From contig JAJEGH010000043.1 in the NCBI GenBank assembly GCA_022819985.1, positions 1-64,000 on the forward strand: DNA of 64,000 bases. Reading direction: 5' to 3'. A model generated the notes under the pieces. The model searched no databases and had not been told where the DNA came from. It saw nothing but the letters and a program-made list of their open reading frames with translations. The position numbers and the translations under genes were made by a program. The DNA is from Alphaproteobacteria bacterium (GTDB taxonomy: Bacteria; Pseudomonadota; Alphaproteobacteria; Bin65). Shown in pieces: positions 1 through 64,000 of the stretch (position 1 is its first letter; each line of letters starts with the position of its first letter).

Positions 1-126
1 CTGTTGCGCGACGCCGCAGAACGGACCGCCGAAGCGACCTGGCAGCGCATCGGCGCCCTGCTCGACCGCTTCTCACCGGCCGAATGCGCAAACTACTTCA
101 GAAATGCAGGATACGCTTCCGAATAA
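1..126 (+). pseudogene. IS630-family transposase, C-terminal end (cut by window edge)
   Basis: The first frame is open from base 1 to a TAA at 124-126. It encodes 41 residues ending in FSPAECANYFRNAGYASE, which resembles the extreme C-terminus of IS630-type DDE transposases (the 'ECxNYFxxAGY' tail). The catalytic core lies upstream of the window, so I cannot tell whether the copy is intact. It neighbours intergenic repeats and a site-specific recombinase, which fits an accessory or mobile region at this edge. The call rests on recognising this tail only. Confidence 0.75.
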
Positions 127-150
127 AATCATCACGCTCTAAATGCCGGA

Positions 151-229
151 GCCTGTGGCGTCGACGGAGCGCCGACCGGGTTTCTCGACTCCGCCCCGGC
201 CGGGGGCCGGGGCTCCGGTCGAAATGACG
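151..229. repeat. Family C palindromic intergenic repeat, half copy
   Basis: This segment carries the same core as two other places in the window (430-600 and 58679-58859): a GTCGACGGAGCGCC block, then GGTTTCTC-ACTCCGCCCC, a CCGGCC/GGCCGG palindrome, and GGGGCTCCGGTCGAAAT. Only the right arm is present here. The copies are too similar to be chance and none contains a convincing gene. Confidence 0.8.
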
Positions 230-244
230 GGAGGGGATTCGGTG

Positions 245-274
245 TGTCATGAAATGTCATGATTCGTCATGCGG
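245..274. repeat. 10-bp phased TGTCATG array, three units
   Basis: Three consecutive 10-bp units begin TGTCATGAAA, TGTCATGATT and CGTCATGCGG. The same order of units (…GAAA, then …GATT or …GTTC, then CGTCA…) recurs near 58589 and 59022. The exact 10-bp period places each unit on the same face of the helix. No gene overlaps it convincingly. Confidence 0.8.
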
Positions 275-324
275 CGGCTCTCTGCGCTCCGACCGTCGTT
301 CCGGCCGGGAGAGTGTGTCGGCGG

Positions 325-386
325 TTGGAATTATGAACTATATATCCGCTTTATTACCTTTTTCAAGAAACAAAAAGGGTAATTAC
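325..386. other. AT-rich conserved intergenic segment, copy 1
   Basis: An abrupt AT-rich stretch in otherwise G+C-rich DNA begins TTGGAATTATG and continues through CTATATAT. It contains an imperfect hairpin (ATTACC-TTTTT pairing with AAAAAGGGTAAT, 353-383). A clearly related segment starts at 59101 with TTGGAATTTTG and CTATATAT. Both copies lie near TGTCATG arrays and family C repeats. The function is unknown; a promoter, a small RNA or the end of a repeat element are all possible. Confidence 0.6.
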
Positions 387-429
387 AGACCGCATCGACC
401 CGTGTCCCGGAAACCGCCCGACCCCTCCC

Positions 430-600
430 GTCATTTCGACCGAAGCGTAGCGAGTGGAGAAATCCGGCCAGGGACGGGGGCCGGGCAGAGGTACAGCCTT
501 GTGGCGTCGACGGAGCGCTCGCCAGGTTTCTCCACTCCGCCCCGGCCCGGGGGCCCGGGCTCCGGTCGAAATAGCCTGCCCTGAGCGGAGCCGAAGGGAC
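430..600. repeat. Family C palindromic intergenic repeat, full copy
   Basis: The left arm GTCATTTCGACCGAAGCG…GTGGAGAAATCC is inverted against the right arm GGTTTCTCCACTCCGCC…CTCCGGTCGAAAT. The copy ends in CCTGCCCTGAGCGGAGCCGAAGG. The matching full copy is at 58679-58859. The unit would fold into a long imperfect hairpin, as REP/BIME-type elements do. Together with the smaller repeats at 151-386 it fills the gene-free stretch between the transposase tail and the integrase. Confidence 0.8.
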
Positions 601-620
601 GGGGGAGGGGCGCGCGCCGG

Positions 621-1895
621 TTACGGCTCGAAGCGGGGGGCGCGCTGCGCTTCGCCGGTCTCTTCCCCCGGCGCCTCCCCCGGCGCCTCGCCGGCAGTCC
701 CGGCGCGTTCGTTGAGGCTGTCGCCGATGCTGTCGGCGATCCGGGCGGCGGCGCTCTGGATCGAGTTCCGGGCGAGGTGGGCGTAGCGGGCGGTGGTCTG
801 GACCTGGGTGTGGCCGAGCAGCTTGCCGATCATGGTCAGGCTCTCGCCGAGCGCCAGGGCGCGCGAGGCGAAGCTGTGGCGCAGGTCGTGGATGCGCACA
901 TCGTCCAGCCCGGCGCGATGGCGGAGGATGCTCCAGGGCCGCTGCAGGTTCGCGCGATGGGCGCCGGGAAACCGGCCCGGGAAGACAAAGGGGCTGCCCG
1001 CCGCGCGGGGCAGCGACGCCAGCACCGCCCGCGCCTCCGGCGACAGCGGCACGGACCGGCTGCCGGTCTTGGCGTCGGGCAGCTCGATCTCGTCCGCCGC
1101 GACATGCTCCCAGCGCAGGCTGCAGATCTCCCCCATCCGGCAGCCGGTCAGCAGCAGCAGGCGGATCGCGGCGACCGCCGACGGCATTTCGCTTTCGGCC
1201 GCGCGCAGCACCGCGCCCAGGCGCGCCATCTCTTCCGGCGACAGGAACCGCTCCCGCTTGTGCTCCTTGTACTGCTTGACGTGCCGGCACGGGTTGGTGC
1301 CGTCCGGCCGCCAGCCCCAGACCTCGGCGAGGGTGAACATCTTGGAGAGGACGCCGAGCATCCGGTTGGCCTGGTAGGGCGTGGCGCGCAGGGCATGGTG
1401 CAGTTCCGCCACGTCCTTGCGCCGGGCCTCGCCGGCCGGCAGGCCGCCCAGCGCCGGGACGATCAGCTTCTCCACCATCCGGCGGTAGTGCGCCTGGGTG
1501 CGCGGCTTGCAGTGCACCGGGACATAATCCTCCAGGAACCGGCGCCCGAGGTCCGCCACCGACGGCTCCTGCCCCTCTTCCTGCCCATCCGGACCTCCGC
1601 GCGGATCGATGCCCTGCTTCGCCAGCGCCGCGAGCCGCTGCGCCTGCCGCCGCGCCTCGTCGGCGCCCATACTCCCGCTGCCGATCTTCCCGTTGTGGGG
1701 CGCGCCGCAGGGCCCGAGGGTGAACCAGCGCAGCCGGCCGCGCACGCGGGTCTGGAACACCCAGGTCTTCCGGCCCGACGCCCGGACCCGGAGGCCGAAA
1801 CCGGTCAGCTCCGCGTCCCAATAGACGGTGTCGCCGTTGTTTGCCGGGATCGCGCCGGCCGTGCGGTCGGTCAGTCTGGAAATCCGTTTCGCCAT
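621..1895 (-). CDS. Tyrosine recombinase / integrase
   Basis: This 424-residue phage/ICE-type integrase is read from the ATG at 1895 (MAKRISRLTDR). An upstream in-frame ATG at 2027 exists, but its extra 44 residues do not look like integrase. An N-terminal DUF4102-like arm-binding part comes first (VYWDAELTGFGLRVRASGRKTW), then a core-binding domain and a catalytic domain. The catalytic residues are visible: R253 (TGCRMGE), K276, H336 and R339 (HDLRHSFAS), H362 (LLGHTQ) and nucleophile Y371 (ARYAHL). The C-terminal tail has a short GEAPGEAPGEE repeat made by duplicated DNA. It lies beside a porin lacking its 5' end, so it may belong to an element inserted there. All key residues are present, so it is probably active. 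Confidence 0.94.
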   Translation of the reverse strand: MAKRISRLTDRTAGAIPANNGDTVYWDAELTGFGLRVRASGRKTWVFQTRVRGRLRWFTLGPCGAPHNGKIGSGSMGADEARRQAQRLAALAKQGIDPRGGPDGQEEGQEPSVADLGRRFLEDYVPVHCKPRTQAHYRRMVEKLIVPALGGLPAGEARRKDVAELHHALRATPYQANRMLGVLSKMFTLAEVWGWRPDGTNPCRHVKQYKEHKRERFLSPEEMARLGAVLRAAESEMPSAVAAIRLLLLTGCRMGEICSLRWEHVAADEIELPDAKTGSRSVPLSPEARAVLASLPRAAGSPFVFPGRFPGAHRANLQRPWSILRHRAGLDDVRIHDLRHSFASRALALGESLTMIGKLLGHTQVQTTARYAHLARNSIQSAAARIADSIGDSLNERAGTAGEAPGEAPGEETGEAQRAPRFEP

Positions 1896-1995
1896 GCCAT
1901 CCGGGCCTTTCCGCCAGCGCCGGACCCCTCCGGCCTGGCAAACAACCGGCAAACAGAATCGCCCGTTTCCGGATGAAAGATCGCCCGGTGCGGAT

Positions 1996-2030
1996 GCATT
2001 GAATTTGCGGGAATTGCAATAATTCAATGC
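1996..2030. promoter_or_regulatory. 10-bp perfect inverted repeat upstream of the integrase
   Basis: GCATTGAATT (1996-2005) is followed after 15 bases by its exact complement AATTCAATGC (2021-2030). The site lies 100 bp upstream of the integrase start and just before the porin sequence. It is AT-rich in a G+C-rich setting. It could be an operator for the integrase promoter or part of a recombination (att) site. Neither role is proven. Confidence 0.5.
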
Positions 2031-2090
2031 GTTACACGATTCCGAAGCTGCCGGATTCTACAGAATGAGGTCACGCTCCTCAAAAATCAG

Positions 2091-3482
2091 ATGAAGCAGG
2101 CCATGATGGCCAAGCCGGCGGACAAGACCGTCGTTTCCGGCAACAGCCGGGTGAAGGTCACGCTGTACGGTTTTGTCAACCGGGCGGTCCGGTTTGCGTC
2201 TTCGGGCAGCAAGTCGGATTTCCACAGCATCGACAACGACGAAAGCCCATCGCGCCTCGGCGCCCGGGCCGTCGGAGCCTTGAACAAGAGCACGTCGGCG
2301 GCCGCGCTGATCGAAGTCGACATGGCGACCGATGGCGGCCGCTACGGGACCGGCTTCAACGTGGACGGCAGCCAGGGTAGCGGCGGGAACGTCACCCTGC
2401 GCCATTCCGTCGTCGACCTGTCCAACAAGGACCTCGGCACGATTTCGGTCGGCCACAGCGTGATGGCCCATGTCTCGGCGATCTTCACCGGTTTCCAGGG
2501 CGCCGGCATGGCGTTCGAAGTCGGAACGACGGGCACCGGCCTTGTGCCGTCCTCGGACAAGATGGTCGCAGACGGCCGCATCGGCATTCCGGGGAATGTC
2601 AATCCGAACCGCGAAAACCGCCTCCTGTATCGCACGCCGAACCTGATGGGCATCTCGCTGGCGGCGTCGCTCAACCAGGCCAAGGGCTACTCCGTGGGCA
2701 TGAGCTTCACGAGCCCGGCTTCCCTGTCGAAGGATGTCAGCCTCAAAGTCGGCGCCGGCTATCGCGCGCAGCCGGACAGCGGCCCTGGCGGCGACACCAA
2801 CACTTTCGGCGTGTCGGGCGGCGTCCAGCACAACCCGTCGGGCCTGAGCGTCAACGGCGTCTATGTCCAGTCGCTGACGAAGGCCGGGATGACCGCGCCG
2901 ACGCCTTTGATGCACGGCTCTTTTCAAACTGGTTTGGGTAGTGATGCAACTGACCCCGCTGACGACGTATATACGCGTGGCCGCATCCTCGCCAAGGCTG
3001 CGACGCCCGTGCCCAGTTCCAAGCGCACCGGCTGGGCGGCCGACGTTTCGTGGACCGGCAAGCTGATCGAGGCCGGCAGCACCAGTGTCACGATCGGCTA
3101 CGGTTCCTACAAGAAGGGGGACTACGCCAATACCAAGAACTACTGGATCGCGGCCAACCAGCAGATCGACAGCGCCGCGGCCGACCTCTATTTCGGCGTG
3201 TCCTACGACACCGGCGACGGGGTGTATACGGTGGCGCACAAAGCGAGCGGTGCTGCCGACGCTCCTGTTCCTGCTGGCTCAGTCGATGGCACCACCGGCG
3301 TTTTCACTCCCACTCCACTTGACGCGAACGCCAATTTCGACACGACCTGCGGTGCCGCGTCCTGGGATGCCACCCTTAACACCGGCGCCGGAGGTGTTTC
3401 CGGCGTTCAGAACGGCGACAAGTGCTCCCAAGAACGCGACGGCGTGCTGGTGATCCTCGCCGGCGTCCGCATCAAGTTCTAG
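2091..3482 (+). CDS. Outer-membrane porin, apparently 5'-truncated
   Basis: The 463-residue product resembles trimeric 16-stranded porins of alphaproteobacteria: VKVTLYGFVNRAV at the first strand, repeated amphipathic strands, GTISVGH, and a C-terminal strand VLVILAGVRIKF ending in aromatic F, the usual BAM signal. No signal peptide follows the first ATG. In-frame codons upstream of the ATG (from about 2055) read LQNEVTLLKNQMKQ, the kind of coiled segment such porins carry after the signal peptide, but no start or signal sequence lies before it. I infer that the real 5' end was removed, probably by the neighbouring integration event. If so, the gene is a remnant or needs a borrowed start. Confidence 0.8.
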   Translation: MKQAMMAKPADKTVVSGNSRVKVTLYGFVNRAVRFASSGSKSDFHSIDNDESPSRLGARAVGALNKSTSAAALIEVDMATDGGRYGTGFNVDGSQGSGGNVTLRHSVVDLSNKDLGTISVGHSVMAHVSAIFTGFQGAGMAFEVGTTGTGLVPSSDKMVADGRIGIPGNVNPNRENRLLYRTPNLMGISLAASLNQAKGYSVGMSFTSPASLSKDVSLKVGAGYRAQPDSGPGGDTNTFGVSGGVQHNPSGLSVNGVYVQSLTKAGMTAPTPLMHGSFQTGLGSDATDPADDVYTRGRILAKAATPVPSSKRTGWAADVSWTGKLIEAGSTSVTIGYGSYKKGDYANTKNYWIAANQQIDSAAADLYFGVSYDTGDGVYTVAHKASGAADAPVPAGSVDGTTGVFTPTPLDANANFDTTCGAASWDATLNTGAGGVSGVQNGDKCSQERDGVLVILAGVRIKF

Positions 3483-3513
3483 GCGGACAGCGGCGTAACG
3501 GGAGCGCGATCCG

Positions 3514-3858
3514 GTGATCCGTCTTCTCTCGCTCGCGGCCGTCGCCGCCCTGGCCCTGACGGCCGGCGCCTGCGCCACCGCCTCCGGCGGGAAATCCCCG
3601 GCGGAGGGGGCGGCCGTCGCCACCGCCAAGGCAGACCCCGGAGCGACATCCGGGGCAGGCGGAGAGGAAACCGGGAAGAAGAAGCCCTGGTGGCGGCTGT
3701 CGCAATACAGCCGCGGGCCGGCTTACGAGTCCCGGGAAGACCGGTACAGGAAGCGGCCGGGCCTGCTCAGCGGCAAGGAGGGCGGCTTCGTCCTCTACCG
3801 CGAGGGCGAAGCGGGCGGGTCTTCCGACCCGTCGAAGCCCAGCAAAGTCCGGCGCTGA
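3514..3858 (+). CDS. Small lipoprotein, unknown function
   Basis: The product is 114 residues with a short hydrophobic signal (MIRLLSLAAVAALALTAGAC) whose lipobox LTAGAC places the acylated cysteine at residue 20. The rest is low-complexity, rich in Gly, Ala, Lys and Glu, with a conserved-looking patch KKKPWWRLSQYSRGPAYESREDRY. It has no recognisable catalytic domain. It starts 32 bp after the porin stop and is followed by a strong terminator. It is likely anchored in the inner or outer membrane. Function not recognised. Confidence 0.75.
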   Translation: MIRLLSLAAVAALALTAGACATASGGKSPAEGAAVATAKADPGATSGAGGEETGKKKPWWRLSQYSRGPAYESREDRYRKRPGLLSGKEGGFVLYREGEAGGSSDPSKPSKVRR

Positions 3859-3886
3859 CCGGAACCGCTCCCATAAAGAACCCTCA

Positions 3887-3917
3887 AGGCCCGGATGGCG
3901 ACATCCGGGCCTTTTTT
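3887..3917 (+). terminator. Rho-independent terminator after the lipoprotein gene
   Basis: AGGCCCGGATG (3887-3897) pairs perfectly with CATCCGGGCCT (3902-3912) across a GCGA tetraloop, and a run of T follows. It lies about 30 bp after the lipoprotein stop. Confidence 0.92.
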
Positions 3918-3996
3918 CTGCGCGCGGCCGGCGGGGCGTGCGGATCGAACCGGGCGCCGGTGGACAGGCGTTCGGCGGCAGTGCTAGTTTCGCGGC

Positions 3997-4215
3997 ATGG
4001 AGGCCGATATCGCCACCGTCGCAACGCTGTTCGCCGCCCTGGCGATGCTGCAGGTCGGCCTGTTCGCCTGGCTGCGCGCCGACATGCGCCGCATGGAAGA
4101 ACGCCTGCGCGACGACGCCCGACGCATGGAAGAGCGCCTGTGCAGCGAAATCGCCGCCTCGGGAGAGCGACTGCGCGGCAAAATCGCCGGCCGCGCCCGC
4201 CAGGCCGCCGAATAG
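3997..4215 (+). CDS. Small membrane protein with coiled-coil tail
   Basis: The product is 72 residues. One transmembrane helix lies near the N-terminus (IATVATLFAALAMLQVGLFAWL), followed by a charged helix with a duplicated MEERL…DDARRMEERL stretch that should form a coiled coil. The architecture matches the two tandem small proteins at 57211-57676 (one membrane helix, then a heptad helix), although the sequences differ. The gene stands alone between a terminator and a repeat. Function unknown; coding status is moderately supported by that shared architecture. Confidence 0.6.
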   Translation: MEADIATVATLFAALAMLQVGLFAWLRADMRRMEERLRDDARRMEERLCSEIAASGERLRGKIAGRARQAAE

Positions 4216-4240
4216 CGCGCGGGCAGGCGCCCCTTCGCCC

Positions 4241-4442
4241 CTTCGATACGCCCCGGCCCTTCGATACGCCCCGGCCCCGGGGGGCCGGGGCTACTCAGGA
4301 TGAGGAGGAGGGGTGTGTTGAGGCATTTGAACTCCCACCAACCTCCTCCCTCATCCCGAGTAGGCGCGCTTGCGCGCCGTATCGAGGGGCCGAGTAGGCG
4401 CGCCAGCAGCCTGTCCCGAGCTTGTCGAAGGGCCGTATCGAG
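4241..4442. repeat. Family B long inverted repeat
   Basis: The left arm CTTCGATACG…GGGGCTACTCAGGATGAGG is inverted against CCTCATCCCGAGTAGGCGCG…CCGTATCGAGG (ending near 4386). An extra GAGTAGGCGCG…GTATCGAG half follows. A second family B copy is at 41331-41438. Two direct CCTG(T/C)CC(C/T)GAGCTTGTCGAAGG units (4410-4431, 4445-4466) adjoin it. Together these fill the space between the small membrane protein and tesA. No gene is supported here. Confidence 0.8.
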
Positions 4443-4504
4443 AGCCTGCCCTGAGCTTGTCGAAGGGGGGCCGGACGCTTCCGCCGCCCCGCGAAGATTT
4501 TCCC

Positions 4505-4528
4505 GGCCCGGACGGCGCCGTCCGGGCC
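4505..4528. terminator. Perfect G+C palindrome downstream of tesA
   Basis: A 24-bp perfect palindrome (half site GGCCCGGACGGC) lies 11 bp beyond the tesA stop codon. It has no strong T-run on either side (a short AAAA/TTTT lies on the left), so it may be a weak or Rho-assisted bidirectional terminator. Confidence 0.45.
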
Positions 4529-4538
4529 TTGCTCTGCC

Positions 4539-5438
4539 CTATCCGGCGGGGCGGGCGAGCAGTTTTTCGACGAAGGGCAGGATGCGTTCGACGATCGCGG
4601 CGACGCCGGCGGCGTTCGGGTGGATGAGGTCGGGCTGGTTCAGCGCCGGATCCAGCGCCACGCCGTCGAGGAAGAAGGGATAGAGCACCGCGCCGTAGCG
4701 CTGCGCCAGTTCCGGCCAGGCGCGGTTGAAGGCGCGTTCGTATTCCGGGCCGAGATTGCGCGGCGCCTTCATCCCGGCGAGCAGGACGGGGATGTTGCGC
4801 GTCTTCAGCCGCGCCAGGATGGCCGCGAGATTGGCCCGGGTTTCGGCGGGATCGAGGCCGCGCAGGCCGTCGTTGCCGCCGAGCGCGACGAGGACGAAAT
4901 CCGGCTTCGAGGCCAGGGCCCAGGCGAGCCGGGCCCGCCCGCCGGCCGTCGTGTCGCCGGAGATGCTGCCGTTCAGGACGCGGATGTCGTGGCCGCGCCG
5001 GCGCAGCGCCGCCTCCAGCCGCGGGACGAAGCCGCGTTCCGCCGGCAGGCCGAAACCGGCGCCCAGACTGTCGCCCAGCACCAGCAGCGTGCGGCCGCCC
5101 GCCTCCGCCGGCGACGCGAAGGCGAGGCCGCCCACCAGGGCGAGGGCGCACAGCCAGGGCGCTCCCCGGCAAATTCCCCCCTCCCCTTGGGGGAGGATCG
5201 TTCTGCGAAAAGGGCACTGATAAGATCCCCCTCCCCTTGGGGGAGGGGCAAGGGGAGGGGTCGGCCGCCGCCGCACCGATGTTCGATCCCTGCACCGCGA
5301 CAGGGTTCGCGGACCCTTCCCCCTAACCCCCTCCCCCAAGGGGAGGGGGATTCGGGCGGCGCTTTTTGCGCTTTTCCGCAGAGGAGATCGAAAGGGAAAC
5401 CAACGCTTGATCCGGCGGCGGGCGGCCACATATGCCAT
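4539..5438 (-). CDS. tesA: TesA-type arylesterase / acyl-CoA thioesterase I; start uncertain
   Basis: This is an SGNH/GDSL hydrolase that cleaves acyl-CoA or short esters, normally periplasmic. Block I LLVLGDSLGAGFG gives the nucleophile Ser, ISGD and GGNDGLRG give the oxyanion Gly and Asn, and DLIHPNAAG gives the Asp-His pair. The mature part follows a hydrophobic stretch WLCALALVGGLAFASPAEA, a good signal-peptide core and cleavage site. No start codon with an RBS lies just before it. The nearest in-frame ATG (5438) is separated from the core by about 80 codons encoded by a C-rich palindromic element (LPLGEG, LPQGEG). Either the signal peptide was split by repeat insertion or an alternative start is used. 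The location, divergent from ybbA-ybbP, is the classical one for tesA. Confidence 0.85.
   Translation of the reverse strand: MAYVAARRRIKRWFPFRSPLRKSAKSAARIPLPLGEGVRGKGPRTLSRCRDRTSVRRRPTPPLAPPPRGGGSYQCPFRRTILPQGEGGICRGAPWLCALALVGGLAFASPAEAGGRTLLVLGDSLGAGFGLPAERGFVPRLEAALRRRGHDIRVLNGSISGDTTAGGRARLAWALASKPDFVLVALGGNDGLRGLDPAETRANLAAILARLKTRNIPVLLAGMKAPRNLGPEYERAFNRAWPELAQRYGAVLYPFFLDGVALDPALNQPDLIHPNAAGVAAIVERILPFVEKLLARPAG
5175..5385. repeat. Family A MITE-like element overlapping the tesA 5' end
   Basis: The terminal inverted repeat TCTGCGAAAAG (5202-5212) matches CTTTTCCGCAGA (5371-5382) with one inserted base. Inside lie inverted CCCCTCCCC-TTGGGGGAGGGG palindromes. One further palindrome (5177-5197) lies just outside. 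GATCG occurs at 5196-5200 and 5386-5390, a possible short target duplication. The element is open in the tesA reading frame. Confidence 0.75.
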
Positions 5439-5565
5439 GGCGGAAACCCCGTGATTTGCCGACGGTATCGTGCCGGCCCGGTTCGTGGGATACCCCCCAT
5501 CTAGGGATCGCGCCGCCGGGATTCCATGAGCGGCGCGTTCAAACGGCAGAGCGTCCGGACCGCCG

Positions 5566-6291
5566 ATGATCGAACTGTCCAATATCCATCTGCGCCTGCC
5601 CAGCCTGGCCGGGGAGGTGCATATCCTGCGCGGCATCGACCTGTCGCTGGCGGCCGGCGAGGCGGCGGCGCTGGTCGGCCCGTCGGGCTCGGGCAAGTCG
5701 ACCCTGATGATGGTGCTCGCCGGGCTGGAGCGGCCGAGCGAGGGGACGGTCGCCGTCGCCGGGCAGGAGCTGACGGCGATGGGCGAGGACGCGCTCGCCC
5801 TGTTCCGGCGCGACCATATCGGCATCGTCTTCCAGAATTTCCATCTGGTGCCGACCATGACGGCGCTGGAGAACGTCGCCATGCCGCTCGAATTCGCCGG
5901 CCGGGCCGACGCCTTCGACCTGGCGGGCGACGGGCTGGCGCAGGTCGGCCTGTCCCACCGGCTGTCGCACTATCCGGCCCAGTTGTCCGGCGGCGAGCAG
6001 CAGCGCGTCGCGCTCGCCCGGGCCTGTGCGGCGCGGCCGCGGCTGATCCTGGCCGACGAGCCGACCGGCAATCTGGACGGCGATACCGGAGGGGCGGTCA
6101 TGGACCTGCTGTTCCGCCTGCGCGACGAGCTGGACCTGACGCTGTTGCTGATCACCCATGAGACCGGGCTGGCCGGGCGCTGCGGCCGGATCGTGCGCAT
6201 GGCCGACGGCAAGATCGCCGACCGCGGGGCCGATTTCGAAGCGGCGCCGGCGGCAACGGTCGCGGCTGCATCGGCCGCCGCGGCCGAATGA
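5566..6291 (+). CDS. ybbA: ABC transporter ATP-binding protein, YbbA/LolD family
   Basis: The 241-residue ATPase has Walker A GPSGSGKS (38-45), Q-loop VFQNFHLVP, signature LSGGEQQ (140-146), Walker B LILADEP (160-166) and an H-loop ITHE. The spacing is that of MacB/LolD-type ATPases, which act with FtsX-fold permeases rather than as importers. Its stop overlaps the start of the permease gene by 4 bp (ATGA), so the two are translationally coupled. A short Ala-rich tail follows the domain. In this family the pair is thought to act on envelope lipids or lipoproteins; the substrate is unknown. Confidence 0.93.
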   Translation: MIELSNIHLRLPSLAGEVHILRGIDLSLAAGEAAALVGPSGSGKSTLMMVLAGLERPSEGTVAVAGQELTAMGEDALALFRRDHIGIVFQNFHLVPTMTALENVAMPLEFAGRADAFDLAGDGLAQVGLSHRLSHYPAQLSGGEQQRVALARACAARPRLILADEPTGNLDGDTGGAVMDLLFRLRDELDLTLLLITHETGLAGRCGRIVRMADGKIADRGADFEAAPAATVAAASAAAAE

Positions 6292-8900
6292 GCGGTTTCG
6301 CCGGCGACCTGCGGATCGCCGCCCGGCTGGCGCGCCGGGAGTTGCGCGGCGGCGTGCGCGGCTTCCGCATCTTCCTGGCCTGCCTTGCGCTCGGCGTCGC
6401 CGCGATCGCCGGCATCGGCTCGCTCGGCTCGGCGGTGCGCGAAGGCCTGCGCGCCGATGCGCGGAAAATCCTCGGCGGCGACGTCGCGGTCCGGCTGATC
6501 CATCGCGAGGCGGACGCGGCGGAACAGGCCTGGCTCCGGCGCAACGCCACGGTCTCGCAAGCCGCCGACCTGCGCGCCATGGCCTATACCGTCCGGGGTA
6601 CGATCGACCGCGATCCGGCGCAGCGCCGCCGCGCCCTGGTGGAGCTGAAGGGCGTGGACGGGCTGTGGCCGCTCTACGGCCGCCCGGCGGTCGACGGCAA
6701 GCCGGTGGGGCGCGAGCGGCTCGCCCGGCTGCTGGCGGCGCGCGACGGCGTCCACGGCGCGCTGGTCGATCCGGCGCTCCCCCTGCGGCTCGGCGTCGAT
6801 ATCGGCAACCGGCTGCGCATCGGCGGGCAGATATTCGAGATCCGCGGCCTGCTGACCGGCGAGCCGGACCGCGGCACCCGCCTGTTCACCCTCGGCCCGC
6901 GCATCCTGGTGAGCCGGGCCGGGCTCCAGGCGACCGGACTCGTGCGCCATGGCAGCCTGATCTATTTCCACTACCGGCTGAAGCTGCCGCCGGGCGCGGA
7001 CCCGGCCGCATTCGTCGAGCGGCTGAACGCGGCGCTGCCCAAGGCCGGCTGGCGCGTGCGCTCGCTCAACCAGGCGACGCCGGCGGCCCAGCGGTTCCTG
7101 GCCCGGATCGCGCTCTACCTGACGCTGGTCGGGCTGACGGCGCTGCTGGTCGGCGGCCTGGGGGTCGCCAACGGCGTGCGCGCCTGGCTGGACGGCCGTG
7201 TCGCGACCATCGCCACCTTCAAATGCCTCGGCGCCTCGGCCCGCATCGTTTTCCTGGCTTACCTGATCCAGGTCCTCGTGCTGGCGCTCGCCGGCATCGC
7301 GCTCGGCATCGGCATCGGCGCCGTCCTGCCCGCCGCCCTGGCCGGGCTGGTCGAGAGCGTCTTTCCGGTCACCCTGCGCCTCGGCCTCTATCCCGGGCCG
7401 CTGGCGGCCGCCGCCCTGTTCGGCCTGCTGACCGCGCTCGCCTTCTCGCTCTGGTCGGTCGCCCGGGCGCGCGAGGTGCCGCCCGCCATGCTGTTCCGGC
7501 AGACGGTCTCGACCGCCGAGGGCCGGCCGAAGCCGCTCTATGCGGCGATCACGGCGCTGCTGGTCGCGATGCTGGCGGCGCTGGCGCTGCTGACCGCGGC
7601 GGACCCGGTCATCGCCACGATCTTCATCTGCGGCTGCGCCGGCGCCTTCCTTCTGTTCCGCGGCCTGGCCTGGCTGGTCGCGCGCGGCGCGGCGCGGCTC
7701 TCCGACCCGGCGCGCGGCGGCCCCGGATCGAATTGGCGGGGACGGAACCTGCGCGGGCCGAACCTGCGGTTGGCGCTGGCCAATATCCACCGGCCCGGCG
7801 CGCCGACGGCGAGCGTCATCCTCTCCCTCGGCCTCGGCGCGACGGTGCTCGTCGCCATCGCGCTGATCCAGGGCAACCTGATGGACCAGCTGCGCCGCCA
7901 GATGCCGGACCGCGCGCCCGCCTTCTTCTTCATCGACATCCTGCCCGATCAGGTCGAGCGGTTCGACGCGGCGGTAAGCGACGCCGGCGGCGCCACCCGG
8001 ACGACCCGCATGCCGATGGTGCGCGCGCGCATCGTGAAGCTGAACGGCGTGCCGGCCGCCGAAGCGGCGGTCCATCCCGACGCGCGCTGGGCGACGCGCA
8101 GCGAGCGCGGGCTGACCTACGCCGCGGCGATGCCGGAAGGCTCCCGGCTGGTCGCCGGTGAGTGGTGGCCGGCGGACTATCGCGGCCCGCCGCAGGTCTC
8201 CTTCGATGCCGAACTGGCCCGCGGCATGGGCCTTGCGGTCGGCGACACGATCACCTTCAACGTGCTCGGCCGGGAGATCGCGGCAAGGATCGCCAACCTG
8301 CGCCGGGTGCAGTGGCGCACGGTCGGCATGAACTTCACCGTCATCTTCGCGCCCGGCACGCTGGAATCCGCGCCGCACAGCCATATCGCGGCGGTCTATG
8401 CCCCGCCGGACGCGGAAATGGGCCTGCTGGCCGCGGTCAACGCCGAACTGCCCAACGTTTCCGGCGTGCGGGTGCGCGACGCCCTGGAATCGGCGGCCGG
8501 CATTCTGGAAACCATCGGCGTCGCCCTGCGCTCGACGGCGACCGTCACCCTGCTGGCCGGCCTGCTGGTGCTCGCCGGCGCCATCGCCGCGGGGCACCGG
8601 CGGCGGGTCTACGATGCCGTGGTGCTGAAGGTCCTCGGCGCAACGCGCTGGCGGGTCCTGCGCGCCTTCCTGCTGGAATACGGCCTGCTCGGGCTCGTCA
8701 CCGCCGCGATCGCCGCCGCGCTCGGCGCCATCGTCGCCTGGGCCGTGCTGACGCTCGCCATGCGTTCGCCCTGGACCTTCCTGCCCGGCACGGCCATCGG
8801 CACGGCGCTGCTCTGCCTCGCGGTCATGCTGCTGTTCGGCTTCGTCGGCACCTGGCAGGCGATGCGCCAGAAGCCGGCGGCCCTGCTGCGCAATGAATGA
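6288..8900 (+). CDS. ybbP: FtsX-like ABC permease, YbbP family
   Basis: The 870-residue integral membrane protein pairs with the ATPase it overlaps. One N-terminal membrane helix (GFRIFLACLALGVAAIAGIGS) precedes a large periplasmic domain. Two FtsX/MacB-type bundles follow, around residues 280-430 (LYLTLVGLTALLVGGLGVANGVRAW) and 745-870 (TVTLLAGLLVLAGAIAAGHRRRVYDAVVLKVLGATRWRVLRAFLLEYGLLG). A further membrane pair near 420-460 gives the usual long YbbP form. The function is presumed export or extraction of envelope lipids. The tesA-ybbA-ybbP neighbourhood is conserved in many proteobacteria. Confidence 0.92.
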   Translation: MSGFAGDLRIAARLARRELRGGVRGFRIFLACLALGVAAIAGIGSLGSAVREGLRADARKILGGDVAVRLIHREADAAEQAWLRRNATVSQAADLRAMAYTVRGTIDRDPAQRRRALVELKGVDGLWPLYGRPAVDGKPVGRERLARLLAARDGVHGALVDPALPLRLGVDIGNRLRIGGQIFEIRGLLTGEPDRGTRLFTLGPRILVSRAGLQATGLVRHGSLIYFHYRLKLPPGADPAAFVERLNAALPKAGWRVRSLNQATPAAQRFLARIALYLTLVGLTALLVGGLGVANGVRAWLDGRVATIATFKCLGASARIVFLAYLIQVLVLALAGIALGIGIGAVLPAALAGLVESVFPVTLRLGLYPGPLAAAALFGLLTALAFSLWSVARAREVPPAMLFRQTVSTAEGRPKPLYAAITALLVAMLAALALLTAADPVIATIFICGCAGAFLLFRGLAWLVARGAARLSDPARGGPGSNWRGRNLRGPNLRLALANIHRPGAPTASVILSLGLGATVLVAIALIQGNLMDQLRRQMPDRAPAFFFIDILPDQVERFDAAVSDAGGATRTTRMPMVRARIVKLNGVPAAEAAVHPDARWATRSERGLTYAAAMPEGSRLVAGEWWPADYRGPPQVSFDAELARGMGLAVGDTITFNVLGREIAARIANLRRVQWRTVGMNFTVIFAPGTLESAPHSHIAAVYAPPDAEMGLLAAVNAELPNVSGVRVRDALESAAGILETIGVALRSTATVTLLAGLLVLAGAIAAGHRRRVYDAVVLKVLGATRWRVLRAFLLEYGLLGLVTAAIAAALGAIVAWAVLTLAMRSPWTFLPGTAIGTALLCLAVMLLFGFVGTWQAMRQKPAALLRNE

Positions 8901-9075
8901 CGGGCGCAACGAATGACGGGCGGAATGAACGGGCGGGGGGATGAACGGGCGGGCCGGAAGCCGGATCGGGGCGAAACGGCGGGCCTGTGCGGGCGAAGCC
9001 CATTGATTTTTCGCGCCCGGACGCCAAAATAGCATCCGGGCTTCAACCGAATTCAGACAAGGGACTCCGAAAACC

Positions 9076-9825
9076 ATGGATCCGCGTTACCAGGGTGGTT
9101 TCGCCAGCGGCGCCGCGACCGCCGCTGCGTTCGACGAAGGCCTTCGGGCATACATGCTCAAGGTCTACAACTATATGGTCGTCGGCCTCGTGCTCACCGG
9201 CGCCGTGGCCTTCGCCGTCATCAACATTCCGGCGATTTCCAGCCTTTTCTTCGCCACGGTCCAGACGAGCTACGGCCTCGCGACGCAACTGACGATCCTC
9301 GGCTGGATCGCGCTGTTCGCGCCGCTGCTGTTCGTCTGGGTGTTCGCCTCGCGATTGCACAGCATGGACCCGAACACGGCGCAGACGCTATTCTGGGTCT
9401 ATGCCGGCCTGATGGGGCTGGCGCTCGCGCCCATCGTCGCCGTCTATACCTCGATGAGCATCGCCAAGGTCTTCTTCATGACCGCCGCCACCTTCGGCGC
9501 CATGAGCCTCTACGGCTACACGACCAAGCGCGACCTGACGCGATGGGGCTCGTTCCTGATGATGGGCCTGATCGGCATCATCATCGCCATGGTGGTCAAC
9601 ATCTTCCTGGCGAGCCCGGCGCTGCATTTCGCCATTTCGGTGATCGGCGTGCTGGTCTTCGTCGGCCTGACCGCCTACGACACCCAGCGCATCAAGTCGA
9701 TGTACGCCGCGGCCGACGGCACCGCCGTGATGACCCGCAAGGCGATCATGGGCGCGCTGCAGCTCTATCTCGACTTCGTCAACCTGTTCCTCATGCTGCT
9801 GATGCTGTTCGGCAACCGCGAATAG
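9076..9825 (+). CDS. Bax inhibitor-1 / YccA family membrane protein
   Basis: The 249-residue protein has seven predicted transmembrane helices, beginning NYMVVGLVLTGAVAFAVI and ending YLDFVNLFLMLLMLFGNRE, the diagnostic C-terminal LYLDFvNLFl motif of the UPF0005/BI-1 family. The GLTAYDTQRIK motif before the last helix is also typical. Members act as pH-sensitive calcium leak channels or bind FtsH (YccA); which role applies here is unknown. It is a single gene. The 175 bp before it hold short ATGACGGGCG tandem repeats (about 8897-8957) and a weak hairpin GCCCGGA-N13-TCCGGGC at 9015-9041. Confidence 0.93.
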   Translation: MDPRYQGGFASGAATAAAFDEGLRAYMLKVYNYMVVGLVLTGAVAFAVINIPAISSLFFATVQTSYGLATQLTILGWIALFAPLLFVWVFASRLHSMDPNTAQTLFWVYAGLMGLALAPIVAVYTSMSIAKVFFMTAATFGAMSLYGYTTKRDLTRWGSFLMMGLIGIIIAMVVNIFLASPALHFAISVIGVLVFVGLTAYDTQRIKSMYAAADGTAVMTRKAIMGALQLYLDFVNLFLMLLMLFGNRE

Positions 9826-9881
9826 CCCGGCGGCACGAGCTTGCCTGTCGGCAATTTTCCGATGCTGTGACGAGGCCACGG

Positions 9882-10124
9882 ATGGCACGAAGAACCGAAA
9901 TCAAAGCAACGATTTCGAGGATTAACGATTTCGGGTTGTGCGAAGTAACGGTGCCGGGCAATCCCGGCCGCCGGGCAGGCTTTACGCTCGACAAACTGGT
10001 CGGATACAGCGGACAGCCGCTCCGCGAGTTCGGTATCCGGGCAGGCGCGGAGGTTGAATTCGTCGAAGACGCCAGGGGCAGGGTCGAGTCTGCGCGGCTT
10101 GTCCATGCCACAGCAGTTTCTTGA
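9882..10124 (+). CDS. Small OB-fold-like protein, unknown
   Basis: The product is 80 residues (MARRTEIKATISRINDFGLCEVTVPG…). The alternation of short strands and the closing AGAEVEFVEDARGRVESARL resemble a cold-shock or OB-fold barrel, but the RNP motifs are not clear. Its end overlaps the next gene by 20 bp, suggesting one transcription unit. Base composition falls below that of its neighbours from here onward. Function not recognised; an RNA- or DNA-binding partner of the next gene is a guess. Confidence 0.6.
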   Translation: MARRTEIKATISRINDFGLCEVTVPGNPGRRAGFTLDKLVGYSGQPLREFGIRAGAEVEFVEDARGRVESARLVHATAVS

Positions 10125-10761
10125 TCCTGCGCTAACGAAATCGGCAAAACCGGCAGCGTTGGTATCGACAACGCTGCCCGAACATGTGCGCAAGTTCGGT
10201 TATTTGCCGGACTTCAGTTTGTGGCAACCCGGCGACCTCTTACTATTTTCCGCTAAACGATTTAATCGGGCACAGCGAGCAATCGTAGATACCCAGAAAC
10301 GACTGGGCTATGCGCTCGACGATGCCAGATGGCACCATGCAGCCGTCTATATCGGCGATCGCTACATGTGTGAAGCTATCCTAGGCGGTGTCCGATACCA
10401 CCCGGTTGAGGATGTTGTCGGGCAAGGTCTAATTCGCGTCAGGCGAGACCCTAAGGGTTCACAAGCGCAAGGTTACCAAGTAGCCATTAAGGCTCTGATG
10501 CGTCTACCTAAATCTTACGCGTTCCGATCCGCGTTACGTTCGTGGCTGCGTTCACACGGAACAGAGTTCGCTCGAGCTTTTTCTCATGAATTTCGTATCG
10601 AGCGTGACGCTGTAATTTGTTCGCAGTTGTTCCACGACGCCTTTATGGAAGCGACAAGTCGAACCTTGATTCAACGTGCCGACAGAGACGTCATGCCCGC
10701 AGAGTTGAGCGCCTGCACCGGACTTGCCGACGTCGCAAGCGCTTGGCTGCGCTTGCCATAG
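10105..10761 (+). CDS. Permuted papain-like (YiiX/YebB-type NlpC/P60) hydrolase
   Basis: The product is 218 residues from the ATG at 10105 (MPQQFLDPALT); an earlier ATG at 10054 lies deeper in the previous gene. The sequence has the order seen in circularly permuted papain-fold amidases: LWQPGDLLLFS, then His in RWHHAAVYIGDRYMCEA, then the Cys in DAVICSQLFHDAF. These would be the catalytic His and Cys. Such enzymes cut peptide or amide bonds in cell wall, lipids or proteins. There is no signal peptide, so it is probably cytosolic or delivered another way. Codon use is visibly more AT-rich than in surrounding genes, suggesting transfer together with the preceding small gene. Confidence 0.7.
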   Translation: MPQQFLDPALTKSAKPAALVSTTLPEHVRKFGYLPDFSLWQPGDLLLFSAKRFNRAQRAIVDTQKRLGYALDDARWHHAAVYIGDRYMCEAILGGVRYHPVEDVVGQGLIRVRRDPKGSQAQGYQVAIKALMRLPKSYAFRSALRSWLRSHGTEFARAFSHEFRIERDAVICSQLFHDAFMEATSRTLIQRADRDVMPAELSACTGLADVASAWLRLP

Positions 10762-10816
10762 CGTTAACTCGAACACGCGATATGTTTGGGCGCCGGCGCG
10801 CGGCCCTTCCCGTCGG

Positions 10817-11536
10817 TTAAGCAAACTTCGCCGCGATGCGTTGCTGGATCGCCGCGGCGGCGGCGGCCGGGTCGGGCGCGGTGCGGATGGGGCGGCCGAT
10901 GACGAGATAATCGGCGCCGAGGTCGAAAGCCTGCTCGATATCGACCGACCGCTTCTGGTCGTCCGCCGGCCTGTTGAGGCCGGGCCGGATGCCGGGGCAG
11001 ACCGCGATCAGCTCATCGCCGACTTCCCGGCGCAGCGCCTCGACCTCCAGGCCCGACGACACGACTCCGGCGCAGCCGAGCGCCAGCGCCCGCTTCGCCC
11101 GGGACAGCACGACCCGGCCGATATCCGCCTCGAAGCCGAGATCGTCCATATCGCCCCGGTCGAGGCTGGTCAGCACCGTGACCGCCAGGATGCCGGGCCC
11201 GTCGCCGGCCGCATCCGCTGCCTCAACCGCCGCCGCCATCATCGCATCGTTGCCGTGCACGGTGCAGAAGGTGGCGCCCCGGCCCGACAGGTTGCGCACG
11301 GCCGCCGCAACGGTCGCCGGGATGTCGAAGAATTTGAGATCGACGAAGACCTTGTTGCCCCGCGCGGTCAGCCAGTCGAGCAGGGCGAAATACTCGCCGC
11401 CCATCATCAACTCCAGGCCGATCTTGTAGAAGCGCACCGTATCGCCGAGGCCGGTAACGATGGCCCGGGCCTCGCCGGCGGTCGGCACGTCGAGCGCCAG
11501 GATCAGGCGTTCTTCGGCGGGAATGGCCCTAGTCAC
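10817..11536 (-). CDS. pyrF: Orotidine-5'-phosphate decarboxylase
   Basis: The 239-residue TIM-barrel enzyme catalyses the last step of UMP synthesis, OMP to UMP plus CO2. The signature VFVDLKFFDIP supplies the catalytic Asp66-x-Lys68 and Asp71. LILALDV at the N-terminus and VCPGIRP and ADYLVIGRPI (phosphate-binding loop) at the C-terminus complete the family pattern. The length is normal. It lies 30 bp downstream of gyrB in the same orientation, so it may be read through from that operon. Confidence 0.97.
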   Translation of the reverse strand: MTRAIPAEERLILALDVPTAGEARAIVTGLGDTVRFYKIGLELMMGGEYFALLDWLTARGNKVFVDLKFFDIPATVAAAVRNLSGRGATFCTVHGNDAMMAAAVEAADAAGDGPGILAVTVLTSLDRGDMDDLGFEADIGRVVLSRAKRALALGCAGVVSSGLEVEALRREVGDELIAVCPGIRPGLNRPADDQKRSVDIEQAFDLGADYLVIGRPIRTAPDPAAAAAAIQQRIAAKFA

Positions 11537-11566
11537 GCAGCGCTCCTGTAACGCACGCGCGAATAA

Positions 11567-15297
<3,731 letters not shown>

Positions 15298-15432
15298 GCT
15301 CCTCCCCTCCCCTTGGGGGAGGGGGTCAGGGGGAGGGGTGAGCGGCGGTCGCGACGGCACTGAAGGCGGCATCGACGTGCTGGAAGACACCCCCTCCACT
15401 TGTCCCTCCCCCAGGGGGAGGGGGATTCGATC
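15298..15432. repeat. Family A palindromes between recF and the DUF559 gene
   Basis: Two C-rich palindromes are visible: CTCCCCTTGGGGGAGGGGG followed by TCAGGGGGAGGGG (15301-15338), and CCTCCCCCAGGGGGAGGGGG near 15405-15424. The first reads as the inverse of the palindrome on the other side of the DUF559 gene (15828-15868). The segment is open in frame and would encode PPLTPPPDPLPQGEGRS. Confidence 0.85.
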
Positions 15433-15822
15433 GGCATCTTCACGAACGCCGGCCGCCTCCAACGCCAGCGTTACTTCTGTGAGCACGCCGTCGGTATTTG
15501 CCAGCACCTCGTTATTCCAGAATCGCAAGACAGAATAACCTTCGTCCCGGAGCCAGCCGTCTCGTCTCGAATCGTATGCTCTCTGCATCTCGCTATGCTG
15601 GCCGCCATCGACTTCCACGACCAGCCTGGCCGCCGCGCAGTAGAAATCGACAATGTAGGGACCGATCGGTTGCTGACGCCGGAAACGCGCGCCCAACTGC
15701 ACTCTGCGCAGCTTCGACCAAAGACGCTTTTCCGCGTCTGTCATCGACCTGCGGAAATCTTGCGCCAAGGCAGTCTTGAAAACGCTTCTTCGCGTCGAAG
15801 AAGGCCGGTCTGCTCGTGTCAT
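15298..15822 (-). CDS. DUF559 endonuclease-like protein, no own stop codon
   Basis: From the ATG at 15822 (MTRADRPSSTRRSVFK) the frame encodes a DUF559 domain of about 125 residues: DAEKRLWSKLRR, FRRQQPIGPYIVDFYC, RLVVEVDGGQH and VLRFWNNEVL. DUF559 proteins share the Vsr/PD-(D/E)xK nuclease fold; the Asp of IVDF and the Glu/Asp of VEVD are the likely metal ligands. No biochemical role is established for this family. The frame then runs without a stop through the palindromic repeat into recF, so the native C-terminus is not visible. The gene is bracketed by inverted family A palindromes and interrupts the usual dnaN-recF contact, which suggests it arrived as a cassette. Confidence 0.75.
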
Positions 15823-15827
15823 AGGCC

Positions 15828-15868
15828 GACCCCTCCCCCTAACCCCCTCCCCCAAGGGGAGGGGGGAC
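15828..15868. repeat. Family A palindrome upstream of the DUF559 gene
   Basis: CCCCTCCCCCTAACCCCC is followed by TCCCCCAAGGGGAGGGGGG. It is the mirror orientation of the palindrome at 15301-15338, so the DUF559 gene sits between inverted copies. It lies between the DUF559 start and the dnaN stop. Confidence 0.85.
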
Positions 15869-15917
15869 GGGAACGGGCTGCCTCTATCGTTCGGTCCGGC
15901 AGGGGTCGAATGTCCCG

Positions 15918-17036
15918 TCAGACCCGCATCGGCATCAGGACGTAGAGCGACGCTTCGTCCGCCAGATCGCGGATCACCGTCGGCGAGCCGCTGTCCGCCA
16001 GTTCGAACTTCAACTCCTCGCCCTCTATCTGGTTGGCGATGTCGAGCAGGTAGCGGGCATTGAAGCCGATCTCCATGTCCTCGTCGCCGTAGGCGATTTC
16101 CAATTCCTCGGTGGCGCTGCCGGCGTCCGGGCTGGTCGCCTGCAGGGTGAGATTGCCCTGGCCCAGCATCAGTTTGACGGCGCGCGACTTTTCCGTCGAA
16201 ATCGTCGACACCCGGTCGACCGCCTCGCGGAACGGCTTCGTCGCCACGGTCATCGCCTTGTCGTTCTGGTTCGGAATCACCCGCTCGTAGTCCGGGAAGG
16301 TGCCGTCGATCAGTTTCGAGGTCAGTTCGATACTGCCGAAAGAGAAACGGATCTTGTTCTCCGACAGGCCGACCTGCACGGAGGCGTCGGCCTCGGCGAT
16401 CAGGCGGTGCAGTTCGTTGACCGTCTTGCGCGGCACGATCGCGCCCGGCATGCCGGCGGCGCCTTCCGGCAACGGCATTTCCAGCCTCGCCAGCCGATGG
16501 CCGTCGGTTGCCACGGCGCGCAGCAGCTGAACGCCGTTCCCCTCCTTGGCGTGCCAGTAGATGCCGTTGAGGTAGTAGCGGGTTTCCTCGGTCGAGATCG
16601 CAAAGCGGGTGCGGTCGATCACCGTGCGCAGGTCGGCAGCACTCATGGCGAACTCGTGGGGCAGGCCGCCGCCCTCGATCGCCGGGAAATCCTCCCGCGG
16701 CAGGCAACTCAACCGGAAGCTCGACCGGCCGGCGCGCAGCGCCAGGCGGCTGCCGTCCTCCTCGAGCGCCAGCTCGACCTGGGCGCCTTCCGGCAATTTG
16801 CGCACGATGTCGTGCAGCGTGTGGACCGGCGTCGTCGTCGCACCCGGCGTCGCCACATTGGCTTCGGTCGCTTCGACGATCGAAATATCCATGTCGGTGG
16901 TGTTGAGCCGCAATGCCGCGCCGCTCGCTTCGATGAGCACGTTGGACAGGATCGGAATGGCGTTGCGCCGCTCGACCACGCTCTGGACGTGGGCCAGCGA
17001 TCGGAGCAGGGCGGCGCGTTCGATGAGAATTTTCAT
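15918..17036 (-). CDS. dnaN: DNA polymerase III beta sliding clamp
   Basis: The 372-residue clamp tethers polymerase III to DNA. I start it at the ATG at 17036 (MKILIERAALLRSLAHVQSVVERRNAIPILSNVL), the standard beta-clamp N-terminus; the open frame upstream is G+C-driven. Family features include LLRAVATDGHRLA, the ATRYYLNGIYW-like segment (STEETRYYLNGIYWH) and the C-terminal YVLMPMRV, which closes the hydrophobic protein-binding pocket. recF and gyrB lie downstream. dnaA is not adjacent. Confidence 0.97.
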   Translation of the reverse strand: MKILIERAALLRSLAHVQSVVERRNAIPILSNVLIEASGAALRLNTTDMDISIVEATEANVATPGATTTPVHTLHDIVRKLPEGAQVELALEEDGSRLALRAGRSSFRLSCLPREDFPAIEGGGLPHEFAMSAADLRTVIDRTRFAISTEETRYYLNGIYWHAKEGNGVQLLRAVATDGHRLARLEMPLPEGAAGMPGAIVPRKTVNELHRLIAEADASVQVGLSENKIRFSFGSIELTSKLIDGTFPDYERVIPNQNDKAMTVATKPFREAVDRVSTISTEKSRAVKLMLGQGNLTLQATSPDAGSATEELEIAYGDEDMEIGFNARYLLDIANQIEGEELKFELADSGSPTVIRDLADEASLYVLMPMRV

Positions 17037-17250
17037 GGGAGGTGTCAGCGGTGTCCTGTTCATGTGCGTCGCCGGAAACCGGCCGGGTTCCGGGCGGATG
17101 CGCTTCCCTCTGTCGGGCCCGGAGCGGGCCTGACGGGCCGGCCGGCGCCGACGGATTGCGGCTGGGCCCTGCGGCCCGGAGGCGCCCCGGCGGCCAGCGG
17201 CCCCGATCGGCATTCCGGACGAGGCGGGCAGCCGTCCGCACCGGACGCCG

Positions 17251-17278
17251 ATTATAACAGAAGCCCCTTGAACCCAAA
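17251..17278 (-). promoter_or_regulatory. Sigma-70-type promoter for dnaN
   Basis: On the minus strand TTTGGG (17278-17273) is followed after 16 bases by a perfect TATAAT (17256-17251). It lies about 215 bp upstream of the dnaN ATG. The 420-bp space between phoB and dnaN (17037-17459) otherwise shows only G+C-rich sequence; I see no DnaA-box cluster or gene in it. Confidence 0.6.
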
Positions 17279-17459
17279 GGACAATCGACCCTCCGCCCCG
17301 GGCGGTCGAAAACCAACGCCGGCACAGCCTGTCCGGAACCCGGTTTTGCCCGGCGCGACCGGCATTTCCGACAGGAGGAGGCGCAGCCGGCCGCCGCGGC
17401 GCGGAAACCGCCGCCGGGGCCCAGCGACGGCCCGGAGCCGGCGCCGGGCATGCCGGCGC

Positions 17460-18146
17460 CTATTGCAATTCCATCGCGTAGCCGGCCGAGCGGACGGTGC
17501 GGATCACGTCGGGCGACCGGCCGACGCCCAGCGCCTTGCGCAGGCGCCTGATATGCACGTCGACCGTGCGCGGTTCGACATAGACGTCGCGTCCCCAGAC
17601 CGAGTCGAGCAGCTGCTCGCGCGAAAAGACCCGGCCCGGATGCTCCATGAAATGGCGCAGCAGGCGGAATTCGGTCGGGCCCAGATGGGTCGCCTTGCCG
17701 CCGCGCATCACCTTGTGGGTCGCCAGGTCCATCTCGATATCGGCGAAGGTCAGCTGCTCGGCCGAGACGGCCGGCCGGGTCCGGCGCAGGACGGCGCGGA
17801 TCCGCGCGATCAGTTCCTTCGGCGAAAAGGGCTTGGTGACGTAGTCGTCGGCGCCGCTGTCCAGCCCGCGGATGCGGTCGGCCTCCTCCGATCTGGCGGT
17901 CAGCACGATCACCGGAACATCGCGGGTCTCCGGGCGCCGGCGCAGCTGGCGGCACACCTCGATGCCGGAAACCGCCGGCAGCATCCAGTCCAGGACGATC
18001 AGGTCGGGCCGGCGTTCGCGGACCGAGATCAGGGCCTCCTCGCCGTCGAGCGCCTCTTCGACCTCGAAGCCCGCCTCCTCCAGGTTGTAGCGCAGCAGCG
18101 TGACGAGCGGCGCTTCGTCCTCGACGACGAGGATGCAGGGCTTCAT
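17460..18146 (-). CDS. phoB: Phosphate regulon response regulator PhoB
   Basis: The product is 228 residues from the ATG at 18146 (MKPCILVVEDE). The receiver domain has acidic pocket EDE, phosphoacceptor Asp in LIVLDWMLP, a Thr in VLTARSEE and Lys in DYVTKPFSPKEL. The OmpR-type winged helix has LGPTEFRLLRHFMEHPGRVFSREQLLDSVWG and RTVDVHIRRLRKALG. It is the last gene of the pst operon. No phoR kinase gene is adjacent; it must be encoded elsewhere. Confidence 0.97.
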   Translation of the reverse strand: MKPCILVVEDEAPLVTLLRYNLEEAGFEVEEALDGEEALISVRERRPDLIVLDWMLPAVSGIEVCRQLRRRPETRDVPVIVLTARSEEADRIRGLDSGADDYVTKPFSPKELIARIRAVLRRTRPAVSAEQLTFADIEMDLATHKVMRGGKATHLGPTEFRLLRHFMEHPGRVFSREQLLDSVWGRDVYVEPRTVDVHIRRLRKALGVGRSPDVIRTVRSAGYAMELQ

Positions 18147-18171
18147 CCGGTTCGTCTCCGGCCGCACGGCG

Positions 18172-18891
18172 CTACGGGTCCGGAGGGGCGTCGACCCGGT
18201 CATACTCTTCGTCGCCGCCCTTGGGGCGGGACTGGAGCAGGGGCCGGCCCTCGACCAGATAATAGATGGATTCGGCGATGTTCGTCGCGTGGTCGCCGAC
18301 CCGCTCGATATTCTTGGCGATGAACAGCAGGTGGGTGCAGGAGGAAATGCTGCGCGCATCCTCCATCATGTAGGTCAGCAGCTCGCGGAACAGGCTGATA
18401 TACATCTCGTCCAGTTCTTCGTCCCGCCGCCACACGGCGATCGCCTTCTGGGTGTCCCGGTCCGAATAGGAATCGAGAACCTCGAAAATCATCGAGAGGG
18501 CAAGGCGCCCCATCCGGGGAATGGCGTGGGCGGGCCGGACCTGCGGGCTCTGCGCCAGGGTCATCGTCCGCTTCGCCACGTTGGTCGCATAGTCGGCGAT
18601 CCGCTCGAGGTCGCTGGAGATCTTCAGCGCGACGATGATTTCGCGCAGGTCGCTCGCCATCGGCTGGCGCAGCGCCAGCAACTGCACGACGAACCGGTCG
18701 ATCTCGTGCTCCATCTCGTCGACGCGCGCGTCGCCCTCGATCGTCCGGCTCGCCAGATCGGTATCGCGCCGCTGCATCGCCTCCAGCGCATTGACGAGCT
18801 GGGATTCCGCGAGGCCGCCCATCTCGGAGACCTTGTTTTTCAGTTCGTTCAACTCCTGGTCGAACGCGCTGACGATATGTTCCGATGCCAT
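18172..18891 (-). CDS. phoU: Phosphate signalling protein PhoU
   Basis: The 239-residue all-helical protein has two PhoU three-helix repeats. Each carries a metal-binding signature: DEMEHEIDRFVVQLLALRQPMASDLREIIVALKISSDLERIADYATNVAK and a second one ending LLFIAKNIERVGDHATNIAE. PhoU links the Pst transporter to PhoR and PhoB and silences the regulon when phosphate is plentiful. It lies between pstB and phoB on the same strand with short gaps. A charged C-terminal tail (KGGDEEYDRVDAPPDP) follows the fold. Confidence 0.97.
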   Translation of the reverse strand: MASEHIVSAFDQELNELKNKVSEMGGLAESQLVNALEAMQRRDTDLASRTIEGDARVDEMEHEIDRFVVQLLALRQPMASDLREIIVALKISSDLERIADYATNVAKRTMTLAQSPQVRPAHAIPRMGRLALSMIFEVLDSYSDRDTQKAIAVWRRDEELDEMYISLFRELLTYMMEDARSISSCTHLLFIAKNIERVGDHATNIAESIYYLVEGRPLLQSRPKGGDEEYDRVDAPPDP

Positions 18892-18964
18892 CGCGATTGC
18901 CCCTCAGGCCGCCTGTCTCCCGCAACCCGGTCCGGCGCCGCTGCGCCGTCCCAGCCGAACCGGC

Positions 18965-19798
18965 CTAGCCGAACCGGCCGGTGATGTATCCCTGGGTCTT
19001 CTCGTGCCGCGGGTTGGTGAAGATCTGCGGCGTTTCCCCCTGCTCGATCAGGTCGCCCAGATGGAAAAACGCCGTTTTCTGCGAGACCCGCGCCGCCTGC
19101 TGCATCGAGTGGGTGACGATGACGATGGTGAAATTCTGGCGCAATTCGTCGATCAACTCCTCGATGCGCGCGGTTGCGATCGGGTCGAGGGAGGAGCAGG
19201 GCTCGTCCATCAGGATTACTTCGGGGCCCACGGCGATCGCCCGGGCGATGCACAGGCGCTGCTGCTGGCCGCCGGACAGGCTGGTGCCGGGGTCGCCGAG
19301 CCGGTCCTTCACCTCGTCATACAGGCCGGCCTTGCGCAGGCTCTGTACGACGACCTCTTCGAGGTCGCTCTTGTCCGAGAACAGGCCGTGGACCCGCGGG
19401 CCGTAGGCGACGTTGTCGAAGATCGATTTCGGGAACGGGTTCGGCTTCTGGAACACCATGCCGATGCTGGCGCGCAGCTGCACCACATCCACCCCGGCGT
19501 CGTAGATATCCTGCCCGTCGAGTTCCAGTTGGCCGGTCACGCGGCAGATGTCGATCGTGTCGTTCATCCGGTTCAGGCAGCGCAGGAAGGTGGACTTGCC
19601 GCAGCCAGACGGCCCGATCAGCGCCGTCACCTCGCGCTCGCCGATATCGAGCGAGACATCGCGCAGGGCGTGTTTCTCGGCATAGTGGACGTTGACGTTC
19701 CGGGTCTTCATCTTGACCCTGAATTCCGGAGCGTCCGCCGGCTCCGCAATCGCCGCCGCCGGGGGCGCCTCGATATTTTCCATCGCGATCTCGTCCAT
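18965..19798 (-). CDS. pstB: Phosphate ABC transporter ATP-binding protein PstB
   Basis: The 277-residue ATPase powers high-affinity phosphate import. Walker A is GPSGCGKST, the PstB-specific LRCLNRMND follows, then [21 protein letters not shown], signature [14 protein letters not shown] and Walker [14 protein letters not shown]. The N-terminus has about 30 extra residues ([23 protein letters not shown]) before the conserved core; an internal ATG (MENIEAPP) is an alternative start. It is 9 bp from pstA. Confidence 0.97.
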
Positions 19799-19807
19799 GA
19801 CGATCCC

Positions 19808-21112
19808 CTACCAGCGGCGTTCGAATTTCTTGCGAAGGTACACGGCCGACGCATTCATGACGACCAGGAAGACCAGCAGCACGATGACCGCGCCGGAGGT
19901 TTTCTCGACGAAGCCGCGCTCCGGGCTGTCGGCCCACAGATAGATCTGCACCGGCATCACCGTCGACGCGTCGGCCGGCCCGCCGGGGATGTCGACGATG
20001 AAGGCCACCATGCCGATCATCAGCAGCGGCGCGGTCTCGCCGAGCGCCCGCGCCATGCCGATGATCGTTCCGGTCAGGATTCCCGGCATCGCCAGCGGCA
20101 GGACATGGTGGGAGACCACCTGCATCCGCGACGCGCCGAGGCCGAACGCGGCCTCGCGCACCGAAGGCGGCACGGCCAGGAGCGAGGCGCGGCCGGAAAT
20201 GATGATGGTCGGCAGCGTCATCAGCGCCAGCACCATGCCGCCGACCAGCGGCGCCGAGCGCGGTAGTTCGAAGAAGTTCAGGAACACCGCCAGGCCGAGC
20301 AGGCCGAACACGATCGACGGCACTGCCGCCAGGTTGTTGATGTTGACCTCGATCAGGTCGGTCAGCCGGTTCTTCGGCGCGAACTCCTCCAGATAGACCG
20401 CCGCGGCGAGACCGACCGGAAAGGCCAGGATCAGCGTCACCAGCATGGTCAGGAAGGAGCCGACGATCGCGCCCCAGATGCCGGCCTGCTCCGGCTCGCG
20501 CGAATCGCCGGTGGCGAAGAAGCCGGAATTGAATCGCGTTTCGATCCGGCCGTCCTTCTCCATCCGGTCGTACCAGCGCAATTGCAGGTCTTTCACCTTC
20601 CGCCCGGATTCGGGCGCGTTGCGGCCGATTGCGCCCTTGGTCAACTGGTCGATATCGGACGACGCCTTGACCCAAATGGAAATCGTGCCGCCGATCCGGT
20701 CCGGGTTCGCGATCGTGAAATTCTGCAATGTCCGCTCGGCATCCGTGCTGAACATCGCGACGAGCAGGTTTTCCTGTTCCCGGCCTGCCGGCTTGTAGCG
20801 TGCGACCAGGGATTCGATCAGCGCGCCGCGGAAATCGCCGTCCTCGCGCAGGGTCTCGGGATCGGTCTTGCCGTCGGGCGCGATCAGGTCTTCGTCCAGC
20901 AGGACATCGACCTCGATCCAGGTCTGGTAAAAGGCCGGATAGCCTTTCGACACGATCGTGCCGGCCAGGAACAGCAGCATCAGGATGGCGAGCAGGATCG
21001 CCACGACACCGTAGATCCTGAAGCGCCGTTCCGCACGCAACCGCCGGTCGAGGCCGCGCCGGACCCTTTCCCTCTGGCCCGAGATCAGCACGGTGGAGGG
21101 GGCGTCAGTCAT
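19808..21112 (-). CDS. pstA: Phosphate ABC transporter permease PstA
   Basis: The 434-residue permease has an N-terminal DUF3333-type extension (one membrane helix YGVVAILLAILMLLFLAGTIV plus a periplasmic segment) typical of alphaproteobacterial PstA. The binding-protein-dependent permease domain follows, with the ATPase-contact loop EAAFGLGASRMQVVSHHVLPLAMPGILTG. It forms the channel with PstC. Its start overlaps the pstC stop by 8 bp. Confidence 0.96.
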   Translation of the reverse strand: MTDAPSTVLISGQRERVRRGLDRRLRAERRFRIYGVVAILLAILMLLFLAGTIVSKGYPAFYQTWIEVDVLLDEDLIAPDGKTDPETLREDGDFRGALIESLVARYKPAGREQENLLVAMFSTDAERTLQNFTIANPDRIGGTISIWVKASSDIDQLTKGAIGRNAPESGRKVKDLQLRWYDRMEKDGRIETRFNSGFFATGDSREPEQAGIWGAIVGSFLTMLVTLILAFPVGLAAAVYLEEFAPKNRLTDLIEVNINNLAAVPSIVFGLLGLAVFLNFFELPRSAPLVGGMVLALMTLPTIIISGRASLLAVPPSVREAAFGLGASRMQVVSHHVLPLAMPGILTGTIIGMARALGETAPLLMIGMVAFIVDIPGGPADASTVMPVQIYLWADSPERGFVEKTSGAVIVLLVFLVVMNASAVYLRKKFERRW

Positions 21113-22514
21113 ACTTCTCGCGGTATTTCTGGACCACCCTGAGGGCGATCACGTTGAGGCACAGGGTAACCAGGAACAGCACCAGGCCCAGCGCGAAGGC
21201 CGACAGGGTCTTGGGGCTGTCGAATTCGGGATCGCCGGTCAGGTTCGTGACGATCTGCACCGTCACGGTGGTCACCGCATCGAAGGGGTTGACCGTCAGC
21301 TTCGCCGAAAGGCCCGCCGCCATCACCACGATCATCGTCTCGCCGATGGCGCGCGAGACGGCGAGCAGCACGGCGCCGACGATTCCCGGCAGCGCGGCGG
21401 GCAGCACGACCTGGCGGATGGTTTCCGAACGCGTCGCGCCCAGCCCGTAGGAGCCGTCGCGCAGGGATTGCGGCACCGCGTTGATGATATCGTCGGAGAG
21501 CGAACTGACGAACGGAATGATCATGATGCCCATGATCAGGCCGGCGGCGAGCGCGCTTTCGGAAGCGACCGTCAGGCCGACGACCGCCCCGGCGTCGCGG
21601 ATCATCGGCGCCACGGTGAGCGCGGCGAAGAAGCCGTAGACCACCGTCGGGATACCGGCGAGCACCTCCAGCACGGGCTTGACGGTCGCCCGGAGGCGGC
21701 GCGAGGCGTATTCCGAGAGATAGATGGCCGCGAACAGGCCGACCGGCACCGCAACGATCATCGCGATGACCGTGATCAGCATCGTACCGGCGAACACCGG
21801 GATCGCGCCGAATGCGCCGGACGCTCCGACCTGGTCCTCGCGAATCGCGGTCTGCGGGCTCCATTCCAGCCCGAACAGGAAATCGACCGGCGAAATTTTG
21901 GTGAAGAAGGCCATGGCCTCGAACAACAACGACAGGACGATTCCGACGGTCGTCAGGATCGCGACGGTCGAAGCGACCATCAGCAGGATCAGGATCGCCC
22001 GTTCGACCCGGTTGCGCGCCCGCATGGCGGGCGAGACGCTCCGGTAGGCTGCGAGCAGGCCGAGGGCGGCGAGGATCGCCATGGCCGCCGCCATGATCCA
22101 GGACGACAGGGCCTGCAGCCGGAGAAACCGTGCGGCGCCCTGTTTCACCAGCGGGGTGATCTCGCCGCTGACGATATCGCCGGTTGCGTAGTTCGCGATG
22201 TTGTCGATCAGGAGCCGCTTCCGTTCGGGCGCGAGCGCTTCCTTCTGTCCGGTTTCGCCCTGCACGGTCACCTTGTCCGGCAGACCGTTCCAGACGATGC
22301 CCTCGACGATTGCGCTCTGGAACGAAATCCAGAACACGAACAGGATCAGGGCCGGAAGCGCGATCCAGATGGCGACATGGGCGCCGTAATAGCCGGGCAG
22401 AGAATGCAGGCGGGTCCGGCTGCCGGCGGCGAGCGCGCGGGCGCGCCCACGGCCCAGATAGAAGCCGATCACCGTCAACGCCAGCAGGACCGCCAGTATC
22501 GCCCCGTAGCTCAT
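21105..22514 (-). CDS. pstC: Phosphate ABC transporter permease PstC
   Basis: The 469-residue membrane protein has an N-terminal helix pair with a large periplasmic loop (residues about 75-130), followed by six helices and the EAA loop DGSYGLGATRSETIRQVVLPAALPGIVGA. GIPTVVYGFFAAL is a typical PstC stretch. The long N-terminus is usual for alphaproteobacterial PstC. It partners PstA. Confidence 0.96.
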   Translation of the reverse strand: MSYGAILAVLLALTVIGFYLGRGRARALAAGSRTRLHSLPGYYGAHVAIWIALPALILFVFWISFQSAIVEGIVWNGLPDKVTVQGETGQKEALAPERKRLLIDNIANYATGDIVSGEITPLVKQGAARFLRLQALSSWIMAAAMAILAALGLLAAYRSVSPAMRARNRVERAILILLMVASTVAILTTVGIVLSLLFEAMAFFTKISPVDFLFGLEWSPQTAIREDQVGASGAFGAIPVFAGTMLITVIAMIVAVPVGLFAAIYLSEYASRRLRATVKPVLEVLAGIPTVVYGFFAALTVAPMIRDAGAVVGLTVASESALAAGLIMGIMIIPFVSSLSDDIINAVPQSLRDGSYGLGATRSETIRQVVLPAALPGIVGAVLLAVSRAIGETMIVVMAAGLSAKLTVNPFDAVTTVTVQIVTNLTGDPEFDSPKTLSAFALGLVLFLVTLCLNVIALRVVQKYREKYD

Positions 22515-22685
22515 TTGCCCCCGCCGGAAGGTCGGGTCCCCGCCCGCCGGTCTTCGGGCTTCGGACCGAACCTCGATGAATCTGAAATGCGTTTAACGAA
22601 TTGCGTCCGGGAAAAATGCGCCGGCCGCCGGAAGATTCCGCGGCCGTGCGCCCGAAACAGCCGCGCGCGGCGCGAAGGAACCGGA

Positions 22686-22710
22686 CCGGAGCGCCCCGGC
22701 GGCGCTCCGG
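22686..22710 (-). promoter_or_regulatory. Hairpin between pstS and pstC
   Basis: CCGGAGCGCC (22686-22695) and GGCGCTCCGG (22701-22710) form a perfect 10-bp stem with a 5-base loop, 14 bp after the pstS stop. There is no T-run. Such hairpins behind binding-protein genes often stabilise the 5' mRNA and lower downstream expression; that role here is inference. Confidence 0.6.
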
Positions 22711-22723
22711 CCCCGGCGCCCGG

Positions 22724-23767
22724 TTACATCATCAGGTCGGGCAGGGATTTGCCCGCGGAGATGAAGTTTTTCATTTCGGCCCCCGGCAGCGGGATCAGGC
22801 CCTTGCCGACCAGGTAGCCGCGCTTGCCGATCGCCTTGCGGCTCATGAAGGCGCGGACATATTCCCGGATGCCCGGAATCTGGCCGACATGGTTCTTCTT
22901 GACATAGAAGAACAGCGAGCGGCTGACCGGGTATTTCTGCGCGGAGATGTTCTCGAAGGTCGGCGGAACGCCGTCGACGATCGAGCCCTGGACCTTGTCG
23001 CGGTTCTGGTCGAGGAAGGAGAAGCCGAAGACGCCCAGCGCGTTCGGGTCGGCTTCCAGCTTCTGCACGATCAGGTTGTCGTTCTCGCCGGCTTCGACCC
23101 AGGCGCCGTCCTCGCGGATGCCCCGGCAGACCCCCTTGTAGCGCTTCTTATCCTGCTTCTTGATCGCCTTCAGGCTCTTGAAGGTCTTGCAGCCGCCCTC
23201 CATGGCGAGTTCGTTGAAGGCGTCGCGGGTGCCGGAGGTCGGCGGCGGGCCGAGCACTTTGATGGCGACGTTCGGCAGGGCCGGATTGACGTCCTTCCAG
23301 GTCTTGTTCGGGTTCGGCACCAGCTTGCCGCCGTCCTTGTGGCTTTCCGGGACCAGCTTGGCGAGCGCCAGGAAGATGTCCCGGCGGCTCAGCTCGATCC
23401 GCCCGGACTTTTTCGAGTTGGCCAGGACGATGCCGTCATAGCCGATCTTGAATTCGGCGACCTTGATGCCGTTCTTCGTGCAGCGCTCGTACTCGCTCTT
23501 CTTGATGCGCCGCGAGGCATTGGTGATGTCCGGCGTCTTCACGCCCAGCCCGGCGCAGAACAGCTTGAGGCCGCCGCCCGAGCCGGTCGATTCGATGACC
23601 GGCGTCTTGAACTTGCTGCTCTTGCCGAACCGCTCGGCGACGACGGTCGCGAACGGGTAAACCGTGGACGATCCGACGATGCGGACCTGGTCGCGCGCCG
23701 CGGCCTGGCCGGCCGCACCGGCCAGCGCCAGCGCCCCGACGGTTGCGAACATGACGGTGTGTTTCAC
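22724..23767 (-). CDS. pstS: Phosphate-binding protein PstS
   Basis: The 347-residue periplasmic protein is read from a GTG at 23767 (VKHTVMFATVGALALAGAAGQAAARDQ), which has a good signal peptide and a GGAG ribosome site 7 bp upstream; the ATG at 23908 adds a non-signal extension. Phosphate-binding motifs are VRIVGSSTVYPF, ESTGSGGGLKLFC and TSGTRDAFNE. It belongs to the longer PstS type with Cys residues, not the short E. coli form. It is first gene of pstSCAB-phoU-phoB. Confidence 0.95.
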   Translation of the reverse strand: MKHTVMFATVGALALAGAAGQAAARDQVRIVGSSTVYPFATVVAERFGKSSKFKTPVIESTGSGGGLKLFCAGLGVKTPDITNASRRIKKSEYERCTKNGIKVAEFKIGYDGIVLANSKKSGRIELSRRDIFLALAKLVPESHKDGGKLVPNPNKTWKDVNPALPNVAIKVLGPPPTSGTRDAFNELAMEGGCKTFKSLKAIKKQDKKRYKGVCRGIREDGAWVEAGENDNLIVQKLEADPNALGVFGFSFLDQNRDKVQGSIVDGVPPTFENISAQKYPVSRSLFFYVKKNHVGQIPGIREYVRAFMSRKAIGKRGYLVGKGLIPLPGAEMKNFISAGKSLPDLMM

Positions 23768-23984
23768 GGATATTTCTCCAGTCTTGAAGGCTGCGCCCCG
23801 GAACCGGCCGGAATACGCAGCGCGATTAGAGCCAAATCGGGAAGGAAGCGCAGCACAGGCATTCGCACCCGGAATCCGGTTGCACGGCCCCATGCGTTTT
23901 CTCCTCACCGCATACCGCAGCGACCCCGGTTGGAAGGGAGGGCGCTGCCGGCGCTCCGGACGCTAACGGCCGCTCGCTTCCGAA

Positions 23985-24006
23985 ATACTACAGTTTTGCG
24001 TCAGAT
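23985..24006 (-). promoter_or_regulatory. Candidate Pho box upstream of pstS
   Basis: On the minus strand CTGACGCAAAACTGTAGTA contains two CTGTCAT-like half-sites (CTGACGC and CTGTAGT) spaced 11 bp apart, the geometry bound by PhoB. It lies 218 bp before the pstS start and 150 bp before the divergent malate synthase gene. The match is imperfect. The rest of this 390-bp divergent region shows no other clear motif. Confidence 0.45.
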
Positions 24007-24156
24007 TTGTTACGGCGGCCCCTTTGCGGCCCTGTTGCAACCCCCTTGCGGAAGAGCGAGGCGGCGCGGTGCGCCGAAGCCGCCCTTGACCCGGCCCGGC
24101 ATTTGCCGTTGAACCGAAAAAGTCTGGAAAATCGACAGATTCGAAAGTCTCCGACT

Positions 24157-25749
<1,593 letters not shown>

Positions 25750-25837
25750 GGACCGCAGCGCGCCGAGTTGGGTGACGTCGAACCGGCCCCCCGGCTCACC
25801 CCCACCCACTTTCTATATCGGGCCTCCCCCTCTGAAG

Positions 25838-26059
25838 AGGATTCCTCTGCGAAATTCGGACAGAGCGAAAACGGGCGCCGGCGCAGCCTTCCCCGCGATA
25901 CCCCTCCCCCTGCCCCCTCCCCCAAGGGGAGGGGGGTAACGCATTGGAATTGCGCCGGTTTTTCCTGCTTTCGCACGACAGTTCCCACAAGAACATCCCC
26001 GCTCCCCTCCGGGGGAGGGGGCCTCCGGCACAGCCACGCCCCTCTCGCAGAGGAATCCT
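25838..26059. mobile_element. Family A MITE-like element with 15-bp terminal inverted repeats
   Basis: AGGATTCCTCTGCGA (25838-25852) is exactly complementary to TCGCAGAGGAATCCT (26045-26059). The interior has the family A palindromes CCCCCTCCCCCAAGGGGAGGGG (split arms near 25897-25937) and a diverged copy near 26003-26030. It is about 222 bp long with no transposase gene, as expected for a non-autonomous element. It lies 88 bp after aceB. Confidence 0.75.
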
Positions 26060-26161
26060 TATGGGTTCCCCTGCAAAAGAGCGAAGGCGCCGCCCGCACC
26101 CTCCATGCGGCCGGGCCCATCGGGCTTGCTCTAAAAAATTCCCTTCTTTCGATAATTTTCC

Positions 26162-26190
26162 TTGACACGGCAATGCCCGCGCCCTATATC
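26162..26190 (+). promoter_or_regulatory. Canonical sigma-70 promoter with no gene downstream
   Basis: A perfect TTGACA (26162-26167) is followed after 17 bases by TATATC (26185-26190). Such a match is unusual in DNA this rich in G+C. Transcription would run rightwards into about 570 bp without a same-strand gene. Confidence 0.6.
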
Positions 26191-26764
26191 GACCCAGTCA
26201 ACGCCCGAAGTGCGCCTGCCGCGGCCAGCCGACGCCCCCAAAGAAGCGAACGAAGAAACAGGCGGGATCCTTCCCGCTTTCCGGCCCGCCGCCGCCGATC
26301 GGCTATCCGATCCCCATCCAATGCGCCGCCCTTAGCGCCGCCGGGGCTTGACGGCCGGACCCCGTCCGGTTCGACCATCCGCTTCCGCCGGGCCCGCTGC
26401 CCGCCATGCTGCCCGGCGATGCCGCCCCCGGTGTCGAGCGGCGCTCCGGCTCGGCCGGGAGGTTGGAAAATTTCCTATCGAGATTGTTTTTGCGCACTCC
26501 CGAATCGCGGTTTCCCAGCATTTCTGCGGGGTTGGGGCGCTTCGAGAGGCGCAAAGTGCAAAAAAAGCCTGTGGGTAGACCAGTCTGTCCAAACTGGCAC
26601 CCGGCGCGGAGAAACGGCGGAAAACTGCGGAAAAACGGCGGTGGCACCGATGAAAAAACTGGAACGAACGATCAAAAAAGAGGAGGGCATTTGAGCGGCG
26701 GTTTCGCCCCTTCGCGGAAGAGTCGCGAAAGGGCGGACGCTCCCGTTTCCCGTAGAGTTTCCGG
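26191..26764. other. Gene-free stretch downstream of the orphan promoter
   Basis: No open frame here has family features or a sensible start. The left half is G+C-rich. The right half (about 26460-26690) is clearly more AT-rich, with a short inverted repeat CCAGT-N8-ACTGG (26579-26596). I found no match to tmRNA, RNase P RNA or SRP RNA hallmarks by eye. A small RNA is possible. Confidence 0.35.
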
Positions 26765-27646
26765 TCAGGCGGGTTTGCCCTTCGCCTCCCGCCGCATGAC
26801 GTAGATGCCGACGGCGATCAGCACGGCGGCGCCCAGAATCGTGACCGTATCGGGAAATTCGCCGAAGAAGACCAGGCCCAGCAGGACGGCCCAGGGAAAG
26901 GTCGTGTAGACGAAGGGCTGCAACAACGACGCCGGCGCCGCATTGAGCGCCAGGATCAGCGTGTAGTGCGCGGCGGTACCGAGGAAACCCGCCGCAACCA
27001 GCAGCAGCCAGGTCTGCGGGCTCGGCCAGACCCAGTCGACCCAGCCGAAGGTGCTGGTGAACGCCGCACCGGCAAGCACGGTCCACAACAGCGTCGTATC
27101 CTGCCCGTCATAATGCGCGGTCAGGCGGATCAGCACCTGGTAGAACGCCCAGATCAACGCGCCGGCGACCGGCAGCAGGTGATACCAGTCGAGGTCGAGG
27201 AAGCCGGGGCGGACGATCGCCAGAACCGCGAAGAAGCCGATTCCGACCGCGATCCAGCGCCGCCAGCCGACCCGCTCGCCGAGCATCGGGACCGCCAACG
27301 CCGTGACGATCAGCGGGACGGCGGCGGCGACCGCGTGAACGTCGGCGACGGGCAGATAGCGGAAGCTCAGCACGAAGACGGCGATCTCCGCCACCAGCAC
27401 CAGGCTGCGGCCGAGCTGGAGCCAGGGATTCCGGCTCTTCAGCTTGGGGCGGACGGTGCGCGGGCCGACTATCGCGACCACGATCGCGGCGAAGATCAGG
27501 AAACGCACCCACAGGATCTGGCTGACCGGCAGGCGCTGGGTCAGTTCCCGGGCCAGCGTGTCGACCGCGACGAAGAAGAACATCGACACGCACATGATCG
27601 CGATGCCCCGGACCGGGTTGTCCGCCGGGCTGTTCTGGACGGCCAT
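26765..27646 (-). CDS. EamA-family (DMT) transporter
   Basis: The 293-residue protein has ten predicted transmembrane helices in two five-helix EamA halves, the second starting around residue 150 (LLPVAGALIWAFYQVLIRLTA). Typical EamA features include the P-rich VPLIVTALAVPMLGERVGWRRWIAVGIGFFAVL segment in half one and TTFPWAVLLGLVFFGEFPDTVTILGAAVLIAVGIYV in half two. Members export amino acids or other metabolites, or transport nucleotide sugars; the substrate is not predictable. It is read in the same direction as the flavoprotein pair upstream, about 190 bp away. Confidence 0.92.
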   Translation of the reverse strand: MAVQNSPADNPVRGIAIMCVSMFFFVAVDTLARELTQRLPVSQILWVRFLIFAAIVVAIVGPRTVRPKLKSRNPWLQLGRSLVLVAEIAVFVLSFRYLPVADVHAVAAAVPLIVTALAVPMLGERVGWRRWIAVGIGFFAVLAIVRPGFLDLDWYHLLPVAGALIWAFYQVLIRLTAHYDGQDTTLLWTVLAGAAFTSTFGWVDWVWPSPQTWLLLVAAGFLGTAAHYTLILALNAAPASLLQPFVYTTFPWAVLLGLVFFGEFPDTVTILGAAVLIAVGIYVMRREAKGKPA

Positions 27647-27717
27647 GGCTGCGGCGTTATCCCTTGCCCGCGGCAGGCGCGCCGACGCCGGCAGCGCAGG
27701 CCGGGGCCGCCGCGGCC

Positions 27718-27762
27718 GGCGGCAGGGCGATTGGCGGCAGGGCGATTGGCGGCAGGGCAGCT
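27718..27762. repeat. 15-bp tandem repeat, three units
   Basis: GGCGGCAGGGCGATT occurs twice exactly and once with two changes, followed by a partial unit. It lies in the 187-bp space between the EamA gene and the Fe-S gene. No gene overlaps it. Confidence 0.8.
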
Positions 27763-27833
27763 GGCGCCAAGGCGGGCGGCGCCGCGCGGGTCTTGCGGTC
27801 GAAGGCGGCGCGACGGGCGTTCAGCGGAACGGC

Positions 27834-28586
27834 CTAGGACGCGCGCTGCCGCGCCTTTTCGGCAGCGGAGGGCAGCCGGTCGCCGGCGGCCTCGACCAGT
27901 TCCCGGACCACCAGGCCCTTCAGGTCGATGCCGACGCCGCATTTGCAGCCGGGGCAGCCGACGCATGCGTCGAGGCCGAGATCGATGGCGTTGTCCAGCG
28001 CCGCCTCGCGGCCGGAGGCGGCGGTCAGCGGGTCGATGCGGATCATTTGCAGCTTCAGCAGCGAGAAGGGATTGCCCCAGCGATAGCCTTCCGCCGGGTC
28101 CGGCCGGTCGGTCGGGTCCATATCGCCGGGCAGGCCGCCGTCGAAGTTGCGCATGTGCATCGGGCACTTGTTGAGGCAGGCGTAGCATTCGATGCATGAG
28201 GTGAGCTCGTGATACGCCTCTGGCGCCTCGACGTTCAGGTCGTTGCCCTGCGCGGTTTGCAGGCGCCCGCGCATCTGCCGGGCGATGCCGTCGCGGCGCA
28301 CCACGAGGTCGGCGACCGCCGGCAGGGTCGCCATGGGGCTCAGCCGGTCGCCCTCCCGCGCCCGGGCGCGGCAGGCGATGATCGGCCGGCCGTTGACGTC
28401 GATGGTGCAGACGCCGCAGTTGCGCGCCCGGCAGCCGTAGCGGAAGGCGAGGTCCGGCATGGTCGTCGCCTGGGCCTGGAGCAGGACGTCGAGCACCATC
28501 GGCCTCTCGTCCTCCGAGCGGCGGGCATAGTCGAACTCGACGACGGCCTCCTCGCCGTCCCGGACGGTGACGATTTCTACTTTCAT
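27834..28586 (-). CDS. Fumarate reductase / succinate dehydrogenase-like Fe-S subunit
   Basis: The 250-residue electron-transfer subunit has a 2Fe-2S ferredoxin part CRARNCGVC…C (about 51-71) and a 4Fe-4S motif CIECYACLNKCP (about 129-140). A third cluster region CVGCPGCKCG is unlike the usual CxxxxxC…CP pattern of SdhB. It passes electrons between the flavoprotein encoded 8 bp upstream and an unknown partner. No membrane-anchor subunit (SdhC/D or FrdC/D) is nearby, so the pair may be soluble or use another anchor. The substrate is uncertain. Confidence 0.85.
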   Translation of the reverse strand: MKVEIVTVRDGEEAVVEFDYARRSEDERPMVLDVLLQAQATTMPDLAFRYGCRARNCGVCTIDVNGRPIIACRARAREGDRLSPMATLPAVADLVVRRDGIARQMRGRLQTAQGNDLNVEAPEAYHELTSCIECYACLNKCPMHMRNFDGGLPGDMDPTDRPDPAEGYRWGNPFSLLKLQMIRIDPLTAASGREAALDNAIDLGLDACVGCPGCKCGVGIDLKGLVVRELVEAAGDRLPSAAEKARQRAS

Positions 28587-28594
28587 GCCCCGCC

Positions 28595-30568
28595 CTACGC
28601 CCGCGTGCTTTCGCCGATGGCGGCTTCCGCGCTGCCGGTCGCCATGGCCGGCGCGCTGACCTCTTCCACCGCACCCTTGCCCATGATCGCCTGGTAGCGC
28701 GCCAGCAGCTTCCTGTCCTTCACGCCCCTGGGCAGCATGCGCAGCCATCTCAGCTGGATCTTCCGCTTCGTCTCCTCGACCTTGTAGGAGATCAGGCGTT
28801 TCACCGGCGTGCGTTCCCGCTCGAGGCGGGCGACCTGCCAGCCGTCGTCGTTGAGACGGACCACCGTGGAGTAGGGCTTCGAGAAGGCGGAAATGGTCTT
28901 CCTGTCGAAGCGCACATGGCCGCCCAGGCTGCCGTCGCGCTCCCGCGCCGCGGCGGCGACGGCTTTGGCGCAATCGAGCAGGTTGCGCAGTTCCTGGAAC
29001 TCGATGAACGCCTGGTTCCACACGCCGTAGGCCGGGATCGCCACCTCGTCGAGCCTGGCCGTGCACCCGGCGATCGTTTCGTCCATCCGGTCGAGCTTTT
29101 CCGCCGTCCGCGCCGGCCCGATATTCTTCCAGGCCTGCCGCTGCAGATCGAGCTTGAGGGTGGCCGCCGCCAGCGTGCCCTTCTGGCCGAAGCGCCGGCT
29201 GGCCCGGTCGATCGGGGCCTGGAACGCGGCATCCCGAATCCGGTCGCCGGTTTCGCGCGCATGGGCGGCGGCCGCCCGGCCGGAGCGGCCGCCGAAGACC
29301 GCGCCTTCCGTCAGCGATGTCGAACCGAGACGGTTGGCGCCGAAGACGCCGCCCATGGCCCCGCCGGCGGTAAAGAGGCCGGCAATGCCGTGCGCCGCGT
29401 CGCCGTCGCCCGCGCCGCCGGCCGAGGCGCCGTCGGCGTCGGCCCGGATGCCGCCCATGTGATAGTGGGCGCCCGGGCGCACTTCCCACGGCTCCTCGAA
29501 CTTCGCCGCTTTCTTGCCCAGCGCCTGGCGGGCGTTGTTGTAGGAGCTCGGCAGGCAGGTTTCGCCGAAGCGCTGGAAATAGGGCCCGGAGAGCGGCAGT
29601 TCCTTGTTGGCGGTCATGTCCAGATAGGCGCCGCCGTTGGGGCTGCCGCGGCCGTCTTCGACCGCGCGCAGGATCGCCGCCGCGCATTCGGCGCGGGTCC
29701 GCATGAAGACGCCGTCCAGGATGATCTTGCCGTTACTGTCGCGCAGAACGCCGAGATAACTGGCCATAACCGGCTCGCCGGCGCACAGGCCCTCATAGGC
29801 CGGCGGCGAGGCGAGGCAAAAGGGCAGGAACTGGACCTGCTCCATATCCACCAGGTCGGCGCCGGCGCGCAGGGCGATGGCGTACCCGTCGCCGGTATTG
29901 CCGCGCATGGTGTCGGTGTTCGGGAAATAGAGGCTGGAGAGGCCGCCGGCGGCGATCACCACCGAAGGCGCGCGCACCGCGATCAGCACGCCGCGCGCCG
30001 CGTCGTAGATCAGGCCGCCGGCGATCCTCTTCTTCGGTCCCGGCCCGTCGGACACGTCCTCGGTCACCAGATCGAGGAACCACGCATCCTCGATATAGTC
30101 GACGCGGTTGCCCTGGACGATGGCGTTCCAGTTGGCGTGGCCGAATGCGATGCCGCTGTTCTTGTGGCCGACCGAGCGCCGGCGCGTGTGCCCGCCGAAG
30201 GGCAGGGGCAGGGGCTGCGGGCCGGACAGGTCTTCCTTGATCGGAGGGCGCAGGCCCTGGGTGCGGTAGCGGTCGTAGGCGGATGTGCTGTCCTTGGCGA
30301 AGGCGTCGGTGATCGCCCGCACGGGAAGGTCGCCTCCGGCCATCTTGAGATTTTCCGAGAGCACCTCTTCCGAATCGTCCTCGGCGCCCGATCCGCGCAC
30401 CGTCGCGATGCCTTCCGAAATCTTGGTGTCGGACGCGCCGACCGGGTCCTTGGAGACCGACAGCACGCGCGCCCCGGCATCCGCCGCCGCCCGGGCCGCC
30501 TGGCCGCCGGAGCCGCCGGAGCCGACCACGATCACGTCATAGTCCCGCCATTCGATATCTATCGTCAT
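28595..30568 (-). CDS. Fumarate reductase / succinate dehydrogenase-like flavoprotein subunit
   Basis: The 657-residue FAD protein is read from MTIDIEWRDYDVIVVGSGGSGGQAA; the GxGGxGG dinucleotide motif is near residue 17. VVIAAGGLSSLYFPNTDTMRGNTGDGYAIALRAGADLVDMEQVQF is the classical SdhA/FrdA capping-domain approach. RPGAHYHMGGIRAD matches the FrdA-type HYxMGGI motif, and FTAGGAMGGVFGANRLGSTSLTEGAVFG is the second FAD segment. A C-terminal helical domain is present. It forms a unit with the Fe-S gene. Relatives oxidise or reduce C4 dicarboxylates or related 2-enoates; which applies is open. Confidence 0.88.
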   Translation of the reverse strand: MTIDIEWRDYDVIVVGSGGSGGQAARAAADAGARVLSVSKDPVGASDTKISEGIATVRGSGAEDDSEEVLSENLKMAGGDLPVRAITDAFAKDSTSAYDRYRTQGLRPPIKEDLSGPQPLPLPFGGHTRRRSVGHKNSGIAFGHANWNAIVQGNRVDYIEDAWFLDLVTEDVSDGPGPKKRIAGGLIYDAARGVLIAVRAPSVVIAAGGLSSLYFPNTDTMRGNTGDGYAIALRAGADLVDMEQVQFLPFCLASPPAYEGLCAGEPVMASYLGVLRDSNGKIILDGVFMRTRAECAAAILRAVEDGRGSPNGGAYLDMTANKELPLSGPYFQRFGETCLPSSYNNARQALGKKAAKFEEPWEVRPGAHYHMGGIRADADGASAGGAGDGDAAHGIAGLFTAGGAMGGVFGANRLGSTSLTEGAVFGGRSGRAAAAHARETGDRIRDAAFQAPIDRASRRFGQKGTLAAATLKLDLQRQAWKNIGPARTAEKLDRMDETIAGCTARLDEVAIPAYGVWNQAFIEFQELRNLLDCAKAVAAAARERDGSLGGHVRFDRKTISAFSKPYSTVVRLNDDGWQVARLERERTPVKRLISYKVEETKRKIQLRWLRMLPRGVKDRKLLARYQAIMGKGAVEEVSAPAMATGSAEAAIGESTRA

Positions 30569-30711
30569 CGGGAATCCTCTGCTCTGGCCCCGCGCCGGCA
30601 AGAAACGAACTGCGGCCGGTATAGCCCGCGAAGGCGCATGCGGGCAAATGCACGGATAAATGCTCAGGCAATAGCCAAGGCAAACGCCGGGGGCGGCCGT
30701 CCTTGCCGGGG

Positions 30712-31257
30712 TTATCCCACCCGCTCGATCCAGGCCGTCAGGGCTTTCATGTAGTCCGTCAGGATGTCCCGGGTCGCCGCGTCGGTCAGGGCACCGTTCT
30801 CATCGAACTTGGTGTGCGCGGCGCCGACGAAGATTTCCGGCCGGTTCATCACCAGGCCTTCGAGAAAGATGAAGGAGCGGCGCAGATCGTATTGCGCCCG
30901 GGCGGTGCCCAAGCCCCCCATCGCTGCGCCCATGACGCCGATCGGCTTGTTTTTGAACGGCTGGTCCGGCACGCGGGAAATCCAGTCGATGGCATTCTTC
31001 AGCACCCCCGAGACGCCGTAATTGTATTCCGGGGTCGAGATCAGCAGGCCGTCGGCCGCCCGGATGTCTTCGGCCAGGGCCGCCACGGCGTCGGGGATCG
31101 CCTTCTGCTTCTCGTCGTCGTTGTAGGGCGGGATTTCGCCGAGGCGGTCGAACGGGGTGACGCCGGCGCCGTCGGGCGCCGCGGCGCCGGCCGCCCGGAT
31201 CAGGCTGGCGTTGAAGGAACCGGCGCGCAGGCTGCCGGCGATGCCGAGAAGGTTCAT
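30712..31257 (-). CDS. NADPH-dependent FMN reductase (flavodoxin fold)
   Basis: The 181-residue protein begins MNLLGIAGSLRAGSFNASLIRAA, the FMN phosphate-binding loop of this family. PEYNYGVSGVLKNAIDWISRV is the second FMN contact and GVMGAAMGGLGTARAQYDLRR the family's third signature. Such enzymes reduce FMN, quinones, chromate or azo dyes using NAD(P)H. It is a single gene, divergent from the ThDP enzyme (149 bp apart). The physiological acceptor is unknown. Confidence 0.94.
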   Translation of the reverse strand: MNLLGIAGSLRAGSFNASLIRAAGAAAPDGAGVTPFDRLGEIPPYNDDEKQKAIPDAVAALAEDIRAADGLLISTPEYNYGVSGVLKNAIDWISRVPDQPFKNKPIGVMGAAMGGLGTARAQYDLRRSFIFLEGLVMNRPEIFVGAAHTKFDENGALTDAATRDILTDYMKALTAWIERVG

Positions 31258-31405
31258 ACGGTCTCTCCCGCGTTGAGGGGTCGTTGGCCGCCGTCACCTA
31301 ACCGGCTGCGCGGCGATCCGCAAGACCGGCGGCGGGACGCCCTGACGCTTCCGCCGCGCCCGCGAAGGGTGGTAACGGAGGGCGTCAACCGACCGCGGAG
31401 AGATC

Positions 31406-33124
31406 ATGACCGGTACAGCGACCGCCCCCGCCGGCAACCATACCGACAATCTCAGGACCGGCGGCCAGATCCTGGTCGACCAGTTGCGCATCCACGGCGT
31501 GGAGCGCGTATTCTGCGTGCCCGGCGAAAGCTATCTCGCGGTGCTCGACGCCTTCGTCGACGTGCCGGAAATCCAGATCGTGACGGCCCGCCAGGAGGGC
31601 GGCGCGGCGATCATGGCGGAGGCCCACGGCAAGCTGACCGGCGCGCCCGGCGTCTGCTTCGTGACCCGCGGGCCGGGCGCGACCAACGCCAGCGCCGGCA
31701 TGCATATCGGCTTCCAGGATTCGACGCCGATGATCCTGTTCGTCGGCCAGGTCGCCCGCGCCACGGCCGACCGGGAGGCGTTCCAGGAAATCGACTACCG
31801 GCGCATGTACGGCCAGCTGGCGAAATGGGTCGGCCAGATCGAGGATCCCGAACGGATCCCGGAGATGGTCTCCCGCGCCTTCCACACGGCGGTCAACGGC
31901 CGGCCCGGCCCGGTCGTCCTCGCCCTTCCGGAAGACATGCTGGTGCAGCGCGCCGGGGTCGGCGACGCGCGCCGGTTCCGGGAGATGCAGCCGGCGCCGC
32001 CTCCAGCCGACATGGCGCGGCTGCGCGACCTGCTGATAAAGGCGCAGCGGCCGATGGCGCTGCTCGGCGGCGGCAGCTGGGACCGGCAGGCCGTGGCCGG
32101 CTTCGAGGCTTTTGCCAGGGCGTTCGACCTGCCGACCGCCGTTTCGTTCCGCTGCCAGGCCTATTTCGACAACCGGCTGGACGAATATGCCGGCCATGCC
32201 GGCGTCGGCGCCGACCCGGCGCTCAACGACCGGATCGCGGCGGCGGACCTGCTGCTCGTCGCCGGCGCCCGCCTCGGCGAGGTGACGACCGGCGGCTACA
32301 CAATCGTGCGCCCGCCGGTACCGGAGCAGACGCTTATTCACATCCATCCCGGCGCCGAGGAACTCGGCCGGGTCTATCGGCCGGAACTCGGCATCAATGC
32401 CGGAATGAAGCATTTCGCAACGGCGGCCGCCGCGCTGGACGCGCCGGAATCGGCGCCCTGGAGCGCCTGGCGCAAGGCCGCGCGCGACGATTATCTCGCT
32501 TTCCTCAGGCCCCATCCGGTGCCCGGTGACATCCAGATCGGCGAGATCGTCGCCTGGCTGAGCGACCGGCTGCCGGCGGACGCCATCGTCTGCAACGGCG
32601 CCGGCAACTACAACACCTGGCTGCACAGGAGTTTCGTGTTCAAGGGCTACCGGACGCAGATCGGCGCGACCTCGGGCTCGATGGGCTACGGCACGCCGGC
32701 CGCCATCGCAATCGCCATGGCCGAACCGGAGCGGATCGTCGTCAACTGGACCGGCGACGGCTGTTTTCTGATGCACGGCCAGGAGCTGGCGACGGCGATG
32801 CAGTACGGTGCGAAGGTCGTCAACATCGTGGTCAACAACGGCATGCTCGGCAGCATCCGGATCCACCAAGAGCGGGATTATCCGACCCGCGTCTCGGCGA
32901 CCGCCCTGCGCAATCCGGATTTCGTCGCGCTCGCCGAATCCTACGGCCTGCACGGCGAGGCCGTGCGCACCACGGACGACTTCGCGCCGGCCTTCGAGCG
33001 CTGTCTCGCGGCCGGCCGGTCCTCGTTGATCGACCTCGAGGTCAGCCCCGACGCCGGCTCGACGACCCGTTCGATCAGCGAAATCCGCGCCGCCGCCCTG
33101 GCGCGGCTGCGCCCGGTCAGCTGA
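31406..33124 (+). CDS. Thiamine-diphosphate enzyme, acetolactate synthase-like
   Basis: The 572-residue protein has all three ThDP-enzyme domains: PYR with catalytic Glu41 (VFCVPGESYLAVLDAF) and GPGATNASAGMHIGFQDSTPMILFVGQV; the central domain; and PP with GDGCFLMHGQELATAMQ…VVNN for Mg-ThDP. The region RPDYPTR-like (HQERDYPTRVSAT) is also typical. It lacks the ilvN partner and lies in a catabolic area, so it is more likely a decarboxylase or carboligase (oxalyl-CoA decarboxylase, benzoylformate or glyoxylate carboligase relatives) than biosynthetic acetolactate synthase. The substrate cannot be assigned. Confidence 0.88.
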   Translation: MTGTATAPAGNHTDNLRTGGQILVDQLRIHGVERVFCVPGESYLAVLDAFVDVPEIQIVTARQEGGAAIMAEAHGKLTGAPGVCFVTRGPGATNASAGMHIGFQDSTPMILFVGQVARATADREAFQEIDYRRMYGQLAKWVGQIEDPERIPEMVSRAFHTAVNGRPGPVVLALPEDMLVQRAGVGDARRFREMQPAPPPADMARLRDLLIKAQRPMALLGGGSWDRQAVAGFEAFARAFDLPTAVSFRCQAYFDNRLDEYAGHAGVGADPALNDRIAAADLLLVAGARLGEVTTGGYTIVRPPVPEQTLIHIHPGAEELGRVYRPELGINAGMKHFATAAAALDAPESAPWSAWRKAARDDYLAFLRPHPVPGDIQIGEIVAWLSDRLPADAIVCNGAGNYNTWLHRSFVFKGYRTQIGATSGSMGYGTPAAIAIAMAEPERIVVNWTGDGCFLMHGQELATAMQYGAKVVNIVVNNGMLGSIRIHQERDYPTRVSATALRNPDFVALAESYGLHGEAVRTTDDFAPAFERCLAAGRSSLIDLEVSPDAGSTTRSISEIRAAALARLRPVS

Positions 33125-33239
33125 GACCGGGGACGGACGGCCCGAACACGGCAAGGCTGACGAAGGGCCGTTCCCGCTGTATGAAGGGACGGAGCCGGGC
33201 AGCGGTGCCGCGCGGCAACGAAGGGAAGGAAGCGGTGCG

Positions 33240-33887
33240 ATGAGCGACGTCGATATCTACAAGACGCAGAATTTCGGCAACAGCAGCGGATGGGGCCGGT
33301 CGCCGGCCCTGCTGATCGTCGATTTCGTCAACGGCTTCACCGATCCGGCGCGCTTCGGCGGCGGCAACATCCAGGAGGCCATCGCCAACACGGCGGTCCT
33401 GCTCGACGCCTGCCGCAGCTACGGCCTGCCCATCGTGTTCACCCGGGTGATCTATGCCGACGACGGCGCGGATGCCGGCGTGTTCTGCCTCAAGGCGCCG
33501 AGCCTCGTGACGCTGACCGAGGACAATCCGGAAAGCCATGTCGTCGATGCGCTCAAGCCCCGCGACGGCGAGCTGGTCGCCCGCAAGCAGCAGCCCTCGG
33601 CCTTCTTCGGCACCAACCTGCATTCGTGGCTCACCATGCGCGGCGTCGACACGATCATCCAGACCGGCTGCACGACCTCCGGCTGCGTGCGCGCCTCGGT
33701 GATCGACGCGCTCAGTTACAACTACCGCAACATCGTCGTGACCGACTGCGTCGGCGACCGGGCCATCGGCCCGCACGAGGCCAACCTGTTCGACATGGGC
33801 CAGAAATACGCCGACCTGCTGACCTGCGAGGAAACCCTGTCGGCGCTGGCGCAGCTCATGGGCGTGCGCGCCGAAGCGGCGGAATAG
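33240..33887 (+). CDS. Isochorismatase-family cysteine hydrolase
   Basis: The 215-residue protein has the three catalytic positions of the family: Asp in LLIVDFVNGF (about 28), Lys in LVARKQQPSAFFGT and Cys in IIQTGCTTSGCVRASVIDALSYNY. CVRASVIDA and IVVTDCVGDRAIGPHEANLFDMGQKYADL resemble N-carbamoylsarcosine amidase and maleamate amidohydrolase types. It hydrolyses an amide or N-carbamoyl bond, giving ammonia and an acid. It follows the ThDP enzyme on the same strand by 115 bp and could share its transcript. Confidence 0.92.
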   Translation: MSDVDIYKTQNFGNSSGWGRSPALLIVDFVNGFTDPARFGGGNIQEAIANTAVLLDACRSYGLPIVFTRVIYADDGADAGVFCLKAPSLVTLTEDNPESHVVDALKPRDGELVARKQQPSAFFGTNLHSWLTMRGVDTIIQTGCTTSGCVRASVIDALSYNYRNIVVTDCVGDRAIGPHEANLFDMGQKYADLLTCEETLSALAQLMGVRAEAAE

Positions 33888-33912
33888 CGCGCGCCGGACG
33901 CGGGCCGGGCGG

Positions 33913-35016
33913 CTACCGGGCCGCCGGTGTGTAGGAAACGCTCAGGCCGAGAAATTTCTGCACCGGGTCCAGACCGATCTTCTGGCCCTTCGCCTGCCTC
34001 ATCTTGGCGACAAAGGCCCCGACGAAGCCGACGATCCCGTTGACCGGCAGGGGCCGGTCGGGCCTGAGGGCAATGGTGAGCATGCCCGGTTCGAGCAGCC
34101 AGCGGGCGGTCGAGCCCAGCATTTTCGGCGCGAAGGAACCGGAGAAGCGGTCGATGGCGCCGGCGAGCCCGGCGGCCAGCCCCTGCCGCATCATTTCCGC
34201 CGTGACCTTCGGGCCGTCCGGGTTCTTCGCCGATTGCGCCGCGGCCATGACGGCCAGCATCCTGCCGACGCCGCCGAGATCGGTCAGCGCGTAGGACAGG
34301 CGGTGGATGCGTATGTCGCCCAGGAGATCGAGAATCGTGGCGACGGCGGCGTCGGGCGGCATCGATGGAGCGCTGCCCGGCCCCAGTTTTTCCAACAGCT
34401 TCGGGTCGGTCAGCCGGGCGAAGTCCAGGCCGTCGAACCGGCCGGTCAGATCGAAGCGCAACACCTTGCGGATCGTCACCGTACCGGCTTTCAGTTCTAT
34501 CGATCCGGCCGCTGGATCCGCTTCGTAGGTCTGGACGACGTCCAGCACCATTTCATCCCCGCCGAAGGCAGCCGCAAACCGGTTCCCGCCCATGCGGTCG
34601 AACAGGCTGCCGCCGACGCGTATGCCCCTGTACGTCACATCGGCGAACCGCGGCAGCTCCGGGTTGCGATAGTCGTAGCGCCGGGCGGCGACCGTCTCGA
34701 CCGTGAGCTTCAGGGTCAGGGTCTGTTTCGGGCTGTCCGGCCGCCTCGGGTCCTGCCACGGCGCCGAAGCCTCGTATTTCAGGTTCCGGACCGTCAGAAC
34801 GCCGTTCTCCTCGGCCACCGGACCGTAGCTGTATTTCCCGCCATACCTGTCGTAACCGTGGAACAGCCGCTCGGCCTTCTGCGCCGGGGTCAGCGCCTCC
34901 TGCGCCTGCGCCGCGCCCGAAAGGCCGGCGGCGAGCGCGAGCGCGAGCACCGCACCGCCGATCCGCGGCGCGAGGCCGGCGTATCCGGCCAACCGGCGGC
35001 GTGCCGCAGTCAGCAT
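33913..35016 (-). CDS. Exported protein of unknown function
   Basis: The product is 367 residues from MLTAARRRLAGYAGLAPRIGGAVLALALAAGLSGAAQAQ; this start gives a proper Sec signal, whereas the ATG at 35094 would overlap the next gene by 40 bp. The mature part is a beta-rich periplasmic protein with alternating segments such as LTVRNLKYEASAPW and FADVTYRGIRVGGSLFDRMGG, and an Ala-rich helical region near 270-300. I do not recognise the family. It is transcribed after the PEP-mutase-like gene, which ends 37 bp upstream of it. Confidence 0.75.
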   Translation of the reverse strand: MLTAARRRLAGYAGLAPRIGGAVLALALAAGLSGAAQAQEALTPAQKAERLFHGYDRYGGKYSYGPVAEENGVLTVRNLKYEASAPWQDPRRPDSPKQTLTLKLTVETVAARRYDYRNPELPRFADVTYRGIRVGGSLFDRMGGNRFAAAFGGDEMVLDVVQTYEADPAAGSIELKAGTVTIRKVLRFDLTGRFDGLDFARLTDPKLLEKLGPGSAPSMPPDAAVATILDLLGDIRIHRLSYALTDLGGVGRMLAVMAAAQSAKNPDGPKVTAEMMRQGLAAGLAGAIDRFSGSFAPKMLGSTARWLLEPGMLTIALRPDRPLPVNGIVGFVGAFVAKMRQAKGQKIGLDPVQKFLGLSVSYTPAAR

Positions 35017-35053
35017 CGCACCGGTTGCCCCGCCCGGCCGGGCGCGCCGGGTC

Positions 35054-35941
35054 TCAGCCGGCCTCGGCCCATTTCTTCTCGAATTCCCAGACATCCTCGA
35101 ACCCCATCAGCCGGCTGAATTCCTGGAAGTCGTAGAGCGGCGCGCTGGCGCCGAGGCTCGAACCGGTCTCGCGGATCTGGCCGTAGACCCGGCGCAGCGC
35201 CTCGCCGACGGCGAGGAAACCGGCGGCCGGATAGATCGCCAGCGAATAGCCGATCGCCCGGTAATCGGCGGCCGGGAGCACCGGCGTGCTGCCGCCCTCG
35301 ACGACGTTGACGAGCAGGGGCTTGCCCCGGAACGCCTCGCCGATCCGGCGCATCTCTTCTTCGTTTTCCGGCGATTCGATGAACAGAATGTCGGCGCCCG
35401 CCTCGGCGAAGGCTTCGCCGCGGCGCAGGGCCTCGTCCAGCCCGTAGAGGCCGCGCGCGTCGGTGCGTGCGACGATCAGGAAGTCCCTGGAGTCCCGCGA
35501 GGCCGCGGCGACCTTCAGCTTGGCGACCGCATCCTCGAGCGGGATCACCCGGCGGCCCGGTGTGTGGCCGCATTTCTTGGGAAACTCCTGGTCCTCGAGC
35601 TGGATCGCCGCGGCGCCGGCCGCCTCGTAGCCGCGCACCGTGCGCTCGACGTTGAGCAGGCCGCCATAACCGGTGTCGCCGTCGGCGACCAGCGGCGTCG
35701 CGGTCACGCCGACGAACTGGCCGACCCGGCCGACCATGTCGGTGTAGGTCGCCAGCCCGGCGTCGGGGATGCCCAGATGGCTGGCGACGGTGCCGTAGCC
35801 GGTCATGTAGAGCGCGTCGAAGCCCATCGCGTCGGCGACGCGCGCCGAAATCATCTCGAATACGCCGGGCAGGGATATCCATTCCCGCCGGCGGATCTTT
35901 TCTGCCAACGCGGCGTTGGCCGCCTTTCGGTCTGTCTTCAT
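35054..35941 (-). CDS. Isocitrate lyase / PEP mutase superfamily enzyme
   Basis: The 295-residue TIM barrel starts MKTDRKAANAALAEKIRRREWISLPGVFEMISARVADAMGFDALYMTGYG. The active-site loop is KKCGHTPGR with the essential Cys, and ADGDTGYGG and LEDQEFP supply the metal-binding Asp/Glu. IVARTDAR and FIESPENEEEMRRIGEAF are typical. This size and loop fit oxaloacetate decarboxylase, 2-methylisocitrate lyase or carboxyphosphonoenolpyruvate mutase relatives; it is not the large isocitrate lyase. Cleavage of a 2,3-substituted dicarboxylate is likely; the substrate is uncertain. Confidence 0.9.
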   Translation of the reverse strand: MKTDRKAANAALAEKIRRREWISLPGVFEMISARVADAMGFDALYMTGYGTVASHLGIPDAGLATYTDMVGRVGQFVGVTATPLVADGDTGYGGLLNVERTVRGYEAAGAAAIQLEDQEFPKKCGHTPGRRVIPLEDAVAKLKVAAASRDSRDFLIVARTDARGLYGLDEALRRGEAFAEAGADILFIESPENEEEMRRIGEAFRGKPLLVNVVEGGSTPVLPAADYRAIGYSLAIYPAAGFLAVGEALRRVYGQIRETGSSLGASAPLYDFQEFSRLMGFEDVWEFEKKWAEAG

Positions 35942-36035
35942 CGTCGAATCTCTGTTTGGCAGGCGTTCGCGCGGCGTTGTCCGGCAACCGCGCCGGACGG
36001 ACTATCGCAGCTTCCGCCGCTCATCGGGGCAACCG

Positions 36036-36575
36036 CTATCCGCCGTGATAGCGCACAAATTCCGCAACGCTGCCGTAGGTCTGCTTCACGCGCGATTGCA
36101 CCCTGGGCATCATATCCCGTCCGCGTTCCGGCCAGTTGTGCGCTTCGAACAGTTTGGTGAAGTTTCCGTACTTCTGTTTCGCAGTCTCGGCAATCGCCTT
36201 GGAGTCCCAACCGGGCGCCCGGCTGCGTGTTCCGGCCGGTCCAAAACCGCGCGATGGCGCCGGTACGCCGGCGGGAGATGCCGGACGGCTGTTCATATAC
36301 ATCCGCAAAGCCGCATTGATACGGGTCTGATAACCCGGGCCGCCGGCCTTGAAAAACTCGAGAATATCCGTATCGAGCCGCACCGAGATCGCCTGTTTTC
36401 GGCCGGGTACGACAACCCTGGCCTTGGAATCGTCGAACTCGCCTTCATCCGGGTCCGCCGCCGGCTCGAATTCCGCAACCTGCTGTTTCCGGAGACGGTC
36501 CCAGTCGGTCCGATTCTTACCCCGCCGAAGGAGGGCTTCGTTCAGGGACATACGCTCGATATTGCTGTCGTTCAT
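36036..36575 (-). CDS. brnA: BrnA-type antitoxin with C-terminal extension
   Basis: The product is 179 residues. Residues about 20-100 follow BrnA: TDWDRLRKQQVAE, then KQAISVRLDTDILEFFKAGGPGYQTRINAALRMYMN, the ribbon-helix-helix DNA-binding part. Most BrnA proteins stop there. Here a Pro/Gly linker leads to an extra helical segment WDSKAIAETAKQKYGNFTKLFEAHNWPERGRDMMPRVQSRVKQTYGSVAEFVRYHGG. An internal ATG at 36551 is an alternative start. It neutralises BrnT, whose gene precedes and overlaps it, and should repress the operon. Confidence 0.88.
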   Translation of the reverse strand: MNDSNIERMSLNEALLRRGKNRTDWDRLRKQQVAEFEPAADPDEGEFDDSKARVVVPGRKQAISVRLDTDILEFFKAGGPGYQTRINAALRMYMNSRPASPAGVPAPSRGFGPAGTRSRAPGWDSKAIAETAKQKYGNFTKLFEAHNWPERGRDMMPRVQSRVKQTYGSVAEFVRYHGG

Positions 36576-36825
36576 TTCGTTTCGCCGGCCTGGCTGAGAT
36601 GATTCGGCGTCTGCCGTTTCTGCGGGTGTAGATAAGGGTTATGAAAATGTCGTCGCATCGCCCGACAGCCTTCCATCTGTCTTCATCCGGCCTGACGGAC
36701 GGCGTCTCCACGACCGGTTCGTCGAAAATCGCGATTGCATCCCTGAAGTCGATTCCGTGCTTGCCGATGTTGGCTATCCGCTTTGCTTCGTCCCATTCGA
36801 AGCCGGCCTCATCGTCCGGCCCCAT
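36517..36825 (-). CDS. brnT: BrnT-type ribonuclease toxin
   Basis: The 102-residue toxin has the complete family pattern: FEWDEAKRIANIGKHGIDFRDAIAIFD, then DRWKAVGRCDDIFITLIYTRRNGRRRIISARPAKRNERQQY. The conserved His and the Arg-Arg-Ile-Ile-Ser-Ala-Arg region form the RelE-like active site, which cleaves RNA. It precedes brnA with a 59-bp overlap (27 bp if brnA starts at its second ATG). Toxin-first order is usual for this family. Confidence 0.95.
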   Translation of the reverse strand: MGPDDEAGFEWDEAKRIANIGKHGIDFRDAIAIFDEPVVETPSVRPDEDRWKAVGRCDDIFITLIYTRRNGRRRIISARPAKRNERQQYRAYVPERSPPSAG

Positions 36826-36958
36826 ACTACACGCCCCGTTGCGGCGTGGCGGATCGGCTCTCCTCCGGCAATCGCCGGCATCCCACGGTTTCGGTACGGT
36901 CGGTCTGCCGGACAGGCAGCGATCCGCTCGTCATGGACGCCGGACCCGCCAAGGCGAT

Positions 36959-36968
36959 TGTATATACA
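36959..36968. promoter_or_regulatory. TGTATATACA palindrome upstream of brnTA
   Basis: A perfect 10-bp palindrome lies 134 bp before the brnT start. It stands out as AT-rich and could be the -10 region or operator bound by BrnA. This is inference from position and symmetry. The rest of the 228-bp gap shows nothing else clear. Confidence 0.45.
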
Positions 36969-37053
36969 GAGAGGGCGGTCCTCGGTCAAGCAACGGTTTC
37001 TGCCGGTCGCCCCGGACCGGCCCGCACAGCCGGGGCTGCGCGAACGGGCCGGT

Positions 37054-39078
37054 TCAATTTTCCAGAACCCCGGAGACGGCGCCGCGCTTGCGGATTTCGT
37101 CGAACCAGGCGGCGAGCGCCGGGTGGGCCGCGCGCCAGTTCTCGCCGGGCAGCAGCCGGTCCAGATGGGCCAGCATGGCGGCAAGCGCGATATCGCCGCG
37201 CGTAAACTGCGCGCCTACGGCGAAGGGCCGGTCGCCGAGCAGGCTCGCGGCGGTCGCGAGGCCGTCCCGGATCCGGGTGCGCCGGCGCGCGAGCCAGTCC
37301 GGGTCCGCCCCGGGGTCCCCGGCCGGCTCGTTGCGCGCACCGGCGATGTAGAGATCGACCGCGGCGGCGTTCACCCCTTCGGTGAGCGCCTCCCAGGTCT
37401 TGACTTGGAACACCTCCGCCGGATCCGGCGGCATCAGGGCGGGCACGGGCCGGACGGTTTCCAGATAATCGAGAATCGTCCGCGGATCGTAGAAGGCGAC
37501 ACCTTCCCCGGCCCCCTCCCCGGTCCCCTCTCCATTCGGGGCGCCGAAGCGGACCAGCGGGTTCCGGTTCAGCGGGTTCTCCGAGACGCCCTCGCCGGGC
37601 CGCCAAGTCATGTCCTCAACCAGCCGGCAGGCCAGCCCCTTCTCGCGCAGCGCGATCAGCACCCGGCTGGTGTCCGGCCCCGGAGCGGGCGAGATCACGA
37701 CGACCGGGCCGTCCGGCAGCCGCCCGATGTCGGCTGGCGTGCGGCCCGGCCCCGGCCCGCTCAGCGCCTTGGGCGGCGCAGCCTCCGGTTCGGCGGCTTC
37801 TTCCTGTTCCTGCCCGCGCGGGGCCGGCGCCCCGTTGCCGTCTGCGATCAACTCGGCATAGTCCCCACGTTCGAGCAGCAGCGAGGTCGCCGCGCCGAAG
37901 ACCAGCCCCCAGAAGGGCGCGCCGATGCCGAGCAGGTTAACGTCCACGCCCGGGATCAGGTCGGTCACCGTCACGACCAGGCTGACCGTCGCGCCGATGG
38001 CGAAGCGGCCGCCGAAGCCGGCGGTGAAGGCCTGCTGGAGCACCGGCAGCATGGCCAGCCCGCCGATGATGTAGATGAAGGCTTCCGGCACCGAGAGCGC
38101 CAGCCGGGTCACGACCGGCGACAGAAGGCCGAAGGCGATGGCCAGCGCGGCCCACAGATAAGCGCCGACGAAGTGGAAGCGCACCGCGCCGGACGAGGCC
38201 AGGATCGCGTTGGTCGGCCCGGTCATGCAGGTGTTGACGCTGCTGTAGGCGGCGAACAGCAGGGAACCGGCGCCGCACACGAAGGTGCTGGTGTTGGTCG
38301 GCGGATCGTGGCCGGAGACGCGCAGGATGGCGATGCCCTGGGCGTTCTGCAACGCGAGCACGGAGACGAGCAGCGGCAGGACCAGGTCGAGCAACGCGGC
38401 CTTCGAGAACACCGGCTGGACGATATCGGGTCGGGCGATCTGCAGCGTCAGCTCCTGCCGGAGCGCGAACTGGCCGCCCTCGACCGCCATGTAGCCGGCG
38501 GCGAGCAATGCCATCAGGACCGGCGGCAGGAAGCGGGCAACCGGCTTCCAGAAGGAAAACACGACCCAGGCGATCAACGCCGCCAGGGCGATCCTGAGCT
38601 CCTTGTCGAAGGCGTCGACCGCCAGGATGCCGAATTTCAGGAACACGCCGGCGACCATGGCCATCACGATCGGCTGCGGTACGAAGCGCATGATCGCCTT
38701 GAAGCCGCTGGTGATGCCGAGCAGGATCATGACCGCGCCGGTCACCATGTAGGCGCCGACGATTTCGGCGAACGGATATTTCAGCAGCGCCTGGCCGGCG
38801 ATGGCCGTACCGGAGATCGTCCAGGCGAAGGCGAGCGGCTGCTTGTAGAACCAGCTCATCGCGAAGGTGATCGCGCCGCCGCCGGCAAAGCCGATGAAGA
38901 TCCACGACGACAGGGTCTCGGTCGAGAGCCCGCCGGCGATCCCGATGGTCAGGATGAGCGCGACCGGCCCGGTCGAGGCGAACAGGAAGGCGACGACGGC
39001 GTTGGCCAGATGGTGCGGGCGGACGGCCAGCAGCGTCTCGGCAAATCGCGGGCGGTCGGGGGCTGGCCGTTCGAACAC
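37054..39078 (-). CDS. BenE-family transporter fused to a glutathione S-transferase-like domain
   Basis: The 674-residue product is a single open frame. Residues about 1-405 are a BenE-type benzoate:H+ symporter with 10-12 membrane helices, including GPVALILTIGIAGGLSTETLSSWIFIGFAGGGAITF and NTCMTGPTNAILAS. A linker rich in Glu, Pro and Gly (about 405-460) leads to a GST-like domain. The thioredoxin-fold half is PVVVISPAPGPDTSRVLIALREKGL, then NPLVRFG and FYDPRTILDYLETV; the helical half is RPFAVGAQFTRGDIALAAMLAHLDRLLPG. I know of no established BenE-GST fusion. The GST part should lie in the cytoplasm and could conjugate or reduce the imported aromatic. No frameshift or internal stop separates the domains. 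Confidence 0.85.
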   Translation of the reverse strand: MFERPAPDRPRFAETLLAVRPHHLANAVVAFLFASTGPVALILTIGIAGGLSTETLSSWIFIGFAGGGAITFAMSWFYKQPLAFAWTISGTAIAGQALLKYPFAEIVGAYMVTGAVMILLGITSGFKAIMRFVPQPIVMAMVAGVFLKFGILAVDAFDKELRIALAALIAWVVFSFWKPVARFLPPVLMALLAAGYMAVEGGQFALRQELTLQIARPDIVQPVFSKAALLDLVLPLLVSVLALQNAQGIAILRVSGHDPPTNTSTFVCGAGSLLFAAYSSVNTCMTGPTNAILASSGAVRFHFVGAYLWAALAIAFGLLSPVVTRLALSVPEAFIYIIGGLAMLPVLQQAFTAGFGGRFAIGATVSLVVTVTDLIPGVDVNLLGIGAPFWGLVFGAATSLLLERGDYAELIADGNGAPAPRGQEQEEAAEPEAAPPKALSGPGPGRTPADIGRLPDGPVVVISPAPGPDTSRVLIALREKGLACRLVEDMTWRPGEGVSENPLNRNPLVRFGAPNGEGTGEGAGEGVAFYDPRTILDYLETVRPVPALMPPDPAEVFQVKTWEALTEGVNAAAVDLYIAGARNEPAGDPGADPDWLARRRTRIRDGLATAASLLGDRPFAVGAQFTRGDIALAAMLAHLDRLLPGENWRAAHPALAAWFDEIRKRGAVSGVLEN

Positions 39079-39173
39079 GGGATGCGGCGGGCTCGTTCTA
39101 TTTGATATTCCGCCCGGCGCTTTCCGGATGCGGGCGCAGGCCGGCGCACGTTAGCGGCGACAGCAACGGGCGG

Positions 39174-39920
39174 TCAACGCGCGGGTTCGGGCCGACCTGT
39201 CGGGCTCGAGGCCGAAGCCGGCGCAGCGGGCAGCGGAGGCCGTGGCCGTCTCGCGACTTGCCATGCGCCGGCACGATCCATACCGGCCAGGCAAAGCAAA
39301 TTGACAACGGCTTCCGTCAGGTCGTCGGTTGACAGCTTGTTTTCGCACACCGCAAGGCTGGTGCCGACCATGGACCAGGCTGCCTGCCGCCAGGTCAGTT
39401 CGGCCGAGTCGAACCGGTACCGCCCGGCCTCGCGCGCCTTCAGCAGGTCGCGCATCGCGTAGGGGCCGAAACAACGGTAGATGGCGTCGGCAATCACCTC
39501 CGAGCGTTGCATCAGCCACTGCCAGCGCCGGTCGGTGGTTGCCGTATCCATCAGGGTTCGCGTCCCGTAAGCGAAGACCTGTGCGGGATCGTCGAAGGTG
39601 TCCGTCACCGTTTCGATCCGTCTGGCAAGATGGTCCATGCTCTGCTCGATGGCCGCAAGAATCAGGTCGTCTTTCGAGGAGAAATAGTTGTAGGCGGTGC
39701 CGAGCCCGACATCGGCCCGTTCGGTGATGTCATGCACCGTCGTCGCGTCGATCCCCTTGCGCGAAACGATCTCGTAGGCCGCCTGGATCAGGGCCTCGCG
39801 ATTGCGCCGCCGCCGGCGCTCGCTACGGGTTTCCGGCGGGCCGGAAGCTGAATTCATGGCGGTTTTTCCCCCGGCGCCGATCATCGGCCCGCTTTCGGAA
39901 GTGAATCCGTGCGAAGACAC
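39174..39920 (-). CDS. TetR-family transcriptional regulator
   Basis: The 248-residue protein (a start at 39857, MNSASGPP, is equally plausible) has an N-terminal helix-turn-helix: NREALIQAAYEIVSRKGIDATTVHDITERADVGLGTAYNYFSSKDDLILAAIE. The ligand domain follows, ending in a Pro/Ala-rich tail. It is divergent from the monooxygenase gene and followed by the BenE-GST gene 96 bp downstream on the same strand. It probably represses one or both through palindromes in the intergenic region. The ligand is unknown. Confidence 0.92.
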   Translation of the reverse strand: MSSHGFTSESGPMIGAGGKTAMNSASGPPETRSERRRRRNREALIQAAYEIVSRKGIDATTVHDITERADVGLGTAYNYFSSKDDLILAAIEQSMDHLARRIETVTDTFDDPAQVFAYGTRTLMDTATTDRRWQWLMQRSEVIADAIYRCFGPYAMRDLLKAREAGRYRFDSAELTWRQAAWSMVGTSLAVCENKLSTDDLTEAVVNLLCLAGMDRAGAWQVARRPRPPLPAAPASASSPTGRPEPAR

Positions 39921-39970
39921 GATTTTTCCCGGCCCGAAAGCGAAACCCTTTCAACTGTTTACGAAGTATA

Positions 39971-40026
39971 TTCATATATGAACATGATTAATACTTGACT
40001 GCAATTCATATTTTGAATTGCATTAT
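39971..40026 (+). promoter_or_regulatory. Promoter with two palindromic operators
   Basis: A 12-bp perfect palindrome TTCATATATGAA (39971-39982) lies upstream. A promoter-like TTGACT (39995-40000) is followed by GCAATTCA-N5-TGAATTGC (40001-40021), an 8-bp inverted repeat filling the spacer, and then TTGCAT/CATTAT. It lies between the divergent TetR and monooxygenase genes, so TetR binding is the natural reading. Confidence 0.6.
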
Positions 40027-40075
40027 CCGACCGAGGCTGTCTTGCGGTAGTGCGGCGCCTCGAACCGGGGAGGTC

Positions 40076-41290
40076 ATGATGGCGGTCAAAACGCTCGAGA
40101 AACAACCCACCACCGAGATTCCGTCCCACGACGAAATCGTGGCGCGCGCCGAGCGGGTGGCGATCGCGCTCCGGGACAATGCGGCCGAGGCCGACGACCT
40201 GCGCCGGGTGCCGGACGACTCGATCCGGCTGATGAAGGAGCAGGGCCTGCTGCGGGTCATCCAGCCGCGCCGGGCCGGCGGCTGGGAAATGTCGTTGCGC
40301 GCGCATCTCGACGTGATCGGCGCGCTGGCGGAAGGCTGCGCTTCGGCCGCCTGGGTCGCCGGCGTCGCCCACGCCCACAGCTGGATGCTCGGCCACTTCC
40401 CGGAGCAGGCGCTTCAGGACGTCTACGGCGCGGACCCGACGACCCTGGTCGCCGCCGTGATCGGCCCGCGCGGCCGGGCGGTGCGCCACGCCGACGGCAG
40501 CCACACGCTGGAGGGTTTCTGGCCGTTCGGCTCCGGCTGCCACCACGCCGACTGGCTGATCCTCGGCGCCGAGGTGTTCGACGAGGCCGGCGAACTCATC
40601 GAGCCCGGCGATTTCGCCGTGCCGGCCGGCGATGTCGAGATCCGCGACGACTGGTATGTCGCCGGCCTGCAGGGCACCGGCAGCAATTCGCTGACCTGCA
40701 AGGGCTTGAAAATCCCGGCGCACCGCTTCCTCTCTATGCCGAAGCTGTTCGACCTCGATACGCCGGGCCTGGAAGGTTACGACGGCTGGCTCTACCGGGC
40801 GGAGGCCGTGCCGGTGCTCGCCCTGTGCATCACCGGCAGCTCGCTGGGCATCGCCCGCGCCGCCCTGCCGGAATATCTGCGCATCGTGCCCGGCAAGGCG
40901 CTCGCCTACACCCACTATACGGCGGAGGAATTCGTCGGCACCCAGATCAACCTCGCCGAGGCGGCAACCCTGATCGACTGCGCCCATTTCCTGCTCTACC
41001 GCATCGCCGACGATATCGACCGCTACGCGAAGGCCGGAGACCGCATGCCGATGGAAATGCGCGGCCGGATCCGCATGGACTGCGCCCAGGGCGTGCGCTT
41101 CTGCATGGGGGCGGTGGACAAGCTGTTCCACACCGCCGGCGCCTCGGGCCTGTCGCTCAAGGGCTCGATGCAGCGGGCCTGGCGCAACCTGCACGCGATC
41201 AACATGCACGGCCTGCTGGCCTACGACACCAGCGCGGAACTCTACGGCCGGGTCATGCTCGGCCTGGAGCCGAACACCGAGATCATCTGA
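40076..41290 (+). CDS. Acyl-CoA dehydrogenase-fold flavin monooxygenase
   Basis: The product is 404 residues, with tandem in-frame ATGs at 40076 and 40079 after a GGGGAGG ribosome site. The fold is that of acyl-CoA dehydrogenases, but the sequence fits the two-component monooxygenase branch (HpaH/HsaA, DszC or indole-acetate oxygenase type): FWPFGSGCHHADWLILGA, DDWYVAGLQGTGSNSLTCKGLKIPAHRFL, and the C-terminal AGASGLSLKGSMQRAWRNLHAINMHG. Such enzymes use reduced flavin and O2 to hydroxylate aromatics; they need a flavin reductase partner. The FMN reductase at 30712 is a candidate but not adjacent. Confidence 0.85.
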   Translation: MMAVKTLEKQPTTEIPSHDEIVARAERVAIALRDNAAEADDLRRVPDDSIRLMKEQGLLRVIQPRRAGGWEMSLRAHLDVIGALAEGCASAAWVAGVAHAHSWMLGHFPEQALQDVYGADPTTLVAAVIGPRGRAVRHADGSHTLEGFWPFGSGCHHADWLILGAEVFDEAGELIEPGDFAVPAGDVEIRDDWYVAGLQGTGSNSLTCKGLKIPAHRFLSMPKLFDLDTPGLEGYDGWLYRAEAVPVLALCITGSSLGIARAALPEYLRIVPGKALAYTHYTAEEFVGTQINLAEAATLIDCAHFLLYRIADDIDRYAKAGDRMPMEMRGRIRMDCAQGVRFCMGAVDKLFHTAGASGLSLKGSMQRAWRNLHAINMHGLLAYDTSAELYGRVMLGLEPNTEII

Positions 41291-41330
41291 GTCGCGGAAC
41301 TACGACCCTGAAGCGGGCTCCGGGCAGGTC

Positions 41331-41438
41331 CTTCGATACGCCGCTTCGCGGCTACTCAGGATGAAGAAGAAGGGATGGGGATGCAGTACAAGCCCCCAAC
41401 CCCTCATCCCGAGTAGGCGCGCCAGCGCCGTATCGAGG
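41331..41438. repeat. Family B long inverted repeat, second copy
   Basis: CTTCGATACG…GGCTACTCAGGATGA at the left is inverted against CCTCATCCCGAGTAGGCGCG…CCGTATCGAGG at the right. It matches the copy at 4241-4390 in both arms but has a different centre. It lies between the monooxygenase and enoyl-CoA hydratase stop codons, where it could also work as a terminator. Confidence 0.8.
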
Positions 41439-41499
41439 GACGCCCGCCCCGCAATAGCCGCCACGATCCCGGCCAAGACGGATACGCCTTGGCAAGCGG

Positions 41500-42288
41500 C
41501 TATTTCCGGTCGAAGCGGATGTCCTGCTTTTTCAGGAAGGCCTCGATGCCGCGCCGGGCCTCTTCGCTGGTCTGGGACAGGGCGGCCGCAACGGCTTCGG
41601 CGAAGCTGCCGGCCATGCGGTCCATGTCGGCGATGCGCGGCAGGGCGTTGATCATCATGTAGTTGCTGATCCTGGCGTTCCCGGCGATGTCGTCGGCGAG
41701 CGTCATCGCCTTGTCGAAGGCCGTACCGGCCGGCTCGATATAGTGGCCGAGTCCGAGACGGAGCCCCGCTTCGGCGTCGTAGCGCCGGCCGGTCAGCATC
41801 ATTTCGCGCATCCGGTCGAAGCCGATAATGCGCTGGACCCGGACGCTGGCGCCGCCGCCGACATAGATGCCGCGCCTTCCCTCCGGCAGCTGGTAGAAGG
41901 CCGACGGCTCCGAGACCCGGACATGGCAGGCCGTGGCGATCTCCAGCCCGCCGCCGATCACGCCGCCCTGCATCGCCGCGACGACCGGCACCGGGCCGAA
42001 TTCCAGCAGATCCAGCGTCTCGTGCCAGAAACGCGAATGGAGCACGCCGTCGAAGGGCGACCGCTCCTTGTGCTCGGCGAGGTCGAGGCCGGCGCAGAAA
42101 TGGTTGCCGGCGCCGCGCAGCACGATGGCGCTGGTTTCCTCCGGGTCCACGGCGTCGACGAAGGCGCGGATATCGCGGATCAGCCCGTCGCAGACCGCGT
42201 TGCGCTTCTCCTCCCGGTCCAGGGTCAGAACGGCGATCCGCTCCTGCCGGGACACGGTGACATAGTCGGTGGCGTAAACCTGTTCCAT
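41500..42288 (-). CDS. Enoyl-CoA hydratase / isomerase family protein
   Basis: The product is 262 residues from MEQVYATDYVTVSRQERIAVLTLDREEKRNAV. The crotonase oxyanion-hole segments are VLRGAGNHFCAGLDL and AAMQGGVIGGGLEIATACHVRV. The second general-acid position lies in RRGIYVGGGASVRVQRIIG. It acts on an enoyl-CoA or related thioester. A 15-bp duplication just upstream (CCTGTTCCATCGGG twice on the plus strand) creates a second in-frame ATG at 42303; only the inner start has an AGGT ribosome-site match. The substrate is unknown. Confidence 0.92.
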   Translation of the reverse strand: MEQVYATDYVTVSRQERIAVLTLDREEKRNAVCDGLIRDIRAFVDAVDPEETSAIVLRGAGNHFCAGLDLAEHKERSPFDGVLHSRFWHETLDLLEFGPVPVVAAMQGGVIGGGLEIATACHVRVSEPSAFYQLPEGRRGIYVGGGASVRVQRIIGFDRMREMMLTGRRYDAEAGLRLGLGHYIEPAGTAFDKAMTLADDIAGNARISNYMMINALPRIADMDRMAGSFAEAVAAALSQTSEEARRGIEAFLKKQDIRFDRK

Positions 42289-42444
42289 CGGGACCTGTTC
42301 CATCGGGCGGGCGCTCGCTTGCGGTCGGCTTCGGGCCACAGGCTATAGACAAAGCCGCGGCGGGTGAGAAGGGGCGTGTCGGGGGGTCGGCGTTTTGGAG
42401 CGAAGCGGAGTGGCGGTCGTCGTGTCCTTCGCCTTCCCCCAATT

Positions 42445-42502
42445 CCCCGGATGGAGCGCAGCGGAAATCCGGGGTCCAGAGGCGCCGGTAAGGCCCGTGC
42501 GG
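42445..42502. repeat. REP-like hairpin and direct repeat, left of the nuclease-like gene
   Basis: CCCCGGAT (42445-42452) pairs with ATCCGGGG (42467-42474). It is followed by CGCCGGTAAGGCCCGTGCGG (42483-42502), which recurs with one change at 43093. It lies about 110 bp before the gene at 42609. Confidence 0.75.
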
Positions 42503-42608
42503 AGTATTTTGCAAAACTGAACAATACAGGAACAATTCGTTGTCCCGAAGCGCAGTGCCCGTATATTCTCGATCCAAGATTCAGAAGGCTCGAACCGGAG
42601 GAAGATGG

Positions 42609-43085
42609 ATGAAGGAAATTCTGGCGTTCGATGTCGGCGAAAGCATGGTCGGTATGATCGATCTCCGCGCCGACTCCTATAGTCGCTACAAGGGCCGACG
42701 CATGGTCGACGGAGCCAGGCGAATACTCGATTGCGAGGGCACAATTATCAGTTTCAACGGCACAATTTACGATTTGCCGGAACTGGCGCGGATCGCCGGG
42801 ATCGCCGAGCCGGACGCTCTGTCTCTGCGCAGCGACCATTATGACATGTTGATCGAAGCATCCCGCGACCGCTGGCCTCCGGTACCCGGTAACAGAAGGA
42901 TCGTTTTCCAGGCATTACGGAAGCATTACGAGCATTATTTTGGTGAGCCTCTCCCCGATCCGCCCGATTTTCTCATCGACGATTACGAGCGGGGCAATTG
43001 GAACGATTGTTACATGACCGCTATGCTGTGGCGAAAGATCGTATCGAGACGGTCGCCGCCCGAAGGTTCCGCGGAGAGTGTATAG
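42609..43085 (+). CDS. Putative ribonuclease-H-like (YprB-type) 3'-5' exonuclease
   Basis: The product is 158 residues from MKEILAFDVGESMVGMID. ILDCEGTIISFNGTIYDLPELARIAG resembles the exonuclease motif of YprB/RNase_H_2 proteins (SFNG…FDLP). The Asp in LAFDVGE, the Asp in YDLP and a late DYERGNWNDCYMTAMLW could form the metal site. The Glu of a full DEDD set is not certain. Base composition is lower in G+C than in neighbouring genes and the gene is flanked by matching repeats, which suggests lateral gain. No partner gene is visible. Confidence 0.6.
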   Translation: MKEILAFDVGESMVGMIDLRADSYSRYKGRRMVDGARRILDCEGTIISFNGTIYDLPELARIAGIAEPDALSLRSDHYDMLIEASRDRWPPVPGNRRIVFQALRKHYEHYFGEPLPDPPDFLIDDYERGNWNDCYMTAMLWRKIVSRRSPPEGSAESV

Positions 43086-43092
43086 CCGTTAA

Positions 43093-43143
43093 CGCCGGCA
43101 AGGCCCGTGCGGGTGGCCCTGGGCCCCGGATCAAGTCCGGGGC
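43093..43143. repeat. Direct repeat and REP-like hairpin, right of the nuclease-like gene
   Basis: CGCCGGCAAGGCCCGTGCGG (43093-43112) is the partner of the left repeat (19 of 20 bases). Then GCCCCGGA-N5-TCCGGGGC (43123-43143) forms a perfect hairpin followed by GGCAGTGTTTTT, so it may also terminate the gene at 42609. The rest of the gap to 43320 is AT-rich and shows no gene. Confidence 0.7.
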
Positions 43144-43320
43144 GGCAGTGTTTTTAATTATTTGTACAATAATAAGCCGTCCAGATCGAACTGTCGATCG
43201 ATCCGGAATTCGGTTCGAGTCACGGAGGGTTAGGCTCACTGCAGCGTCTATTTTAGAGCAAACGTTCATAAACGATTCGACACAGTCGACCCCGACGCCG
43301 GAAATCGGGCGCCCGCGCCG

Positions 43321-44628
43321 TCAATAGAGCAGGCCCGGCAGCCACAGGGCGAGGCCGGGCAGCAGGACCAGCAGGACGACCAGCGCCGTGTCGGCGAACA
43401 GGAAGGGCACGATGCCGCGATAGACGGCGCCGAGGTCGATATCCGGCAGCTGGGCGCGGATGACGAAGATGTTCATGCCGACCGGCGGCGTGATCAGGCC
43501 GGCCTCGGCCACCACGACCACGAAGATGCCGAACCAGACCTTGTCGTAGCCGATACCCTCGGCGAGCGGCAGGAAAACCGGCACGGTGATCAGGATCATG
43601 CTGAGCGAATCGAGGAAGCAGCCGAGCACCAGATAGACCGCCAGCATGAGCAGGATGACCAGCCAGGGATGCAGCGAGCCGGCGCCGAACAGGTCGGTCA
43701 CCGCCTTGGGCAGCTGGGTCAGGACGATGAACTCCTTGAACAGGAAGGCGCCGAGCACGATGAAGAACAGCATCGCCGTGGTCGACACCGTCTCGGCCAG
43801 GCTGGCCCGGAAGCCGGCCCAGTCGAGGGTCCGGGTCGCAACGGCGATCAGGATGGCGACCAGCGCGCTGACCGCGGCCGCCTCGGTCGGGCTGAACACG
43901 CCGAGATAGATGCCGCCGACGGCGATGCCGAACAGCAGCACGATCTTCCACAGGCCGAGCAGGGGCAGCAGCCGCTCGGCGAGCGCCAGGCCGGGCATTT
44001 TCGGCACCCGGCCGGGCGCCAGCCAGCCGATGATCGCGATCACCAGGACGTGCAGGGCGGCGAGCGCCAGGCCGGGCAGCAGGGCGGCGGCGAACAACTC
44101 CGGCACGCCGGCCTCGGCGATGATGGCGTAGAAGATCAGGATGACCGAGGGCGGGATCAGGATGCCCAGCGTGCCGCCGGACGCCACGGTGCCGGTCGCC
44201 AGCTTCTCGTCGTAGCCGAACTTGCGCATTTCCGGGATCGAGACGCGCGACATGGTCGCCGCGGTGGCGAGCGACGAGCCGCAGATCGCGCCGAAGCCGG
44301 CGCAGGCGCCGATCGTGCCCATGGCGAGCGCGCCGCGCAGGCCGCTGAACAGGGCGTTGGCGGCGCGGTACAGGTCGCCCGACATTCCGGAGCGGGTCGC
44401 GACGACACCCATCAGGATGAAGAGGGGCACGACGGTGAGGCCGTAGGCATCCTCGCCGACCAGGTAGGAGGAGGTTTCGCCCGCCGCCAGCCCGGCATTG
44501 CGCCAGCCGTCCATTACCGTGTAGCCGAGCAGCCCGGTAATGCCGAGGGCGGCGCCGACCGGCACCCGGACCAGGATCAGCCCGAAGACCGCCAGCAGGC
44601 CGAGGACGCCATAGACCTCATCCGGCAT
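43321..44628 (-). CDS. TRAP transporter large permease (DctM type)
   Basis: The 435-residue protein has about 12 membrane helices. DctM hallmarks are VPLFILMGVVATRSGMSGDLYRAANALFSGLRGALAMGTIGACAGFGAICGSSLATAATMSRVSIPEMRKFGYDEKLATGTVASGGTLGILIPPSVILIFYAI. A second half ends GLITPPVGMNIFVIRAQLPDIDLGAVYRGIVPF. It carries the ion-coupled translocation path. It is the last gene of a P-Q-M operon. Confidence 0.95.
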   Translation of the reverse strand: MPDEVYGVLGLLAVFGLILVRVPVGAALGITGLLGYTVMDGWRNAGLAAGETSSYLVGEDAYGLTVVPLFILMGVVATRSGMSGDLYRAANALFSGLRGALAMGTIGACAGFGAICGSSLATAATMSRVSIPEMRKFGYDEKLATGTVASGGTLGILIPPSVILIFYAIIAEAGVPELFAAALLPGLALAALHVLVIAIIGWLAPGRVPKMPGLALAERLLPLLGLWKIVLLFGIAVGGIYLGVFSPTEAAAVSALVAILIAVATRTLDWAGFRASLAETVSTTAMLFFIVLGAFLFKEFIVLTQLPKAVTDLFGAGSLHPWLVILLMLAVYLVLGCFLDSLSMILITVPVFLPLAEGIGYDKVWFGIFVVVVAEAGLITPPVGMNIFVIRAQLPDIDLGAVYRGIVPFLFADTALVVLLVLLPGLALWLPGLLY

Positions 44629-44687
44629 CGGGAATCGCCCGAATCCGCCGGTTTCCGGTTTTTGAACGATTCATCGCCAACGCGCGG

Positions 44688-45221
44688 TCAGAGCGGCATG
44701 CCGCCGCCTTGGTCGGGCGGCCCGCTGCGCAACCACTTCGCCAGGACCGCCAGGCCGGCCAGCGTGGCGCAACCGAGGCCGATCAGCATGGGCAGCCAGA
44801 ACCAGAAGCGGTTGATGTCCAGCGACATGGTGTTTTCGCCGAACTCCAGCTTTTCCAGCGCGACCGGCAGCGACTGGAAGAAGGAAACCGCGAGAAAGAC
44901 GATGATGAGGAGCAGGCCGAACCAGCGCATCGCCCGGATCGGCCGGGCCGGCGCGATCTGGTCGATCAGGTCGACCGCGACATGCTCGTCGCGCAGGGTG
45001 ACCGCGGGCAGGGCGATGAAGATACAGGTCGCAAACGCCCACACCATGATGTCGACGTCGTTCTCCCCGGTCCAGTTCGCGACGTAGCGCAGCGTCACCG
45101 ACGCCGCGGTGAACAGCATCATGAACAGCAGGAACAGGGCGGCGGCGAGGGAAAAGACCCCCGCCGCCCGGTCCAGCCCCCGGTCCAATCCGGTCGGCGC
45201 CCTCCCGGGGATCCCGGACAA
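44688..45221 (-). CDS. TRAP transporter small permease (DctQ type)
   Basis: The 177-residue protein has four predicted membrane helices (LAAALFLLFMMLFTAASVTLRYVA; IMVWAFATCIFIALPAVTLRDEHVAVDLID; MRWFGLLLIIVFLAVSFFQSLPVAL; FWFWLPMLIGLGCATLAGLAVLAKWL). ALPAVTLRDEHVAVDLI is the DctQ signature. It completes the membrane part of the transporter. It lies 42 bp after dctP and 59 bp before dctM. Confidence 0.94.
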   Translation of the reverse strand: MSGIPGRAPTGLDRGLDRAAGVFSLAAALFLLFMMLFTAASVTLRYVANWTGENDVDIMVWAFATCIFIALPAVTLRDEHVAVDLIDQIAPARPIRAMRWFGLLLIIVFLAVSFFQSLPVALEKLEFGENTMSLDINRFWFWLPMLIGLGCATLAGLAVLAKWLRSGPPDQGGGMPL

Positions 45222-45263
45222 GAGGCGGCTTCCGCCCGTTTCGGGCTCAGGCCGCGGCCGGCG

Positions 45264-46307
45264 CTAGTTCTTCAGGAAGTTGCGCGACGTCTTTTCGTGC
45301 TTCGCGGCCAGCGATTTCATCATGGTGTAGACCGCACGCGCCGGCAGGCCCTTCTTCTCCAGGGCAGCGATGCGGGCTTCGGTCACCTTCGCGCCGACCT
45401 CGCGGAACTTCTTCGCCTCCGCCGCGGACAGCTGAATCGGCGTCATGCCGGCCTTCATCATGATTTTCTTGCCGATGGCGTCCAGCTTGTCCCATTCGTG
45501 GCCGATTTCCTTCTCCCGGCCGGTCACCGTATCGTCGATGATCTTCTTCAGCTTCGGCGACAGGGAATCGTAGCGCTTGGCGTTCATGTTGACCGAGAAA
45601 CTCGCGACATAGCTGTACATCTCGGTGGTGTATTTGGTCACCGGCCCCATGCGGAAGGCGATGCCGGCGCCGCCGTAATCGATGAACGCGCCGTCCAGCG
45701 TGCCTTTCTGCATCTGCTCGACGATCTGGGTCGGCGGCAGGCCGCGCGGCGTGGCGCCCAGGGCGCGGATGAAGTCCCGGATGGTCTGGGAAGCGAAGCG
45801 CAGGCGCATCCCCTTCATGTCCGCGGTCGTGCGGATCGGCCTCCTGGCCGTGTGGATGTTGCCCGGCTGATGCGTCAGCAGCACCAGCACCTTCACGCCT
45901 TTATGCTCCTTGTCGAGATACTTGCTCCGCAGCGTTGCATCGTTCAGCACCTTGGTGCCGATCTCCGCGCTGCCGATCAGGAACGGCATGTTCGACATTT
46001 CGGTCAGCGGGAAGCGGCCGGGCGTGAAGCCGTGGACCGACCAGGTCACGTCGGCCCGGCCGGTGCGCGCGATGTCATAGTATTTCGGCGGCGGGCCCAT
46101 CTGGGCGCCGGGGAAGAGCTTGAAGGCAATTTCACCGCCGGATTTCTGCTCGACCTCCTTGGCCCAGCCGGCAAGCCACTGGGAAAACGAGTGTTTCGGC
46201 GTCACGAAATGCGCCAGCTTCATCTCGATCTTGGCGCTGGCCGAGGCGGACCAGAGCGCCGCGGCGGCGATGGCGGCAGCGGCGGCAGCGGTTTTCAGAT
46301 GGTGCAT
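45264..46307 (-). CDS. TRAP transporter substrate-binding protein (DctP type)
   Basis: The 347-residue periplasmic protein has signal peptide MHHLKTAAAAAAIAAAALWSASASA. The mature start KIEMKLAHFVTPKHSFSQWLAGWAKEVEQKSGGEIAFKLFPGAQMG is typical. The Arg in GMRLRFASQTIRDFIRALGATP is the conserved ligand carboxylate clamp, so the substrate probably has a carboxylate. The C-terminus is a long Lys-rich helix. First gene of its operon. Confidence 0.95.
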   Translation of the reverse strand: MHHLKTAAAAAAIAAAALWSASASAKIEMKLAHFVTPKHSFSQWLAGWAKEVEQKSGGEIAFKLFPGAQMGPPPKYYDIARTGRADVTWSVHGFTPGRFPLTEMSNMPFLIGSAEIGTKVLNDATLRSKYLDKEHKGVKVLVLLTHQPGNIHTARRPIRTTADMKGMRLRFASQTIRDFIRALGATPRGLPPTQIVEQMQKGTLDGAFIDYGGAGIAFRMGPVTKYTTEMYSYVASFSVNMNAKRYDSLSPKLKKIIDDTVTGREKEIGHEWDKLDAIGKKIMMKAGMTPIQLSAAEAKKFREVGAKVTEARIAALEKKGLPARAVYTMMKSLAAKHEKTSRNFLKN

Positions 46308-46420
46308 GAGTTTCCTCCCGTTGCGCCGGGGCCCCCGAGTCCATACCCGTGCCCGCTCAGGCGCATTTCAGACTTCAGTCGGAGGCCGGCGGCGATCCGG
46401 AATCCGAAGCGCCGGCGGCT

Positions 46421-47029
46421 TCAACCGTCCAGCAAAGGCATGCGATCCAGCCATTTTTCCACGTCTGCCGGATCGTCGAACAGGGTTTCCAGTTCCGCCT
46501 TCGCCGTGGACCGGGTCTGTCTTGCGGACTGTACTACAGACGGGTCGAAGCCTTCCACCCTCGTGCTGATTTCCAGCCGGATGCCGTTGTTGTCGTAGAA
46601 GTAGACCGACAGGAACCCGTCGCCCAGGTCGATCGGCTCGGTGATCTCCACGCCGCTCGCCCGGACATGGGCGCGGATTTCGTCGAAGCGCCGGTGCGGC
46701 GCATGAAACGCGACGTGCTGCATGCCGCCGATATGGTCCCGGTTCGCCTTCGGCACCCCTTTCGGATATTCGAACACGGCGAACAGCGAATCGTTGCCCA
46801 TGTCGAAAAAATAGTGGCGCAACTGGTCGTAGGGCGGCTGGCCGCGGTCCGCCGCATAGGGCACGCGGCGGACATGCACCAGTTGCATGCGCAACACCCG
46901 TGTATAGAAATCCAGCGTGGCTTCGAGGTCGTCGGTGACGATCGCCAGATGGTCGATGCCGCGCAGCGGCATGCCGGCCGGTTCGCCGGAATTCCCAGCG
47001 TCTGCCGTCGATTGCGGGTTCCCGTCCAT
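46421..47029 (-). CDS. VOC-family (glyoxalase/dioxygenase fold) protein
   Basis: The product is 202 residues from MDGNPQSTADAGNSGEPAGM. Two beta-alpha-beta-beta-beta modules are visible: GIDHLAIVTDDLEATLDFYTRVLRMQLVHVRRVPYA and GGMQHVAFHAPHRRFDEIRAHVRASGVEITEPIDLGDGFLSVYFYDNNGIRLEI. The His of GIDHLA and of MQHVAF and the Glu of RLEI are the expected metal ligands. It is read in the same direction as the TRAP genes, 113 bp before dctP, so it may share their promoter. It is divergent from the lyase operon. The reaction is not predictable. Confidence 0.88.
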   Translation of the reverse strand: MDGNPQSTADAGNSGEPAGMPLRGIDHLAIVTDDLEATLDFYTRVLRMQLVHVRRVPYAADRGQPPYDQLRHYFFDMGNDSLFAVFEYPKGVPKANRDHIGGMQHVAFHAPHRRFDEIRAHVRASGVEITEPIDLGDGFLSVYFYDNNGIRLEISTRVEGFDPSVVQSARQTRSTAKAELETLFDDPADVEKWLDRMPLLDG

Positions 47030-47223
47030 TTTCTTTACCCTGTCCTGGGGCCGGCTGTCCGGCTTGCGCTTACGGTAGATCGGAGAAAGCGTATGATTGC
47101 GGACGGATTCAGTCAAATTTCCGTGCCGGTTTATGGTACGTCCTCCGGAACCGCACGGACCGGCGGAAGGGGGCGTTCGCGGGGCAACCGACCGGCGGAA
47201 GGGGCCGGCGAAAGGGGCTAACC

Positions 47224-48024
47224 ATGTTGATCGGCAAGGCCGGCGCCCTCAAAAGCGCGATCTGCACGGCGGACGAGACCAGCATCGCGGTGCGCGGGCG
47301 CGACCTGTGCGGCGACCTGATGGGCGGCATGTCCTTCAGCGGCTTTTTCCTGCTCCATCTGACCGGCCGGGAACCGACCGCGGACCAGACCTTCTTCCTC
47401 GACGCCATGCTGGTGGGCCTCGCCGAACACGGCGTGACGCCCAGCGTCCAGGCGGCACGCATGACGCTGGCCGCCGCCCCGGAATCGCTGCAGGGCGCGG
47501 TGGCGTCGGGGATCGCCGGCGCTGGCTCGGTGGTGCTCGGCGCGGCGGAAGAGGCGGGCCGGCTGCTGGCGCGCGGCGTTGGGGAGGCGGCGGAGCGCTG
47601 CGAGACCGATGCTGCTGCCGCCCGGCGCATCGCCGGGGAAATCCGCGCGGCGCGCAAGCCGGTCCCCGGCTTCGGCCATCCGCTGCACAGGCCCGACGAC
47701 CCGCGCGCGACCCGCCTGCTCGCGCTCGCGCACGAGCGCGGGGCGGCCGGCGGCCACACCCGCTTTCTCGAGGCTCTGGCGCCCGTCGTCAACGAGGTCT
47801 GGCAGCGCAACCTGCCGGTCAACATCAACGGTGCCATCGCGGCCATCATGCTGGATCTGGATTTCCCGATGGAGGCCCTGCGCGGCGTGCCCATCCTGGC
47901 GCGAACCGCCGGCCTGCTCGGCCACCTGTACGAAGAGAGCCAGCGGCCGATCGGATTCCTGCTCGCCCACCATGCCGAAGCGGCGGTCGAATACGACGGC
48001 GCGCCGCCGCCGGGCCGGGAATAA
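47224..48024 (+). CDS. Citrate synthase-fold protein, citryl-CoA lyase-like
   Basis: The product is 266 residues, far shorter than citrate synthase (~430), and it corresponds to the C-terminal catalytic part. The signature is GFGHPLHRPDDPRATRLLALA; LPVNINGAIAAIMLDLDFPMEALRG supplies the later Asp. ADETSIAVRGRDLCGDLMGGMSFSGFFLLHLTGREPT is the family N-terminus. Proteins of this size cleave citryl-CoA or similar 3-hydroxyacyl-CoA esters into acetyl-CoA and a keto acid. It is first of three closely spaced genes (6 bp, then a 4-bp overlap). Confidence 0.87.
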   Translation: MLIGKAGALKSAICTADETSIAVRGRDLCGDLMGGMSFSGFFLLHLTGREPTADQTFFLDAMLVGLAEHGVTPSVQAARMTLAAAPESLQGAVASGIAGAGSVVLGAAEEAGRLLARGVGEAAERCETDAAAARRIAGEIRAARKPVPGFGHPLHRPDDPRATRLLALAHERGAAGGHTRFLEALAPVVNEVWQRNLPVNINGAIAAIMLDLDFPMEALRGVPILARTAGLLGHLYEESQRPIGFLLAHHAEAAVEYDGAPPPGRE

Positions 48025-48030
48025 CCGACC

Positions 48031-49392
48031 GTGACGGGCTATCTGCACAATCCTGAGGTCGAGACCCGCGATCCGGCGGAACAGGCGGCCCGCGACGCCG
48101 CCCGCTATCCCGAGCAGATCGGCTATCTGCTCGATAAATCGGACTTTTACCGGGCCAAGCTGGCCGAGGCGGGCATTTCGAGCGCCGCGGGCGCCGGCGG
48201 CCTGGAAGATATCGCCAACCTGCCGTTCACGGAAAAGGACGAGTTGCGCGAGAGTCAGGCGGACCACCCGCCGCTCGGCAGCCATGTCGCCGCGTCCTGG
48301 GACGAGATCGTTCGGGTCTATTCCACCAGCGGCACCAGCGGCGACCCCTGCTACATTGCGGTCACGCCGGCCGACCTCGATGTCTGGACCGAAATCTCGG
48401 CGCGCAGCTACGCCGCCTGCGGCATCCATCGCGGGCGCCGCGTGGTGCACAATTACGGCGCCGGCCCCTTCGTCGCCGCGGCGGTCACGGACATGCTGAC
48501 CCGCAACCGCATCGCGCACATCCCGGTCGGTACGGGCAATACCGAACGCTACGTCGCCGGCATCCGCAACATGGGCGCGACGGCGATCATGGCGACGCCC
48601 TCTTTCGCCCTGTATCTGATCGACTGGCTGGAGGAACGCAGCATCGCGCCCCGGTCGCTGGGCATCGAGCGCATGGCGGTCGCCGGCGAGCCCGGCGGCG
48701 GCGACCCCGTCATCCGCAAGCGGATCGAAACGGCGTTCGGCTGCACGGCCAACGAGGCGATGGGCATCGGCGACGTCTCGATCACCCTGTGGGGCGAATG
48801 CGAGGACCAGGGCGGCATGCATTTCAGCGGCCGGGGTTTCGTCCATGTCGAGCTGATCGAGCCGGGCAGCGGCGCGGCGCTGTCGTTCGAGGACGGCGCC
48901 GAGGGCGAGCTGGTCTACACCGCGCTGCGGCGCGAGGCGATGCCGCTGCTGCGCTTCCGCAGCCGCGACCATGTCACGGTCAACGCGCGGCCCTGCGCCT
49001 GCGGCCGGACCGGCGTGCGCGTGCGCTGCATCGGGCGGACCGACGACATGCTGATCGTGCGCGGCGTCAACCTGTTTCCCTCGGCGCTGCGGGCGGTCGT
49101 CAACCGCTTCGCGCCCCATGTCGGCGAGGTTCTCATGATCCGCCCGAAGAAGCCCGGCGTGATGCAGGAGCCGCCCTTGCCGGTGGCCGTCGAACTGGCC
49201 GCCGGCGCGGCGGCGCCGGCGGACCTGGCCGAGCGCATCCGGGCGGCGATTCGAAACGAGCTGATCGTTGCCACCGAAATCGCGCTGGTACCGCACGGAT
49301 CGCTGCCGCGCAGCGAATACAAGAGCAAACTCGTCGATTTCGGCGGCGCCGGAGCGCCCCGCCCTGCAACGCATCAGGAGACGAACCCGTGA
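48031..49392 (+). CDS. Phenylacetate-CoA ligase (PaaK)-family enzyme
   Basis: The 453-residue adenylate-forming ligase starts at GTG 48031 (VTGYLHNPEVETRDPAEQAARD). The ATP-binding loop is VYSTSGTSGDPCYIAVT, then AVAGEPGGGDPVIRKRIETAFG and GRTDDMLIVRGVNLFPSALRAVV, the hinge of the C-terminal lid. It activates a carboxylic acid to an acyl-AMP and then acyl-CoA. Context suggests it activates the acid imported or produced for the lyase. The family includes phenylacetate, benzoate and other acids, so the substrate is open. Confidence 0.92.
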   Translation: MTGYLHNPEVETRDPAEQAARDAARYPEQIGYLLDKSDFYRAKLAEAGISSAAGAGGLEDIANLPFTEKDELRESQADHPPLGSHVAASWDEIVRVYSTSGTSGDPCYIAVTPADLDVWTEISARSYAACGIHRGRRVVHNYGAGPFVAAAVTDMLTRNRIAHIPVGTGNTERYVAGIRNMGATAIMATPSFALYLIDWLEERSIAPRSLGIERMAVAGEPGGGDPVIRKRIETAFGCTANEAMGIGDVSITLWGECEDQGGMHFSGRGFVHVELIEPGSGAALSFEDGAEGELVYTALRREAMPLLRFRSRDHVTVNARPCACGRTGVRVRCIGRTDDMLIVRGVNLFPSALRAVVNRFAPHVGEVLMIRPKKPGVMQEPPLPVAVELAAGAAAPADLAERIRAAIRNELIVATEIALVPHGSLPRSEYKSKLVDFGGAGAPRPATHQETNP

Positions 49393-50318
49393 ACGCACCC
49401 GCCACCCTGCCCGACCACCGGACCGGCACCGTCGAGTCCGGCGATGTCACGATTTTCTACCGGCATTTCGGCGCGCCCCGTTCCGACGCCCCCCGTTCCG
49501 ACGCCCCCCATTCCGATACCGGGGGCGGCACGCCGATGATCGTCCTGCACGGCCAGTCATATTTTTCCTACGACTGGATCGGGATCGCCGACGAGCTGGC
49601 CCGCGATCCGGCGGCCGGCTGCGAGATCGTCGCCATGGACATGCGCGGCTTCGGCAGCTCCGCCTGGAGCCCGAGCCAGGCCTACAAGGTGCAGGATTTC
49701 GCCGCCGACGTTCTGGCGGTCGCCGACCGGCTGGGCTGGGACCGCTTCGTCCTCGCCGGCCACTCGATGGGCGGGCGCAATGCTACCTATACCGCCTCGG
49801 CACACCCCGGCCGGGTTGAAAAATTGATTTTGATTGATTATTCACCAACCAACGCGAAGGCGGGGTCGATGCGGGTGATGAACCAGTCGGTCGATATGCC
49901 CGAATCCTTCTCCGGCCTGGACGAAGCGCTGCGCTATTTCGGCCTGGATCCGGCGACGGCGGACGCCGGGAAACGCGCGCGTTTCGAGGCCTATCTCGGC
50001 ACCTTCGACGGCAACTATACCGTGTCGCGCGATCCGTATTTTAGGGAAGTATTCCGAAAGACCCGGGACGAGGGCGTCAAACCCGACCACGGCGCCGATC
50101 TGTGGGACTGTCTGGGCCGGGTGGCCTGTCCGATTCTCGTGCTGCGCGGCAGGCAATCCGACATGTTCGCGCCGGAGACGGCGGAGAAGGTCAGAGCGAC
50201 CAATGCCAACGTCACGCTGGTCGAGGTCGAGGGCGGCCACAACATCCCCGGCGACAACCCGGCCGGCCTGATCGCCGCGCTGCGCCCGTTTCTGGCGGAT
50301 CGGGTTGCGGGCGCCTGA
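49389..50318 (+). CDS. Alpha/beta-fold hydrolase
   Basis: The product is 309 residues from a GTG whose GTGA overlaps the previous stop. The nucleophile elbow is LAGHSMGGRNA, the oxyanion region VLHGQSYFSYDW, the acid in LRGRQSDMF and His in GGHNIPGDNP. Near the N-terminus three 15-bp DNA repeats encode PRSDA-PRSDA-PHSDT (49478-49522), an expansion before the core. It may hydrolyse an ester, a C-C bond (MhpC-like) or a thioester in the same pathway as the ligase and lyase. Confidence 0.9.
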   Translation: MNAPATLPDHRTGTVESGDVTIFYRHFGAPRSDAPRSDAPHSDTGGGTPMIVLHGQSYFSYDWIGIADELARDPAAGCEIVAMDMRGFGSSAWSPSQAYKVQDFAADVLAVADRLGWDRFVLAGHSMGGRNATYTASAHPGRVEKLILIDYSPTNAKAGSMRVMNQSVDMPESFSGLDEALRYFGLDPATADAGKRARFEAYLGTFDGNYTVSRDPYFREVFRKTRDEGVKPDHGADLWDCLGRVACPILVLRGRQSDMFAPETAEKVRATNANVTLVEVEGGHNIPGDNPAGLIAALRPFLADRVAGA

Positions 50319-50365
50319 ACCTTCTCCGGCGCCCCTGAATTCGGCCTCCCAAGGCGTGCAATCCT

Positions 50366-50427
50366 ATTGTATACACCATACTGTATTCTAAAAAGGCCAT
50401 CACATACCTATGTATGCTGTATACAAT
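50366..50427. promoter_or_regulatory. GTATAC-type operator pair between convergent genes
   Basis: ATTGTATACA (50366-50375) and its exact complement TGTATACAAT (50418-50427) are 52 bp apart centre to centre. Between them lies CATAC-CTAT-GTATG (50403-50416). GTATAC boxes resemble sites bound by GntR/FadR-type regulators. The location between the stops of two convergent genes is odd. The remaining 50319-50498 shows no gene. Confidence 0.55.
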
Positions 50428-50498
50428 ACTGAATGCGGATATCCCGGCGTATAAAGCCCGGCCGGGCGGCCCGCAGCCGTCGTCGCCCTGCAACCGCT

Positions 50499-51617
50499 TC
50501 AGGGCCAGATTTCGTCGGCCACCCTGACGATGGTTTCGAGCTTCGCCCGTTCGTCCGCCTCGCCGACCGGATTGCCGGCAACCGTGGAGGCAAAGCCGCA
50601 TTGCGGGCTGAGCGACAGGCGTTCGCGGTCGATATACTGCGCGGCCTCGTCGACCCGGCGTTTCAGGTCCTCCGCCGCCTCGAGATCCGGGATTTTCGAA
50701 CTGACGATGCCCAGCACCACGCTCTTGTCGTCCGGAACGTGGCGCAGCGGCTCGAATCCGCCGGCCCGCACGGTATCGTATTCCAGCATGAAGGCGTCGA
50801 CCTCGACGCGCCGGAACACCTGTTCGGAAATCCGGTCGTAGCCGCCTTCCGACAGCCACTTTCCGCGGAAATTGCCGCGGCACATATGCATGCCGGCGAC
50901 CACCTCGCCGCGCCCGCGCACGGCGGCGTTCATCGCCTCGATATACAGGTCGAGCAGCCGGTCCGGATCGCCGCCCAGGGCGCGCACCCGTTCGCACACC
51001 GCCGGGCTGCCGAGCATGATGAGCGGCACCTCGTCGAGCTGGACATAGCGGCAGCCCAGGGCGGCCAGATCGGCGGTTTCCTGCCGAAAAATCGCGCACA
51101 GATCGTCGAAAAAGGCCTCGTCCGTGGCGTAGCCGGAGCCCGCGATCGTGTCCGACAGGCGCCAGAAATGCAGCGTCGACGGCGACGGCATGGTGATCTT
51201 GGGTTCGGCGGAGTCGACCGCTGTCTTGAGGAAAGCGAATTCCTCCGTCGAGATCGGCGCCGCCTTGTTCAGCGGGCCCGTACAGTCGGCGGCGATGAAC
51301 GCCTGCTCCTCTCCCGTTTCGTCGTGGAAGGTAAACAGCGACGGCGCCACATCGAAACCGTCGATGGCGTCGACCCAGTGGCCCCAGTAGGATTTCCGGC
51401 GGAATTCGCCGTCGGTCGCCATTTTGAGGCCGAGACCCTCCTGCATCGCCACGACATCGCGGATCGCCGCCTGCTTGGCGGCCTCGAAGGCGTCGTCGCC
51501 GATTTCGCCGGCGCTGTGGGCCTTGAAGGCGTCCTTGAGCGCGCGCGGACGCAACAAACTGCCGATATGCTCGGCGCGGAACGGCGGATTTCGTTTCGCG
51601 ACAGTCGGGGCGGTCAT
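50499..51617 (-). CDS. MetE C-terminal-like (cobalamin-independent methionine synthase family) protein
   Basis: The product is 372 residues from MTAPTVAKRNPPFRAEHIGSLLRP. This is the zinc-dependent barrel of MetE without its N-terminal half. Zinc ligands appear in order: His and Cys in GMHMCRGN, Glu in FMLEYDT and Cys in LSPQCGFAS. The length fits YxjG/YxjH and related stand-alone proteins that transfer methyl groups or act on thiols other than the standard methionine substrate. The methyl donor is unknown. A TetR-like palindrome precedes it. Confidence 0.9.
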   Translation of the reverse strand: MTAPTVAKRNPPFRAEHIGSLLRPRALKDAFKAHSAGEIGDDAFEAAKQAAIRDVVAMQEGLGLKMATDGEFRRKSYWGHWVDAIDGFDVAPSLFTFHDETGEEQAFIAADCTGPLNKAAPISTEEFAFLKTAVDSAEPKITMPSPSTLHFWRLSDTIAGSGYATDEAFFDDLCAIFRQETADLAALGCRYVQLDEVPLIMLGSPAVCERVRALGGDPDRLLDLYIEAMNAAVRGRGEVVAGMHMCRGNFRGKWLSEGGYDRISEQVFRRVEVDAFMLEYDTVRAGGFEPLRHVPDDKSVVLGIVSSKIPDLEAAEDLKRRVDEAAQYIDRERLSLSPQCGFASTVAGNPVGEADERAKLETIVRVADEIWP

Positions 51618-51645
51618 GGGCACAGTCTCGTTTCTATCGTTGTTG

Positions 51646-51659
51646 AATGATCGTTCATT
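51646..51659 (-). promoter_or_regulatory. Inverted repeat upstream of the MetE-like gene
   Basis: AATGA-TCGT-TCATT is an inverted repeat 29 bp upstream of the start codon. Palindromes of this AATGAnnnnTCATT form are common TetR-family operators. No regulator gene is adjacent. Confidence 0.4.
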
Positions 51660-51699
51660 TGCGTTGGAAATCCCCGGAAAAGCGCCAAAATCGCGCCGG

Positions 51700-53121
51700 T
51701 CAGCCGCCGACCCAGGCGATGCGCAGCATGTTGGTGGCGCCGGGGGTGCCGAAGGGCATGCCGGCGGTGATGACGATGGCCTCGCCGGCCGCGGCGAACC
51801 CGTGGGCCTTCGCCATCTCAACGGCGTAATCGACCATTTCTTCGACGCTGTTGGCATCGTGGGAGAAGAAGCAGGAGACGCCCCAGGCAAGCACCAGCTT
51901 GCGCGCCGTCCGGTCGCTGCCGGTCAGGCACAGGATCGGCGCCGCCGGCCGGGCCCGCGAGGCGCGCAGCGCCGTCGAGCCCGACATGGTGTAGGTGACG
52001 ATCGCAGCGGCGCCCACGGTATCGGCGACCTGCCGGGCGGCCGCCGTGATCGCGTCCGACGCCGTCGGGTCCGGCGTCGTCTCGCCCGCGTCGATAAAGC
52101 GGCGCCAAGCCGGGTCCGTCTCGGTCCGCCGGACGATCCGGCTCATCACGTCGACCGAGCGGACGGCATGGCGGCCGACCGCCGTTTCCGCCGAGAGCAT
52201 CACCGCATCGGCCCCCTCGTAGACGGCGTTCGCGACGTCGGAGGCCTCGGCGCGGGTCGGCGTCGGCGCGGCGACCATCGATTCGAGCATCTGCGTGGCC
52301 ACGATCACCGGCTTGCCGGCGGCCCGGCAGGCCCGCACGATGCGTTTTTGAACGCTCGGTACCTCTTCCGGCGGCAGCTCCACGCCCAGGTCGCCGCGCG
52401 CCACCATGACGGCGTCGGCGAGGTCGACGATCTGGGCCAGATTGTCGAGCGCGGCCGGTTTCTCGATCTTGGCCAGCACGCTCGCCCGGCTGCCGGCAAG
52501 CGTGCGCAACTCGGCAACATCGTCCGGCCGCTGCACGAAGGAAAGCGCGATCCAGTCCACCCCCTGGTCCAGCGCGAAGGACAGGTCCATGCGGTCCTTT
52601 TCCGTCAGAGCCGAGAGCGGCAGGACCGCGCCCGGCAGGTTGACGCCCTTGCGGTCGCCGGCCGGGCCGCCGGCCACGACGGTCGCCGCGATGTGGCTGT
52701 CCGAACAGTCGGCGATCTCGAGGCGCAGCCGGCCGTCGTCGATGAGCATCTGCTGGCCGGGCGCCACCGCGCGGTAGACCTCCGGATGGGGCAGGCAGAC
52801 CCGGCCGGCGTCACCCGGCGCCGGGTCGCAGTCGAACCGGAAGGCCGCGCCCTCGGCCAGATCGACCGGGCCGGCGGCGAATTCGCCGATGCGGATTTTC
52901 GGCCCCTGCAGGTCGGCCATGATGCCGATCGGCCGCCGCGCCTCCCGTTCGACCGCGCGGACCGCGCGGATGCGCGCCCGGTGGTCCTCGCGCGCGCCAT
53001 GGCTGAAATTGATCCGGAACACCGCGGCGCCGGCCTCGTACAGGGCGCGCACGGTCTGCAGATCGCTGCTCGCCGGGCCCAGCGTAGCGACGATCTTGGC
53101 GTTGGCGCGTAAGTTCGGCAT
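51700..53121 (-). CDS. pyk: Pyruvate kinase
   Basis: The 473-residue enzyme converts PEP and ADP to pyruvate and ATP. It starts MPNLRANAKIVATLGPASSDLQ. Core motifs are FRINFSHGARE, MADLQGPKIRIGEF, the active-site Lys in KIEKPAALDN, MVARGDLGVELPPEEV and MLSAETAVGRHAVRSVDVM. The C-terminal allosteric domain ends in NMLRIAWVGG. The gene follows the glycerate 2-kinase gene on the same strand, so glycerate can pass via 2-phosphoglycerate and PEP to pyruvate. Confidence 0.97.
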   Translation of the reverse strand: MPNLRANAKIVATLGPASSDLQTVRALYEAGAAVFRINFSHGAREDHRARIRAVRAVEREARRPIGIMADLQGPKIRIGEFAAGPVDLAEGAAFRFDCDPAPGDAGRVCLPHPEVYRAVAPGQQMLIDDGRLRLEIADCSDSHIAATVVAGGPAGDRKGVNLPGAVLPLSALTEKDRMDLSFALDQGVDWIALSFVQRPDDVAELRTLAGSRASVLAKIEKPAALDNLAQIVDLADAVMVARGDLGVELPPEEVPSVQKRIVRACRAAGKPVIVATQMLESMVAAPTPTRAEASDVANAVYEGADAVMLSAETAVGRHAVRSVDVMSRIVRRTETDPAWRRFIDAGETTPDPTASDAITAAARQVADTVGAAAIVTYTMSGSTALRASRARPAAPILCLTGSDRTARKLVLAWGVSCFFSHDANSVEEMVDYAVEMAKAHGFAAAGEAIVITAGMPFGTPGATNMLRIAWVGG

Positions 53122-53210
53122 GGCGTCCCGCGCTCCCGGCCTGTCGTTCCGGCCGTTGGGCCGGCCGTTGGGCCGGCCCTTATTGCGCCAATCCCTGCGC
53201 CGGCGGCCGG

Positions 53211-54545
53211 TCAGGCGATCAGAATCGCCCGGAAATCGTTGACATTGGTCTGCGTCGGCCCCGTGACGACGAGGTCTCCCAGGGCGTCGAAGAAAGCCCA
53301 GGCATCGTTGTCGGCCAGAAAGGCGGCCGGACGCAAGCCCCGTCGCCGCGCCCGCTCCAGGGTGTCCGGGCCGATGCGCGCGCCGGCATTGTCCCCGCTG
53401 CCGTCGGCGCCGTCGGTATCGGCCGCCAGCGCCCACACGCCGGGCATGCCGTCCAGCGCCGCGGCAAGGGCGAGCAGATATTCGCCGTTCGGCCCGCCCC
53501 TGCGCGTTTCGGGGCCCCGGCCGGTCAGCGTCACGGTCGTTTCGCCGCCCGAGAGCAGGAGCAACGGCCGACCGGCCGGCCGGCCCTTCACTCTCAGGGC
53601 CGCCCGTTCGCGCACCAGGGCGGCGTGGGCGCGGCCCAGATCGCGGGCCTCGCCCGTCAGATCGTCTCCGAGAATGTCGACGTCCACGCCCTCCGCCTCC
53701 GCCAGCCGGGCGGCGGCGCTCAGCGACTGCGCCGGCGTCGCGATCAGCCGGTACGGGGCGCCGGCAAGCCGTGGATCGCCTGGTTTAACGGTTTCGTTCG
53801 CCGGGTCTTCGAGCGCCGCCGCGACGGCGCGGGACGGCGCGATCCCGAACCGGCGGAGGACGCGGCGGGCGTCGGCCAGCACCGTCGGGTCGGCGACGGT
53901 CGGCCCGGAGCCGATGGTCGCCGGATCGTCCCCTGTCACGTCCGATATCGCCAGGGTCGCCAGCCGGGCCGGCGCGGCCGCGGCGGCGAGCCGCCCGCCC
54001 TTGATCGCCGAGAGATGCTTGCGCACCGCGTTGATCTCGCGGATGTCGGCGCCCGCCGCCAGCAGGGCCCGGGTTACCGCCTGCTTGTCGGCGAGCGACA
54101 CGCCGGGCGCCGGCAGGCTCAGCAGGGCCGAGGCGCCGCCCGACAGCAGGAACAGCACCAGGTCGCCCGGCCCGGCCGCGTGCGCCGTTTCCAGGATTTC
54201 CGACGCGGCGGCAGTGCCGGCCCGGTCGGGCACCGGGTGGGCGGCTTCGAGAACGCGAATCCGGCGGCACGGAACGGCGTGGCCGTAGCGGGTGACGACC
54301 AGCCCTTCGAGTTTGCGGTCCGGCCAGCTTTCCTCGACCGTCCGGGCCATCGCCGCCGCGGCCTTGCCAGCGCCGAGAACGATGGTTCGGCCGTCCGGGC
54401 GGCCCCCCGGCGCGGCGGCCGGCCGCGCTTCGAGCTCCGCCAGCGCCGCCGGCAGGCAGCGCTCCGGCCGCGCCACCGCAACGGCTTCGTCGAGCAGCCG
54501 GCGCAGCAGGGCAGGCGGCCCGCCGGTCATGCCGCCAACGATCAT
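53211..54545 (-). CDS. Glycerate 2-kinase (DUF4147/MOFRL family)
   Basis: The product is 444 residues from MIVGGMTGGPPALLRRLLDEAV; the alternative ATG (54530) lies 15 bp downstream. The N-terminal DUF4147 domain has VLGAGKAAAAMAR, LFLLSGGASALLSLP and INAVRKHLSAIKGGRLA. The C-terminal MOFRL domain has LLLLSGGETTVTLTG, GPNGEYLLALA and AADTDGADGSGDNAGA. It phosphorylates glycerate at carbon 2. The pairing with pyruvate kinase is a known arrangement in hydroxypyruvate, tartrate and glyoxylate use. Confidence 0.94.
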   Translation of the reverse strand: MIVGGMTGGPPALLRRLLDEAVAVARPERCLPAALAELEARPAAAPGGRPDGRTIVLGAGKAAAAMARTVEESWPDRKLEGLVVTRYGHAVPCRRIRVLEAAHPVPDRAGTAAASEILETAHAAGPGDLVLFLLSGGASALLSLPAPGVSLADKQAVTRALLAAGADIREINAVRKHLSAIKGGRLAAAAAPARLATLAISDVTGDDPATIGSGPTVADPTVLADARRVLRRFGIAPSRAVAAALEDPANETVKPGDPRLAGAPYRLIATPAQSLSAAARLAEAEGVDVDILGDDLTGEARDLGRAHAALVRERAALRVKGRPAGRPLLLLSGGETTVTLTGRGPETRRGGPNGEYLLALAAALDGMPGVWALAADTDGADGSGDNAGARIGPDTLERARRRGLRPAAFLADNDAWAFFDALGDLVVTGPTQTNVNDFRAILIA

Positions 54546-54556
54546 GCCGACGCCGG

Positions 54557-55951
54557 TCAGGCCGGGCCGTTCTCCCGCACCCAGGCTTCGGTATCTTCGA
54601 GCGCCGCATCGAAGCGGTCGGCGAGGTCGTCGATGCCCGCCTCGTCGATCACCAGCGGCGGGCACAGGGCGATCGCATCGACGATGTTGCGCAGGATCAG
54701 CCCGTGTTTCTCGGCATTCTTGCGGAACACGGTGCCGACGACGCCCGGTTTGCCGAAACCCTTGTGCGCCGCCTTGTCCCTGACCAGCTCAATGCCGGCG
54801 ATCAGGCCGACGCCGCGCACCTCGCCGACCAGGTCGCTGTCCTGGGACTGGCGCAGCCGCGCCTGGAAGCGGTCCTGCACGCGGCGGACATGGGCGCCGA
54901 TATCGGTCTCCCGGTAGATTTTCTGGGCCTCGATGGCGACCGACGCAGCCACCGGATGGCCGGAATAGGTATAGCCGTGGCCGAAGGTGCCGATGCGCGC
55001 GCTCGCCTCGACCATGGCGGCCCAGATCCTCTCGTTCACCAGCAGGGCCGAAATCGGCAGGTAGGAGGCCGACAGCGCCTTGGCCATGGAGATCATGTCC
55101 GGCTCGATATCGAAGGTCTGGCAGCCCCAGGGGTTGCCGGTGCGGTGGAAGCCGCAGATCACCTCGTCGGCGACGAACAGGATGTCGTATTTCTTCAGCA
55201 CCGCCTGGATTTTCGGGAAGTAGCCGCGCGGCGGCACGACCACGCCGCCGGCGCCCATGATCGGCTCGGCGAACATGCCGCCGATGGTTTCCGGGCCCTC
55301 ATTCAAAATCAACTTTTCCAGGTCTTCCGCGCATCTGGTCGCGAAGGCGTCCTCGTCCTCGCCGTCCCGCGCCTCGAAATAATGGTGCGGGCAGGTCGTA
55401 TGCAGGATGCGGGCGATCGGCAGGTCGAAGTCCATATGGTTGGGCGGCAGGCCGGTCAGGCTGGCCGAAGCGATGGTGACGCCATGATAGGCGCGGCGGC
55501 GGGAGATGATCTTCTTCTTCTCCGGCCGGCCCATCGCGTTCCAGTAGTACCAGATGAGCTTCATCGCCGTGTCGTTGGCTTCCGACCCCGAATTGGAGAA
55601 CAGGGCCTTCGACATCGGGACCGGCGCCATATTGAGCAGGATCTCCGCCAACTCGACGCCCGGCATGTGCGACTTGTGGGTGAACTGGTGGTAGAAGGGC
55701 AGGGTCCGCAGGGCCTGCGCCGCCGCGTCGACGAGGCGGCCGTTGTCGAAGCCGAGCGCGGCGCACCACAGGCCGGCCATGCCCTCGATATACCGCTTGC
55801 CGTCGTCGTCCCAGACATGGATGCCCTCGCCGCGCCGGATCATCAGCGGACCCTCTTCCCGGTGCAGCTCCAGATTGGTGTAGGGATGGACGACGGCGGC
55901 GATATCGCGCGCCGCCGGCGAGTTCGCGGCGTGGCGGTCGGATGCGGACAT
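54557..55951 (-). CDS. Class III (omega) aminotransferase
   Basis: The 464-residue PLP enzyme has PLP contacts ALFSNSGSEANDTAMKLIWYY, FVADEVICGFHRTGNPWGCQTF (the Asp that protonates the ring) and the Schiff-base Lys in MISMAKALSASYLPISALLV. The N-terminal block GIHVWDDDGKRYIEGMAGLWCAALGF is usual. The family includes beta-alanine, taurine and putrescine:pyruvate transaminases. It lies upstream of glycerate kinase on the same strand; a hydroxypyruvate- or pyruvate-linked amine pathway is plausible. Confidence 0.93.
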   Translation of the reverse strand: MSASDRHAANSPAARDIAAVVHPYTNLELHREEGPLMIRRGEGIHVWDDDGKRYIEGMAGLWCAALGFDNGRLVDAAAQALRTLPFYHQFTHKSHMPGVELAEILLNMAPVPMSKALFSNSGSEANDTAMKLIWYYWNAMGRPEKKKIISRRRAYHGVTIASASLTGLPPNHMDFDLPIARILHTTCPHHYFEARDGEDEDAFATRCAEDLEKLILNEGPETIGGMFAEPIMGAGGVVVPPRGYFPKIQAVLKKYDILFVADEVICGFHRTGNPWGCQTFDIEPDMISMAKALSASYLPISALLVNERIWAAMVEASARIGTFGHGYTYSGHPVAASVAIEAQKIYRETDIGAHVRRVQDRFQARLRQSQDSDLVGEVRGVGLIAGIELVRDKAAHKGFGKPGVVGTVFRKNAEKHGLILRNIVDAIALCPPLVIDEAGIDDLADRFDAALEDTEAWVRENGPA

Positions 55952-56033
55952 GAGCGGCTCCGGGGCTGGATGGAAAGAATCGCGGCTATATAGGTTGGGC
56001 GGTGCGACGCGCCAGTGACACGGCGGCCCGTTG

Positions 56034-56085
56034 CGTGAAAGGGGCCGGGTGAAAGGGGCCGGGTGAAAGGGGTTGGGCGAAAGGA
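56034..56085. repeat. 14-bp tandem repeat upstream of the aminotransferase
   Basis: GGGGCCGGGTGAAA is repeated twice exactly, then as GGGGTTGGGCGAAA, with partial units on both sides. It lies between the divergent aminotransferase and PqiA-like genes, likely near their promoters. Confidence 0.8.
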
Positions 56086-56131
56086 ACCGCGTACCCTTGC
56101 AATCCGCCGGCCCGCAGCCCTAATCAGCGCC

Positions 56132-56674
56132 ATGCCGAAACCCGAAACCGCAATACCGGCCCGGCGCTGGCGCCATCCGAAGGCGCTGGCCGGGCGGCCG
56201 GGCACCTTCTGGATCGGGCCGCTGGCGGCGGCGAACCTGGCGCTGCTGGTCGCCGCCTGGTTCCTGCCGATCATGACGCTGACCCGCTTCTGGTTCTGGA
56301 GCGACCGGGTCTCGCTGTGGGAAACCGCCGCCGGCCTGCTGCACCAGGGAGAGATCCTGCTGTTCGCGATCGTCGCCGGCTTCTCGATGGTCTTTCCGGC
56401 CGCCAAGCTGCTCACCGCAGGCTGGGTCTGGGCCCGGGTCGACGCGGCCAGCGGCGGCGGCCACCGGGCCGTCCGCCTGATGGAGGCGCTGGGCCGCTGG
56501 TCGATGATCGACGTCTTCGTGGTCGCGCTGATCGTCGTGGCGGTGAAGGTCTCGCTGGTCGCCGATGTCGGCGTGCACAGCGGCATCTACGTCTTCGCCG
56601 CCGCCGCGGCCCTGTCGATCGCGCTGATGGCCTGGATCGGCCGGGCGCTCAAACGCGCCGCTTCGGAGTCTTGA
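56132..56674 (+). CDS. Paraquat-inducible protein A-like membrane protein
   Basis: The product is 180 residues from MPKPETAIPARRWRHPKALAGRPG. Four membrane helices are predicted: LAAANLALLVAAWFLPIMTLT, EILLFAIVAGFSMVFPAAKLLTAGWVW, MIDVFVVALIVVAVKVSLVADVGVHSG and VFAAAAALSIALMAWIGRAL. GRWSMIDVFVVALIVVAVK is the PqiA hallmark. It is a single-repeat PqiA without the zinc-ribbon part. PqiA-type proteins act with MCE proteins in lipid transport; no MCE partner is nearby. Confidence 0.9.
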   Translation: MPKPETAIPARRWRHPKALAGRPGTFWIGPLAAANLALLVAAWFLPIMTLTRFWFWSDRVSLWETAAGLLHQGEILLFAIVAGFSMVFPAAKLLTAGWVWARVDAASGGGHRAVRLMEALGRWSMIDVFVVALIVVAVKVSLVADVGVHSGIYVFAAAAALSIALMAWIGRALKRAASES

Positions 56675-56711
56675 GGCGCCCGCCGGACGCGGCCCGCCGC
56701 TTACGGCCCGT

Positions 56712-56804
56712 CCAGCGGGAAGAGCGGTATTTCCATAGCACCGGCGGCTGGCGGTCCTCGGCAAGAAGATGCGCGAGCGCGACGGGCGCGTCGATACAGA
56801 TCAC
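56712..56804 (-). pseudogene. vapC-like PIN toxin remnant
   Basis: A GTG overlapping the antitoxin stop (GTGA) opens VICIDAPVALAHLLAEDRQ, which matches the N-terminus of VapC PIN-domain toxins including the first catalytic Asp. After RQPPVLWKYRSSRW the frame drifts into unrelated basic sequence and ends at 56649, far short of the normal ~130 residues. The remaining acidic residues of the PIN site are absent. The toxin is therefore truncated. Confidence 0.65.
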
Positions 56805-57094
56805 CGGTCGCGCCGGCTCTCGTCCAGATCGGCCAAGATTTCGTCCAGCGTCGCGACGGGCGCGGGCTTGGGCGGCGGTCCCGAGGCGGCCAGCGCCGGC
56901 GGCGTCAGCATGCCGGACCGCACCGCATCGGCCAGGAAGGCGTCCGCGAGGACCGGGCTGCGGGTCTCCCGGAGCGGACCGAGTTCCGCCACCGGCCGCC
57001 CGCGGTCCGTCACCAAGATCGTTTCGCCGGACGCCGCAAGCCGGACATACTCGCTCAAACGGCTGTTCAGCGCCTTGATGCCGACCGACCTCAT
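56801..57094 (-). CDS. Phd/YefM-type antitoxin (orphan)
   Basis: The 97-residue protein begins MRSVGIKALNSRLSEYVRLAASGETILVTDRGRPVAELGPL, the conserved Phd/YefM DNA-binding fold. The C-terminal toxin-binding tail is TLDEILADLDESRRDR. It pairs with the damaged vapC downstream, so it may now act only as a repressor or by crossing to another VapC. Confidence 0.88.
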   Translation of the reverse strand: MRSVGIKALNSRLSEYVRLAASGETILVTDRGRPVAELGPLRETRSPVLADAFLADAVRSGMLTPPALAASGPPPKPAPVATLDEILADLDESRRDR

Positions 57095-57210
57095 GCTGCA
57101 GCGTAGCGACCGGTCGCTGCATCTTCAATCGCCCTTGCAAGGCCCCTGCAAGACAATGTCGATACACAACCGCCGGTCGGGCGTCCGACGCGCGGCATTG
57201 CGGACCCGCA

Positions 57211-57411
57211 CTACGGCCGCTTTTCCCGCCCCGGCGCGCCGGAAAGCATGCCCTCGACATGGGTGACACGCTCCTTGATGGCGCCCAGTTCCTTCTGGAG
57301 GTCGTTCTGCAAGTCGTTGAAGCGATCCTGCCAGCGGGAATCCACCCGCCACATGAATCCGAGAATGGCCAGCGCAGTACCGATCACGGTCAGGATCGTC
57401 GGATAGTCCAT
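57211..57411 (-). CDS. Small membrane/coiled-coil protein, copy 1
   Basis: The product is 66 residues: a membrane helix (TILTVIGTALAILGFMWRV) followed by a heptad helix (DRFNDLQNDLQKELGAIKERVTHVEGML). The paralogue at 57488-57676 differs mostly at silent positions, plus a 4-residue insertion (LQND) here. That pattern indicates both are translated and under selection. No known family is recognised; a membrane-anchored oligomerising peptide is likely. Confidence 0.75.
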   Translation of the reverse strand: MDYPTILTVIGTALAILGFMWRVDSRWQDRFNDLQNDLQKELGAIKERVTHVEGMLSGAPGREKRP

Positions 57412-57487
57412 TCAAGACTCACTCCAGATTGCCGGGCGGCCCGGGTTCCGCCACCGCCCGCTGCGCCGACCTCTTTCCGGGCCGGAA

Positions 57488-57676
57488 CTACGGCCGCTGC
57501 TCCCGGCCCGGCGCGCCGGAAAGCATACCCTCGACATGGGCGACACGCTCCTTGATCGCGCCCAACTCTTTCTGCATGTCGTTGAAGCGGTCCTGCCAGC
57601 GGGAATCGACGCGCCACATGAAGCCGAGAATGGCCAGAGCGGTACCGATCACGGTCAGGATCGTCGGATATTCCAT
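57488..57676 (-). CDS. Small membrane/coiled-coil protein, copy 2
   Basis: The product is 62 residues with the same N-terminal helix (TILTVIGTALAILGFMWRVDS) and coiled-coil tail as copy 1, including the end HVEGMLSGAPGRE. Differences (M-E for M-D, A for T, Q for K) are conservative. Together they are a tandem duplication of about 280 bp. The gene at 3997 has the same architecture with different sequence. Confidence 0.75.
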   Translation of the reverse strand: MEYPTILTVIGTALAILGFMWRVDSRWQDRFNDMQKELGAIKERVAHVEGMLSGAPGREQRP

Positions 57677-57832
57677 GGAGCGCGCTATCCCTCTGCCCGT
57701 TCAATGTCCGCACCGAAACACTTGCAGTACAAATAATTCCTGAGCGGTTAATCCGTCAACCTCTCCTTTGCGCCTGCGCTGCAGCAGACGGGCGGATCTG
57801 TGTGCCAGGCGTGCCGTCAACCCTTCGAATTC

Positions 57833-57908
57833 TGGTGCCGCAAGAGGGACTCGAACCCCCGACCTCCTGATTACAAATCAGATGCTCTACCGGCTGAGCT
57901 ATTGCGGC
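57833..57908 (-). tRNA. tRNA-Thr (UGU anticodon)
   Basis: The minus-strand sequence folds as a cloverleaf: acceptor GCCGCAA pairs with TTGCGGC, TAGCTCAGCCGGTAGAGCA forms the D arm, the anticodon loop TTTGTAA holds TGT, GGTTCGAGTCC forms the T arm, and the gene encodes CCA. TGT reads ACA and, by wobble, other Thr codons. Confidence 0.97.
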
Positions 57909-58010
57909 GCCACGTTTCCCGCCCCGCTCCCCGCAAAATCGCGGGGCGGTTCCGGACCGCCGGCGATATCGGCCGGACGCCCCGAAATTCAAGCGCACAC
58001 CGAGAGAATA

Positions 58011-58478
58011 TCAGGCGGCCAGCCAGCGGGCGAGCGCCTTGTCCGGGTCGGCCAGACCGTCGACCGAGTCGTACCAGTAATCCTCCCAGCCCGGCTCCGG
58101 CAGGCCGGCGAACACCATCAGGTTGAGCGGATAGGCCTCGCTGTCGGTGCAGCGGCGGAAATCGTCGCGGAACAGGAAGACCGGCTTTTCCCAGGCGATC
58201 GCCATGCCGAGTTCGACCATAACCCCCTCATCCGGCGGGCAGCCGTTGACCACGGCGAAAATCCCGTCGCTGTCGCGCACGTCGCGCAGGTCGGCCTGGC
58301 CGACGCGCCACGCCCAGCCCGGCTCCAGCTTGTCGATCTGGTTGTTGCGCGCGAACGGCTCCCAGACCTCGGCGCCCAGGGCGTCGAGCGCGGCGGCGAG
58401 CTCCGCCAGCGGGCCGGCGCGCTGCTGGCCGGAAAAGCCGTAGGGATTGGCGAGATAGAGGGTTTTCTTCCGGGTCAT
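58011..58478 (-). CDS. Nucleoside 2-deoxyribosyltransferase
   Basis: The 155-residue protein has TLYLANPYGFSGQQRAG at the N-terminus, the deoxyribose-binding ADLRDVRDSDGIFAVVNGCPPDEGVMVELGMAIAW (with the nucleophilic Glu), and FRDDFRRCTDSEAYPLNLMVFAGLP. It transfers deoxyribose between bases in purine and pyrimidine salvage. It is a single gene next to the tRNA. The enzyme is cytosolic. Confidence 0.93.
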   Translation of the reverse strand: MTRKKTLYLANPYGFSGQQRAGPLAELAAALDALGAEVWEPFARNNQIDKLEPGWAWRVGQADLRDVRDSDGIFAVVNGCPPDEGVMVELGMAIAWEKPVFLFRDDFRRCTDSEAYPLNLMVFAGLPEPGWEDYWYDSVDGLADPDKALARWLAA

Positions 58479-58578
58479 GCCGCCGCCTTCCGCCCCGCCC
58501 GTTTCGACCGGGCCGCGCGGGACGATAGGCCGGGACCGTCCGCCGGTCCATGCCGTGCGCCGGCGCCGTGCCGGGATA

Positions 58579-58628
58579 TGTCATGGCGTGTCATGAAATG
58601 TCAGGATTCGTCATGATCTGTCATGGCG
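58579..58628. repeat. 10-bp phased TGTCATG array, five units
   Basis: Five consecutive 10-bp units: TGTCATGGCG, TGTCATGAAA, TGTCAGGATT, CGTCATGATC and TGTCATGGCG. No gene overlaps. This and the following entries fill 58479-59218. Confidence 0.85.
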
Positions 58629-58678
58629 CCCCGTCTTCGCCCTTTCCTTTCATTCCGGCCGAAGCGCACTCCCTCTCC

Positions 58679-58859
58679 GTCATTTCGACCGGAGCGGCGT
58701 CAGCCGCGTAGCGGAGAAATCCGGCCGGCGACGGAGGCCGACCGAACGCCGGAACCGTGGGTGTCGATAGAGCGCCGATCGGGTTTCTCCACTCCGCCCC
58801 GGCCGGGGGCCGGGGCTCCGGTCGAAATAGCCTGCCCTGAGCGAAGCCGAAGGGACGGG
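58679..58859. repeat. Family C palindromic repeat, full copy
   Basis: GTCATTTCGACCGGAGCG…GGAGAAATCC is inverted against GGTTTCTCCACTCCGCC…GGGCTCCGGTCGAAAT, ending CCTGCCCTGAGCGAAGCCGAAGG. It is close to the copy at 430-600. Confidence 0.85.
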
Positions 58860-58875
58860 TCGGGGCGGTGCGATG

Positions 58876-58905
58876 TGTCAGGAAATGTCATGTTCTGTCA
58901 TGGCG
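58876..58905. repeat. 10-bp phased TGTCATG array, three units
   Basis: TGTCAGGAAA, TGTCATGTTC and TGTCATGGCG lie in succession, 17 bp after the family C repeat. Confidence 0.8.
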
Positions 58906-59021
58906 TTTCGGGCTCGCACCGAATGCAACGTTGCACCTGCCCTGTCACCTCGGATTTCCGCTTCGCTCCCCGGATCGGGGTCCGGGACAGGCATCCGGGG
59001 CGGCAGGGGAGGGTTTGGGGA

Positions 59022-59051
59022 TGTCATGAAATGTCAGGTTCCGTCACGCAA
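59022..59051. repeat. 10-bp phased TGTCATG array, three units (degenerate)
   Basis: TGTCATGAAA, TGTCAGGTTC and CGTCACGCAA lie in succession. The unit order mirrors that at 245-274. Confidence 0.75.
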
Positions 59052-59100
59052 CACCTCCTTTCGATCCGGCCATCCTTCCGGGCGGCTTGGGTGCCGATGA

Positions 59101-59164
59101 TTGGAATTTTGCGCTATATATACGTTTTAATCCCTGTTTAAAGGAACAAAAAAGAAATATATAA
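59101..59164. other. AT-rich conserved intergenic segment, copy 2
   Basis: It begins TTGGAATTTTGCGCTATATA and continues AT-rich to AAAGAAATATATAAG. It aligns with the segment at 325-386 in TTGGAATT, CTATATAT and the following CGnTTT-rich part. It lies just downstream of the nucleotide-sugar dehydrogenase stop. Confidence 0.6.
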
Positions 59165-59218
59165 GCCGTTTCCACCCACCTCCCGGAGCTCCGCCGGCAC
59201 TCCGGCGGGCCGGCCGGC

Positions 59219-60484
59219 TCAGAGCGACCAGCGGCGGACGGTGTCGGGCAGGGCGAGGCCGCGCCACATGCCCTTGATGTCGGCGAGCAGGCCGTCCGCG
59301 CGCAGCAGCCGGGCGATATCGCCGGCGCCCAGTTCGCAATAGGGGCGGTGCATCACGGCGCCGACCACGGCGTCGTAGGGCCCGCCGCCAAGGTCCGGCG
59401 TCAGCGCGATGCCGTATTCGCGCCGCGCTTCCCCGGGATCGGCGAAGGAATCGTGGACCTGCACACGGTGGCCGGCGGCTTCGAGCGCGCGCACGATGGC
59501 CGCGGCCCCGGTGTTGCGCAGGTCCGGGACGTTTTCCTTGAAGGCGAGGCCGAGCACCAGAATATCCGACGGCCCGTCCAGCGCCGCGTCGATCGCCCGG
59601 GCCACGAAACCGCCCATCCCGTCGTTGATGCGCCGCCCGGCGAGGACGATCTCCGGATCGTGCCCGGCCTCGCGCGCCCGGTGGGCCAGCCAGTAGGGAT
59701 CGACGCCGATGCAGTGGCCGCCGACCAGCCCCGGCGCGAAGGGCAGGAAGTTCCACTTGGTCCGCGCGGCGTCGAGCACGTCGTAGACCGACAGGTCCAG
59801 CCGGTTGCAGATCATCGCCACCTCGTTGACGAAGGCGATGTTGATGTCGCGCTGGGCGTTCTCGATCGCCTTGGCGGCCTCGGCGGTCCGGATGTCGCGG
59901 GCGATGAAGACGTTGCCGCCCGTAACCTTCCCGTAGACCGCGGCCAGCATGGCGGCGACCGCCGCCGTTTCGCCGGCCACGACCTTGGTGAGTTCGGCGA
60001 GGCCGTGCGCCCGGTCGCCCGGATTGGCGCGCTCCGGCGAATAGCCGAGGAAGAAATCCGCGCCGGCGGCGAGGCCGGACGCCCGCTCCAGGATCGGCCG
60101 GCAGACCTCTTCGGTCGCGCCGGGATAGACCGTGCTTTCCAGGACGACCGTCGCGCCGGGGCGCAGATGGGCGCCGACACTCGCCATGGCGGAGCGGACG
60201 GCGGCCAGGTCCGGCGCGTTGCCGGCATCGACCGGCGTCGGCACCGCCACGATGAACAGATCGGCGCCGGCCATCGCCGCGGGATCGGCGGAAAAGCGCG
60301 CCGACGTCGACCCGAGCGCCTCGTCCGGCACCTCGCCGGTGGCGTCCCGCCCGGCGCGCAGGGCGGCGATCCGGCCCGCGTCCCGGTCGATCCCGGTGAC
60401 GTCGAAATGCCGGGCCAGCGCGACAGCGAGCGGCAGGCCGACATAACCCAGCCCGATAACGGCGATCCGGTCGGGAAGCTCCAT
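59219..60484 (-). CDS. Nucleotide-sugar dehydrogenase (UDP-GlcNAc/GalNAc type)
   Basis: The 421-residue NAD enzyme begins MELPDRIAVIGLGYVGLPLAVALARHFDVTGID (Rossmann GxGYVG). The substrate region is ESTVYPGATEEVCRPILERASG and GYSPERANPGD. The catalytic Cys is in GLVGGHCIGVDPYWLAHRA. LAFKENVPDLRNTGAA marks the C-terminal domain and the WbpA/TviB/VipA group, which oxidises UDP-HexNAc to the uronic acid for capsule or O-antigen. No other polysaccharide gene is within reach, so its pathway partners are elsewhere. Confidence 0.93.
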   Translation of the reverse strand: MELPDRIAVIGLGYVGLPLAVALARHFDVTGIDRDAGRIAALRAGRDATGEVPDEALGSTSARFSADPAAMAGADLFIVAVPTPVDAGNAPDLAAVRSAMASVGAHLRPGATVVLESTVYPGATEEVCRPILERASGLAAGADFFLGYSPERANPGDRAHGLAELTKVVAGETAAVAAMLAAVYGKVTGGNVFIARDIRTAEAAKAIENAQRDINIAFVNEVAMICNRLDLSVYDVLDAARTKWNFLPFAPGLVGGHCIGVDPYWLAHRAREAGHDPEIVLAGRRINDGMGGFVARAIDAALDGPSDILVLGLAFKENVPDLRNTGAAAIVRALEAAGHRVQVHDSFADPGEARREYGIALTPDLGGGPYDAVVGAVMHRPYCELGAGDIARLLRADGLLADIKGMWRGLALPDTVRRWSL

Positions 60485-60626
60485 GCCGGCGAAACGTCTC
60501 CTGCTTGCGGGGCGGGCGGCCGGGCCACGGCGGCGGGGCGCAGGCGCCGTTATGCGCCGCCCGCGCCGCCCGGCATGTGCGGCATTTTCATCGCGCCGTT
60601 CAAGTCGGCTCCGCCGCTTCGGGATT

Positions 60627-60820
60627 GCTCTGCGAAAAGCCGCAAGTCGGCTCCAACAGACAGGGCAGCGGTCCCCCCTCCCCTTGGGGGAGGGGGTCAG
60701 GGGGAGGGGAATGCGGCGACCGGCGCCTTGCCGGAGGCGGCCTCGGCGCGCTGACGGACGACCCCTCCCCTAGCCCCTCCCCCAAGGGGAGGGGGATTCC
60801 GCCTGTGCTTTTTTGCAGAG
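60627..60820. mobile_element. Family A MITE-like element upstream of purH
   Basis: GCTCTGCGAAAAGC (60627-60640) is inverted against GCTTTTTTGCAGAG (60807-60820) with one change and one added base. The interior holds two family A palindromes in opposite orientation around a 50-bp core. It is about 194 bp long. No gene lies in it; it ends about 130 bp before the purH start. The rest of 60485-60953 shows no other feature. Confidence 0.8.
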
Positions 60821-60953
60821 AAACCCCTTGGCGCGGGGTTCCCGCAACGGGCCGCAGGAGATTCGGGCGACTCAGGCCGTGGCCGCGATGGGAAATCCGG
60901 GTTAGGGTTCGCGTCCCGCACCGGACTGCCTTCCTGCGCCTTGCCGAGGCCCG

Positions 60954-62531
60954 ATGACCGACCGCCTTCCCATCGCCCGCGCGCTGATCTCGGTGTCCGA
61001 CAAGACCGGCCTCGCCGGCCTCGCCGAGGCGCTGGCCGCGCGGGGCGTCGAGATCCTGTCGACCGGCGGCACGGCGCAGGCCCTGCGCGGCGCCGGCATT
61101 GCCGTGACCGACGTGTCGGACTGCACCGGCCATCCGGAAATCCTCGACGGGCGGGTCAAGACGCTCCATCCGGCGATCCACGGCGGCATCCTCGCCCGGC
61201 GCGACGACGACGGGCACCGGGCGGCGCTGGCCGCCCACGGCATCGGCGCGATCGATCTGGTCGCCGTCAACCTCTATCCGTTCGAGGACACCGTCGTCGC
61301 CGGCGGCGATTTCGCGGATTGCGTCGAGAATATCGATATCGGCGGGCCGGCGCTGATCCGGGCGGCGGCAAAAAACCACGAATTCGTCACGATTTTGAGC
61401 GATCCGGCCGATTACCCGACGTTTTTGAACGATTACAAAACAAATAACGGAGCGGCGTCGGCCGAACTGCGGCGCAGCCTGGCGGCGCGGGCCTATGCCC
61501 GGACGGCGGCCTACGATTCGGCGATTTCGCGCTGGTTCGCGGCGCAGGACGGCGAGCCGTTCCCGGAGCGGCTGACCATCGCCGGCCGGCGGCGGCAACT
61601 CCTGCGCTACGGCGAGAACCCGCACCAGGAGGCCGCCTTCTACGCCGACGGCAGCGCGCCCTACGGCATTGCGGACGCGGTGCAGGTCCAGGGCAAGGCG
61701 CTGAGCTACAACAATATCGCCGACGCCGACGCCGCCTGGGAGCTGGCGGCGGAATTCGACCGGCCGACGGTCGCCATTATCAAGCACGCCAACCCGTGCG
61801 GCGTCGCCAGCGCCGATTCGGCCGCCGACGCCTGGCCGCTGGCGCTGGCCTGCGACCCGGTCAGCGCCTTCGGCGGGATCGTCGCCTGCAACCGGCCGCT
61901 CGACGGCGCGGCGGCCGAACGGATCGCGGAAATCTTTTCCGAGGTCATCGTCGCGCCCGACGCCGACAGCGGCGCGCGGCGCATCCTCGCCGCCAAGCGG
62001 AACCTGCGCCTGCTGCTGACCGAGCACATGCCCGACCGGGCCGCCGGCCGCATGGCCGTGCGCAGCGTGGCCGGCGGCTTCCTGGTCCAGTCGCGCGACG
62101 CCGCCGTGACCGCGGGCGATCTCGCCGTGAAGACGAAGCGGGTGCCGACCAAGAACGAAGTCGCGGACCTGCTGTTCGCCTTTACGGTGTGCAAGCATGT
62201 CCGGTCCAACGCCATCGTCTACGCGAAGGACCGGCGCACGGTCGGCATCGGCGCCGGGCAGATGAGCCGGGTCGATTCGGCCCGGTTCGCGGCGCAAAAG
62301 GCCGGGGACGCCGCGCGCGCCGCCGGGCTGGCGGAGTCGCCGGTCCGGGGCTCGGTCGTGGCGTCGGACGCCTTCTTCCCCTTCGCCGACGGGCTGATCG
62401 CGGCGGCCGAAGCCGGCGCGACGGCGGTCATCCAGCCCGGCGGCTCGGTGCGCGACGACGAGGTGATCGCGGCGGCCGACGAACGCGGTCTCGCCATGGT
62501 GTTCGCCGGCCTGCGCCACTTCCGGCACTGA
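60954..62531 (+). CDS. purH: Bifunctional AICAR transformylase / IMP cyclohydrolase
   Basis: The 525-residue enzyme performs the last two steps of IMP synthesis. The N-terminal cyclohydrolase (MGS-like) has [50 protein letters not shown] and [15 protein letters not shown]. The transformylase has [27 protein letters not shown] (catalytic Lys-His), KTNEV-like [13 protein letters not shown] and the C-terminal [18 protein letters not shown]. It is full length. A family A element lies upstream. Confidence 0.97.
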
Positions 62532-62599
62532 CGGCGCGGGGTACGCCCCGATCGCGGGCCGCTTACGGGCCGGCTATGGACCGGCCGCCGTTTCGTCCG

Positions 62600-63883
62600 C
62601 TATCTCGCCCGGGCCGCTTTCGGGCTTTCGACGGTGAGCAGGATCAGGGCGCCGACGATCAGGAACGGCACGACCGTCGCCATGCCCCAGCGCGGGCCGG
62701 CGGCCAGGGTGACGGCGCCGAAAATCCACGGCCCGAGAAAGGCCGTACACTTTCCGGCAAAGGCGTAGAGGCCGAACATTTCCGCCTCCTGCCCCCGGGG
62801 CGCGAGATGGCTCATCAGCGAGCGGCTGGCCGCCTGGGCCGGGCCGAAAAACAGGCCCATGATCCCGCCGAGGACGTAGAACGACGTCTTGTCGCCGGTC
62901 AGCAGCATCGGAATGCCGCAAGCCGTGACGCCGGCGACGCCCAGGAGCACGGTCGGTTTGGCGCCCAGCCGGTCGTCCAGCCAGGCGAAGGCGAAGGCGC
63001 CGAGGCCGGCCGTGACATTCACGACGATGCCGAAGACGAGGACCTCCGCGGTATCCATGCCGAAGACCGCGGCGGCGTAGATCGCCCCGACGGCGAAAAT
63101 CGTGTTCAGCCCGTCGACATAGAAGATCCGGGCGATCAGGAAGCGCGCGATGTTCCGGTGCTGCCGGATGTTGGCGAGGGTGTTGCCCAGCGCTCGCAGG
63201 CCGGCGCCGACCGCCCGGCCCATGGGCAGCCCGGTCCCCGGCGTATCCGCGGTGAAGAAGAACAGCGGCAGGCTGAAGACCAGCGCCCACAGGGCGACGA
63301 CGGGGCCGGCGATCCGGATATGCTCGGCCGCCATCTTGTCGAGGCCGAACGGCGCGACCGCCGGCTGGACGAACAGGAACAGCAGCAGGATCAGGCAGGC
63401 CAGGCCGCCGATATAGCCCAGCCCCCAGGACCAGCCGGAGAGCCGGCCGACATGGCTCGCCGGGGCGAGGCCGGGCAGCATGGCGTTGTAGAAGACGAGG
63501 CCCATCTCGAAGCCGATCACGCCGATGAAGGCCGCGGCGAGCACGAGGACCGTCGACTCGACGCCGGGCGCGCCCCACCACAGGGCGGCCGACGCGGCGA
63601 TCATGACCAGGGTCCAGAAGACGATCCAGGCCTTGCGGCCCCGGCCGTGGTCGGCGATGGCGCCGAGGACCGGGCTGAGGATCGCGATGACGAAGGCGGC
63701 CGCGCCCTGGGTGAACGCCCACTGGGAGGCGCCGGCCGTCTTGTCCGGCGCGATGGCGGCGGCGAAATAGGCCGCGAAGATGAAGGTCGTGACGACGGTG
63801 GTAAACGGCGAGTTGGCCCAGTCGTAGAGCGCCCAGCCGAAGGCGGATTTGCGCCCGCCGGTCCAGATCGGGCGGGCCGTCAC
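62600..63883 (-). CDS. MFS transporter, Atg22/UMF1-like family
   Basis: The product is 427 residues with 12 predicted helices. I choose GTG 63883 (VTARPIWTGGRKSAFGWALYDWANSPF) because its GTGA overlaps the stop of the upstream gene by 4 bp; the ATG at 63922 lies inside that gene. WALYDWANSPFTTVV is the hallmark of the UMF1 family. Later features are SPVLGAIADHGRGRKAWI and GLFFGPAQAASRSLMSHLAPRGQEAEMFGLYAFAGKCTAFLGPWIFG. The substrate is unknown; eukaryotic Atg22 exports amino acids. Confidence 0.92.
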   Translation of the reverse strand: MTARPIWTGGRKSAFGWALYDWANSPFTTVVTTFIFAAYFAAAIAPDKTAGASQWAFTQGAAAFVIAILSPVLGAIADHGRGRKAWIVFWTLVMIAASAALWWGAPGVESTVLVLAAAFIGVIGFEMGLVFYNAMLPGLAPASHVGRLSGWSWGLGYIGGLACLILLLFLFVQPAVAPFGLDKMAAEHIRIAGPVVALWALVFSLPLFFFTADTPGTGLPMGRAVGAGLRALGNTLANIRQHRNIARFLIARIFYVDGLNTIFAVGAIYAAAVFGMDTAEVLVFGIVVNVTAGLGAFAFAWLDDRLGAKPTVLLGVAGVTACGIPMLLTGDKTSFYVLGGIMGLFFGPAQAASRSLMSHLAPRGQEAEMFGLYAFAGKCTAFLGPWIFGAVTLAAGPRWGMATVVPFLIVGALILLTVESPKAARAR

Positions 63884-64000
63884 TTGACCCGTTTCCAGAT
63901 CTGGGTCCGGCAACCGAGCCATGTGCAGGCGCGGACCTTCAGGGTGTCCGGGCCGTCGAGTTCCAGTTCCGCACGGTAGGTCTTGCCCTTCCTGGGACTG
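63880..64000 (-). CDS. DUF2147 protein, C-terminal end (cut by window edge)
   Basis: The minus-strand frame entering at base 64000 encodes KGKTYRAELELDGPDTLKVRACTWLGCRTQIWKRVK before a TGA at 63880-63882. GKTYRAELELDG…L.VRAC…G.CR.Q.W.RV is the end of DUF2147 lipocalin-like proteins, which are normally exported with a signal peptide. Its stop overlaps the MFS start, so the two are co-transcribed. Confidence 0.8.
   Translation of the reverse strand, partial: SPRKGKTYRAELELDGPDTLKVRACTWLGCRTQIWKRVK

Follow-up and report, generated by a model that had tools for sequence, protein, structure and literature searches.

The 64,000-nucleotide stretch of DNA analysed here, referred to as the window, is the beginning of contig JAJEGH010000043.1 of an alphaproteobacterial draft genome (GCA_022819985.1). 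Between dnaN and recF it carries a minus-strand frame (P0001, 15301–15822) that belongs to the DUF559 family. The PF04480 profile matches the translated frame with 134 bits (E 2e-39) against a curated cut-off of 20.6, the related MTES_1575 family appears below cut-off, and PF01797 is unmatched. The unit is free-standing, with no intron and no interruption of a target gene. As the initial annotation had described, the gene is boxed by two C-rich palindromes of opposite orientation, whose 36-nt arms (15304–15339 and 15829–15864) are 97% complementary and lie 489 nt apart. Both outer copies are real, and a third, slightly decayed copy at about 15387–15425 had been overlooked. The features of the locus and the other palindromes of the window are collected in Table 1.

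The same annotation held that the DUF559 frame has no stop and runs through the palindrome into recF. This is indeed so; the frame passes in phase into RecF, and the same is found in a related genome, G004. DUF559 and RecF form one open frame in the window genome and in G004 (window 14041–15822; loci L166 and L168) with linkers of different length, and since the open frame is shared despite the unequal linkers, a DUF559–RecF fusion protein is possible. At window 15297–15320 the downstream palindrome has its G-rich arm, GGGGAGGGGAGGAGC, at the Shine-Dalgarno place of recF with a GTG start right after it, and G004 has the same arrangement with an ATG after the palindrome and before recF. The downstream palindrome may set recF translation.

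Table 1. Position and orientation of the genes and family A palindromes in the window.
Feature	Position	Strand	Remarks
DUF559 (PF04480) domain	15445–15822	-	126 aa; predicted EDxHD/Vsr-like nuclease fold; frame open past 15301 into recF
dnaN	15918–17036	-	upstream neighbour of the DUF559 gene
recF	14041–15297 (15297 approximate)	-	downstream of DUF559; translation probably starts with the GTG at 15297 that adjoins the palindrome, the start being a reading of the sequence
Upstream family A triplex palindrome	15829–15865	.	third arm toward the DUF559 gene; CCCCTCCCCCTAACCCCCTCCCCCAAGGGGAGGGGG on the plus strand
Downstream family A triplex palindrome	15304–15339	.	inverted relative to 15829; third arm toward the gene; G-rich arm at the recF Shine-Dalgarno position
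Third family A palindrome	15387–15425 (approximate)	.	some decay in the third arm; makes an inverted pair of 99 bp with 15304
Family A inverted dimer, about 125 bp, without DUF559	5225–5349	.	G004, G005 and G006 have nothing at this site, G001 and G002 a family B dimer
Partial family A palindrome	5175–5195	.	adjoins the 5225 dimer
Single family A palindrome	25899–25935	.	
Family A inverted dimer without DUF559	60674–60797	.	enclosed by a repeat whose ends are of the CTGCGAAAAG / CTTTTTTGCAG type

Triplex palindromes in the window genome and its genus

The family A palindrome at 15829–15865 is composed of three C/G-rich arms, two alike and one complementary, joined by short loops (CCCCTCCCCC-TAA-CCCCCTCCCCC-AA-GGGGAGGGGG). 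These palindromes represent a motif already described, the G/C-rich intrastrand triplex motif called TM, earlier PIT (Hoyne and Maher; Holder, 2015, PMC4666352), for which triplex formation is known from in vitro work by others; the two like arms with their complementary arm and the linkers of a TTA type and a second type are common to both. TM repeats have been described in more than 260 genomes and linked to genome instability in E. coli, where 23 copies include five inverted pairs, each joining the two linker types (Holder, 2015, PMC4666352). The dimers of the window likewise join two linker types, and in its genus they measure about 120–125 bp with a TTA/TCA-linker end joined to a CTAG/CAAG-linker end. 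Nine family A palindromes are found in the window, mostly as inverted pairs 99–100 bp apart. In the whole window genome the pattern CCCTCYCC-N1-10-GGRGAGGG has 37 matches and the reversed control pattern none, thus the palindromes are not a product of chance. Nine copies within 64 kb, set against 37 by the strict pattern in a draft of 4.04 Mb, amount to an excess that reflects either a cluster near dnaN and recF or copies lost at contig breaks. The elements end TCCC...GATTC and no GTAG or CGTC tag was seen on them. A search of Rfam returned no match at the gathering score, and its weak matches (miRNA, Whalefall-1) were set aside as chance matches to G/C-rich sequence.

Several family A dimers occupy the centre of a larger repeat that has inverted ends of about 18 bp, GGATTCCTCTGCGAAAAG ... 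CTTTTCGCAGAGGAATCC, at 60.6–60.9 kb of the window and at L199–L202, L208, L218, L222 and L227. This larger repeat is possibly a separate MITE, and since it encloses dimers between inverted ends of its own, another mobiliser may contribute to their spread. The same termini (GGATTCCTCTGCGAAAAG) would be expected if an unrelated transposase moved a transposon that has the palindromes as its ends and DUF559 as its cargo. We regard this explanation as highly improbable, because other family A dimers have flanks that are unrelated right up to the palindromes, no transposase gene was found within the DUF559 unit at dnaN–recF, PF01797 (Y1_Tnp) has no match in the window genome, and the bracketing of DUF559 genes described below recurs in many phyla with unrelated flanks.

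The window genome (G000) was compared with relatives G001–G009 at orthologous sites. Between dnaN and recF, DUF559 is present in G000, G004 and G005 (the contig of the last ends before recF), a family B dimer with no DUF559 occupies the site in G001, G002 and G003, and G006–G009 possess neither gene nor palindromes. Most of the relatives examined therefore offer the dnaN–recF site without DUF559 for which the initial annotation had advised a search, and the gene is not an inheritance common to all of them. The site at 5.2 kb is likewise variable (Table 1), and from these two patterns it follows that palindrome dimers are gained and lost at shared intergenic positions. A clean target-site duplication was looked for at the dimer insertions and not found, though an empty site is seen in G004–G006. 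At what appears to be one and the same site in G003 and G001 (L223 on contig C67, L226 on C32), a family A dimer stands in opposite orientations in the two species, hinting at independent insertion or inversion. Two types of DUF559 gene, on the other hand, keep to orthologous positions throughout the genus, as would suit a gene that acts in trans. The family A and B counts within the genus do not strictly follow the gene: G003 has 62 family A copies and DUF559 was not found in its 96%-complete draft, while family A is present in 24 copies in G001 and 22 in G002, where the only DUF559 is of family B.

Bracketing and co-occurrence across bacteria

To what extent DUF559 genes gather such palindromes elsewhere was assessed on 80 named loci from many phyla, of which 74 had enough flanking sequence; a gene was counted as bracketed when C-rich hairpins occurred at most 250 bp away on both sides. 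This applied to 50 of the 74 loci, compared with 14 of 10,744 random placements (0.13%) and 2 of 293 other open reading frames in the same loci, and the enrichment beside DUF559 that the initial annotation had anticipated thus extends across phyla. The density of C-rich hairpins is 7.4–8.2 per kb within 100 bp of DUF559 and 0.10–0.13 per kb at distances above 1 kb. In 49 flanking hairpins the third arm points toward the gene, as it does in both outer copies of the window, and in 19 it points away. The 96 related genomes contain about 52 full-length DUF559 genes, of which most have the exact pattern within about 200 bp and the rest mostly have another C-rich palindrome family on both sides. The TM motif is recognisable at DUF559 genes of alpha-, beta-, gamma- and deltaproteobacteria, Chloroflexota (SAR202), Spirochaetes and Nitrospiria, and the same bracketing is found in many phyla where the flanks are unrelated.

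DUF559 occurs in a few plasmid records, several of them of chromosome size. In these, the motif is likewise recognisable beside the gene in Cyanobacteria, Deinococcus, Klebsiella and a gonococcal record filed there, on one side only in the last two; the gonococcal one is a C-rich palindrome of triplex type. Phage records gave three DUF559 matches only, so that this is not a typical phage gene. There is no case for a known defence system either, since PADLOC matched nothing but DpdF, weakly and in part. In a study on Legionella evolution, repeated segments with a transposase and DUF559 are described as hotspots of mutation and recombination (PMC12308824).

The palindromes are also matched to the gene that they enclose. 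Over 122 loci, the left and right palindromes match by 0.62 within a locus and by 0.45 between loci (p 8e-17), and protein similarity correlates with palindrome similarity (Mantel rho 0.27, reached in 0 of 500 permutations). Ten DUF559 matches occur in G022, a genome in one contig of 3.38 Mb; the eight copies examined each have distinct palindromes, with a left-right match of 0.57–1.0 within and 0.44 between copies, and would make a good natural test set for the specificity of nuclease and palindrome. In G004 one DUF559 gene has family A palindromes and another has family B. The same pattern, in which different gene copies have their own repeats, is known for RAYTs and REPINs (PMC3116915).

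Gene and repeats further co-occur at the level of whole genomes. In 385 alphaproteobacterial genomes, at least five TM matches were found in 70 of the 95 with a strong DUF559 match and in 20 of the 290 without (odds ratio 38). The odds ratio is 175 with one genome per family (28/36 vs 2/102) and 187 among those of at least 2.5 Mb, and it ranges over 25–34 in the other classes of the phylum (Pseudomonadota). Exceptions occur on both sides: 12 of 67 genomes of the class with at least 10 TM copies are without DUF559, and nine DUF559 genomes have zero TM by the pattern used. Y1_Tnp genes show no association with TM number (odds ratio about 1, 0.7–1.8), and since they do not predict the repeats, RAYT was rejected as their mobiliser. 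A shared cause, namely that larger G/C-rich genomes simply hold more C-rich hairpins and more DUF559 genes, could be read from the tendency of small genomes to lack both. We find it scarcely credible; bracketing was compared inside the same loci, whereby composition is controlled and this explanation contradicted, the reversed control pattern is rare across genomes, and the association persists in the larger genomes and is absent for Y1_Tnp.

The DUF559 gene of E. coli K-12 is ycjD (L063, NC_000913.3 1351407–1351760). It is bracketed by TM, with a good copy on one side and a decayed copy at its 3′ end, and is present in 3,364 of 5,426 complete E. coli genomes, about 38% being without it. In an evenly spaced sample, the 37 strains that have ycjD show a median of 18 TM places per record and the 23 that lack it a median of 4 (p 8e-10), a difference confounded by phylogroup. 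Strains lacking ycjD carry the eefRABCD operon at the fabI–sapF site (SMS-3-5, L210/L214), which is therefore not a simple empty site. Here ycjD and the eefRABCD efflux operon are alternatives, and their exchange may have involved the TM next to ycjD.

The DUF559 protein and its relatives

The DUF559 gene is under purifying selection, with dN/dS of 0.08–0.30 overall and 0.18–0.30 against G004 and G005, and it encodes a predicted small nuclease of the PD-(D/E)XK/EDxHD type. The structure predicted for the window protein (mean pLDDT 86) was compared by Foldseek, and its best match is ngo0050 of Neisseria gonorrhoeae (PDB 3hrl), a solved structure of the same family whose entry is described as endonuclease-like. 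The homing endonuclease I-Bth0305I follows (3r3p_B, E 1e-4, TM-score 0.80 by target), and the very-short-patch repair endonuclease Vsr (1vsr) is a weaker match (E 0.05, TM-score 0.42–0.45). Profile comparison likewise returned ngo0050/3hrl (E 5e-40) and I-Bth0305I (E 0.002); 17-bit profile matches to pentameric toxin B subunits were taken as chance, no such subunit being among the top 50 matches by fold. Across 37 homologues E31, D59, E70, D72, H76, D84, R87, W102 and N103 are invariant, and among them E31, D59, H76 and D84 are candidates for the E, D, H, D catalytic set of the EDxHD homing endonucleases.

Vsr and DUF559 are both small nucleases of the PD-(D/E)XK superfamily, and YcjD has been placed near Vsr (PMC1189080). 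DUF559 could accordingly be viewed as an ordinary Vsr-like mismatch or repair endonuclease, with the palindromes as terminators, insulators or incidental repeats. Hairpins can terminate transcription, the predicted fold resembles that of Vsr, though less than that of I-Bth0305I, and in a Caulobacter study the DUF559 protein VsrA, needed for the SOS response of a methylase mutant, is read as a Vsr repair enzyme (PMC12907096); this requirement is at the least a hint that members of the family are able to damage DNA in vivo. Vsr biology, however, does not include bracketing by palindromes. Such hairpins are all but missing from neighbouring genes (2/293), the palindrome family varies from copy to copy with the left one matching the right, and the co-occurrence with genome-wide repeat number would be left unexplained. 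We thus think a plain repair role very unlikely.

The main rival is a homing-type selfish gene, for which the palindromes are mere landing sites. DUF559 would cut loci that contain the repeat and be copied into them by recombination between repeat arms, the repeats themselves having been dispersed in some other way. Outside its own family, the closest fold is that of a homing endonuclease, the gene sits inside repeat pairs, and it is polymorphic at dnaN–recF and, in E. coli, at fabI–sapF. I-Bth0305I shares the fold of the catalytic domain, but DUF559 is a free-standing single domain with no NUMOD modules, lies outside any intron or intein, and is bracketed by palindromes. Genomes without DUF559 mostly lack such repeats, which homing does not predict, and the gene moves little, given that its two types hold the same orthologous places within the genus. 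On balance we judge homing unlikely, although it deserves more credit than the other alternatives.

A putative nuclease and palindrome system

No mobility gene had been seen near TM repeats (Holder, 2015, PMC4666352), and DUF559 was missed in that study although ycjD of K-12 is bracketed by TM. We found no paper linking DUF559 to palindromic repeats among extracts of the open-access literature on the family. As DUF559 genes are mostly bracketed on both sides by a scattered palindromic repeat, the enzyme behind the spread or maintenance of TM repeats, long missing, is probably DUF559. The initial annotation had put it forward as a candidate mobilising or maintenance nuclease, a proposal strengthened by the enrichment across phyla, by the polymorphism at dnaN–recF and by the failure of RAYT to explain the repeats; the association with the palindromes is what the data show, and recognition, cutting and copying are what we infer.

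The reading that we prefer, and hold to be probable though well short of certain, is that the DUF559 gene and its palindromes are one two-part system, in which the nuclease acts on its own palindrome family and host repair copies the pairs. The nuclease would recognise its own three-armed C-rich palindromes, both those flanking the gene and the scattered copies, which are mostly inverted pairs, and would cut or nick them when they are extruded or single-stranded. Host repair or recombination would then copy palindrome pairs to new intergenic places and so keep the families alive. The gene itself would remain mostly at fixed places and act in trans, as RAYT does for REPINs.

Such a unit would work like RAYT and REP (Nunvar, 2010; Bertels and Rainey, 2011). 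In both, a low-copy nuclease gene is flanked by a cognate palindrome family that also occurs elsewhere as dispersed inverted pairs, differing gene copies have differing palindromes, and the gene is mostly at fixed sites; the likeness is one of analogy and not of homology. RAYT is a Y1/HUH transposase, whereas DUF559 has a fold of the PD-(D/E)XK/EDxHD type, and the window palindromes have a third arm of triplex type and no GTAG/CGTC tag. Without HUH domain and tag, DUF559 does not belong to the RAYTs, and the simplest reading would be a system that resembles RAYT/REPIN but is assembled from a nuclease and repeats unrelated to theirs.

More tentatively, and with slightly more doubt than confidence, we suggest that DUF559 and TM form a second, independent class of repeat-spreading system in many phyla. 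Here a lone EDxHD/PD-(D/E)XK nuclease without strand-transferase activity would drive the copying of triplex-palindrome pairs by way of host repair, with many subfamilies that each co-evolve with their own palindrome.

The pairing with DUF559 provides a candidate cause for the widespread triplex-type repeats, in a nuclease family that is small, conserved and already crystallised. The question can be put to the test in E. coli K-12, whose single ycjD gene is bracketed by the repeat and absent from more than a third of complete genomes of the species. If the system is as proposed, DUF559 would gain a function, and populations of REP-like repeats would have arisen at least twice with unrelated enzymes.
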